From: Clostridiaceae bacterium
GTDB lineage: Bacteria; Bacillota; Clostridia; Acetivibrionales; Acetivibrionaceae
Assembly (NCBI GenBank): GCA_012519925.1
Contig: JAAYPF010000195.1
Span: 1 to 37,357, forward strand
Length of the DNA stretch: 37,357 nucleotides
Direction of reading: 5' to 3'
Shown: positions 1-37,357 of the stretch, piece by piece
Layout: each line of letters begins with the position of its first letter
Position numbering within the stretch: position 1 is the first letter of the stretch
The notes under the pieces: model-generated
Told to the model about the DNA's origin: nothing
Databases searched by the model: none
Seen by the model: the letters and a program-made list of their open reading frames with translations, nothing else
Position numbers and translations under genes: made by a program

Positions 1-99
1 ACTTTATTGCTATGATATATCTTTTGGCTGGAAAGTTAACATACAATTTTTCCAGTAATAAATGAAAATTTAGCGGAATTAATTAACTAATTAGTGTGT

Positions 100-1170
100 T
101 TACCCACACAAAATAGCGAAGCGCCACTTATTTCCAATACGGGTTTCACTTAATTCTATGCGACGTAACCATATTTCAAATATTGGGTGCGCATATGAGT
201 TGGTATTGCTATAATTCCATATTAGTGGCCACGAAAAGCCAGATATAACCTTATTGATTTCCTTTGGTGGTACAAATTGAATAACACTATTAACTATTTC
301 TGTTCGTATAGAGCATATAAATTTTGTTTTCGCAAAGCCATATGTAATGAAAAAATCGTTAAATAATTTTACTGTTAATATCAAATCTCTAATCATTCTC
401 AAATCACGGCAAAGAATATCATCATCAGCATAGAACGCTTCCAATTCATCCACAAATATATAGAAGGGGATATCTGTCCGAGTAAGCTTACCAAACTGCT
501 TTGCAGCTACATCAATTAAAGATACAAATTGAGTATATTCTTTTAGATTTTCTTTTTCGTTAAAGTCAAGTGTCAATTCAGGTTTAATTGATTGAGTACC
601 ACTTGTTTCACTTGAGTAAGACATTCCAATTTTAACTATACTTGGGAATTTAAATATTTTCCCAGACGTTCTTTCAGGTAGGATGCGATTTACTGTAGCA
701 ACAAAATTAGTCCAGTTTTCGTCATCAACAAAAATACCGCAATTGGAGTTTTCATTCTCTTCAACAATATGCTTGAAAAATATCCAACGCCAAATATATT
801 CGAAATCTTGCTCATTTTGTAAAATATCATTATCTACATCTATTGTTTTAACAATATTTCTAGAGATTTTATCCAAACCAAGTCTTTGTACATTGCCATA
901 CTGTGATTTAAATAATATAAACGAAGTACATGTACAATCATCATGTTTTTGACATTCAGATTCAAGGTAAAGTAACAATGCTGTTTTTCCCGTTCCCTTA
1001 TTTCCATAAATAAACATTTTGTCCTTATTGATAATATCATCAAAGGAGAAATTAGGCGGAATTACATAGCTTTCAAGAAACTCATTAGATTTTTGTAATA
1101 GCAACTCGTCTTTTGCATCTGGTTTTCCTATATATATATCTTGTACTTTTAATTTACCTTTAGAATCCAT
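100..1170 (-). CDS. P-loop ATPase linked to the type I restriction operon (Sll1717-like), probably C-terminally truncated
   Basis: The protein has about 356 residues. A Walker A motif (GNKGTGKT) lies at residues 56-63 and a Walker B-like acidic stretch (FYIFVDELEAF) near residue 240, so it should bind and hydrolyse ATP. The N-terminal IGKPDAKDE motif and overall layout resemble the Sll1717-type P-loop ATPases often found beside restriction or abortive-infection genes. That family match is from memory. An upstream GTG at 1185 is in frame, but the ATG at 1170 has a GGGGG stretch 8 nt ahead and is preferred. The gene follows hsdS by 38 bp (23 bp from the GTG), so it is probably the last gene of the restriction operon. 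The reading frame stops soon after an HPIFEIWLRRIEL segment where I would expect more protein. The 99 bases beyond contain stops in every frame and no clear continuation. It may be a decayed or 3'-truncated gene. Confidence 0.7.
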   Translation of the reverse strand: MDSKGKLKVQDIYIGKPDAKDELLLQKSNEFLESYVIPPNFSFDDIINKDKMFIYGNKGTGKTALLLYLESECQKHDDCTCTSFILFKSQYGNVQRLGLDKISRNIVKTIDVDNDILQNEQDFEYIWRWIFFKHIVEENENSNCGIFVDDENWTNFVATVNRILPERTSGKIFKFPSIVKIGMSYSSETSGTQSIKPELTLDFNEKENLKEYTQFVSLIDVAAKQFGKLTRTDIPFYIFVDELEAFYADDDILCRDLRMIRDLILTVKLFNDFFITYGFAKTKFICSIRTEIVNSVIQFVPPKEINKVISGFSWPLIWNYSNTNSYAHPIFEIWLRRIELSETRIGNKWRFAILCG

Positions 1171-1208
1171 AATACGTACCCCCACACATCCCTATTTGTT
1201 TTTTTATA

Positions 1209-2555
1209 TCAAAGTATGCTCGAAAGTAATTCTACCGCACTTTCTTCACTTGGGTCATTTGTCCCTAGTTCGCCTCGGAACGCACGGGCAAGAATGGCTT
1301 TTTTCATCAAATCAATTTTATCTATGGCATCACAAAACTCTTTTGCTTTTTCTTCCTTTTCAAAGAGGTTGTCCAAAACTCGGACAATTTCCTGTTGCTC
1401 AGAAAGAGATGGAATTGAGATTACAGTTGCCCTAATATCACGCAGATGAAGGTTTTGCAACCCAATTCCTGTCAATTCACCATTAAATTTATCTTTAGTT
1501 ATAGGATTGTTAATTGAATACAAAAGAAATTTAGGTAGAACAATCTCCATACGAGGACGCAAAAGAGCAAGACTAACATATATATCAAATATGCAATCTC
1601 TATCAACAATGGCTGCGACCCCTGTAGTCCCATTTTTAGCAAGCAAAATATCATTAACCTGTGGCGCTAATCTTGAATACAATTTGTCATGCAGCTCTTG
1701 GGGAATGTATTTAACATTATCCCAATCTATTTTGCCAGAAGTAACATTTTTAGATGATAGAAAAACATATCCCTCATCAGAATATGTAGGTGTCTGGTGT
1801 GTTCCATCAGTTATTAATGAGCAAACCTCTTTAAGACTCTTTTCCTCCCAGTTTTCCATTCCAACACCGTTCTTCTTACGCCATTGGTCAGTGAGTTCTC
1901 CTGTGAGTGCTTTATGGAGAATTGCAGCTCTACGGATTCCAAAGGTATCAAGGGCATTTTGTATCAGTTCCTTTGCATTATCAAGCTTCTCAAAAAGGCT
2001 TTCAATGCGGTCAACAATTCGCTGTTGCTCAGCGCGGGGGGGAAGAGGAACTAATAATGGGGCTATATTTTTATTGTTTATCTGAGGTACATTAGAACCA
2101 TTATTAATTTCTGCTAAATCAACTGTTAAAAACCAATAATACATATAAAGCAATTGCACCCTCGGAGTTATTGCCATTATATTCAAGTCCACTAACAGTG
2201 GTTTCCTCGTTATCCTTTTTTTATTTGTTAAAATCGCTCCTCCTCTTTTCGGAAAGAGAATGCTATTCTCAGGTATTAATTGGGATTCATTATAAGTGTT
2301 AACATATCTAGAAGAAGACAATATTTCGAATTGGTTGTCCAGCAAATTCATATCAGCAACTTTAATATAAAGCATCTTTCCATCAGGCAACTCAACGTCT
2401 CCTGGTAAAGTAGTTCCACTTTTCAAGTCAGCAATATAGCTTAACTGTGTCCACACCCAATTACTCGGCACTTCATAAGGTTGTTCATCCTCTGATACCA
2501 ATGCTTGTTCCAACTTTTCTTCTATAGATAATTCCTGTTGTTTTTCTTTAGCCAT
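1209..2555 (-). CDS. hsdS: Type I restriction-modification specificity subunit S
   Basis: HsdS recognises the bipartite DNA target for a type I restriction enzyme and docks HsdM and HsdR on it. The 448-residue protein shows the expected two halves. Each half has a variable target recognition domain (about residues 30-180 and 230-370) followed by a conserved helical spacer. The spacers share the pattern EQQ-IV-R-(I/L)-LFEK and are followed by ILHKALTGEL in the first copy and ILARAFRGEL in the second. Length and repeat layout are normal for the family. Its ATG overlaps the hsdM stop by one base (TAATG), so the two are translationally coupled. The target sequence cannot be read from the protein. 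I saw no inverted repeats or second hsdS copy in the window that would suggest phase-variable shuffling. Confidence 0.95.
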   Translation of the reverse strand: MAKEKQQELSIEEKLEQALVSEDEQPYEVPSNWVWTQLSYIADLKSGTTLPGDVELPDGKMLYIKVADMNLLDNQFEILSSSRYVNTYNESQLIPENSILFPKRGGAILTNKKRITRKPLLVDLNIMAITPRVQLLYMYYWFLTVDLAEINNGSNVPQINNKNIAPLLVPLPPRAEQQRIVDRIESLFEKLDNAKELIQNALDTFGIRRAAILHKALTGELTDQWRKKNGVGMENWEEKSLKEVCSLITDGTHQTPTYSDEGYVFLSSKNVTSGKIDWDNVKYIPQELHDKLYSRLAPQVNDILLAKNGTTGVAAIVDRDCIFDIYVSLALLRPRMEIVLPKFLLYSINNPITKDKFNGELTGIGLQNLHLRDIRATVISIPSLSEQQEIVRVLDNLFEKEEKAKEFCDAIDKIDLMKKAILARAFRGELGTNDPSEESAVELLSSIL

Positions 2556-3973
2556 TAGTCATTACCCCCTAATGACTTTAATTCCTTCACAACACTCATT
2601 ATCAAATCCACTGCTTCTTCAAGCTGTGCAACGATTTCTTCACCGCTTTCGATTGGGTCTTGTAAATCTTCATAGTCCAAGACGCTGTCATCACGAATAA
2701 GCCCAAGGTCAAGGCTGTTGTTTTTATCCTCAATTTGCTTGCGAGTATATACATTCCATCGTTCATCTTGGATTTTACTTCTATCCTCTGCAGTATAAGC
2801 ATTAATAAACCCATTGAAATGCTCTGCCTTTAATGGATTTGTCTTGCCAAAGTTCTGCATATTGGTACGCAAATCATAGAACCAGACTTCTTTAGTATTA
2901 TCCTTTTCTGTATTCCCACGAGTGAAAAACAACACATTGGTCTTTACACCCTGAGCATAGAAAATACCCGTTGGCAGACGTAAAACCGTATGAAGATTAC
3001 ATTTATCCATCAAGTCTTTACGAATTGATGCTCCGTCACCGTCGGCAAACAATACATTATCAGGCAATACAACTGCTGCCCGTGCTTTACCGTTCGCTTT
3101 TAAGCTTCTATAAATATGCTGTAAGAAGTTTAACTGCTTATTAGATGTAGGGTAAGTAAAATCATCACGGGTAGCACGCTCACCGCCTTTTTTCGTTCCA
3201 AAAGGTGGATTGGTCAGCACAACATCAAAATTTTTCATAGCCTTTCCGTGATTGGAGAGGGTATCAGCAAGTAGAATTTCTCCTTCGATATCATGAAGCA
3301 TGGCATTCATCAATGCAAGCCTATGAGTTTCATGTACCAACTCACAGCCCGTGAACGCTTTTTTTCTCTGAAATTCCTGCTGTTCTAAGGAAAGGCTGAA
3401 TAAATTATCAGTATGGTCTTTCACAAAGCGGTCTGCAGCTATCATAAACCCATATGTTCCACAGGCAGGGTCATTACAAAGCTCACCAGCTTGAGGAGCA
3501 ATTAGCTTTGTCATTACATCTATTATCACACGAGGCGTGAAGTACTGTCCTGCTCCTGACTTTTTCTCGTTTGCATTTTTTTCAAGCAAACCTTCATATA
3601 GGTTTCCAAGACCTTCTTCCTTTGCAGAATACCAGTCAAGAGCATCTATAGAAGTAATGATTTTTTCAAGGTTTTTTGGCTCTTCAATATTGGAGGATGC
3701 TCCTGCATATATTTCACGAACCCTACCTGTACAATTTTCACCCAAATGACTTAATAAATCTTTGTAAAAGCGTTTCAATTCAACGCCTTTTGGCTTTATC
3801 AACTTGTCCCAGCGGTAATTCTCTGGTATTTGTCCATCCGTTCCTGTTTCTTTTGCCATTTTTAAAAACAGGATATATGTTAGCTCTGTAACATACTGAT
3901 GATAGGTAATACCATCATCCCTAAGTACATTACATAAGTTCCAAAGCTTTGATACGATTTCTTGATTGTTCAT
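2555..3973 (-). CDS. hsdM: Type I restriction-modification DNA adenine methyltransferase subunit M
   Basis: HsdM is the N6-adenine methyltransferase of the type I complex. Two M subunits with one S subunit methylate and protect the host target. The 472-residue protein has the N-terminal helical HsdM_N domain (about 1-130) and a Rossmann-type methylase core. The SAM-binding motif I is DPACGTYGF near residue 168, and the catalytic motif IV is NPPFGTKKGGE near residue 255. Motif I has Tyr where the commonest form has a second Gly (GTGGF); related enzymes tolerate change at this site. The start codon overlaps the hsdR stop (ATGA) and the stop overlaps the hsdS start (TAATG). R, M and S are therefore coupled in that order. 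Confidence 0.96.
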   Translation of the reverse strand: MNNQEIVSKLWNLCNVLRDDGITYHQYVTELTYILFLKMAKETGTDGQIPENYRWDKLIKPKGVELKRFYKDLLSHLGENCTGRVREIYAGASSNIEEPKNLEKIITSIDALDWYSAKEEGLGNLYEGLLEKNANEKKSGAGQYFTPRVIIDVMTKLIAPQAGELCNDPACGTYGFMIAADRFVKDHTDNLFSLSLEQQEFQRKKAFTGCELVHETHRLALMNAMLHDIEGEILLADTLSNHGKAMKNFDVVLTNPPFGTKKGGERATRDDFTYPTSNKQLNFLQHIYRSLKANGKARAAVVLPDNVLFADGDGASIRKDLMDKCNLHTVLRLPTGIFYAQGVKTNVLFFTRGNTEKDNTKEVWFYDLRTNMQNFGKTNPLKAEHFNGFINAYTAEDRSKIQDERWNVYTRKQIEDKNNSLDLGLIRDDSVLDYEDLQDPIESGEEIVAQLEEAVDLIMSVVKELKSLGGND

Positions 3974-6900
3974 GCTGTTTTGCCCCCATCATCATATAGA
4001 TACTCATTCAGTTCCGATATGACACTTTCTAGTTTATTTTTAAACACTTTATTAATTCTTTCAAAACCACCAAAATTTTTAAATGCTCCACTATCAAAGG
4101 CTTCCTTATCCAGTACAGTTTCATGGAGCAAGTAAGTTTCAATACGATTTAGCCAGTCCAATTCCATTTTACTGAAAGAATGATTCTTTTTTAGTTTTTG
4201 TACAGCATTTATTATACGCTGTTCATGGCTTAGAAGTACAGACCCAATTGCTTCTTTACGGATAAAGCTGATTATATCAGCTGCGATATCCTGATTTTTT
4301 AACTCTTTCCATGCAGTATTGAGCTGTTTCTCAGTAAAGCCTTGGCGGTCAAGCTCAAGTTTAAGACTTTTCAGACTTTCCCTTGTCAATTCTTTTGGTC
4401 TAGTGCAAACCACATTAAGTGCCGCAATGTTATTGATATTATTGGTGATAAAGGCTTTAAACTCATCCAGATAGTCTTCTGGTTTAAGTCCTTTTCCATA
4501 CCCTCTGGTATGACTTACCAATTCGTCTTCTTTATCAGAAATAACAACTGCACGCCCTGGATTCATACCGCCTTCATTTAGCATTTCAAATAATTTTCTG
4601 TTTTTTATCAATAGTTCCTTGGCTTCGCTCACAGACATTGATTTAAGTTTATCAATGAATTGTGTAGGATTATGGCCTCCAGACAAGTCTATAAAATGTG
4701 CTATTAATTTTTCACTTAATTTACGTTTTTTCCGTTGTAACTTAGCAATAATCAAGTCTATTTGATTTTGTGTCTGAGCTTCAGTCGGGAGAGTTTCCAA
4801 TCCATGCAGAAGCTCGTCAAAAGTTACAGTCGGATTAGCCACAACTGGCTTCATGGTATTTACATCCGCTAGAGACTCATACACCCCCACAGGGTCATAT
4901 ATTTCAAAATGTGTTTTACTTATTTCTGGACAGAGACGAGTAGCACGCCCCATCATCTGCTCAAACAAAATACGGGATTTTACACGCCTCATAAAAATAA
5001 GCGTGGTTATCTCTGGTACATCAATTCCTGTGGTAAGTAAATCAACAGTAACAGCTATATTGGGATACTTTTCATTTTTGAATTTTTTAATTGCTTCTAA
5101 TACTTTTTTCTTATTTCCTCCGCCAACACTACCAGTAATTTTCATAACAGCATCATTATCTACACCATAAGGTTCAAAAATCTCTTTTAAGATTTTCACT
5201 ATGAGGTCTGCATGGGTGTCATCTACTGCATAAATCAATGTCTTGCCCTCGCCGTCAGGATTCAGGTCTTTCGCAATCTCTTCCAATACAGTGCGATTGA
5301 AATTTTCTGTAATGACTTGGCGGTTAAACTTTTCCACATCAAATTTAAGTTCATCTTCCAGTTCACCACTATTTGTTATTTCGCCTGTCACAGGGTCATA
5401 AATTGCTACAGTTTCACCCTTTTCGTAGTTAATTCCTTCCTTGCTTAGCTTAGTAATAATATTATGTGGAGCATCATGGTCAACTAAATATCCCTCAATT
5501 ACAGCTTTTCGGTAAGAATAGTTAAATACTGGCTTTCCAAAAATCTCTGACGTATGTAATGCAGGAGTTGCTGTGAGTGCAATCTTTGATGAATCAAAAT
5601 ATTCTATTACAGTTCGGTACTTGCTTACATAATCATCTTGATTACGGTATAGAAGCTCGTCTTCTCCCATTTCCTTATCAAGTATATAACCCCGATGGGC
5701 TTCATCAATAATGACAAGGTCATAATCGGTAACAGAAGGCATCGTTTCATCTTCATTATATAAAATCCGTTTCACAAGGCTTTGTACCGTTGCAACATGG
5801 ATTTTTGTTTCTTTGTCTATCTCTATATCTTCAAGATTTTTAATATTATAAATTTCATCCAGAGTCATCAGTTCTTCAATTTTAACTTCTTTAAATACAT
5901 CCTGTGCTTGTTCGCCTAGAGCGGTACGGTCAACAAGAAAAAGAACACGCTTAAATCTATCTGTTTTAATAAAACGATAAACCATGCCCAGTATTGTTCT
6001 AGTTTTACCCGTTCCTGTTGCCATTGACAGAAGCACTCTTTGTTTGCCGTTAATAATTGCATTCTCTGCTGCTTCTATAGCTTCAATCTGATACTCACGC
6101 AAATTAAGACCGTCCTTATCTCTCAGAAGGTCATACGGCATATCCTCTAATGATTTGTTTGCAGTTGCAATATCCTTTTCCAGCATTTCAATAATTCCAT
6201 CAGGACTCATCCAACCTTGTAGAGCTTTTGGAATATTGGAGCTTTGGCGAGTATCCAGAAACCAGATACCAGACTTTGTTTCAAGCTGTTTTAAGTATTT
6301 TCTTCCATTGGTTGCAAAAAGGAATGGTGCTTTATATTCATTCCATGTACTAACCTGATATACTGCATGCTCTTCCTTGACTTCCTTGGCATAATCCTTA
6401 CACTGATAATCTATAACCGATGGAATATCCGTATATTTACGTTTTGCCTCAACAATACCCACTAGATTCAAACCAACAAAAAGGGCGTAATCAGCATAGC
6501 CCCTATCTCCAACTTTCGAATCTGTTGGCCATTCGGCAATAGCAATATTTCTACCTTTTTGAGGTCTTGTTCCTTTTGAGTAACGCAAGTTTACAGTATC
6601 AGCTTCCCAACCTACTTTGCGAAGCTGTTCGTCAATTATATAACGGGTTTCTTTTTCTGATAGGTTTATTTGGTCTGCTGCCGTTTTTGCTTTTTTAGCT
6701 CTTTCCTCAATAGTAGTGTCTTGACTATCATTTATCTTTTCTACTTGGTCAGTCAGTTTCTTGATTAATTCTTCTTTCTCTTTTAAAAGAGCTTCATAAT
6801 CAACTTGATAGCTGGAGTTTTCGGGCAACACAAAATCTTTAGGAAGGTATCCCCAGTCACCATAAGTCTGCATAAACCATACTCCGAGATTATATGCCAT

Positions 6901-7230
6901 TTCAAGAAGTATTTTGCAATCTTCAAGAGAATCATAGTTCGCATGGACAGCCTTATTACGTGTCATTCTAAGAGAATAAAAGATATCATCTATATCTTTT
7001 GGCAGTAGCCCATTTTGCTTTAAAAGCTTTATTCGGTTTGCGTGGGTATTATCATAAGATGGTGGAGCAATATTATCTAATTTTAGCATGATATTTACAA
7101 TGGTCTCACCAAATAACCCCAGTTTTATCAAACAAGAATTTGTATCTGTATATAAGTAGTCTTCTGCTGTGCTTCCGATTTGTGATAAAACAGGGAAGGC
7201 TTTTTCTAAAAATCCAAAATTCGAATTCAT
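3970..7230 (-). CDS. hsdR: Type I restriction endonuclease subunit R (ATP-dependent translocase and nuclease)
   Basis: HsdR cuts unmethylated foreign DNA after ATP-driven translocation. The 1086-residue protein reads in order as follows. A DUF4145-like N-terminal domain with TRNKAVHANY lies near residue 95. A charged coiled-coil linker spans about 145-185. A PD-(D/E)XK nuclease domain has ADYALF, then VEAKRKY, then QCKDYA, the Q-xxx-Y-type signature of type I nucleases. A two-lobed superfamily 2 helicase motor follows with Walker A MATGTGKT, the IIDEAH box and a motif VI MMGRATRL. An EcoEI-type C-terminal helical domain completes it. All key residues look intact, so the enzyme is probably active. 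The start overlaps the upstream regulator gene (ATGA), as does the stop with hsdM. Confidence 0.96.
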   Translation of the reverse strand: MNSNFGFLEKAFPVLSQIGSTAEDYLYTDTNSCLIKLGLFGETIVNIMLKLDNIAPPSYDNTHANRIKLLKQNGLLPKDIDDIFYSLRMTRNKAVHANYDSLEDCKILLEMAYNLGVWFMQTYGDWGYLPKDFVLPENSSYQVDYEALLKEKEELIKKLTDQVEKINDSQDTTIEERAKKAKTAADQINLSEKETRYIIDEQLRKVGWEADTVNLRYSKGTRPQKGRNIAIAEWPTDSKVGDRGYADYALFVGLNLVGIVEAKRKYTDIPSVIDYQCKDYAKEVKEEHAVYQVSTWNEYKAPFLFATNGRKYLKQLETKSGIWFLDTRQSSNIPKALQGWMSPDGIIEMLEKDIATANKSLEDMPYDLLRDKDGLNLREYQIEAIEAAENAIINGKQRVLLSMATGTGKTRTILGMVYRFIKTDRFKRVLFLVDRTALGEQAQDVFKEVKIEELMTLDEIYNIKNLEDIEIDKETKIHVATVQSLVKRILYNEDETMPSVTDYDLVIIDEAHRGYILDKEMGEDELLYRNQDDYVSKYRTVIEYFDSSKIALTATPALHTSEIFGKPVFNYSYRKAVIEGYLVDHDAPHNIITKLSKEGINYEKGETVAIYDPVTGEITNSGELEDELKFDVEKFNRQVITENFNRTVLEEIAKDLNPDGEGKTLIYAVDDTHADLIVKILKEIFEPYGVDNDAVMKITGSVGGGNKKKVLEAIKKFKNEKYPNIAVTVDLLTTGIDVPEITTLIFMRRVKSRILFEQMMGRATRLCPEISKTHFEIYDPVGVYESLADVNTMKPVVANPTVTFDELLHGLETLPTEAQTQNQIDLIIAKLQRKKRKLSEKLIAHFIDLSGGHNPTQFIDKLKSMSVSEAKELLIKNRKLFEMLNEGGMNPGRAVVISDKEDELVSHTRGYGKGLKPEDYLDEFKAFITNNINNIAALNVVCTRPKELTRESLKSLKLELDRQGFTEKQLNTAWKELKNQDIAADIISFIRKEAIGSVLLSHEQRIINAVQKLKKNHSFSKMELDWLNRIETYLLHETVLDKEAFDSGAFKNFGGFERINKVFKNKLESVISELNEYLYDDGGKTA

Positions 7231-7445
7231 TTTTCTGCCTCCTGTTCGTTTATATATTCTACGATATCTCCGATATCACATTTTAAATACTTGCATATTC
7301 TACCTAAAACATCCATACTGACATTCTGGTCTTTGCTGAGCCTCGATAGCGTTGTAGGTGTTATGGATACAGCATCCCTGAGTGTGACTTTATTTATCTT
7401 TTTATCGATTAGTAGTTTCCACAATTTGTTATAACTAAATGCCAT
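7227..7445 (-). CDS. XRE/Cro-type helix-turn-helix regulator of the restriction operon
   Basis: This 72-residue protein is nearly all helix-turn-helix. The pattern LRDAVSITPTTLSRLSKDQNV matches the Cro/C1 fold: the second and third helices flank the turn at SITPTTLSRL. It also has the common C-terminal part LGRICKYLKCDIGDIVEYI. An in-frame GTG at 7454 exists, but GGAGG lies 8 nt before the ATG at 7445, which is therefore chosen. It overlaps hsdR by ATGA and is the first gene of the operon. Single small XRE proteins ahead of restriction genes usually act as controllers that delay or limit expression. Two direct repeats in its promoter support autoregulation, which is an inference. Confidence 0.9.
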   Translation of the reverse strand: MAFSYNKLWKLLIDKKINKVTLRDAVSITPTTLSRLSKDQNVSMDVLGRICKYLKCDIGDIVEYINEQEAEK

Positions 7446-7474
7446 GAAGCTCACCTCCGTTAACTTTCATATTT

Positions 7475-7525
7475 ACATTATCATACATTTTTATATTTTT
7501 CAATATTAGAGGTACATTTTTATAT
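7475..7525 (-). promoter_or_regulatory. Promoter and probable operator of the XRE-hsdRMS operon
   Basis: On the minus strand a TTGAAA box (7498-7503) is separated by 17 bases from TAATGT (7475-7480), about 30 bases before the XRE start codon. A 13-bp sequence, ATATAAAAATGTA on the minus strand, occurs twice in direct orientation at 7484-7496 and 7513-7525, 29 bp apart. One copy fills the promoter spacer and the other sits just upstream of the -35 box. This is the layout expected for repressor binding by the XRE protein. Binding is inferred. Confidence 0.55.
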
Positions 7526-7604
7526 ATCTAAAGTATGCCAAAAAGATTTCTATCAAAAAAATAATGAAATATTGTGGTAAATAATTAATCTTCTGAATGG
7601 TAAC

Positions 7605-7728
7605 GCGACACATAGTGTCGCCATAATCCCGAGCATAGCGAGGCAACAGCAGTCAAAGCAAAGGTAACAATTATTTGAATACAAAAAATTAGGCTAAACC
7701 TACTTGAACAGGAGAGCGCCTCCTGTTC
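7605..7728. other. Two strong hairpins in the spacer upstream of the XRE gene
   Basis: A 7-bp perfect inverted repeat, GCGACAC with GTGTCGC, lies at 7605-7611 and 7615-7621 with a 3-base loop. A second, 9-bp perfect repeat, GAACAGGAG with CTCCTGTTC, lies at 7706-7714 and 7720-7728 with a 5-base loop. Between them is a purine-rich stretch with recurring CGAG and GGTAAC words. On the plus strand these hairpins precede the terminator at 7776-7791, so a plus-strand small RNA of about 200 nt is possible. On the minus strand they would lie in a long 5' leader of the XRE gene. No protein gene is visible here. Confidence 0.35.
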
Positions 7729-7752
7729 CAGGGAATGAGGCGAGGAAAACGC

Positions 7753-7823
7753 AATTTAATAACGAGCAAAAAAAGGGAGCCGAATGGCTCCATTTTGTAA
7801 TTTTTTTGCGATGTTATTAAATT
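7753..7823. terminator. Bidirectional terminator inside a 71-bp nested palindrome
   Basis: Three arms pair in nested order: 11 bp (7753-7763 with 7813-7823), 9 bp (7766-7774 with 7801-7809, a run of A facing a run of T) and 6 bp (GGAGCC 7776-7781 with GGCTCC 7786-7791, loop GAAT). Read on the minus strand, the inner stem is followed by C and seven T residues, a very good intrinsic terminator. On the plus strand it is followed by a T-rich stretch. The outer 11-bp arm is more than a terminator needs and may mark the edge of an element. Confidence 0.7.
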
Positions 7824-8450
7824 CTCTTGGAAAGAAGGGCAGACTTATCCTAGCAAAAGCTAGTAAGTCTGCACCGTTTTATTGTATCCAGTTCCGAGGG
7901 TGACTCGGCTGAGGTATCCACTTACGATTACCACGCTTACATTCGTCCTAGACGCTAGTTCAGTCGTGGGTCGCATCCCTTGTATAGTATTTCAACTATA
8001 CGTTATCTACATTGTCGGTTCACGGTCAACTACTCGACTCTGGGAAATACGTTAAATCCCAGCATACACACCCTTTCGGTCGCTAACGACTATTCATAGC
8101 GATATGATTAAATTGCACTCAATATGTGTAAGTATCCTCCACATTGTGGACTAGTTCTTACGATAGTGTATCATAGTATTATAATATGCTACAATTCTCA
8201 ATCTCAACCGTTGAGCAATCTTCACGAAAACTTCATCTGTTCGCTAAGTAGCTATAAACCGATACAGGAGCCGTGCAATTGGCTCTGCCCGCTATCGTCT
8301 CTCCCCCGTGCTTTATTATTTGAGTTGGTACATAACACTAAAATCCAACTTACGGGCGGTCTGTGAGTAGTGCCAGATTGTCCGTCCGAGGCTTTTTGTA
8401 CTTGGAGCCTACCCTATTCGTTTTTTATTTTTTAATGGGAACGAATGTTA
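7824..8450 (-). ncRNA. Candidate large structured non-coding RNA, family not identified
   Basis: There is no credible protein gene in this stretch, but short inverted repeats follow each other almost without gaps. Plus-strand positions include 7839-7872 (9+5 bp), 7894-7908 (5 bp), 7982-8001 (7 bp), 8040-8062 (6 bp), 8079-8090 (4 bp), 8128-8161 (5+5 bp), 8203-8215, 8260-8297 (5+5 bp), 8324-8349 and 8389-8410. The minus strand is the likelier sense strand. There, one hairpin closes with a GAAA tetraloop (ACCGAAAGGG, near 8070-8080), unpaired parts are A-rich, and the run ends at a strong terminator (7776-7791). Some minus-strand phrases near 7880-8030 remind me of group II intron domain I, but no domain V was found. 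Large ornate RNAs such as ROOL, GOLLD or OLE are other possibilities. Strand and family are uncertain. Confidence 0.5.
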
Positions 8451-8484
8451 TCGAAACCCTGTAATATTCAATTAGTATAAATAT

Positions 8485-8540
8485 ACACTTTTATATAGGG
8501 GAATATAAGAAATTCGTGTTCTACCCCTGCATAAAAGTGT
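8485..8540. repeat. Long imperfect hairpin at the outer edge of the structured region
   Basis: A 10-bp perfect arm (ACACTTTTAT 8485-8494 with ATAAAAGTGT 8531-8540) encloses a second 5-bp GC-rich arm (AGGGG 8497-8501 with CCCCT 8524-8528) and a 22-base loop. It lies just upstream, on the minus strand, of the candidate large RNA, and immediately downstream of the terminator at 8551-8590. It could be the 5' closing helix of that RNA or a separate regulatory hairpin. There is no T run after it. Confidence 0.5.
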
Positions 8541-8550
8541 CTTAAGGAAT

Positions 8551-8590
8551 AAAAAAGCCTCCTGCACCCAATAAAAACAAGGCAGGAAGC
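8551..8590 (-). terminator. Intrinsic terminator of a possible short transcript
   Basis: On the minus strand GCTTCCTGC (8590-8582) pairs with GCAGGAGGC (8565-8557), giving 9 bp with one G-T pair, followed by six T residues (8556-8551). About 30 bases upstream lies another perfect hairpin, GCTCCC with GGGAGC (8618-8634). A TATAAT box on the minus strand sits at 8643-8648, with no clear -35. Together these could define a small RNA of about 85 nt (8551-8636). The transcript is inferred; the terminator itself is well formed. Confidence 0.65.
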
Positions 8591-8743
8591 CTTTTATATT
8601 CCAACCATTGAAATGTTGCTCCCTTCACGGGAGCGTTTATATATTATAGTACAAAATATCAAAATATATATTTTTATTTTACTCTAAACATAATATTAAA
8701 ATATATAATTTTATTCTGGTATTAAATTGAGTTTGCGACACGA

Positions 8744-8783
8744 CAAAAAAACAAAGCCCCGAAACGTTGTGTTTTCGGGACTT
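8744..8783 (-). terminator. rpsI: Terminator of the rplM-rpsI operon
   Basis: On the minus strand AAGTCCCGAAA (8783-8773) pairs with TTTCGGGGCTT (8764-8754), 11 bp with one G-T pair, closed by an 8-base loop. It is followed by TGTTTTTTTG. It begins 16 bases after the rpsI stop codon and is the expected end of the ribosomal protein transcript. Confidence 0.9.
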
Positions 8784-8798
8784 TTGTAAAATTTGCAA

Positions 8799-9191
8799 TT
8801 ATCTCTTTGAGAACTGTGGTGCTCTTCTTGCTTTCTTGAGACCGTATTTCTTTCTTTCCTTCATTCTTGGATCTCTTGTGAGGAAACCTGCCTTTTTTAA
8901 TACAGGTCTTAACTCCTCATCCGCCTTTAGAAGAGCTCTTGAAATACCGTGTCTTATAGCTCCAGCTTGACCAGTGTAACCTCCACCTATAACTTTGCAG
9001 ATTACATCAAACTTGCTACCTGTATCTGTAAGTACTAATGGCTGTTTAACTATAACTTTCAAAGTCTCCAAACCAAAATAGTTATCAAGATCTCTATCAT
9101 TTATAATAACTTTTCCTTCTCCAGGAACAAGTCTAACTCTTGCAATAGATTTTTTTCTTCTTCCAGTTCCGTAATACTGTACCTTTGACAT
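8799..9191 (-). CDS. rpsI: Ribosomal protein uS9
   Basis: The protein is a component of the 30S head, with a C-terminal tail reaching toward the P-site tRNA. The 130 residues are normal for the family. They include the N-terminal [16 protein letters not shown] motif and the basic C-terminal end RRAPQFSKR, whose last Arg contacts tRNA in known structures. The ATG has GGAGG upstream. It follows rplM by 23 bp and is the last gene before the terminator at 8744-8783. Confidence 0.99.
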
Positions 9192-9214
9192 AAAATTCTA
9201 CGCCTCCTTCCTAA

Positions 9215-9646
9215 TTATAAAATTTCTAGCTTTTCTGGTTTTTGTGCTGCATGCTCATGTTCAGAGCCTCTGTATACTTTCAATTTTCTGAACATTGCTC
9301 TTCCAAGGCTATTATGTGGCAACATACCTTTAATAGCTATTTCAACTGCTCTTTCAGGTTTATCCTGCATGAAAGCTCTGTATTTAATTTCCTTCAAACC
9401 TCCAGGATAAAGTGAGTGATGTCTATACAACTTTTGGTCTAACTTATTTCCTGTAAGAACAACCTTCTCTGCATTCAAAACAATTACATGATCACCCGTA
9501 TCAACATGTGGAGTATATTCAGGCTTATTCTTTCCTCTTAATATTTTCGCAACTTCACTAGCTAATCTTCCAAGAGTTTTGCCTTCAGCATCAACAATAT
9601 ACCACTTTCTTTGAACTTCATGGGCTTTTGCCATAAAAGTTTTCAT
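9215..9646 (-). CDS. rplM: Ribosomal protein uL13
   Basis: This is an early-assembling 50S protein. Its 143 residues begin [15 protein letters not shown] and contain the conserved [10 protein letters not shown] and [10 protein letters not shown] motifs. The ATG at 9646 has AGGAGG 11 bases upstream. A second ATG at 9634 is possible, but most family members carry the longer N-terminus. The gene is separated from truA by 230 bp and has its own promoter, so rplM-rpsI forms a separate two-gene operon as in many bacteria. Confidence 0.99.
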
Positions 9647-9741
9647 TCGAATTCGAACCTCCTTAAAACAATCGTAAAAAAATATTTATATAATTAATTT
9701 TCAGTTCAGTTATTAGTGAACCAAATTTTCGACACTTATTA

Positions 9742-9770
9742 ATTTTAATACAGTCACAAGTTAGTGTCAA
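9742..9770 (-). promoter_or_regulatory. Sigma-A type promoter of rplM-rpsI
   Basis: On the minus strand a perfect TTGACA (9765-9770) is followed after 17 bases by TAAAAT (9742-9747). Transcription should start near 9735, leaving a leader of about 90 nt. The leader includes a small hairpin (GTTCA with TGAAC, around 9698-9716) that could be a uL13 autoregulatory leader of the kind described in Firmicutes. The regulatory role is inferred. Confidence 0.8.
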
Positions 9771-9876
9771 GTATATTTTATTGTTTTTTTAATTTATCTT
9801 TTATTTCCTTTGCTTTTTTGCCCTTATTTGCTCTATACTCTCGTATAATCGTTCGCCATTTCACTTTTTGTCATTC

Positions 9877-10611
9877 TCAATAATAAACTTCTACTAAATA
9901 TAAACCTTGTGGTGGTGCGGTCCTTCCTGCCCTCTTTCTTTCAAGACTCTCAATAATGCTTGGAATTTCCTTTGACTTAATCCTTCCCATACCCACATCA
10001 ACTATTGTACCCACAATTATTCTAACCATGTTGTATAAAAAACCGTCGCCAGATACTTCAAACCAAATATTGTCTTCTGATTTAGTCAGCTTTACATCAA
10101 ATATTGTTCTTACAGATGTTTTTACGCTGCTTCCCGTTGATCTGAATGCCGAAAAGTCGTGAGTACCCAAAAAGTAACCGATTGATTTTTGCATTTCTTC
10201 AAAATCAAGTTGATGCGATACATGATAAGCCCTATTTCGAAATATTGCCGAAGGAAAACTGGAGTTATAAATTAAATATCTGTATTTCTTACCCTTTGAA
10301 CAATGTCTTGCATGAAAATCGAGGCTAACTTCTTCAGACTTTTTTATAACTATATCGTCTGGAAGCATTCTGTTTAAAGCATATGAAAACCTGTCTTGAG
10401 GTATATTCGACTGGGTAAGAAAATTCGCAACTTGTCCATAGGCGTGAACCCCCTGATCCGTCCTACTTGAACCCGTTATAGTAATTTCCTCCCCCGTTAG
10501 TCCCCGTATTGCTCTCTCAACCGTTCCCTGAACCGTCTTAGCATTTGATTGAACTTGCCAACCATGATAATTAGTACCATCGTATTCAATTGTCAGCTTG
10601 ACATTTTTCAT
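9877..10611 (-). CDS. truA: tRNA pseudouridine(38-40) synthase TruA
   Basis: TruA isomerises uridines 38-40 in the anticodon arm of tRNAs. The protein has about 244 residues. It carries the catalytic Asp in SSRTDQGVHAYGQ (about residue 56) and the conserved FHARHCSKGKKYRY stretch. A GTG at 10623 gives four more residues, but AGGTGA sits 8 bases ahead of the ATG at 10611, which is preferred. In most Firmicutes truA directly follows ecfT; here a glucokinase gene lies between them. Confidence 0.97.
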   Translation of the reverse strand: MKNVKLTIEYDGTNYHGWQVQSNAKTVQGTVERAIRGLTGEEITITGSSRTDQGVHAYGQVANFLTQSNIPQDRFSYALNRMLPDDIVIKKSEEVSLDFHARHCSKGKKYRYLIYNSSFPSAIFRNRAYHVSHQLDFEEMQKSIGYFLGTHDFSAFRSTGSSVKTSVRTIFDVKLTKSEDNIWFEVSGDGFLYNMVRIIVGTIVDVGMGRIKSKEIPSIIESLERKRAGRTAPPQGLYLVEVYY

Positions 10612-10712
10612 TTCTTTTCTCACCTATTTGCTTTTTATTTTTAGCAGAGCTTTCAAAATAACACATCCAATATTTAGATTAGAATCCCCCAAAAAAGCTT
10701 TATTTAATTAGT

Positions 10713-10738
10713 AAAGGACACAATCATTTGTGCCCTTT
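10713..10738 (-). terminator. Hairpin downstream of the glucokinase gene
   Basis: An 11-bp inverted repeat (10713-10723 with 10728-10738, one G-T pair on the minus strand, 4-base loop) lies 24 bases after the glucokinase stop codon. The following sequence is AT-rich, with six T residues only about 20 bases later. It is therefore a plausible but weak terminator separating glcK from truA. Confidence 0.5.
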
Positions 10739-10761
10739 GATAATTTATATTAAAAATTTTT

Positions 10762-11715
10762 TTATAAATTCTCTCCTAGCATAGCAGCACCGATTATTCC
10801 TGCATCATTCCCCAAAAGAGCTGTCTTTATTTGTGTCTGTGGTATCTCTTCTCTGCTGAACACTCCTGCATAAACCAATTCCTTCAACGGTTTAAGTAGA
10901 TAGTCACCTTCTTTACATACCCCTCCGCCGATTACTACCACTTCAGGCATAAAGATGTTTATCACATTTATAAGACCTTCAGCTATATATTTAATATACT
11001 GTTGAACTACTCTATTACCTGTCTCATCTCCTTGTTTAGCAGCATCAAAAGCTGTTTTGGCATTTATCTTTGAAAAATCACCCTCAATAAGCTTGTTAAT
11101 TATTGAATCAGGGTTTTCTTGTGCTGCTTTTGTTGTTTGTCTTATTAATGCAGTAGCGGACGCATAACTCTCCCAACATCCTTTTCTTCCACAGGTACAT
11201 TGTATTCCATCACAAACCATAACCATATGACCAATTTCTGCACCTGCAAAGTTAAAGCCACTGTAAATTTTTCCGTCTATAATTATTCCTCCACCTATAC
11301 CTGTCCCTAATGTAATAGTAACGGAATGCTTCGTCCCCTTTGCACTTCCTGCAACTTCCTCAGCAAGTGCTGCACAGTTTGCATCGTTATCAAGATATAC
11401 AGGCAAGTCAATGTATTTTTGCATTTCTGCTTTAATGGGCACATTTCTAAAATTCAGATTACCACTAAAGATAAGGATTCCCTCTTTACAATCTGGAGTA
11501 CCAGGGCTTCCAATACCGATTTTCTCTACCTCATCTATGTTCACACCTGCCTCTTTTATCACTTTTAGAGTTAGATCTGCCATATCCTTAATGATTTCCG
11601 TATAAGGCCTTTGTGCGTTTGTTGGCGTGCTATCCTTATATATGATTTCTCCTGCCTTATTAACCAAACCCGCAGCTATATTAGTTCCGCCAAGGTCAAT
11701 ACCCACGTAATACAT
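10762..11715 (-). CDS. glcK: ROK-family glucokinase
   Basis: The enzyme phosphorylates glucose to glucose-6-phosphate with ATP in the cytoplasm. Its 317 residues begin with the phosphate-binding GIDLGGTNIAAG motif. The glucose-binding region is LDNDANCAALAE. The ROK zinc motif CTCGRKGCWE is near residue 155, and a TLGTGIGGGI adenosine/phosphate loop is present. The start has GGAGG 6 bases upstream. The substrate could be another hexose or N-acetylmannosamine, but the E-x-G-H motif (EIGHM) fits glucokinases. Its place between ecfT and truA is unusual and suggests a local insertion. Hairpins lie on both sides. Confidence 0.9.
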   Translation of the reverse strand: MYYVGIDLGGTNIAAGLVNKAGEIIYKDSTPTNAQRPYTEIIKDMADLTLKVIKEAGVNIDEVEKIGIGSPGTPDCKEGILIFSGNLNFRNVPIKAEMQKYIDLPVYLDNDANCAALAEEVAGSAKGTKHSVTITLGTGIGGGIIIDGKIYSGFNFAGAEIGHMVMVCDGIQCTCGRKGCWESYASATALIRQTTKAAQENPDSIINKLIEGDFSKINAKTAFDAAKQGDETGNRVVQQYIKYIAEGLINVINIFMPEVVVIGGGVCKEGDYLLKPLKELVYAGVFSREEIPQTQIKTALLGNDAGIIGAAMLGENL

Positions 11716-11742
11716 AATTACCCTCCCAAATATTTATTTATA

Positions 11743-11844
11743 TTGAACTCAGGTTAGTCTCTTAAATTATTAATTTGAGTTCAACTGATAGATATACATA
11801 ATTTCCTCGAAAAAATGAAAGGAAAATGTAAAGCGTTTTTCGAG
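11743..11844. repeat. Two inverted repeats between ecfT and the glucokinase gene
   Basis: TTGAACTCA (11743-11751) pairs with TGAGTTCAA (11776-11784). CTCGAAAAA (11806-11814) pairs with TTTTTCGAG (11836-11844). Both are perfect 9-bp arms with loops of 21-24 bases. They lie in the upstream region of glcK and could be operators or processing hairpins. I see no convincing promoter to pair with them. Confidence 0.4.
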
Positions 11845-11906
11845 AAATATATATGTATAAATAATTATACAAGCAAATTGATACATTGTACATATATAAA
11901 ATGTAG

Positions 11907-12695
11907 CTATAGCATGAATAATAATACTTCAAAAATAATTACAACTAAGCATACTACAAAATCAACTCTTGATAATCTCAGCTCATTCATTCTCGTTCTG
12001 CCTACACCACCTCTATAGCACCTAGCATTCATCGCATCAGCTAGTTCATCTGCTCTCCTGAAGGCACTTACAAACAATGGTACTAGTATAGGTAAAAAGC
12101 TCTTAGCCCTTTTAACAATATTCCCGGTATTAAAATCCGCTCCCCGTGATGACTGAGCCTTCATTATCTTATCCGTCTCTTCTAACAAAGTTGGAATAAA
12201 CCTAAGTGCTAGAGTCATCATCATTGCAAACTCGTGAACAGGAACTTTAATATACTTTAGAGGTGCAAATAGCCTCTCAATCCCATCGGTTAATGCAATG
12301 GGAGTTGTTGTCAAAGTAAGCAGTGAGGTGCTAATAACAAGTAGAGACAATCTAAATGCCATTTTCACCGCTAAATGAATTCCCTCATGGGTTATTCTTA
12401 TAAATTTGAAACCAAATATAGTCGTTCCAGGCGTAAATAAGATATTCATAAGACCCGCAAAGATGATAATGAATATAATCGGCTTAAGTCCTTTTAAAGT
12501 GTACCTTATGGGTATATTAGAGGCAAAAACAGCTGTAAAACTCAATACAGCATACAATATAAATGCTGCATACGACTCAATTAACAGTAATGATATCATT
12601 AGTACCATTGTTAATACTATTTTTACTCTTGGATCTATCTTGTGAATAATCGAATCGCCGGGAAAATATTGGCCTAATGTTATATCTTTTATCAT
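11907..12695 (-). CDS. ecfT: Energy-coupling factor transporter transmembrane protein EcfT
   Basis: EcfT is the shared membrane scaffold of group II ECF transporters. It couples the two ATPases to interchangeable vitamin- or metal-binding S components. The 262 residues contain several hydrophobic segments (about 28-62, 70-90, 105-130 and 240-262). The coupling-helix motifs follow, with SSRGADF and then NARCYRGG, the A-R-G-type signatures that contact EcfA. The ATG overlaps the ecfA2 stop (ATGA), which shows coupled translation. Confidence 0.96.
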   Translation of the reverse strand: MIKDITLGQYFPGDSIIHKIDPRVKIVLTMVLMISLLLIESYAAFILYAVLSFTAVFASNIPIRYTLKGLKPIIFIIIFAGLMNILFTPGTTIFGFKFIRITHEGIHLAVKMAFRLSLLVISTSLLTLTTTPIALTDGIERLFAPLKYIKVPVHEFAMMMTLALRFIPTLLEETDKIMKAQSSRGADFNTGNIVKRAKSFLPILVPLFVSAFRRADELADAMNARCYRGGVGRTRMNELRLSRVDFVVCLVVIIFEVLLFML

Positions 12696-13540
12696 TTATT
12701 CACCCTAATATATTTCATAATTTCCTCTTTAGCCTCCGAAACGGTAAAAGTATTCTCATTGATTTCGGGGCATATACTTTTGAGCCTTCTCATCAAATGA
12801 GTCATTTGAGGTGCCGATAACCCAATTTCCTCAAGCCTTTGCCACTGGTTGAAAACTTGTGCAGGAGTTCCATCCATTTCTATTGTTCCTTGGTTCATAA
12901 CTATAACTCTTTTAACTAATCTCGCAATATCCTCCATACTGTGAGATACCAAAATAACAGTAACATTTAGCTTTCTGTGAAGATTTGATATCAGTGCATA
13001 TACCTCATCTCTGGCCTTAGGATCAAGTCCTGCAGCTGGCTCATCTAGTACAAGTATTTTAGGCTCTAGAACTAAAACCCCTGCAATAGCCACTCTTCTC
13101 TTTTGCCCACCTGAAAGTTCAAAGGGAGACCTGTTCAATAACTCCTGTGTTAGACCAACAGTTTTAATAACATTTTTTACTTTCACTTCTATTTCTGTCT
13201 TATTCAAAGCTCTTCTTTCGAGACCAAAGGCTATATCTTTAAAAACGGTTTCCTCAAACAACTGATGTTCCGGGTATTGAAAAACAATTCCAACCTGATT
13301 TCTAAGGTCTTTTGCATTTTTCCCCGTTATATCTGTACCGTTGACATATACTTTGCCTGAAGTCGGCTTAAGTATTCCATTCATATGCTGGACTAGTGTT
13401 GACTTTCCGGAGCCGGTATGCCCAATAACTCCCATAAATTCACCATTAGCAATATTCATATTTATATTATCAAGTGCTTTTTTTTCAAATGGAGTCCCTT
13501 TCATATATATATATGAGAGGTTCTCAACTTTAATTGACAT
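12692..13540 (-). CDS. ecfA2: Energy-coupling factor transporter ATP-binding protein EcfA2
   Basis: This is one of the two ATPases that drive vitamin uptake with EcfT. The 282-residue protein has Walker A GHTGSGKST, Q-loop FQYPEHQLFEETV, the ABC signature LSGGQKRRVAIAG, Walker B ILVLDEPAAGLDP and the H-loop VSHSMED. The Q-loop sequence and C-terminal domain fit EcfA2. GGAGG lies just upstream of the ATG. It is separated from its usual partner ecfA1 by about 1 kb that contains a plus-strand gene. Confidence 0.96.
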   Translation of the reverse strand: MSIKVENLSYIYMKGTPFEKKALDNINMNIANGEFMGVIGHTGSGKSTLVQHMNGILKPTSGKVYVNGTDITGKNAKDLRNQVGIVFQYPEHQLFEETVFKDIAFGLERRALNKTEIEVKVKNVIKTVGLTQELLNRSPFELSGGQKRRVAIAGVLVLEPKILVLDEPAAGLDPKARDEVYALISNLHRKLNVTVILVSHSMEDIARLVKRVIVMNQGTIEMDGTPAQVFNQWQRLEEIGLSAPQMTHLMRRLKSICPEINENTFTVSEAKEEIMKYIRVNK

Positions 13541-13700
13541 TTTACCTCCGAACTAGATTAACCATATTACAGACCACTTGTGTTTTTAGCATATCATACT
13601 ATTTATACACTTTTTATCGTATTACTTCAAGTCTTTCATATAGTTGCTTAATAAATTTTTATATAATTTTTATTTCGAAACATATAACATCTTTTATACT

Positions 13701-13730
13701 TTACAGGGCTCCATTATTCTATGTTATAAT
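13701..13730 (+). promoter_or_regulatory. Probable promoter of the plus-strand methyltransferase gene
   Basis: TTACAG (13701-13706) and TATAAT (13725-13730) are separated by 18 bases. The -10 box is extended by a TG one base upstream (TGTTATAAT). The promoter lies 77 bases before the start codon. It would let the gene be expressed on its own despite sitting inside a minus-strand cluster. Confidence 0.6.
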
Positions 13731-13806
13731 TAGTAGAATACTTTTAAGCAATAAAATAAACACTACTATAGATATTTCTATTTTCATGGGTTAGGAGGAA
13801 AATTTA

Positions 13807-14400
13807 ATGGAGCATTATTATTCGCAGAATCCAAGTGTTTCACATGACGAAAATAAAATTCTCTTTAAAACTAAGGATATTAAGCTCGACCTTATTACAG
13901 ACTCGGGTGTTTTTTCAAAGAAAAGAGTTGATTTTGGAAGTGAGCTTCTTATAAATTCTACACCTAGTATTACCGGCGAGATTCTTGATATTGGTTGCGG
14001 TTATGGCGTAATAGGTATCTCACTATCTTTTCTAAATCCCTCTGCTAAAGTCACAATGATTGATATAAACGAAAGAGCTGTGGATTTGGCAAATCGAAAT
14101 ATACAGCTTAATCACGCAAGCAATGTAAAAGCAATACAAAGCGACGGTTTCTCAAAGGTAACAGGCAAATTTGATGTAATTGTCAGCAATCCCCCAATAA
14201 GAACTGGAAAAAAAGTTATATACCCTATATTTGAACAAAGTATCGAGTATTTAAATACCAAGGGTTCTATATATATAGTTATTCAGAAAAAACAAGGTGC
14301 AAAATCAGCGGTTGACAAACTTGAATCGATATACGGAAACTGCGAAGTGATTAACAAGGACGCAGGCTATTGGATACTAAAAAGCACTAAAACCGTTTGA
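13807..14400 (+). CDS. Class I SAM-dependent methyltransferase, RsmC-like
   Basis: The 197-residue protein has a Rossmann-fold methylase with motif I LDIGCGYGVIGI near residue 60, an acidic motif II MIDINERAVDLA and the catalytic VSNPPIRTGK near residue 130. The NPP motif and the order of elements match the RsmC/RlmG group, which makes N2-methylguanosine in rRNA. It also resembles Bacillus YbxB, a short single-domain relative. A 16S rRNA guanine target is therefore likely but not proven. AGGAGG lies 8 bases before the ATG. It is the only plus-strand gene in the window and splits ecfA1 from ecfA2. Confidence 0.88.
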   Translation: MEHYYSQNPSVSHDENKILFKTKDIKLDLITDSGVFSKKRVDFGSELLINSTPSITGEILDIGCGYGVIGISLSFLNPSAKVTMIDINERAVDLANRNIQLNHASNVKAIQSDGFSKVTGKFDVIVSNPPIRTGKKVIYPIFEQSIEYLNTKGSIYIVIQKKQGAKSAVDKLESIYGNCEVINKDAGYWILKSTKTV

Positions 14401-14580
14401 ACCTATAAATTTTGATATAGTCTTTCTAAAAAAACTAGACAGTTATCCTTTTTATACTTATGTTTGCACCGCTAAATATTGATCTATTACTTTGTGTTTT
14501 TAGACTTTTATTGTAGATTTGTTCGTTATATTAAGTATAGTTTTTTTGAAAAGACCTTAGCACAAAACGGGGTAATAGAT

Positions 14581-15423
14581 TTAACTTACTGTAAAAAGTT
14601 CTCTAAGAACCTCAACGGCTTCATCAATATCAATAATATTCAGTGGTAGCTCAATTCCTTCCTTTTTCAATTCATAAAACAGTTCAGTTACTTGTGGGAC
14701 ATCGAGACCTAATTTCTTTAGCCCCTCAACATCAGCAAACACTTCTCGGGGAGAGTCATCCTTAACAATGTTTCCATCATCAATAATAATCAATCTATCT
14801 CCATATACTGCCTCATTCATATGATGCGTAATATGGATGATAGTAATATTTTCTTCTTTGTTTAACTTCCTTAAGACTTCTAAAACTTCTGTTCTTCCAG
14901 TTGGATCAAGCATTGATGTAGCTTCATCTAATATTATACAATTAGGTTTCATTGCAAGAATTCCGGCAATTGCAATTCTTTGCTTTTGACCCCCCGATAG
15001 GTTATGAGGTGCTACTTTACTGTACTCATGCATTCCTACTGCCTTTAGAGAGTCTTTCACTCTAGCTTTTATTTCACTTGAGACGACACCCAAATTTTCT
15101 GGTCCAAAAGCCACATCCTCTTCAACAGAAGTTGCTACTATTTGATTGTCGGGATTTTGAAACACCATACCTATTGATTGCCTTATATCCCACAAAAACT
15201 CATCTTCTAAAGTATTAATGTTGTTTACATAGACAGTACCCTTTGTTGGCAGGATAAGTGCATTGATAAGCCTTGCAAAAGTTGACTTCCCTGAGCCATT
15301 TCTACCTATAACCACGACAAACTGACCTTGCTCAATCCTTATATTGAGATTGGATACTGCTGGCTTTATATTAATTTCATCATCACTTTTATACTTATAT
15401 TCCGTTTTGTCAAATACAATCAT
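14581..15423 (-). CDS. ecfA1: Energy-coupling factor transporter ATP-binding protein EcfA1
   Basis: This is the partner ATPase of EcfA2 in the ECF transporter. It has Walker [11 protein letters not shown]-loop [23 protein letters not shown] signature [13 protein letters not shown], Walker [14 protein letters not shown] and the H-loop [17 protein letters not shown] is typical of EcfA1. Two in-frame ATG codons exist at 15429 and 15423. AGG lies 8 bases before the second and only 2 before the first, so 15423 (280 residues) is chosen. It follows the rplQ terminator, so it probably has its own promoter or depends on readthrough. Confidence 0.95.
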
Positions 15424-15484
15424 ATCCATTACCTTTTACAATCCTCATTATTTTTGCTCATCTCTTAATATAAAATACAGAATT

Positions 15485-15526
15485 ATTAAAAGGGATTAGT
15501 GTGGATGATAACTCCACCTAATCCCC
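15485..15526 (-). terminator. Terminator at the end of the alpha operon (after rplQ)
   Basis: On the minus strand GGGATTAG (15525-15518) pairs with CTAATCCC (15499-15492). Inside it GTGGA pairs with TCCAC. A TTTTAATAATT tract follows. The stem is long and stable and the T tract moderate. It starts 12 bases after the rplQ stop codon. Confidence 0.8.
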
Positions 15527-15538
15527 TATCAGTTCGTA

Positions 15539-16063
15539 TTATACAAACTCTAATATTACTACTTCTGCTCCATCGCCTTTTCTTGGACCTAATTTATAGA
15601 TCCTTGTATATCCACCATTTCTATCTTTGTACTTAGGAGCAATTTCGTCAAACAACTTATTAGTCAAACTAATTGTTTTACCTTCAGCATCCTTGATCCT
15701 GTAGAACCAATTCATAGCTCTTCTTCTTGCACTAAGTCTTGAAGGGTTATCTACTTGAACCATATCAGTCTTGATTTCCCTCTCATTAACGTAATAAGTT
15801 TTACCGTTTTTTGATGTAACCTTATTGGTAATTTTCATACCTTTTGGGTCACGTTTAACTGCACTAACTTTAACTTGTTTTGATGTATAATTATCGCATT
15901 CTTTGACAGCTAATGCAATAAGCTTTTCTGCAATATTTTTAACTTCCTTGGCTCTAGCCTCGGTTGTTTCAATTTTACCATTTTCAAAGAGAGATGATAC
16001 CAATCCTTTAAGCATTGCTTTTCTCTGGTCAGTAGCACGCCCTAATTTTCTTTGCCCTGGCAT
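15539..16063 (-). CDS. rplQ: Ribosomal protein bL17, long form
   Basis: bL17 lies near the peptide exit tunnel on the 50S subunit. The N-terminal [20 protein letters not shown] and the C-terminal [17 protein letters not shown] parts are canonical. The protein has 174 residues against about 115-130 in many bacteria. The extra residues lie in the middle (about 75-130), with many charged residues and a [12 protein letters not shown] segment. Long L17 forms are known in some Clostridia. It ends the alpha operon. Confidence 0.98.
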
Positions 16064-16108
16064 TCTTATACCTCCTTTACAACAAATCTTGTTTACTTAT
16101 TTTATTGA

Positions 16109-17056
16109 TTAGTCTTCGCTTGGAGCTAAGGACAAACCTAATGCTTTAAGCTTGTTAAGGACTTCTTCTAAGGACTTTCTACCAAGATTACGAACCTTCA
16201 TCATATCTTCTTCAGTCCTATTTATAAGATCTTCAACATTATTTATTCCTGCTCTCTTTAAGCAGTTGTACGATCTAACTGACAAATCAAGTTCTTCTAT
16301 TGTCATTTCAAGAACTTTTTCTTTCTTGGTCTCTTCTTTCTCGACCATGATCTCAGCGTTCTTTGCATTATCAGATAAATCAATGAACAGATTTAAATGT
16401 TCACTCATTACCTTTGCACCAAGGCTAATTGCCTCATCCGGTTTTATACTTCCGTTAGTCCATACCTCAAGTGTCAATTTGTCATAATCTGTGACCTGTC
16501 CGACACGAGTATTTTCGACTGTATAATTTACCTTAGTTACTGGAGTATAAATGGAATCAACAGGTATAACACCTATTGGCTGTCCTGGATGCTTATTTCT
16601 TTCTGCAGAAACGTAGCCTCGTCCTCTATCAAGCGTAAGTTCCATGTATAGTTTATGTTCACCACTTAGTGTTGCTATTTTATGTTCCGGATTTAAAATT
16701 TCAACTTCTGCATCCGCTTTAATGTCTGCAGCCGTTACTTCTCCTTCTCCGTCAGCATCAATATAGACAACTTTAGGTCCTTCTCCATGAAGCATTAAAG
16801 ATATACCTTTTATATTAAGAATAATTTCTGTTACATCTTCTACTACACCAGGTATTGTTGAGAACTCATGCAATACACCGTCAATTTTAATTGAAGTTAC
16901 AGCAATACCAGGTAGAGACGAAAGTAAGATTCTTCTTAATGCATTACCAAGAGTGATACCATATCCACGCTCTAAAGGCTCAACTACAAATTTGCCATAA
17001 GAGTTATCTTCGCTCGAAATCACACATTCTATTTTAGGCTTTTCAATCTCTATCAT
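16109..17056 (-). CDS. rpoA: DNA-directed RNA polymerase subunit alpha
   Basis: Alpha assembles the RNA polymerase core and contacts activators and UP elements. The 315-residue protein has the N-terminal dimerisation domain ([19 protein letters not shown], about 30-50) and the C-terminal domain ([19 protein letters not shown], then [15 protein letters not shown]) with helix-hairpin-helix contacts to DNA. A TTG at 17059 is in frame, but AGGAGG lies 7 bases before the ATG at 17056. The gene is preceded by a 200-bp spacer with a hairpin. Confidence 0.99.
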
Positions 17057-17095
17057 CAAAAACCCTCCTTTTATAACAAATTTATTTTTTTGAGG

Positions 17096-17174
17096 GCAAC
17101 TGATTCAACATTCTTTATCTCTAAGCAAACCATATATTGAACTTCCATCCCTAAACTTAAGAATCCTCAGTTGC
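17096..17174 (-). promoter_or_regulatory. Two-part hairpin in the rpsD-rpoA spacer
   Basis: GCAACTGA (17096-17103) pairs with TCAGTTGC (17167-17174), and inside it ATTCTT (17110-17115) pairs with AAGAAT (17159-17164). It would form in the message upstream of rpoA. A TATAAT box on the minus strand lies near 17204, without a good -35, so a weak internal promoter is possible. Function is unknown. Confidence 0.35.
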
Positions 17175-17256
17175 TGAACCAAGCAAGTACACTTAATACA
17201 TATTATATGGAAAGATAAAACACAAAATTACATTTCTCAATCCATTTCCAGCTTTA

Positions 17257-17883
17257 TTACTTGGAGTATAATTCAACTATAAGGTTTTCTTTCAAAGGTA
17301 AATCAACATCATCTCTTGATGGAAGAGCAACTATTTTACTAGTAAGGTTCTCCACATCTAATTCAAGCCATTTTGGAATTGTTCTTCCAGCAGCACTTTC
17401 TGCTATAGCTTTTATTTTTGGTGAGGATTTGCTCTTTTCAACTACAGCTATAGAATCACCTAATTTAGTTAAATATGATGGTATATTAACTTTACCTCCG
17501 TTAACTGTAAAGTGACCATGTCTAACTAATTGCCTTGCTTCTGGTCTAGATGATGCAAGCCCTAATCTATAAACTACATTATCCAGCCTTAATTCTAATA
17601 ATTGAAGCAAGTTTTCACCAGTAACTCCTTTTTTCCTAACTGCCATTTGAAAATATTTTCTAAACTGTCCTTCAAGAACTCCATAATATCTTCTTGCCTT
17701 TTGTTTTTCACGCAGCTGAAGTCCATATTCTGATAATTTCTTTCTGCCTTGTCCGTGTTGTCCAGGAGCATAAGCTCTTCTAGAAACCGAACATTTATTT
17801 GTATAGCATCTTTCCCCTTTTAGGAAAAGTTTCTCGCCTTCCCTACGGCAAAGTCTGCAAGATGCGTCGGTATATCTTGCCAT
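17257..17883 (-). CDS. rpsD: Ribosomal protein uS4, zinc-binding form
   Basis: uS4 is a primary binder of 16S rRNA and in many bacteria also a translational repressor of its operon. The 208 residues include the N-terminal zinc ribbon [18 protein letters not shown] with a further Cys at KC, giving C-x2-C-x12-C-x5-C. An S4 RNA-binding domain follows ([18 protein letters not shown], then [14 protein letters not shown]). All four cysteines are present. The ATG follows AGGTG. Confidence 0.99.
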
Positions 17884-17960
17884 TTAATTTTACACCTCCA
17901 ACGAGTATTAATTTGTAGAAACATATTTTTCTACCAAATAATTTTTACAGTAATTTAGTA

Positions 17961-18362
17961 CTAAACTCTTCTTCTCTTAGGCGGTCTGCAACCATTGTGA
18001 GGAATTGGAGTAACATCCTTTATTAGACTTACTTCAAGACCTGCTGCTTGCAAAGCTCTTATAGCGGCTTCTCTACCTGAGCCCGGACCTTTAACATAAA
18101 CTTCAACCTGTTTAAGACCATGTTCCATAGCACCTTTTGCTGCTGTTTCTGCAGCCATTTGTGCTGCAAAGGGTGTGCTCTTTTTTGAGCCTCTAAAGCC
18201 AAGACTTCCAGCACTTGACCAAGAAAGGGCATTACCCGATACATCGGTCAATGTAACTATTGTATTATTAAATGTGGAGCGAATATGTGCTGCGCCACGC
18301 TCAATATTTTTACGTTCTTTTCTTTTTCTAGTGGTCCTTTTACCACCTGATTTAGCTGCCAT
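17961..18362 (-). CDS. rpsK: Ribosomal protein uS11
   Basis: uS11 is a 30S platform protein lining the mRNA exit. The conserved [29 protein letters not shown] and [11 protein letters not shown] motifs are all present. A TTG at 18374 is in frame but abuts the GGAGG. The ATG at 18362 (133 residues, MAAKSGGKR) is 11 bases from it and is chosen. It follows rpsM by 22 bp. Confidence 0.98.
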
Positions 18363-18384
18363 TAAAATCGCCAACCTCCTTTAA

Positions 18385-18756
18385 CTATTTCTTTCTTTGT
18401 GCTCCAACAGTTCTCTTAGGACCTTTTCTTGTTCTCGCATTTGTCTTAGTTTTCTGTCCTCTTACTGGTAGACCCATTTTGTGTCTTCTACCTCTATAAC
18501 ATCCGATTTCCATTAACCTCTTGATGTTGAGTGACACTTCTCTTCTTAAGTCACCTTCAACCTTATATTCCTTATCAATTGTTTCTCTTAGCTTGTTAAT
18601 CTCATCATCAGTCAAATCTCTAACTCTTGTATCAGGATTAATTCCTGTTTTTGACAATATCCTGTTTGACAATGTTCTGCCAATTCCAAAGATATAAGTC
18701 AATCCTATTTCTACCCTTTTTTCTCTAGGTAAGTCGACTCCGGCAATACGTGCCAT
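18385..18756 (-). CDS. rpsM: Ribosomal protein uS13
   Basis: uS13 is a 30S head protein that contacts the 50S subunit and P-site tRNA. Its 123 residues start [17 protein letters not shown], have the helix-two-turn-helix [11 protein letters not shown], and end in the basic tail [24 protein letters not shown] precedes the ATG. It is separated from rpmJ by 245 bp that hold a long perfect inverted repeat. Confidence 0.99.
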
Positions 18757-18925
18757 CTTTCTTTACACCTCCATAAATTTGCGTAATGTCTCACTATGCA
18801 AAACAGTCTGTAATTTTAAAATTAAATATATCAAATAAACAATCCAGGACACAAATAATCAATCTTTAAGAAGTAGGAAAGAATTATATTGTGCAGCCGC
18901 TCCTGTATGTTATTTTTGCTATGTT

Positions 18926-18993
18926 GATGACAGTTGACAAAAGACAGTATAAATATATTTAACGATAACTACTGCCCATTGTCAACTGTCATC
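18926..18993. repeat. 15-bp perfect inverted repeat between rpmJ and rpsM
   Basis: GATGACAGTTGACAA (18926-18940) is exactly complementary to 18979-18993, with a 38-base loop that holds a further CAGTA/TACTG pair. The minus strand shows TTGACA inside the arm, followed after 17 bases by TTAAAT, a possible promoter for rpsM. No T run follows, so it is not a standard terminator. It may be a small MITE-like remnant, an operator or an mRNA processing hairpin. Confidence 0.7.
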
Positions 18994-19001
18994 TTAAATA
19001 T

Positions 19002-19115
19002 TTAACCTTGTCTTTGTTTATGCTTAGGATTTTGACAGATAACCATTACTCTGCCTTTCCTTCTGATTATTTTGCATTTTTCACAAATAACTTTAACAGA
19101 TGGTTTTACTTTCAT
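19002..19115 (-). CDS. rpmJ: Ribosomal protein bL36, zinc form
   Basis: This is a 37-residue 50S protein that starts [15 protein letters not shown] and ends NPKHKQRQG. The zinc ligands are complete: C-x2-C, then Cys in VICQNP and His in PKH. This is the zinc-dependent form, not the zinc-free paralogue. AGGAGG lies close upstream of the ATG. It lies between infA and rpsM as in most Firmicutes. Confidence 0.98.
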
Positions 19116-19136
19116 CTTCAATCCTCCTCCTATATT

Positions 19137-19178
19137 TTTCTCGGAAATTCTTGCATTTTTCTCGCTATCTCCGAGAAA
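19137..19178. repeat. Inverted repeat between infA and rpmJ
   Basis: TTTCTCGGA (19137-19145) pairs with TCCGAGAAA (19170-19178), 9 bp with a 24-base loop. It lies in the 85-bp spacer downstream of infA, close before the rpmJ ribosome binding site. It might tune translation or processing. No T tract follows on the minus strand beyond AAAAATATAGG. Confidence 0.4.
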
Positions 19179-19200
19179 TAATATACATCTGACTATAAAA

Positions 19201-19419
19201 CTACTTTGCTCTCCAAGTTATTCTGCCTCGGGTCAAATCATAAGGGGACAACTCAAGTGTAACCTTATCTCCCGGCAGAATCCTGATAAAATTCATTCTC
19301 AGCTTTCCTGAGATATGAGCCAAAATTTTATGGCCATTTTCAAGCTCTACTTCAAACATCGCATTAGGCAATGCCTCTACTACTTTTCCTTCAACTTCAA
19401 TAACATCTTCCTTTGACAA
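19201..19419 (-). CDS. infA: Translation initiation factor IF-1
   Basis: IF-1 occupies the ribosomal A site during initiation. The 72-residue protein is one OB-fold, beginning [19 protein letters not shown]. It contains the conserved [20 protein letters not shown] and [18 protein letters not shown] segments. Length is exactly that of the family. It is followed by rpmJ and preceded by the KOW-domain gene. Confidence 0.99.
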
Positions 19420-19468
19420 GACTCAAACCCCTCCTTACCTGCTTTGAAACCCATTTTATTAAGCTAGA

Positions 19469-19750
19469 TTATACCTCTTCTTGATTCGCCTCATTTTGAC
19501 CTACCAAGGCTCTTCTTATTTCAGAGTTTAAAACTCTAACTTTCTTCTCCAACTTTTCCCTTATCGGAAAAACAATTTCCTCGGTAATCTTTAAATGCTT
19601 CAGCTTTTTACGCTTGGCATTTTCAATTCTTCTAAGGTCCCCATCTGATATCATTACATATAACTCATCTATAATATCAATTACAATGAATTTCTTCCCT
19701 TTATCCCTACCAGCCTTCGAGTATACTATCTGCCCAAGGGTTAAGTTCAT
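19469..19750 (-). CDS. KOW-domain RNA-binding protein of the adk-map-infA cluster
   Basis: This 93-residue protein has an N-terminal KOW-like motif (LGQIVYSKAGRDKGKKFIV), as in L14e/L24 family ribosomal proteins, and a basic C-terminal half. Homologues sit between map and infA in many Clostridia and are annotated only as KOW RNA-binding proteins. Their role in translation is presumed. A GTG at 19759 adds three residues, but AGGTG is 7 bases before the ATG at 19750, which is preferred. Confidence 0.88.
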   Translation of the reverse strand: MNLTLGQIVYSKAGRDKGKKFIVIDIIDELYVMISDGDLRRIENAKRKKLKHLKITEEIVFPIREKLEKKVRVLNSEIRRALVGQNEANQEEV

Positions 19751-19780
19751 TTTTTTCACCTCTATTTATTGCTTAGATCC

Positions 19781-20551
19781 TTAGTCTATTAACGTCAATA
19801 TCACCGGTTCATTCTCCGTAAGAGCTATTGTGTTTTCATAGTGGGCCGAAAGCTTACCGTCTGCAGTTACAACCGTCCATTTATTGTTAAGAAGTTCAAC
19901 CTTATAGGTTCCCTCATTAACCATAGGTTCTACGGCTAGCGTCATACCTCGTTGCAACCTAGGACCTCTTTCCCTGCTACGATAATTTGGTATTTGAGGT
20001 TCTTCGTGCATTTCCCTGCCAATACCATGCCCTACATATTCCCTGACAACTGAATAGCCAAAGGAAACTATGTAGTTCTCAATAGCTGAAGAAATATCAA
20101 CTATCCTATTTCCTTCCACTGCATTCTTTATGCCCTCAAAGAAGCTTTGCTTTGTCGCCTCTATAAGTCTTTGAGCTTCCGGCGATATTTCTCCGACAGC
20201 AAAAGTTCTAGCAGCATCACCATGAAATCCGTTTAAGCATGCACCAATATCAATACTTATAATATCGCCATCTTTTAATTCTCTTAAACCTGGAATGCCA
20301 TGCACAACTTCATTATTTACTGATGCACATATACTTGAAGGATAATCTTTTCCGTCTGGATATGGACACTTGTAACCTTTGAATGATGGAATTGCACCAT
20401 TCTTTCTTATTACTTCTTCCACAATTCTGTCAAGTTCAGCCGTTGTTATCCCAGGCTGTATTACCTCTTCAACTTTCTTATGAGCAAGAGCTACAACTTC
20501 TCCAGCTTTTCTCATAAGGTCTATTTCATTTCTTGATTTTATAGATATCAT
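19781..20551 (-). CDS. map: Methionine aminopeptidase, type I
   Basis: The enzyme removes N-terminal Met from nascent proteins. The 256 residues carry the metal ligands of the pita-bread fold: Asp in ISIDIG, Asp in FHGDAART, His in VGHGIGREMHEEP, Glu in AVEPMVNEG and the C-terminal Glu in YENTIALTE. The His that positions substrate is in NNEVVHGIPG. The ATG directly follows the adk stop codon with no spacer, so the two are translationally coupled. Confidence 0.99.
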   Translation of the reverse strand: MISIKSRNEIDLMRKAGEVVALAHKKVEEVIQPGITTAELDRIVEEVIRKNGAIPSFKGYKCPYPDGKDYPSSICASVNNEVVHGIPGLRELKDGDIISIDIGACLNGFHGDAARTFAVGEISPEAQRLIEATKQSFFEGIKNAVEGNRIVDISSAIENYIVSFGYSVVREYVGHGIGREMHEEPQIPNYRSRERGPRLQRGMTLAVEPMVNEGTYKVELLNNKWTVVTADGKLSAHYENTIALTENEPVILTLID

Positions 20552-21199
20552 TTATATTCCACCTAAAGCTTTTTTTACACAGCTCGTAGTTTCCTCAATA
20601 TTATCCTGTCCCTTAACAGTGACAAGCTTTTTAACTTTTTCATAATACTCGATAAGAGGTTCGGTTTGCTTGTGATAAGTTGTAAGTCTTTGAAGCACAG
20701 TTTCTTCCTTATCATCTTCTCGCTGAACAACTGTTTCACCGCAATTCTTACAAATATCACCCTCTAAAGGCGGATTGTAATCAATGTGATAACTCATTCC
20801 ACACTTTGGACAAACTCTTCGGCCAGCCATCCTTGTTATTATTTGACTATCTTCAACTTCTATATTCAATACAACGTCGATGTTAGCACCCATCTCCTTA
20901 AGTATCCCATCAAGCTTCTCTGCTTGATTAACAGTTCTAGGGAAGCCATCGAGTATGAATCCTTCTTTACAATCAGATTGATTTAGTCTGTTACTCACTA
21001 TATCAATTGTCAATTCATCGGGTACAAGTAGCCCCTTATCAATATATTCTTTAGCTTTCTTACCAAGTTCAGTACTACTCTTTATATTGCTTCTAAATAT
21101 ATCTCCAGTCGATATATGAGGTATTTCATACCAATCTGAAATATTTACGGCCTGTGTCCCTTTTCCCGAACCAGGTGCCCCTAACAAAACAACTTTCAT
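20552..21199 (-). CDS. adk: Adenylate kinase, zinc-lid form
   Basis: Adk balances ATP, ADP and AMP. The 215-residue protein starts MKVVLLGAPGSGKGTQA with the P-loop GAPGSGKG. It has the AMP-binding FILDGFPRTVNQAEKL and a lid with CPKCGMSYH and then CKNCG, the four-Cys zinc site common in Gram-positives. A TTG at 21211 is in frame but overlaps the ribosome binding site. The ATG at 21199 follows GGAGG by 5 bases. Confidence 0.99.
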   Translation of the reverse strand: MKVVLLGAPGSGKGTQAVNISDWYEIPHISTGDIFRSNIKSSTELGKKAKEYIDKGLLVPDELTIDIVSNRLNQSDCKEGFILDGFPRTVNQAEKLDGILKEMGANIDVVLNIEVEDSQIITRMAGRRVCPKCGMSYHIDYNPPLEGDICKNCGETVVQREDDKEETVLQRLTTYHKQTEPLIEYYEKVKKLVTVKGQDNIEETTSCVKKALGGI

Positions 21200-21337
21200 A
21201 ACAGCCTCCAAAAAATACCATGCTACATTTTTTTAAGGAGCATATAAAACTAATCTTCTGCATTTAATATCTAAAAATTTATTTTGTTAATCTTACAATA
21301 TTAAAAACAAAGTCTAATTTTACGCCATTTCTAAGTG

Positions 21338-21530
21338 ATTTTTAACATTACAAATTAAACTTCTTTTATAATGTTAAAAATACACTGTGCACCCCCTACA
21401 TTGTTCAAAACTCTTTACAATATAACAGTACTTTGTAACACATCAATAAATAAAAACTATAGAATTTTAAGTCTCTAGGTTTTTCCCCTTCCATTTGTTT
21501 AAAAGAGGTTTAATTAAAATGTGTTACAAA
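21338..21530. repeat. Two perfect inverted repeats in the secY-adk spacer
   Basis: The 341-bp spacer (21200-21540) has no gene. ATTTTTAACATTA (21338-21350) pairs with 21369-21381 (13 bp, 18-base loop). TTTGTAACACAT (21432-21443) pairs with 21519-21530 (12 bp, 75-base loop). The second pair begins just after the secY stop codon. No good T run follows either, so these are more likely processing or regulatory structures than terminators. The rest of the spacer is AT-rich without clear signals. Confidence 0.6.
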
Positions 21531-21540
21531 TGTACTAAAA

Positions 21541-22830
21541 CTACTCTAAAAATCCTTTGTAATGTCTCATAAGCATCTGTGATTCAACTTGTTTAACAGT
21601 ATCTAATGCGACACCCACAAGAATCAAAAGACTAGTTCCTGCAAACCAAATTCCTTGAATTTTAGTCACGGCTCCAAGTACTGCTGGCATTATTTGAATT
21701 AATGCAAGAAATATAGCTGAGAACCATGTAATTCTGTTCAGAACTTTAGTAATATAGTCGGATGTAGGTTTACCAGGTCTTATACCAGGAATAAACCCTC
21801 CGTTTTTCTTCATATTATTAGCAAGTTCAATAGGATTGAACTGTATTAATGTATAGAAGAATGTAAAGAACATTACCAAAAATCCTGATAATATAGATAT
21901 TTCAACTCTTTGTTGCATATTTCTTATATATTCCCATACTGGACCTTGAGCATTAGGTGCAAAGAAAGATACCAAAGTCGAAGGTAATGCTATAAAGGAC
22001 ATAGCAAATATTATTGGAATAACACCTGCCAGATTTACCTTAATAGGAATATGTGTACTTTGTCCGCCGTACATCTTCCTACCTACAACTCTTTTTGAGT
22101 ATTGTACCGGTATTCTTCTTTCTGCTTCTTGAATCCATACAACCAATGCAATAACTAACAAGAATAGAGCTAATACTGTTGCAACACCTAGAATCCCCAA
22201 TATGCTCTTGCTGCCAAATTTACCCATCTCGTAGTTATAATAAATTGCCCAAGCACCTTGTGGGGCCCTTGAAACTATACCACCAAAAATCAAAAGTGAA
22301 ATACCGTTTCCAATACCATACTCAGTTATCTGTTCACCTAACCACATAAGGAATGCAGTTCCTGCAGTAAAAGATAATGTGACTGTAAAAAATGCAAATA
22401 CTCCAGGATTTGAAACAGCATTTCTTAGTCCAAAATACAAGCCAGTTGCTTGTAAAAACGCTAAAATAACAGTTCCGTATCTTGTGTAACGTGCTATAAT
22501 TTTTCTACCTTCTTCGCCTTCCTTAGCAAGTTGTTCAAGCTTAGGAATCGCTACGGTTAAAAGCTGCATAATTATTGAAGAGTTAATATATGGTGTTATG
22601 CTCATCGCAAATATTGTGGCCTGTGAAAACGCACCCCCGGATACTATATCAAAAAATCCGAATATCGTTCCGCTTCCGGCAAGGTCTTTAAGTCTGGCCG
22701 GATCCATACCAGGAACAGGAACATGAGATCCCAATCTGAATACCAAAAGCATCATAAGAGTTATGAACATTTTTCTTCTTAAATCGGGAATCTTAAAGGC
22801 ATTTCTAATAGTTTCAAACATTCCACCCAT
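21541..22830 (-). CDS. secY: Protein translocase channel subunit SecY
   Basis: SecY forms the membrane channel for Sec-dependent export. The 429 residues contain ten hydrophobic segments. Conserved features include the plug-region phrase GGAFSQATIFAMSITPYINSS, the loop RRIPVQYSKRVVG that binds SecA and ribosomes, and the C-terminal GFIPGIRPGKPT. The ATG at 22830 has GAGGTGAT 5 bases ahead; a second Met at codon 4 is possible. It begins one base after the rplO stop codon. Confidence 0.99.
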   Translation of the reverse strand: MGGMFETIRNAFKIPDLRRKMFITLMMLLVFRLGSHVPVPGMDPARLKDLAGSGTIFGFFDIVSGGAFSQATIFAMSITPYINSSIIMQLLTVAIPKLEQLAKEGEEGRKIIARYTRYGTVILAFLQATGLYFGLRNAVSNPGVFAFFTVTLSFTAGTAFLMWLGEQITEYGIGNGISLLIFGGIVSRAPQGAWAIYYNYEMGKFGSKSILGILGVATVLALFLLVIALVVWIQEAERRIPVQYSKRVVGRKMYGGQSTHIPIKVNLAGVIPIIFAMSFIALPSTLVSFFAPNAQGPVWEYIRNMQQRVEISILSGFLVMFFTFFYTLIQFNPIELANNMKKNGGFIPGIRPGKPTSDYITKVLNRITWFSAIFLALIQIMPAVLGAVTKIQGIWFAGTSLLILVGVALDTVKQVESQMLMRHYKGFLE

Positions 22831-22831
22831 A

Positions 22832-23275
22832 TTATATCACCTCGGCCTTTCCTCCCGCAGCCTCAATTTTTTCTGAAGCCGTCTTTGTAAATCTTGCTGC
22901 TTTAACAGTAAGTTTCTTACTAAGCTCACCATTTCCTAAGATTGCAACTCCATCAACGATCTTCTTAACAAGTCCTTTTTCTATCAATAATTCTGGTGTA
23001 ACAACATCGCCGTTCTCAAATTTGTTTAGATCTGAAACATTTACTTCAGAATAAACCTTCGCAAATAGCTTATTGTTAAATCCTCTCTTTGGAATTCTTC
23101 TATAGAGAGGCATCTGTCCACCTTCAAAACCAGGTCTGACTCCTCCACCTGCACGTGCGTTTTGTCCTTTATGACCTCTGCCGGCAGTTTTTCCATTACC
23201 TGTACCTGCACCTCTACCTTTTCTTTTTGGTGCTTTAGATGAGCCTGGTGCTGGTTGTAATTCAAACAACTTCAT
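22832..23275 (-). CDS. rplO: Ribosomal protein uL15
   Basis: uL15 is a 50S protein threaded through 23S rRNA. The 147 residues show the Gly/Arg-rich N-terminal extension ([20 protein letters not shown]), [18 protein letters not shown] and a C-terminal globular domain. It is followed by secY after one base, with the secY ribosome binding site inside its 3' end. Spacing to rpmD is 15 bp. Confidence 0.99.
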
Positions 23276-23290
23276 GGATTACACCTCCTT

Positions 23291-23470
23291 TTAAACTTCT
23301 TCCACTGAAACAATATGATCAACTTTTTTTATCATTCCTCTAATTTGTGCATTATCCTGCTGCTCAACTACGGATCCAATTTTTCTCAACCCTAAAGCTT
23401 TCACAGTAGCTAACTGTTTTTCCTTAAGTTTACTGGTACTCCTTACCAAAGTAATTTTGAGCTTAGCCAC
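23291..23470 (-). CDS. rpmD: Ribosomal protein uL30
   Basis: This is a 59-residue 50S protein. The reading frame begins [18 protein letters not shown] and ends in [10 protein letters not shown], with the conserved [20 protein letters not shown] between. The start codon is GTG, at 23470, with GGAGGGG about 8 bases upstream. There is no ATG alternative. Position between rpsE and rplO is canonical. Confidence 0.97.
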
Positions 23471-23482
23471 TAGAGTCCCCTC

Positions 23483-23983
23483 CTAACCTAATACTTCTTC
23501 TACAGTTTTATTTCTGAGTTTAGCCACTTCTTCAACAGTTTTTAAGCGGGAAAGTCCTTCAATAGTAGCTTGCACCATATTTATAGGATTGTTTGATCCT
23601 AAGGACTTTGTCCTTATATCACGAACTCCTGATAATTCAAGTACAGCTCTTACAGGTCCGCCGGCTATAACTCCAGTACCTTCTCCTGCTGGCTTAATTA
23701 ATACCTTACCAGCACCATATACTCCTGTCACCTCATGGGGAATAGTTGTTTCCACCAAAGGTACTTTTATAAGATTTTTCTTAGCATCTTCTATACCTTT
23801 TCTGATAGCATCGGGTATTTCTGCAGCTTTACCCATTCCAGCACCAACATGGCCGTTTTCGTCGCCAACAACAACTAAGGCACTAAAACGAAAGTTCCTA
23901 CCACCTTTAACAACTTTAGTAACACGACCGATGTTTACTACCTTTTCTTTCAGATCCAATACACTGGCATCAATACGTTGCAA
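23483..23983 (-). CDS. rpsE: Ribosomal protein uS5
   Basis: uS5 lies at the mRNA entry of the 30S subunit and affects decoding accuracy. The 166 residues contain the N-terminal double-stranded RNA-binding fold ([20 protein letters not shown]) and the C-terminal [19 protein letters not shown]. The start codon is TTG at 23983, with GGAGGG 7 bases upstream. No in-frame ATG fits better. Confidence 0.98.
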
Positions 23984-24001
23984 TTGTTTTCCCTCCTTTT
24001 C

Positions 24002-24370
24002 TTAAAACTCTAGACCTGCTTCTCTAGCAGCCTCTGCTAACTCTTTTACACGTCCGTGGTATATATAACCACCTCTATCAAATACAACTTTTTTTATTCC
24101 ACTGTTAACAGCTTTTGTTGCTACAAGTTTGCCAACTTCTTTTGCTGCATCTTTGTTTCCACCAAAAGCGACTTTACCTTTTATTTCTTTATCTAGCGTT
24201 GAAGCTGATGCAAGAGTCTTACCAGTAGAGTCATCTATAACTTGAGCATATATATGGTTTAAACTTCTAAAAACATTCAAACGAGGGCGCTCAGTTGTTC
24301 CAACTACCTTTTTACGCACTCTTGCGTGCTTTCTAACTCTAGCTACATTAGAATTAGGTTTTTTTATCAT
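24002..24370 (-). CDS. rplR: Ribosomal protein uL18
   Basis: uL18 binds 5S rRNA in the central protuberance of the 50S subunit. Its 122 residues have a basic N-terminus ([15 protein letters not shown]) and the conserved [40 protein letters not shown] motifs. AAGGAG precedes the ATG. Spacing to rplF and rpsE is under 20 bp. Confidence 0.99.
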
Positions 24371-24386
24371 TTAGTCTCACTCCTTT

Positions 24387-24935
24387 TTACTTCTTACCTT
24401 TACCGCCAGCTTTACCCTCTTTGCGTCTAATAACTTCTGTTTCATACTTAATACCTTTACCCTTATACGGTTCAGGTAATCTCTTACCTCTTATTTTAGC
24501 AGCAAGTTCACCAACAGCCTGTTTGTCGATACCTTTAACGATTATTTTGTTTTGTGCAGGAACTTCTATAGTCAACCCTGCAGGCTCTTCCATTTCAACA
24601 GGATGGGAGTATCCTAAAGTAAGAACTAATTTTTTTCCTTGCTTTTGTGCTCTGTATCCAACACCATTTATCTCCAAAGCTTTTTCAAAACCCTGAGTTA
24701 CCCCTGTAACCATGTTGTTTATCAAAGACCTTGTCAAACCGTGAAGAGCTCTATGCTCTTTCATATCGGAGGGTCTTTCAACAATTATCTTTCCGTCCTC
24801 AACTTTAATGCTCATATCTTTATGAAATTCATTTTCTAAAGTTCCTTTTGCCCCTTTTACTGTTAGGGTAGAACCTTTTAACTTTACGTCTACTCCTGCC
24901 GGTATATCTATGGGCATTCTGCCAATTCTTGACAT
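24387..24935 (-). CDS. rplF: Ribosomal protein uL6
   Basis: uL6 is a two-domain 50S protein near the factor-binding site. The protein of 182 residues starts [15 protein letters not shown] and has the C-terminal signature [12 protein letters not shown]. In-frame start codons farther upstream (to 24959) are not supported; AGGAGG lies just before the ATG at 24935. A 100-bp spacer separates it from rpsH. Confidence 0.99.
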
Positions 24936-25040
24936 TTTATTGCCTCCTGTTCTTAACATTGTGAGCTCAAATATTCATTAGAACCCTTTTCAGAATCTTT
25001 TATACTATTTGTTATAAATTATACATTTACTTTTCTATAA

Positions 25041-25439
25041 TTACCATACAAATGCTAAAACTTCTCCTCCAACGCCCTCTTTACGAGCCTTCTTATCTGT
25101 CATAACACCTTTAGAAGTAGAAATTATAGCTATACCAAGACCTCCAAGCACTTTTGGAACTTCGCCCTTGCCTGCGTATACTCTAAGACCTGGCTTACTT
25201 ATTCTTTTTATACCGGTGATGATATTTTGCTTATTTGCAGCATATTTTAGAGAAACTCTCAATACTCCCTGCTTACCATCATCAATCTCTTCAACACCCT
25301 TTATAAAACCTTCTTCTAATAAAATACTTGCTATTGATTTCTTCATATTAGAAGCCGGTATATCAACTGTAGCATGTTTTGCAGAACTAGCGTTTCTTAT
25401 CCTGGTCAACATATCTGCTATTGTATCAGTCACTTGCAT
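25041..25439 (-). CDS. rpsH: Ribosomal protein uS8
   Basis: uS8 binds the central domain of 16S rRNA and in E. coli also represses the spc operon. The 132 residues start [17 protein letters not shown] and end with the signature [20 protein letters not shown]. The frame is open upstream to 25472, but AGGAGG precedes the ATG at 25439. Confidence 0.99.
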
Positions 25440-25465
25440 ATGTTTAACCTCCTTTCGTAATTTAA

Positions 25466-25651
25466 CTACCAACTTGCTTTTCTAACGCCAGGAATTTGAC
25501 CTTTATAAGCCAATTCCCTGAAGCAAAGACGGCATATTCCGAATTTTCTGATATAGGCATGTGGCCTTCCACATAATTTACATCTATTATAAGCTCTTGT
25601 CTTAAACTTAGGTGTTCTTTGCTGCTTTATAATCATCGATTTTTTTGCCAC
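25466..25651 (-). CDS. rpsN: Ribosomal protein uS14, zinc form (type Z)
   Basis: This is a 61-residue 30S head protein with the zinc site CKLCGRPH and CRLCFREL, both C-x2-C pairs intact. It is the short zinc-binding form typical of Gram-positive spc operons. The start codon is GTG at 25651, with GGAGGG upstream. It is flanked by rplE and rpsH. Confidence 0.98.
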
Positions 25652-25666
25652 GCTCTAATCCCTCCT

Positions 25667-26209
25667 TTAGCTTTGGCTAAACGGCATTCCAAGAAGTTTC
25701 AAAAGCTCTTTTGCTTCCTCATCACTCTTTGCCGTTGTAACGAAAGTGATATTCATTCCTCTTATTTTTTCAACTTTATCATAATCTATTTCAGGGAATA
25801 TGAGCTGCTCCTTAATTCCCATTGAATAATTACCTCTTCCGTCAAAAGAATTTCCAGGAACACCTCTAAAGTCTCTAACTCTAGGTAAGGCAATATTCAA
25901 AAATCTATCGGCAAATTCATACATTCTGTTTCCTCTAAGAGTCACTTTACATCCGATGCTCATGCCTTCCCTCAGCTTAAAAGCAGCAACTGACTTTTTA
26001 GCTTTTGTTATGATAGGCTTTTGACCTGCAATAATAGCCATATCATTAGCAGCTGCATCTAATGCCTTAGCATTTTCTTTAACATCGCCTACACCCATGT
26101 TAAGAACTATCTTTTCTAACTTAGGTATCTGCATCGCACTTGTATATTTGAATTTTTCTTTTAAAGCTGGTGCAACTTCATTTCTATATTTATCTTTCAA
26201 ACTTGGCAT
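25667..26209 (-). CDS. rplE: Ribosomal protein uL5
   Basis: uL5 binds 5S rRNA and contacts the P-site tRNA. The 180 residues have the conserved [34 protein letters not shown] and [20 protein letters not shown] segments. Length is normal. It lies between rplX and rpsN with short spacers. Confidence 0.99.
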
Positions 26210-26238
26210 TTATAAACCTCCTTTCAAAAAGAGTCATT

Positions 26239-26586
26239 CTATCCCTTTTTTACTTCCTTAATAGTATCAATTACCTCATCACACTTTTTACACACTCTAT
26301 TTTTTTCACCGTTCTCAAGTATTTTCTTACCAATTCTTGTCGGCTTCCCACATCTTGGGCATACAAGCATAACTTTTGAGCTGTGTATAGGTGACTCCTG
26401 TTTAATAATTCCACCTTGTTGAGTCTGTGATCTTGGCTTTTTATGCTTTGTAGAAATATTAACGCCTTCTACTAACACTCTACTGCTATCGGTATAAACT
26501 GCAAGAACTTTACCTTTTTTACTTGCATCTTTGCCATTTAATACGATTACAGTATCTCCTTTTTTTACATGGACTTTACTGTTCAC
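26239..26586 (-). CDS. rplX: Ribosomal protein uL24 with zinc-ribbon-like C-terminus
   Basis: uL24 is an assembly initiator of the 50S subunit. The 115 residues begin with a KOW motif ([20 protein letters not shown]). The C-terminal part has CPRCGKP and CKKC, two C-x2-C pairs that could hold zinc; many other bacteria have lost these cysteines. The start codon is GTG at 26586, with GGAGG about 9 bases upstream. Confidence 0.98.
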
Positions 26587-26604
26587 TGTAAGCCGCCTCC
26601 TCCC

Positions 26605-26973
26605 TTATAATACTTCTGGTGCGAGGGACAATATTTTCATATATTCTTTTTCCCTTAATTCTCTAGCAACAGGGCCAAATATACGTGTTCCTCTTGGATT
26701 CTTGTCTTCTTTAATTATAACCGCTGCATTCTCATCAAACTTTATATATGAACCATCTACTCTTCTAACGCCTCTTTTAGAGCGAACAATAACACATTTT
26801 ACTACGTCACCTTTTTTTACAACACCACCGGGTGTTGCATCTTTAACCGAAGCAACAATAACATCCCCGATATTAGCATACTTTCTTTTTGAACCGCCAA
26901 GTACTTTTATGCACATTAGCCTCTTTGCCCCGGTGTTATCAGCAACTTTAAGAGTTGATTGCGCTTGAATCAT
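26605..26973 (-). CDS. rplN: Ribosomal protein uL14
   Basis: uL14 sits at the subunit interface of the 50S. Its 122 residues start [20 protein letters not shown]. They carry the signature [20 protein letters not shown] and end [26 protein letters not shown] precedes the ATG. Between rpsQ and rplX as usual. Confidence 0.99.
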
Positions 26974-26998
26974 GGCCTAAGCCTCCTTTCGATCATTA

Positions 26999-27256
26999 CT
27001 AACGTGCTTTTTCAATTATTTCTACCAGTCTCCATCTCTTATCTTTGCTAAGAGGTCTGGTTTCCATAACCTTAACTTTATCTCCAATTTTGCACTCGTT
27101 CTTTTCATCATGAGCTTTTAGTTTATAAGTTGTCTTTATAAACTTCTTGTAAAGCGGATGTTTAACAGCACTTTCTATGCTAACAACTATTGTCTTATCC
27201 ATTTTATCGCTGGTAACTTTACCAACTCTTGTTTTCCTTAATCCTCTTTGTTCCAA
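26999..27256 (-). CDS. rpsQ: Ribosomal protein uS17
   Basis: uS17 is a primary 16S rRNA binder with an OB-fold. The 85 residues include [20 protein letters not shown] and the signature [20 protein letters not shown]. The start codon is TTG at 27256, with GGAGG 9 bases upstream, and no in-frame ATG precedes the conserved part. Confidence 0.98.
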
Positions 27257-27284
27257 TTGAGTTTACCTCCCTTCAAGGTATTAA

Positions 27285-27488
27285 TCAAACCTCTATACCT
27301 TTTAACTCTCTTTCCCTCATTATTGTCTTAATGCGAGCAATTGACTTTTTTACGTCTTTAAGTTTCATAGGGTTTTCAAGTTGGTTGGTAGCATGTTGAA
27401 ATCTCAATTTAAACAGTTCCGACTTTAATTCCCCTAGTTCCTTCTGTAATTCAGCTTGTGATTTATCCCTTATTTCATTAGCTTTCAT
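27285..27488 (-). CDS. rpmC: Ribosomal protein uL29
   Basis: uL29 is a helical 50S protein at the tunnel exit where targeting factors dock. The 67 residues run [14 protein letters not shown] to ERELKGIEV with the conserved [16 protein letters not shown]. The frame is open upstream, but the ATG at 27488 with GGTGGTGA ahead is the family start. It overlaps the end of rplP by 11 bp. Confidence 0.98.
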
Positions 27489-27915
27489 TTGCTTCACCAC
27501 CCACTTCATCTTCACGTGCCACAAATTTACACTTAACAGGAAGTTTGTGCATAGCAAGTCTTAATGCTTCCCTTGCAGTTTCTTCCGGAACTCCGGCAAT
27601 TTCGAACATTACTCTTCCCGGTTTAACTACTGCCACCCAATATTCCGGTGATCCCTTACCACTACCCATACGTGTTTCTGCTGGCTTTGATGTTACCGGT
27701 TTGTCAGGAAATATTTTTATCCAAACCTGACCGCCTCTCTTTATGAAACGTGTCATAGCTACCCTGGCTGCTTCAATCTGATTGCTAGTTACCCATGCAG
27801 GTTCAAGAGCTTGTAGTCCATATTGACCATTAACAACCTTATTTCCTCTTGTTGCTATACCTCTCATTCTACCTCTTTGTACTTTTCTACGTTTAACTCT
27901 TTTAGGCATTAACAT
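27478..27915 (-). CDS. rplP: Ribosomal protein uL16
   Basis: uL16 helps form the A-site tRNA pocket of the 50S subunit. The 145 residues include [17 protein letters not shown], the conserved [20 protein letters not shown] and [19 protein letters not shown]. The ATG at 27915 has a better-spaced AGGAGG than the ATG at 27909, so two extra residues (Met-Leu) are kept. It overlaps the rpsC stop by one base (TAATG). Confidence 0.98.
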
Positions 27916-28583
27916 TATCTATCTCCTCCTTCCGTCTTTCTTTCCTTTTTGACAGCTGGAAGAACTTCACCTTTGTATATCCAAACCTTAACGCCTAATT
28001 TTCCGTAGGTTGTATCTGCTTCAGCAAATCCATAATCTACATCTGCCCTAAGTGTTTGAAGAGGAATAGTACCTTCGTGATAATGCTCTGTTCTCGCAAT
28101 TTCTGCTCCACCAACACGACCTGCTACTTGAGTCTTAATACCTTTAGCACCAAGCTTCATTGTTCTTGACATTGCTTGTTTCATAGCCCTTCTGAAGGAA
28201 ATTCTTTTTTCGAGCTGAGATGCTATACCTTCAGCAACTATTTGAGAATCCAATTCAGGTACTTTTATCTCAGTAATGTTTATCAAAACATTTTTCTGAG
28301 TCATTTTTTCAAGCTGCCTTCTTAATTCTTCAATACCTGCTCCACCTTTACCAATTACAAGACCTGGTTTTGCAGTATTAACATTTACTTTAACCTTGTT
28401 TGCAGCTCTTTCTATTTCAATTCTTGATATTCCTGATGAATACAATTTTTTCTTAATGAATTTTCTAATTTTAAAATCTTCAACAAGAAACTCACTAAAG
28501 TTCTTATTACCAGCATACCATTTGGTATCCCAATCTTTTATAATACCTATTCTCAGTCCATGAGGATTAACCTTTTGTCCCAT
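27915..28583 (-). CDS. rpsC: Ribosomal protein uS3
   Basis: uS3 lines the mRNA entry tunnel and takes part in helicase activity there. The 222 residues hold an N-terminal KH domain with the GxxG loop ([15 protein letters not shown], about residue 76) and a C-terminal domain with [23 protein letters not shown] lies before the ATG. Its stop overlaps the rplP start. Confidence 0.99.
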
Positions 28584-28602
28584 TATCCACCCTCCTTTTC
28601 TA

Positions 28603-29082
28603 TTAATTTCTTTCTTTAACTACTATCGTAATGTGACTAGTTCTTTTCTTAATCCTGTTAGCTCTACCTTGAGCTCTTGCCCTAATTCTCTTCAATATTG
28701 GTCCTGGATTTGCAAATCCTTCTGCAACGTACAAATTATCACGATCTAGACCGTTATTGTTTGTAGCATTTGCTTCTGCTGACCTTAATAGTTTGAATAA
28801 TATATCTGAAGCTGCCTTTGGAGTGTATCTCAATATACCGTATGCCTCATCTATATTTTTATTTTTTATCAAATCCATTACAATCTTAACTTTTCTAGGT
28901 GATATTCTTGCATACATTAAAACCGCTTTTCCTTGATCCTTGCCTATACCTAGCTCTTTTCTTTGAGCTTTAGTAAGCACTGCAGGTCTATTCGATTTTG
29001 TATGTTTTGATTTATAAACTTCCAATAAATTTTCATTATTTTCAAGAAGTTCCGCTTGTTCATTTTTAGCTTTTGCCGCCAA
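28603..29082 (-). CDS. rplV: Ribosomal protein uL22 with N-terminal extension
   Basis: uL22 reaches into the nascent peptide tunnel with a beta-hairpin loop. The conserved core ([19 protein letters not shown] to [15 protein letters not shown]) occupies about residues 57-159. Ahead of it is an extension of roughly 50 charged residues ([19 protein letters not shown]). The start is TTG at 29082 with GGAGG 8 bases upstream. No ribosome binding site was seen near the core, so the extension appears to be translated. Usual length is about 110. Confidence 0.95.
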
Positions 29083-29114
29083 TTGGAATTCCTCCTTTCA
29101 TTGTAGAATCACAT

Positions 29115-29399
29115 TTACTTTAATGCTGTGGACCTTTCAGTATGGTTTCCGTGCCCTTTAAAAGTCCTTGTTGGAGCAAATTCTCCAAGCTTATGTCCAA
29201 CCATTTCTTCGGTAATATACACAGGTACATGCTTTCTTCCGTCATGCACAGCTATTGTATGACCAACCATTTGTGGAAATATTGTTGATGCTCTTGACCA
29301 ACTTTTTAAAACTTTCTTTTCATTCTTTTCATTCATTTCTTCTATTCTCTGCAAAAGTTTAGCATGCACAAATGGTCCTTTTTTAACTGATCTACTCAT
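29115..29399 (-). CDS. rpsS: Ribosomal protein uS19
   Basis: uS19 forms part of the 30S head near the A site. The 94 residues begin [16 protein letters not shown] and contain the signature [19 protein letters not shown]. In-frame codons up to 29420 lie in or ahead of the ribosome binding site (GGAGG 10 bases before the ATG at 29399). Confidence 0.99.
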
Positions 29400-29480
29400 T
29401 AAGCCATGTCCTCCTTTCATTTACATCTTGAGTCCAGCTGTATCCAAATAATTTGTTACTTTTATACTAGGAACAATCTA

Positions 29481-30314
29481 TTACTTCTGCTTTCTTCTCT
29501 TAACAATAAACTTATCCGAATCTTTCTGCTTTTTCCTTGTCTTCAAACCAAGTGTAGGTTTACCCCAAGGAGTAACCGGACTAGGTCTTCCTATAGGAGA
29601 TTTACCTTCTCCACCACCATGAGGGTGATCACAAGGATTCATTACAACCCCACGAACTGTAGGTCTTATACCCATCCATCTTTTTCTTCCTGCTTTACCT
29701 ATGGAGATATTTTCATGATCATGGTTTCCAACTGCACCAATAGTAGCTTTACAATTTATTCTGATCATTCTCACTTCTCCAGAAGGAAGCCTTATTTGAG
29801 CATAATCACTTTCTTTCCCCATAAGCTGTGCAGAAACGCCTGCCGCTCTTACAATCTGAGCACCTTTTCCTGGCTTTAATTCTATGTTGTGTATTAGCGA
29901 ACCAACAGGAATATTGCTTAACGGAAGAGCATTACCAGGTCTTATATCTGCATTTTCACCGGATTCAACTACATCCCCTACATTAAGCCCTTGCGGAGCT
30001 ATGATATATCTTTTTTCTCCATCAAGATAAGTTAATAATGCTATATTCGCACTTCTGTTCGGATCATATTCTATCGCTGAAACTTTAGCCTTAATTCCGT
30101 CTTTATCTCTTTTAAAATCTATAATTCTATATTTTTGTTTTGCTCCTCCACCATGGTGGCGAACAGTAATCCTACCATATGAGTTTCTACCTGCATTTTT
30201 CTTTAAAGGTGCTAACAAAGACTTTTCTGGCTCTTTCTTTGTTATTTCTTCAAATGTCAAAACCGACATATTCCTTCTTGCAGGAGAAGTAGGATTATAC
30301 TTTTTAATAGGCAT
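29481..30314 (-). CDS. rplB: Ribosomal protein uL2
   Basis: uL2 is a core 50S protein needed for subunit joining and peptidyl transfer. Its 277 residues start [15 protein letters not shown] and include [20 protein letters not shown]. The C-terminal signature [20 protein letters not shown] contains the conserved functional His. Confidence 0.99.
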
Positions 30315-30357
30315 TGTGTTCTCACTCCTTTATAAATCTTACCTCATAAGATTAAGC

Positions 30358-30711
30358 TTATTGAATTACTCCAAATTCTTCAATACTTGTCTTGTACTTT
30401 CTGTTTATAGTATCTTCCTTACCGCCTTTAGCTAGATACTTAATTGGTTTTGGATTAGTATCAATTTTAACAATTGCCTTTTTCCAATCTGCTCTTGGGC
30501 CTTGATGAACGCCCATTCTTTTTATCTTACCTTCACAGTTAACTGTATTTACTTTAAGAACCTTAACATTAAATAACTTCTCTACTGCCTGCCTTATCTC
30601 GGTCTTAGTTGCCTTAACATCAACAATAAAGGTGTACTTTCCGTTTATTGCATCCATATTGCTCTTTTCTGTGATATAGGGTTTTCTTATTATATCTTCA
30701 GCTATTCTCAT
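30358..30711 (-). CDS. rplW: Ribosomal protein uL23
   Basis: uL23 is the main docking site for trigger factor and SRP at the tunnel exit. The 117 residues contain IIRKPYITEKSNMD and KVLKVNTVNCEGK. They also have a short C-terminal tail beyond the usual end. The start overlaps the rplD stop by one base (TAATG), giving coupled translation. Confidence 0.99.
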   Translation of the reverse strand: MRIAEDIIRKPYITEKSNMDAINGKYTFIVDVKATKTEIRQAVEKLFNVKVLKVNTVNCEGKIKRMGVHQGPRADWKKAIVKIDTNPKPIKYLAKGGKEDTINRKYKTSIEEFGVIQ

Positions 30712-31334
30712 TATGCGTACACCTCCTCAACCTTTGATACAGCATCCTTTGTTATTATAAGCTTATTGTGCTTAACTAAATCGTAAACATTAACAGTATT
30801 TGCAAGTAAGGTTTTAACTCCTGGGATATTACTTGCTGATCTTTCAACATTATCGTTCTTATCAGCTAACAAAATTACCGCAGTTCCATCGATATTAAGA
30901 TTTTTTAAAACTTGCACCATCTGTTTTGTCTTAATCACATCAAAGTTCAATTTATCAAGAACTATGATTTCATTCTCACTTACTTTTGATGAAAGTGCAG
31001 ACTTTAATGCAAGTCTCTTAACCTTCTTTGGAAGTGTATATCTGTAGCTTCGTGGCTTTGGTCCGAGAACAATACCGCCCTTGACCCATTGTGCAGAACG
31101 AATACTTCCATGTCTTGCTCTACCTGTACCCTTTTGTTTCCATGGCTTTATTCCACCGCCACGAACTTCGCTTTTTGTTTTTGTAGAATGAGTACCTTGT
31201 CTTTTATTTGCAAGCTGGTTCACAACTACTCGATGAACCACTTCTTTATTAACATCAATACCAAAAACAGTATCGCTTAAATTTATATCACCAACTACTT
31301 TACCGCTCATATCATATAAATCAACTTTTGGCAT
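30711..31334 (-). CDS. rplD: Ribosomal protein uL4
   Basis: uL4 contributes a loop to the peptide tunnel constriction. In E. coli it also represses the S10 operon through the leader RNA. The 207 residues contain [20 protein letters not shown] and [18 protein letters not shown], the tunnel loop. AAGGAGG precedes the ATG. Confidence 0.99.
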
Positions 31335-31357
31335 TTTACTTCCTCCTTTCGCCTTTT

Positions 31358-31996
31358 CTATTTACCTGACTTTACAGTGTTCTTTATTATAACTAGACCA
31401 CCTTTTGCACCTGGTACGGCACCTTTTACTAATAAAAGATTTCTCTCAGCATCCACACGAACTATATCAAGATTTTGAACAGTTACTCTCTCTACACCCA
31501 TGTGTCCAGGTAGCTTTTTACCTTTAAAAACTCTTGCAGGATTGGAGTTTGCACCTAGAGAACCAACTCCTCTGTGATACTTAGAACCGTGAGTTTCTCT
31601 ACCTCTTGAATGTCCGTATTTCTTAATAACACCTGCAAAGCCTTTACCTTTTGAAATTCCTGTAACGTCTATTTTCTCACCATTTTCAAACATGTCCGCT
31701 ACTTTTATTTCTTGACCCACTTCATATTTATCTAAGTCTTCAGCACGGAATTCTCTAACATACTTTTTTGGTGCTACCTTTATTTTTGAGAACTGACCCT
31801 TTTGAGGCTTGTTAAGTCCCTTTTCCTTTGCATCCACAAATCCAACTTTGACTGCTTCATATCCATCTGTATCCACTGTCTTTTTTTGAATAACAGTACA
31901 TGGACCTGCTTCAATAACTGTAACCGGAATAGATAATCCTGCTTCAGTAAATATCTGTGTCATTCCGATTTTCTTTCCTAAGATAAATTTCTTCAT
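31358..31996 (-). CDS. rplC: Ribosomal protein uL3
   Basis: uL3 reaches toward the peptidyl transferase centre and starts 50S assembly. The 212 residues begin [16 protein letters not shown] and include [20 protein letters not shown] and [14 protein letters not shown], the conserved internal loop. GGAGGG lies ahead of the ATG; the spacer to rpsJ is 94 bp. Confidence 0.99.
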
Positions 31997-32090
31997 TTAA
32001 ATTTCCCTCCTGTGGTTATTGGTTCACCCTAACATACCAGCATAATACGTTACGAAAGTGAACTTGACCTTATTTTGAAAGCAATTCCAA

Positions 32091-32402
32091 TTAAAGCTTT
32101 ATTTCGATGTCAACACCAGCCGGTAAATCCAATCTCATAAGTGCATCTACTGTTTTAGGTGTCGGCAACAATATATCGATTAATCTCTTGTGTGTTCTCA
32201 TTTCAAATTGCTCACGAGAATCTTTATACTTATGTGGTGCTCTTAATATTGTTATAATCTCCTTTTCAGTAGGTAGCGGCACCGGCCCCGACACTTGTGC
32301 CCCAGTTCTCTTTGCAGTATCAACTATCTTCTCAGCTGACTGGTCAAGAACCTGATGATCAAATGCTTTCAATCTGATTCTGATTTTTTGTTTGTTTGCC
32401 AT
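32091..32402 (-). CDS. rpsJ: Ribosomal protein uS10 (NusE)
   Basis: uS10 is a 30S head protein and also the NusE antitermination factor partner of NusB. Its 103 residues start [20 protein letters not shown] and contain the signature [27 protein letters not shown] lies before the ATG. It is the first gene of the S10 operon and is preceded by a long leader with a hairpin at 32481-32530. Confidence 0.99.
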
Positions 32403-32480
32403 ACATAATCCTCCTTAAATTTGTTACGTACAACAAGATTTTCTCTGTACACTATGCCGGGTGTTTCCTGCTTGCTTGTA

Positions 32481-32530
32481 TAAAAACCCAGGATAATTAA
32501 CATGCCTCTAAAAGGCAGTTTACCTGGGCT
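32481..32530 (-). terminator. Attenuator-like terminator in the S10 operon leader
   Basis: On the minus strand CCCAGG (32528-32523) pairs with CCTGGG (32492-32487). An inner GCCT/AGGC arm lies between them, and the outer stem is followed directly by five T residues and TATAC. It sits about 80 bases before the rpsJ start codon and about 145 bases after the predicted transcription start. That is the position of a leader terminator used for control, as known for the E. coli S10 leader. The controlling factor (uL4 or other) is not shown by sequence. Confidence 0.7.
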
Positions 32531-32682
32531 AAAAATAAACAAATTCATGCACAGTTCATATACATCGCAAAATGTACAGTGACTTGTCGCCCGGTTTCTT
32601 AGAATCGGACATTCTCCACAAAAGTTACCTACTTTAAGTAGCAATCTCCTGTTTCATCGTATGCCACGTCACAACATTCAAT

Positions 32683-32711
32683 ATTCTACTATAAATTTTA
32701 TAACTTTTCAA
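32683..32711 (-). promoter_or_regulatory. Probable promoter of the S10 operon
   Basis: On the minus strand TTGAAA (32706-32711) is followed after 17 bases by TAGAAT (32683-32688). The predicted start near 32676 leaves a leader of about 275 nt before rpsJ. The 670-bp spacer 32403-33072 otherwise holds the leader hairpin, a terminator (32874-32913) and AT-rich sequence with no supported gene. Confidence 0.65.
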
Positions 32712-32873
32712 GTATTTTTTTATTTTATTTTTGATTTATAAATTGCATGTTAAGGTACGGCGAAATTTGTCGACACTAATATATTTTGCTTAATTTCATT
32801 AATTCTAATATCCCCGTGCAACAGATTTTTAATTAAATATCTCTCTAAATAATCAATAATATCTTGCTTAAGA

Positions 32874-32913
32874 ACAAAAAACCCTCTAGATTAGATAACC
32901 TAGAAGGTTTTTC
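32874..32913 (-). terminator. Terminator after the ABC transporter operon
   Basis: On the minus strand AACCTTCTAG (32909-32900) pairs with CTAGAGGGTT (32888-32879), 10 bp with one G-T-type pair, and is followed by T residues. On the plus strand it also ends in a T run, so it may work both ways. It separates the SigY-like cassette from the S10 promoter. Confidence 0.85.
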
Positions 32914-33072
32914 CGTACTCAAATTATTTTGATACTATTAGTACCAGTCAGCTAAATATATTACTGCACTTATACCTTTGCCTATCAACCATTCTTAAAA
33001 AGGCAGTTAATGAAATTCTTTCTGAACATAGCACAAAAAGTTCACTGTTCTTTGACAACTTAATAAGATATA

Positions 33073-33834
33073 CTAAAATTCCTGATATCTGAGTGATAGT
33101 ATACTCATAATCAAAAATACTGCAATTAATATAATTGAACTATATGCAGGATTATACGACTCAAGTGCATAAACTCCCCTCGATAAAACAACCGACTCTT
33201 GAGAACTAAGCGCAGCCGGAGTAAAATATGCAATTTTTTCTGCAACAAAGGAAGTTAAGTTTATTAAAGTATAGCCAACAAAGGATAATATCGCAGAAAT
33301 CGTAACATTCGGTGAAATAGTACTGAAAAAAATAGCCATTGATACAAAACACATAACATATAAAAAATAAAAAAACATTGCTACTATAAATTCATAATAA
33401 TCAAATCTATTAAATATAACAGAAGAATAATATGCAAAAACTGCAGCACCGGCACCTAACGAAATGAGCACTAAAAACAATTGAGATATAAATTTACTCA
33501 AAATATAGTTAGCACGGGATATCGGCTTTGTTAAAACAAGAATTAGGCTGCCATTCAGTTTTTCTTCAACTACAACATTCATTGTAGATAATATTAAAAC
33601 AAGAACTAAGGTCTGATTCATATTTTTTAAAAGCTGTTCATAGGAATCACGAATACCAGGTGTAGGTAAGGAAATAGCCCCAGCTCCCATTATACTCTTT
33701 AATATTTGTGGCATCATTTTTGCCATAACAGGACTCAATACTCCTACTGTAACAAATAACAATGGTAATACAATTAATTTATAAGATTTAAAAATTTCTC
33801 TAAACTCTTTTACCAGAATAACAATTTTAGACAT
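33073..33834 (-). CDS. ABC-2 type transporter permease, YxlG-like
   Basis: The 253-residue protein is hydrophobic, with about six membrane segments (near 20-40, 75-95, 110-132, 140-165, 175-197 and 232-250). It contains the phrase LVLVLTKPISRANYILSKF, common in ABC-2 permeases of the NosY/YxlG type. It should pair with the ATPase encoded just upstream, whose stop codon overlaps its start (TAATG). The substrate is unknown. In Bacillus subtilis yxlG is the last gene of the sigY operon, and a terminator follows here too. Confidence 0.85.
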   Translation of the reverse strand: MSKIVILVKEFREIFKSYKLIVLPLLFVTVGVLSPVMAKMMPQILKSIMGAGAISLPTPGIRDSYEQLLKNMNQTLVLVLILSTMNVVVEEKLNGSLILVLTKPISRANYILSKFISQLFLVLISLGAGAAVFAYYSSVIFNRFDYYEFIVAMFFYFLYVMCFVSMAIFFSTISPNVTISAILSFVGYTLINLTSFVAEKIAYFTPAALSSQESVVLSRGVYALESYNPAYSSIILIAVFLIMSILSLRYQEF

Positions 33835-34748
33835 TATCCTTCCAACACCTCCATAAATATGTTCTCCAAAGAGGATTCGTTTCGTCTAAACTCTTTTAAA
33901 TGCCAATTGTTTTCATATAATATATTGGGCACGAGTCTTTCAATTTCTTCTGCATTTTTTGACATAAAGTTAATTCCATCATCTGAAGGCTGAATATTTG
34001 TAATAAATTCATATTTTTTTAATGTACTTATCAATGTCTCACTCGGTACAGATGCCTTAATATGAAAACTTGATTTATAATACTTACTTTTTAGATTTAC
34101 AAGAGTATCTTCCAGAAGCAGATTACCATGACTTAACACACAAACCCTATCACATATATTTTCTACATCATTTAATATATGTGTAGAAAAAAATACTGTA
34201 ACTTCATTTGATAGCTTTCTAATCAAGTCCATAACATCTTTTCTTCCTATTGGGTCAAGTGCTGATGTAGGTTCATCCAATATAACTACTTTAGGTCTAT
34301 GTATCAAAGCCTGTGCAATTCCAAGCCTTTGCTTCATACCCCTTGAATAACTTCCAACTACTTTACTGTCTTTTTCAAGACCGACCATTTTTAGCAATTG
34401 CTTTGCCCGTTCTTTTAATTCAGAAGCTTTTATATTATATACTCTGCCGCAAAAAATCAAATATTCATAAGCAGTCATCCATTTGTAAAATGATGGAACA
34501 TCAGGAACAAACCCAAGATCATATTTATATTTTGTGTTATTAAAAAGCACCTTATTAGAAGATATATACATTTCGCCACTACTTGGTCTTGCAAGCCCTG
34601 TAAGCATACGTATTGTTGTAGTTTTACCAGCACCATTCGGACCAAGGAATCCGTAAATAGAACCATGCGGTACATTAATGTTTAAATCATTTACAACTAC
34701 TTTATTTTTGTATACTTTCTTCAAGTGCTCGGTTTTAATTGCATACAT
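33834..34748 (-). CDS. ABC transporter ATP-binding protein, YxlF-like
   Basis: The 304-residue ATPase has Walker A GFLGPNGAGKTTT near residue 35, Q-loop LGFVPDVPSFY, the ABC signature SRGMKQRLGIAQA and Walker B VVILDEPTSALDP. The H-loop is STHILNDVENI. A C-terminal domain of about 80 residues follows, typical of DrrA/CcmA-type exporters. It lies next to the permease and resembles YxlF of the SigY regulon. Translation is probably coupled to the permease gene. It could export a toxic lipid or peptide, but nothing in the sequence fixes the substrate. Confidence 0.9.
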   Translation of the reverse strand: MYAIKTEHLKKVYKNKVVVNDLNINVPHGSIYGFLGPNGAGKTTTIRMLTGLARPSSGEMYISSNKVLFNNTKYKYDLGFVPDVPSFYKWMTAYEYLIFCGRVYNIKASELKERAKQLLKMVGLEKDSKVVGSYSRGMKQRLGIAQALIHRPKVVILDEPTSALDPIGRKDVMDLIRKLSNEVTVFFSTHILNDVENICDRVCVLSHGNLLLEDTLVNLKSKYYKSSFHIKASVPSETLISTLKKYEFITNIQPSDDGINFMSKNAEEIERLVPNILYENNWHLKEFRRNESSLENIFMEVLEG

Positions 34749-34795
34749 TTACGGTATTTCCCCTTTCAGATCAATAAATAAAAGTCCATAGTTTA

Positions 34796-35926
34796 TTATC
34801 TGGCTATTTTAACATCAACTCCAAAACTTGGATGTAATAGCTTGTCATCATCCTTATATTCAATCTTTATAGGTATTACCGCTTCACCATCTCTTTGAAT
34901 AGCTATGTTTGATATTTCTTTAATTGTTCCTGATAGCTGAGCAGATTTATTTGCCAATGGAATAATTACAACTTCGGTTCCAACCTTGACTCCTTGTGAA
35001 TAGTATTCCGGTAAATATGCCTGTATATATAGATCCTCAGTATCAATAATACTCAATATAGTCTGAGAGGCAGCAACACTACTTCCTTTCTTAACATTTA
35101 TTTCTACTATAGAACCATTATTAATAGTATTATTTACAACTATATCTTTATCTTTTATTTTAGATTTTAAAGACTCTATTTTAGACTCAATCTGTAAAAT
35201 CTTCTCTTTTTGAATCATAATTTGTGTATCATCAATATCAGATTCTAAGTTTTTAATAGAATATAGTTGCTGTCTATAATTCAGCAGCGCCTGTTTTATG
35301 TCTTCAATATATTTTTGCTTTAAGCTCTCAAGAGAAATTTTCAAATCTTCAATTTGCTCTTTATTCTTATCTACATTATCCTTGTAGACTTTCAACTGAT
35401 ATTCTGAAATGCCTCCAGATTCATATATAGCAAGATTTGATTCTAATTCTTCTTGCGATCTTTCATATGCTTTCTCAGTGGCTGAAATGTTATTTTGAAT
35501 CTGTATCATTTCAGGCAATTCATTTGATTCTGCCATCTTCATTTTATTATCTAAAAGATTAATCTGCTTGTTTATAACATCTTGTTGTAACTGGACAGTG
35601 TTTAAGTTGTCCTTGTAATTCTTATTTGTTTGTACCATTGTTTGTTGCATCTGTTCTAATTCCAAGTTAGCAATTTTCAATTGATTTTCGCTATCAGTAA
35701 TCTGTCTTTTTATTTCACTCAGATCAAGTTTTACAAGTTTATCTCCTAATTTGATATCCTGCCATTGTCTCACATAAATCTCTTCGATTTCAACTGGAAT
35801 ATTCACTGAAATTTCCTGCTCCTTATGTGATTTTACCTCACCTGATATTATTTTATAATCATTTACTGAACATCCCGATACAAATAAAAAAGAAAAAACA
35901 CAGAAAAAAATAAAATTTCTTTTCAC
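34796..35926 (-). CDS. Membrane-fusion (HlyD-like) lipoprotein of the ABC cassette
   Basis: The start is GTG at 35926, preceded by GAGG at 6 bases. It gives a textbook lipoprotein signal: KRNFIFFCVFSFLFVSGC with the lipobox VSGC and Cys at residue 19. A TTG at 35944 would add six residues before the signal and is less likely. The mature protein (376 residues in all) has a biotinyl-lipoyl-like start and a long coiled coil (about 65-230) rich in Gln, Glu and Lys. A beta-barrel segment with IVEINVKKGSSVAASQTILS and a C-terminal domain follow. This is the adaptor layout of ABC exporters with MacA-like partners. Bacillus sigY operons lack such a gene. Confidence 0.85.
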   Translation of the reverse strand: MKRNFIFFCVFSFLFVSGCSVNDYKIISGEVKSHKEQEISVNIPVEIEEIYVRQWQDIKLGDKLVKLDLSEIKRQITDSENQLKIANLELEQMQQTMVQTNKNYKDNLNTVQLQQDVINKQINLLDNKMKMAESNELPEMIQIQNNISATEKAYERSQEELESNLAIYESGGISEYQLKVYKDNVDKNKEQIEDLKISLESLKQKYIEDIKQALLNYRQQLYSIKNLESDIDDTQIMIQKEKILQIESKIESLKSKIKDKDIVVNNTINNGSIVEINVKKGSSVAASQTILSIIDTEDLYIQAYLPEYYSQGVKVGTEVVIIPLANKSAQLSGTIKEISNIAIQRDGEAVIPIKIEYKDDDKLLHPSFGVDVKIAR

Positions 35927-35974
35927 GTAAATCCTCACCTTCAATTAGATTTAATCAGCCACCTAATAATTTGA

Positions 35975-36033
35975 AAATTGATTCCATCACCCAACCTTGT
36001 ATGCAAATACTGATTGAGTAACGGAATCAATTT
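35975..36033. repeat. 11-bp inverted repeat between the YxlE-like and adaptor genes
   Basis: AAATTGATTCC (35975-35985) is complementary to GGAATCAATTT (36023-36033), with a 37-base loop. On the minus strand the stem is followed by TTTTCAAATTATT. It may act as a partial terminator or stabiliser that lowers expression of the transporter genes relative to the regulators. Confidence 0.5.
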
Positions 36034-36086
36034 GCTTAGGAATACCAATAGCAAAATATTCCTCTAAAATCAACCATAATACTCTC

Positions 36087-36293
36087 TTATTTATCAAGAT
36101 TTTTCTTGCCCACAATAAAATAAATTATTGTTCCAAAAGTATTTACAATCAAAATCAATGCCACCCACAATAATTTACTTCCGCCACGAATCCTTTCTTT
36201 TTCTGTTCTTGCTAGGTCTACAAACCCAAATGTTTTTAAGACAAGCTCCAGAATTAAAATTGGAATTATTAGTTTAATATCAATACCAGCCAT
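36087..36293 (-). CDS. PLDc_N-type small membrane protein, YxlE-like
   Basis: The 68-residue protein has two membrane segments (about 6-22 and 40-60) and ends IYFIVGKKNLDK. This is the phospholipase D N-terminal-like motif found in YxlE. In B. subtilis YxlE takes part in negative control of SigY. An upstream in-frame start at 36311 lies beyond the AGGAGG, which sits 6 bases before the ATG at 36293. Confidence 0.8.
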   Translation of the reverse strand: MAGIDIKLIIPILILELVLKTFGFVDLARTEKERIRGGSKLLWVALILIVNTFGTIIYFIVGKKNLDK

Positions 36294-36394
36294 TTTATCC
36301 CTCCTAATCAAAATAAATTTTTTTAAAAAATGCAGAATATAGCTTTGGCAATATTTTCACCTCACAGCTTTGTCTATTCTAAAAGTTCTCAAAT

Positions 36395-36625
36395 TCAATT
36401 CTTCTTTTTCCTTTTATGGATCTTCCTAACTAAGAACAAATAGAATAAAAGCGGTTCAGGAAACCTCAAAAGGCCAATAATACCCCAAAACCAATAATTC
36501 GCATTTCTCTTTCTTGCATCAACAAAAAGCCATGTGGCCTGGATCAATAATATTGCTACTATTAAAATCCAACAATACAACGGAATTCCAGATATTTTTG
36601 TATTTATGATTTTAATAAAATCCAC
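36395..36625 (-). CDS. Small membrane protein, YxlD-like
   Basis: This 76-residue protein has two hydrophobic segments (about 14-34 and 43-66) joined by WLFVDARKRNANYWFWG, and a basic end (RKIHKRKKK). Its size, layout and position fit YxlD, a component of SigY control in Bacillus. The start is GTG at 36625, overlapping the stop of the upstream gene by one base (TAGTG). The match is by context and motif, not by alignment. Confidence 0.7.
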   Translation of the reverse strand: MDFIKIINTKISGIPLYCWILIVAILLIQATWLFVDARKRNANYWFWGIIGLLRFPEPLLFYLFLVRKIHKRKKKN

Positions 36626-36948
36626 TAGTTATTCACCCTTCCAACGTGGTCTCTAAACCATATAAATATAATTATTGGAATGGTTACAAATGTTACCGCT
36701 TGTATTAATATAAACAACATAGTATTAAGTATAAGTGTACCTGCTGAAATACTCAAAATAGTAATTGCGACCAACAAAAACAACAATAACTCAATATTTC
36801 TGCAAATCCTTTTTCTCTCTTCGACTTGAGAAACCAACAATTCAAAAATCTCAATATTAGGCTTATTTACCTGCAAATTATTGTCTACAAAATCAATTGC
36901 ATCTTTCATTTCGTGAATGACTTTTTCATTATCATTCTCCATAATCAT
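36625..36948 (-). CDS. Small two-pass membrane protein, YxlC-like
   Basis: The 107-residue protein has a charged N-terminal half of about 50 residues and two membrane segments (about 53-72 and 75-97). This is the layout of YxlC, a SigY anti-sigma component that holds the sigma factor at the membrane. The ATG at 36948 has AGGAG 7 bases upstream and lies inside the 3' end of the sigma gene (17-bp overlap), which points to coupled production. Confidence 0.75.
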   Translation of the reverse strand: MIMENDNEKVIHEMKDAIDFVDNNLQVNKPNIEIFELLVSQVEERKRICRNIELLLFLLVAITILSISAGTLILNTMLFILIQAVTFVTIPIIIFIWFRDHVGRVNN

Positions 36949-37237
36949 ATTCCAGCTCCTTTCTCAATACTTTTATCCCATTGTGAATTCTTGATTTTAC
37001 TGTACCTAAAGGTATGGACATCTTCTTTGCAATTTCCTCATAAGAGTATCCATAGTAATGCTTCAGCAATAGTGGCAAACGTACTATATCCTCCATTCTT
37101 GCCAAAACATTCAAAATACGCCTAAAGGAATCCTCGTCACTGTACATTTCCATTTCCATTTCACTTTCTTCCTTCAATACCTTTTCACTTTGATCAACAT
37201 ATTTTTTCTCAACTTTTTTCTTTCTTATATAGTGAAC
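36932..37237 (-). pseudogene. C-terminal part of an ECF sigma factor (SigY-like), 5' half missing
   Basis: The frame holds a complete sigma region 4: YGYSYEEIAKKMSIPLGTVK with SRIHNGIKVLRKEL, and before it a linker that begins YIRKKKVEKKYVDQSEK. Region 2, which binds core polymerase and the -10 box, is missing. In this frame a stop codon (TAA at 37238-37240) comes just upstream, and no ATG start is available (only TTG at 37177). Full-length SigY has about 178 residues; at most 101 are open here. The upstream sequence has a terminator-like hairpin and looks unrelated. The gene is either disrupted by an insertion or rearrangement, or continues elsewhere. Confidence 0.65.
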
Positions 37238-37241
37238 TTAT

Positions 37242-37264
37242 CGCCCTATCGGGCGGACTTTTTT
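37242..37264 (+). terminator. Terminator-like hairpin on the plus strand next to the sigma fragment
   Basis: CGCCC (37242-37246) pairs with GGGCG (37251-37255) around a TATC loop and is followed by GAC and six T residues. It is a good plus-strand intrinsic terminator, yet no plus-strand gene ends there. It may belong to the end of an inserted element that interrupts the sigma gene. Confidence 0.55.
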
Positions 37265-37357
37265 AATCCACACATTCATATGTTAAGCATGAACAAATGG
37301 GACATTCAAGTACGGGCATTAACCCCCTTGAACATTTTGTCCTTTTCTTAGTCCAAC
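37263..37357 (-). CDS. Possible 3' end of an unidentified cysteine-rich protein, cut by the window edge
   Basis: On the minus strand one frame is open from the window edge to a TAA at 37263-37265. It reads 30 residues ending CPICSCLTYECVD, with five cysteines in the last 24 residues. The cysteine pattern is suggestive, but the stretch is too short to judge. I do not recognise it. It may be chance. Confidence 0.2.
   Translation of the reverse strand, partial: WTKKRTKCSRGLMPVLECPICSCLTYECVD

Follow-up and report, generated by a model that had tools for sequence, protein, structure and literature searches.

What fills the stretch between rpsI and a type I restriction operon on a contig of a Clostridiaceae bacterium, where about 630 nt fold densely and carry no recognisable gene? 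We analysed the whole 37,357-nt stretch of DNA (the window), in which the structured body occupies positions 7829-8457, with rpsI on one side and an HTH/type I restriction operon on the other. With a probability of roughly 0.6, the body encodes a large, structured non-coding RNA, most likely read on the plus strand, and belongs to the optional cargo of a defence hotspot that lies behind rpsI. The reading that fits best makes it a large non-coding RNA of a new and rare family. Bacterial RNAs of such size and structure are few, and what ROOL, GOLLD and OLE do is described as poorly understood (PMC12286853).

The HTH-hsdRMS operon extends from 7454 to 1209 on the minus strand. The earlier note placed the RNA directly upstream of this defence operon; the two do adjoin, but about 370 bases intervene between the body and the HTH gene (7454-7227), and these carry conserved hairpins of their own. 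Direct repeats at 7484-7532, outside the body, are candidate HTH operators. No tRNA or tmRNA gene was found in the window. Downstream of hsdS lies an ORF for an ORC-CDC6-like ATPase (100-1185), for which there was no PADLOC match at E 0.001. Feature coordinates are collected in Table 1.

A nucleotide search for homologues, as the earlier note had proposed, found one relative. Among 391 genomes of the class, the only other match of real length was on contig C150 (CALCRE010000150.1) of an uncultured Clostridia MAG, G105, from a family other than that of the window. At E <= 0.005, 54/391 genomes matched, and the genome of the window (G000) and G105 were kept; the dropped matches were short (91 bases or fewer), fell for the most part in the query's AT-rich first 100 bases, and were set aside without piece-by-piece inspection. 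A lax search (E up to 10) matched 58/58 genomes, and among the matches listed, pieces outside the window under 60 bases were dropped by size, with one exception (G000:C115:671-691). There, 21/21 bases equal window 8323-8343 (L036 671-691, E 0.004), probably by chance; the match sits in a 217-aa ORF, transporter-like by eye.

Table 1. Features of the locus in window coordinates; plus is the favoured strand for the RNA body and its helices
Feature	Position	Strand	Observation
RNA body	7829..8457	+	homologue L069:332-1056, compensatory changes, no codon phase, G-U asymmetry; ends provisional
P1, two-part 5' hairpin	7837..7875	+	single base differs in G105
P2, hairpin CAG-CCGAG/CUCGG-CUG	7889..7911	+	single loop base differs in G105
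P3	7925..7973	+	arms replaced between genomes; predicted in both in shifted register; uncounted
P4, hairpin	7982..8001	+	compensatory pairs 3/7
P5, predicted long-range helix	8014..8263	+	GUCGGU 8014-8019 with ACCGAU 8258-8263; invariant
P7, hairpin	8040..8062	+	compensatory pairs 4/6; loop length varies
P8, hairpin	8079..8103	+	compensatory pairs 1/7
P10, two-part stem	8128..8161	+	outer GUAAG/CUUAC becomes GUAUG/CAUAC in G105, 1 compensatory pair; inner stem arm at 8138-8142
Hypervariable stretch	8162..8257	+	shared structure not recognised; G105 about 85 nt longer
P11, inner hairpin	8267..8286	+	1 compensatory pair, one G-U/A-U change
P13, hairpin	8322..8351	+	outermost G-U pair on plus only
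P14, 12-bp hairpin	8352..8385	+	three G-U pairs; z -3.94 plus, -1.24 minus
P15, hairpin	8389..8410	+	two G-U pairs
P16, long hairpin	8415..8447	+	four G-U pairs
Second conserved non-coding element	7590..7810		between RNA body and HTH-hsdRMS operon
Separate leader	8478..8660	-	consensus z -10.8 minus, -7.5 plus (100 shuffles)
Leader TATAAT box	8648-8643	-	no -35 match in scan
Leader hairpin	8634-8618	-	fold
Leader long terminator-like hairpin	8602-8546	-	fold
Leader hairpin	8540-8485	-	fold
Terminator-like hairpin	8753..8784	-	behind rpsI
rpsI	8799..9191	-	chromosomal anchor of hotspot
HTH regulator	7454-7227	-	first gene of type I restriction operon
hsdR	7230-3970	-	type I restriction operon; hsdM and hsdS next

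The body shows no coding signal. Its longest ORF has 80 aa; ORFs of at least 30 aa, compared with Pfam and NCBIfam (5/6 from the window, 3/10 from G105), gave matches that were all far under the cut-offs; and substitutions between the window and G105 over the first 480 nt show no preference among the three codon phases (46/49/46). On ORF lengths, family searches and phase-neutral substitutions together we reject a coding gene.

Window 7829-8457, free of coding signal, folds better than shuffled controls on both strands. For single-sequence folding of 7829-8456 the z-score is -3.26 on plus (0/200 shuffles as good) and -1.67 on minus (11/200); for G105 it is -3.59 and -3.02 respectively, with 0/200 shuffles as good on each strand. 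The consensus energy of the two sequences is -135.0 on plus (z -7.1, lower than every one of 200 column shuffles) and -123.9 on minus (z -5.2). These results bear out the dense hairpins, about ten in some 630 bases, and the non-coding status that had been described from the sequence, and the three two-part stems named there are all present in the window: 7839-7872 (P1), 8128-8161 (P10) and 8260-8297 (P11).

Identity to G105 is uneven: 97% for 8258-8735, on the rpsI side, and 76% for 7824-8146, on the far side. Such a mosaic of identity along L069 327-1330 suggests that recombination between families has taken place inside the RNA locus. The 3' part is near-identical in the two genomes and shows almost no covariation. 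In the far part, identical blocks of up to 40 bases alternate with stems changed on both sides.

For hand-placed stems, 10/96 pairs are compensatory, 1 is changed on one side and 85 are unchanged; the ten are spread over five helices (P4, P7, P8, P10 and P11). The count leaves out P3, one alternative helix with one broken cell, and the outer stem of P11, and since the stems were chosen by hand, the lack of a broken pair among the 96 is partly by construction. A model of the core alone has 6/34 pairs doubly changed and 98.5% of its cells paired; six slid controls gave 0 doubly changed pairs, and 8/500 shuffles scored as high. An automatic fold of the plus strand has 11/131 doubly changed pairs, and automatic folds on another alignment have 15/137 on plus and 16/129 on minus. 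Over the whole body these last counts exceed all 100 shuffles: on plus, 15 compares with a shuffle mean of 5.4 and a maximum of 11, and on minus, 16 compares with a mean of 7.4 and a maximum of 15. The covariation energy term, however, lies within the shuffle range on both strands, and for the first part alone the counts do so too (plus 11, highest 13; minus 14, highest 17). Folding energy is the firmer result; covariation from two sequences is suggestive, not conclusive. Matches of the covariance model to G105 arise by construction. Taken together, the two sequences give good evidence for a conserved fold, short of a formal covariation test, in which double changes between the two families appear to have preserved the stems. 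Those compensatory changes and the consensus fold support the proposal, made earlier, of a large structured RNA outside the named families.

Hairpins look alike on both strands, and so the strand is decided by G-U pairs. G-U pairs that extend stems number 13 on plus versus 2 on minus in the window, and 12 versus 5 in G105, two counts that are not independent because much of them lies in the shared 3' part. The hairpin at 8352-8385 is complete on plus only. The segment 8303-8449 folds better than chance on plus only (z -2.43, versus +0.21 on minus), and the gap in consensus energy towards plus was equalled in 5/200 shuffles. The G-U asymmetry and the plus-only hairpin make it likely that the RNA is read to the right, away from the restriction genes. 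The body is therefore probably on the plus strand, and the minus-strand assignment of the earlier note is probably wrong, on the evidence of the G-U pairs, the folding of 8303-8449 and the consensus energy.

Transcription signals are less clear. No plus promoter-like site was found by the promoter scan in window 7500-8146, and a plus terminator-like site stands at 7776-7791, just upstream of the body. Behind the body there are plus terminator-like sites at 8579-8593 and 8617-8635, which recur in G105. On minus, terminator-like hairpins stand to both sides of the body. Among the promoter-like sites of the region, the one at 8207-8178 (11/12) scores best, and it lies within the body on the minus strand; such sites occur at chance level in the window region and in G105.

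The same structured RNA could lie on the minus strand and end at the terminator-like site 7791-7776, which we consider unlikely. Such an RNA would have that strong promoter-like site within its body, the TATAAT box at 8648-8643 that is common to the leader copy on contig C119 (below), and a GAAA loop with a C-G closing pair. G105 adds two points: its raw folding energy is lower for the minus strand, and the outer stem of P11 (window 8260-8297) speaks for that strand as well, having one C-A break in G105 when read on plus and being absent from the predicted fold there. However, the promoter-like site lies in the hypervariable stretch, and its sequence is absent among the G105 minus sites listed; transcripts begun in the leader should be halted by hairpin 8602-8546; the G-U extensions of P13-P16 exist on plus only, and the minus-strand fold of 8303-8449 does not exceed chance; and for both the body and the consensus the z-scores given above are weaker on minus than on plus.

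The body is flanked by two other conserved non-coding elements. On the rpsI side, hairpin 8546-8602, a strong one, is part of a minus-strand leader that is distinct from the RNA body. The leader has a second copy in its own genome, at G000:C119:257-512 (L037), which is 78% like window 8478-8735 and has the TATAAT box in common with it. The C119 copy precedes pieces with matches to DUF3991, which we take to be a family linked with mobile elements, and to AAA and RloB; the AAA and RloB pieces resemble AbiLi and AbiLii and are apparently broken. The sequence TGTCGCAAA occurs twice in G105 (L069 1327-1350), twice on C119 (L037 233-268) and once in the window (8732-8740), directly after the terminator, and is possibly a junction or integration scar. 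On the operon side, the second element is found in three genomes (window 7590-7810, L069 70-320, L002 1500-1700). It ends in a long hairpin, of which the arm sequence is replaced in G105 and the A-run/T-run form is kept.

Comparison of genomes gives the locus the character of a hotspot. In G105 the homologue is also behind rpsI and the 7600-7790 element comes next; the contig stops after this element, and any restriction operon of G105 would lie beyond its end. In G038, from the same order and another family, rpsI is followed by the 7600-7790 element and HTH-hsdR, without the leader and without the RNA. HsdR of G038 and of the window share 1030/1086 residues (95%), an identity that favours recent transfer. 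The RNA is absent from another genome with the same restriction operon behind rpsI, which points to optional cargo. In three related genomes (G002, G004 and G029) other genes directly follow rpsI, and relatives of these genes, judged by eye, lie on C119 of the genome of the window and near the G038 hotspot. We infer that C119 holds the opposite side of this hotspot, the two parts lying on separate contigs. The G038 hotspot also holds a YoeB-like toxin and an ordinary group II intron (L110 13290-15161), which lies downstream of hsdS, has an RT-maturase ORF and matches D1-D4 at E 5e-43, with D5 under the gathering score. The gene rpsI is reportedly a target of integrative elements in streptococci. 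No integrase, relaxase or Rep protein was recognised in the ORF lists and scanned proteins, which cover part of the ORFs of an incomplete hotspot.

The gain and loss at this hotspot also fits an element that acts as DNA through single-stranded hairpins, for example the origin of transfer or of replication, or the recombination site, that a former mobile element left behind. Compensatory change would preserve DNA hairpins too, and a DUF3991 piece stands behind the second leader copy. We regard such an element as quite improbable, since no relaxase, Rep or integrase was recognised among the part of the ORFs scanned in the incomplete hotspot, no plasmid or phage matched, and the length, the invariant unpaired blocks and the G-U asymmetry fit an RNA better.

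Equally improbable, in our judgement, is a role in control, either as a long cis-acting region for the restriction operon or as an RNA that regulates the leader in antisense. The body does adjoin the HTH-hsdRMS operon, in opposite orientation on the favoured strand. However, G038 keeps the operon and the 7600-7790 element without the RNA, the candidate HTH operator repeats (7484-7532) are away from the body, and the complexity of the body goes beyond the needs of such control.

A remnant of a group II intron (one lacking domain V had been suggested) or of another known ribozyme can hardly be what the body is: its size and density and the intron in the G038 hotspot speak for one, but Rfam, which finds the G038 intron at 5e-43 as a positive control, gave no D1-D4 or D5 match up to E 5 in either the window or G105, no RT was seen beside the body among the scanned window ORFs, and by blastn the body and the G038 stretch share only matches of at most 20 bases.

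Homo-oligomeric RNA particles are a mark of ROOL, GOLLD and OLE, and ROOL and GOLLD are carried by phages or prophages, often beside tRNA genes. At the gathering score, Rfam gave a sole match in the window, an unrelated and ordinary S10-Clostridia ribosomal protein leader at 32584-32665, so that the RNA matches none of its families. At E up to 5, none of the 16 lax matches in window 7400-8900 or the 12 in L069 280-1400 was credible, and the ROOL, GOLLD, OLE and raiA candidates named at the outset were not among them.

Likenesses to these RNAs are of a general kind. OLE, as the sources consulted describe it, is about 600 nt long, occurs in Gram-positive anaerobes and extremophiles and has nucleotides that are highly conserved; the body resembles it in this, without an Rfam match. 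Judged by the OLE neighbours known to us, we recognised no gene neighbourhood common to the two. The raiA motif (ModT), according to what we consulted, is likewise non-coding and structured, occurs in Bacillota and has been studied in a relative of Clostridium; here too the body has no Rfam match. Group II introns share a large fold and, in G038, the same hotspot, whereas the body has no D1-D4 or D5 match and no maturase among its scanned neighbours. ROOL, in the description available, shares with the body a length of about 600-700 nt, the lack of coding, an elaborate multi-helix fold and a link to mobile DNA, and GOLLD its large size with one conserved and one variable part (PMC12286853). Unlike ROOL, the body is matched neither by Rfam nor in the phage or plasmid sets or the viral pattern scans, and the window yielded no tRNA gene; the lack of an Rfam match and of a tRNA gene in the window separates it from GOLLD too, as does its length, which falls under the 800+ nt of many members. 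A phage or tRNA link of the ROOL/GOLLD kind was sought in a partly missing hotspot, with no phage match and no tRNA gene in the window. The body does show what defines large 'ornate' non-coding RNAs, namely hundreds of nucleotides, no coding and helices with apparent support from covariation, the last in two sequences only. In the literature searched, no description of the RNA was found, and PMC11706625 was not relevant. We call the RNA new because it is absent from Rfam and from that literature.

The RNA also appears to be rare in the samples searched. Its own genome has one copy. Distant blastn searches of phage and plasmid sets with the window and G105 as queries returned 0 records. In viral contigs, five of seven DNA patterns were without a match, and a protein scan confirmed no relative. 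Two viral matches were rejected, L070 inside an open ORF of 205 aa and L113 inside a 1146-aa ORF, where a model match at the motif is absent. A scan of genome contigs with one 20-mer gave three stretches, L071 being G105 and the other two, L072 and L073, being set aside inside ORFs of 195 aa and 433 aa respectively.

A covariance model of the core, R1, built in minus orientation, found only the own genome and G105 among overlapping samples of 147, 398 and 391 genomes. Its matches were G105 and G179 (E 0.4) in the first, the own genome and G620 (E 0.147) in the second, and the own genome, G105 and G361 (E 0.014) in the third; the weak ones were set aside, being inside ORFs of 344 aa (G179), 574 aa (G620) and 371 aa (G361). 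Distant relatives could be missed, because stricter filters on large samples lose weak matches.

If the preferred reading of a plus-strand RNA gene is right, the locus would be transcribed rightward as a single RNA of roughly 630-730 nt, whose dozen or so hairpins would make up a particle of several domains. The predicted, invariant long-range helix P5 would close its central domain. The minus-strand leader at 8478-8660 would stop transcripts from the rpsI side, so that they would not read through the RNA in antisense. A trans-acting structured RNA is most likely: the molecule, as a stable RNA by itself or within a ribonucleoprotein, may take part in conflicts of the host with mobile elements, as large ornate RNAs may. 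It is size, folding and carriage with mobile cargo that underlie the resemblance to ROOL and GOLLD, and a defence role is suggested by location only. A bolder proposal, which we hold to be rather improbable, is that this new class of ornate RNA is itself an agent of defence or counter-defence, an RNA-only cargo of the rpsI hotspot that is swapped between families and forms its particle during phage attack.

If this is a new large RNA, its presence in two of three otherwise matching hotspots would provide a natural plus/minus comparison for the roles of ornate RNAs, and comparing such hotspots would let one ask whether these RNAs serve phage defence.
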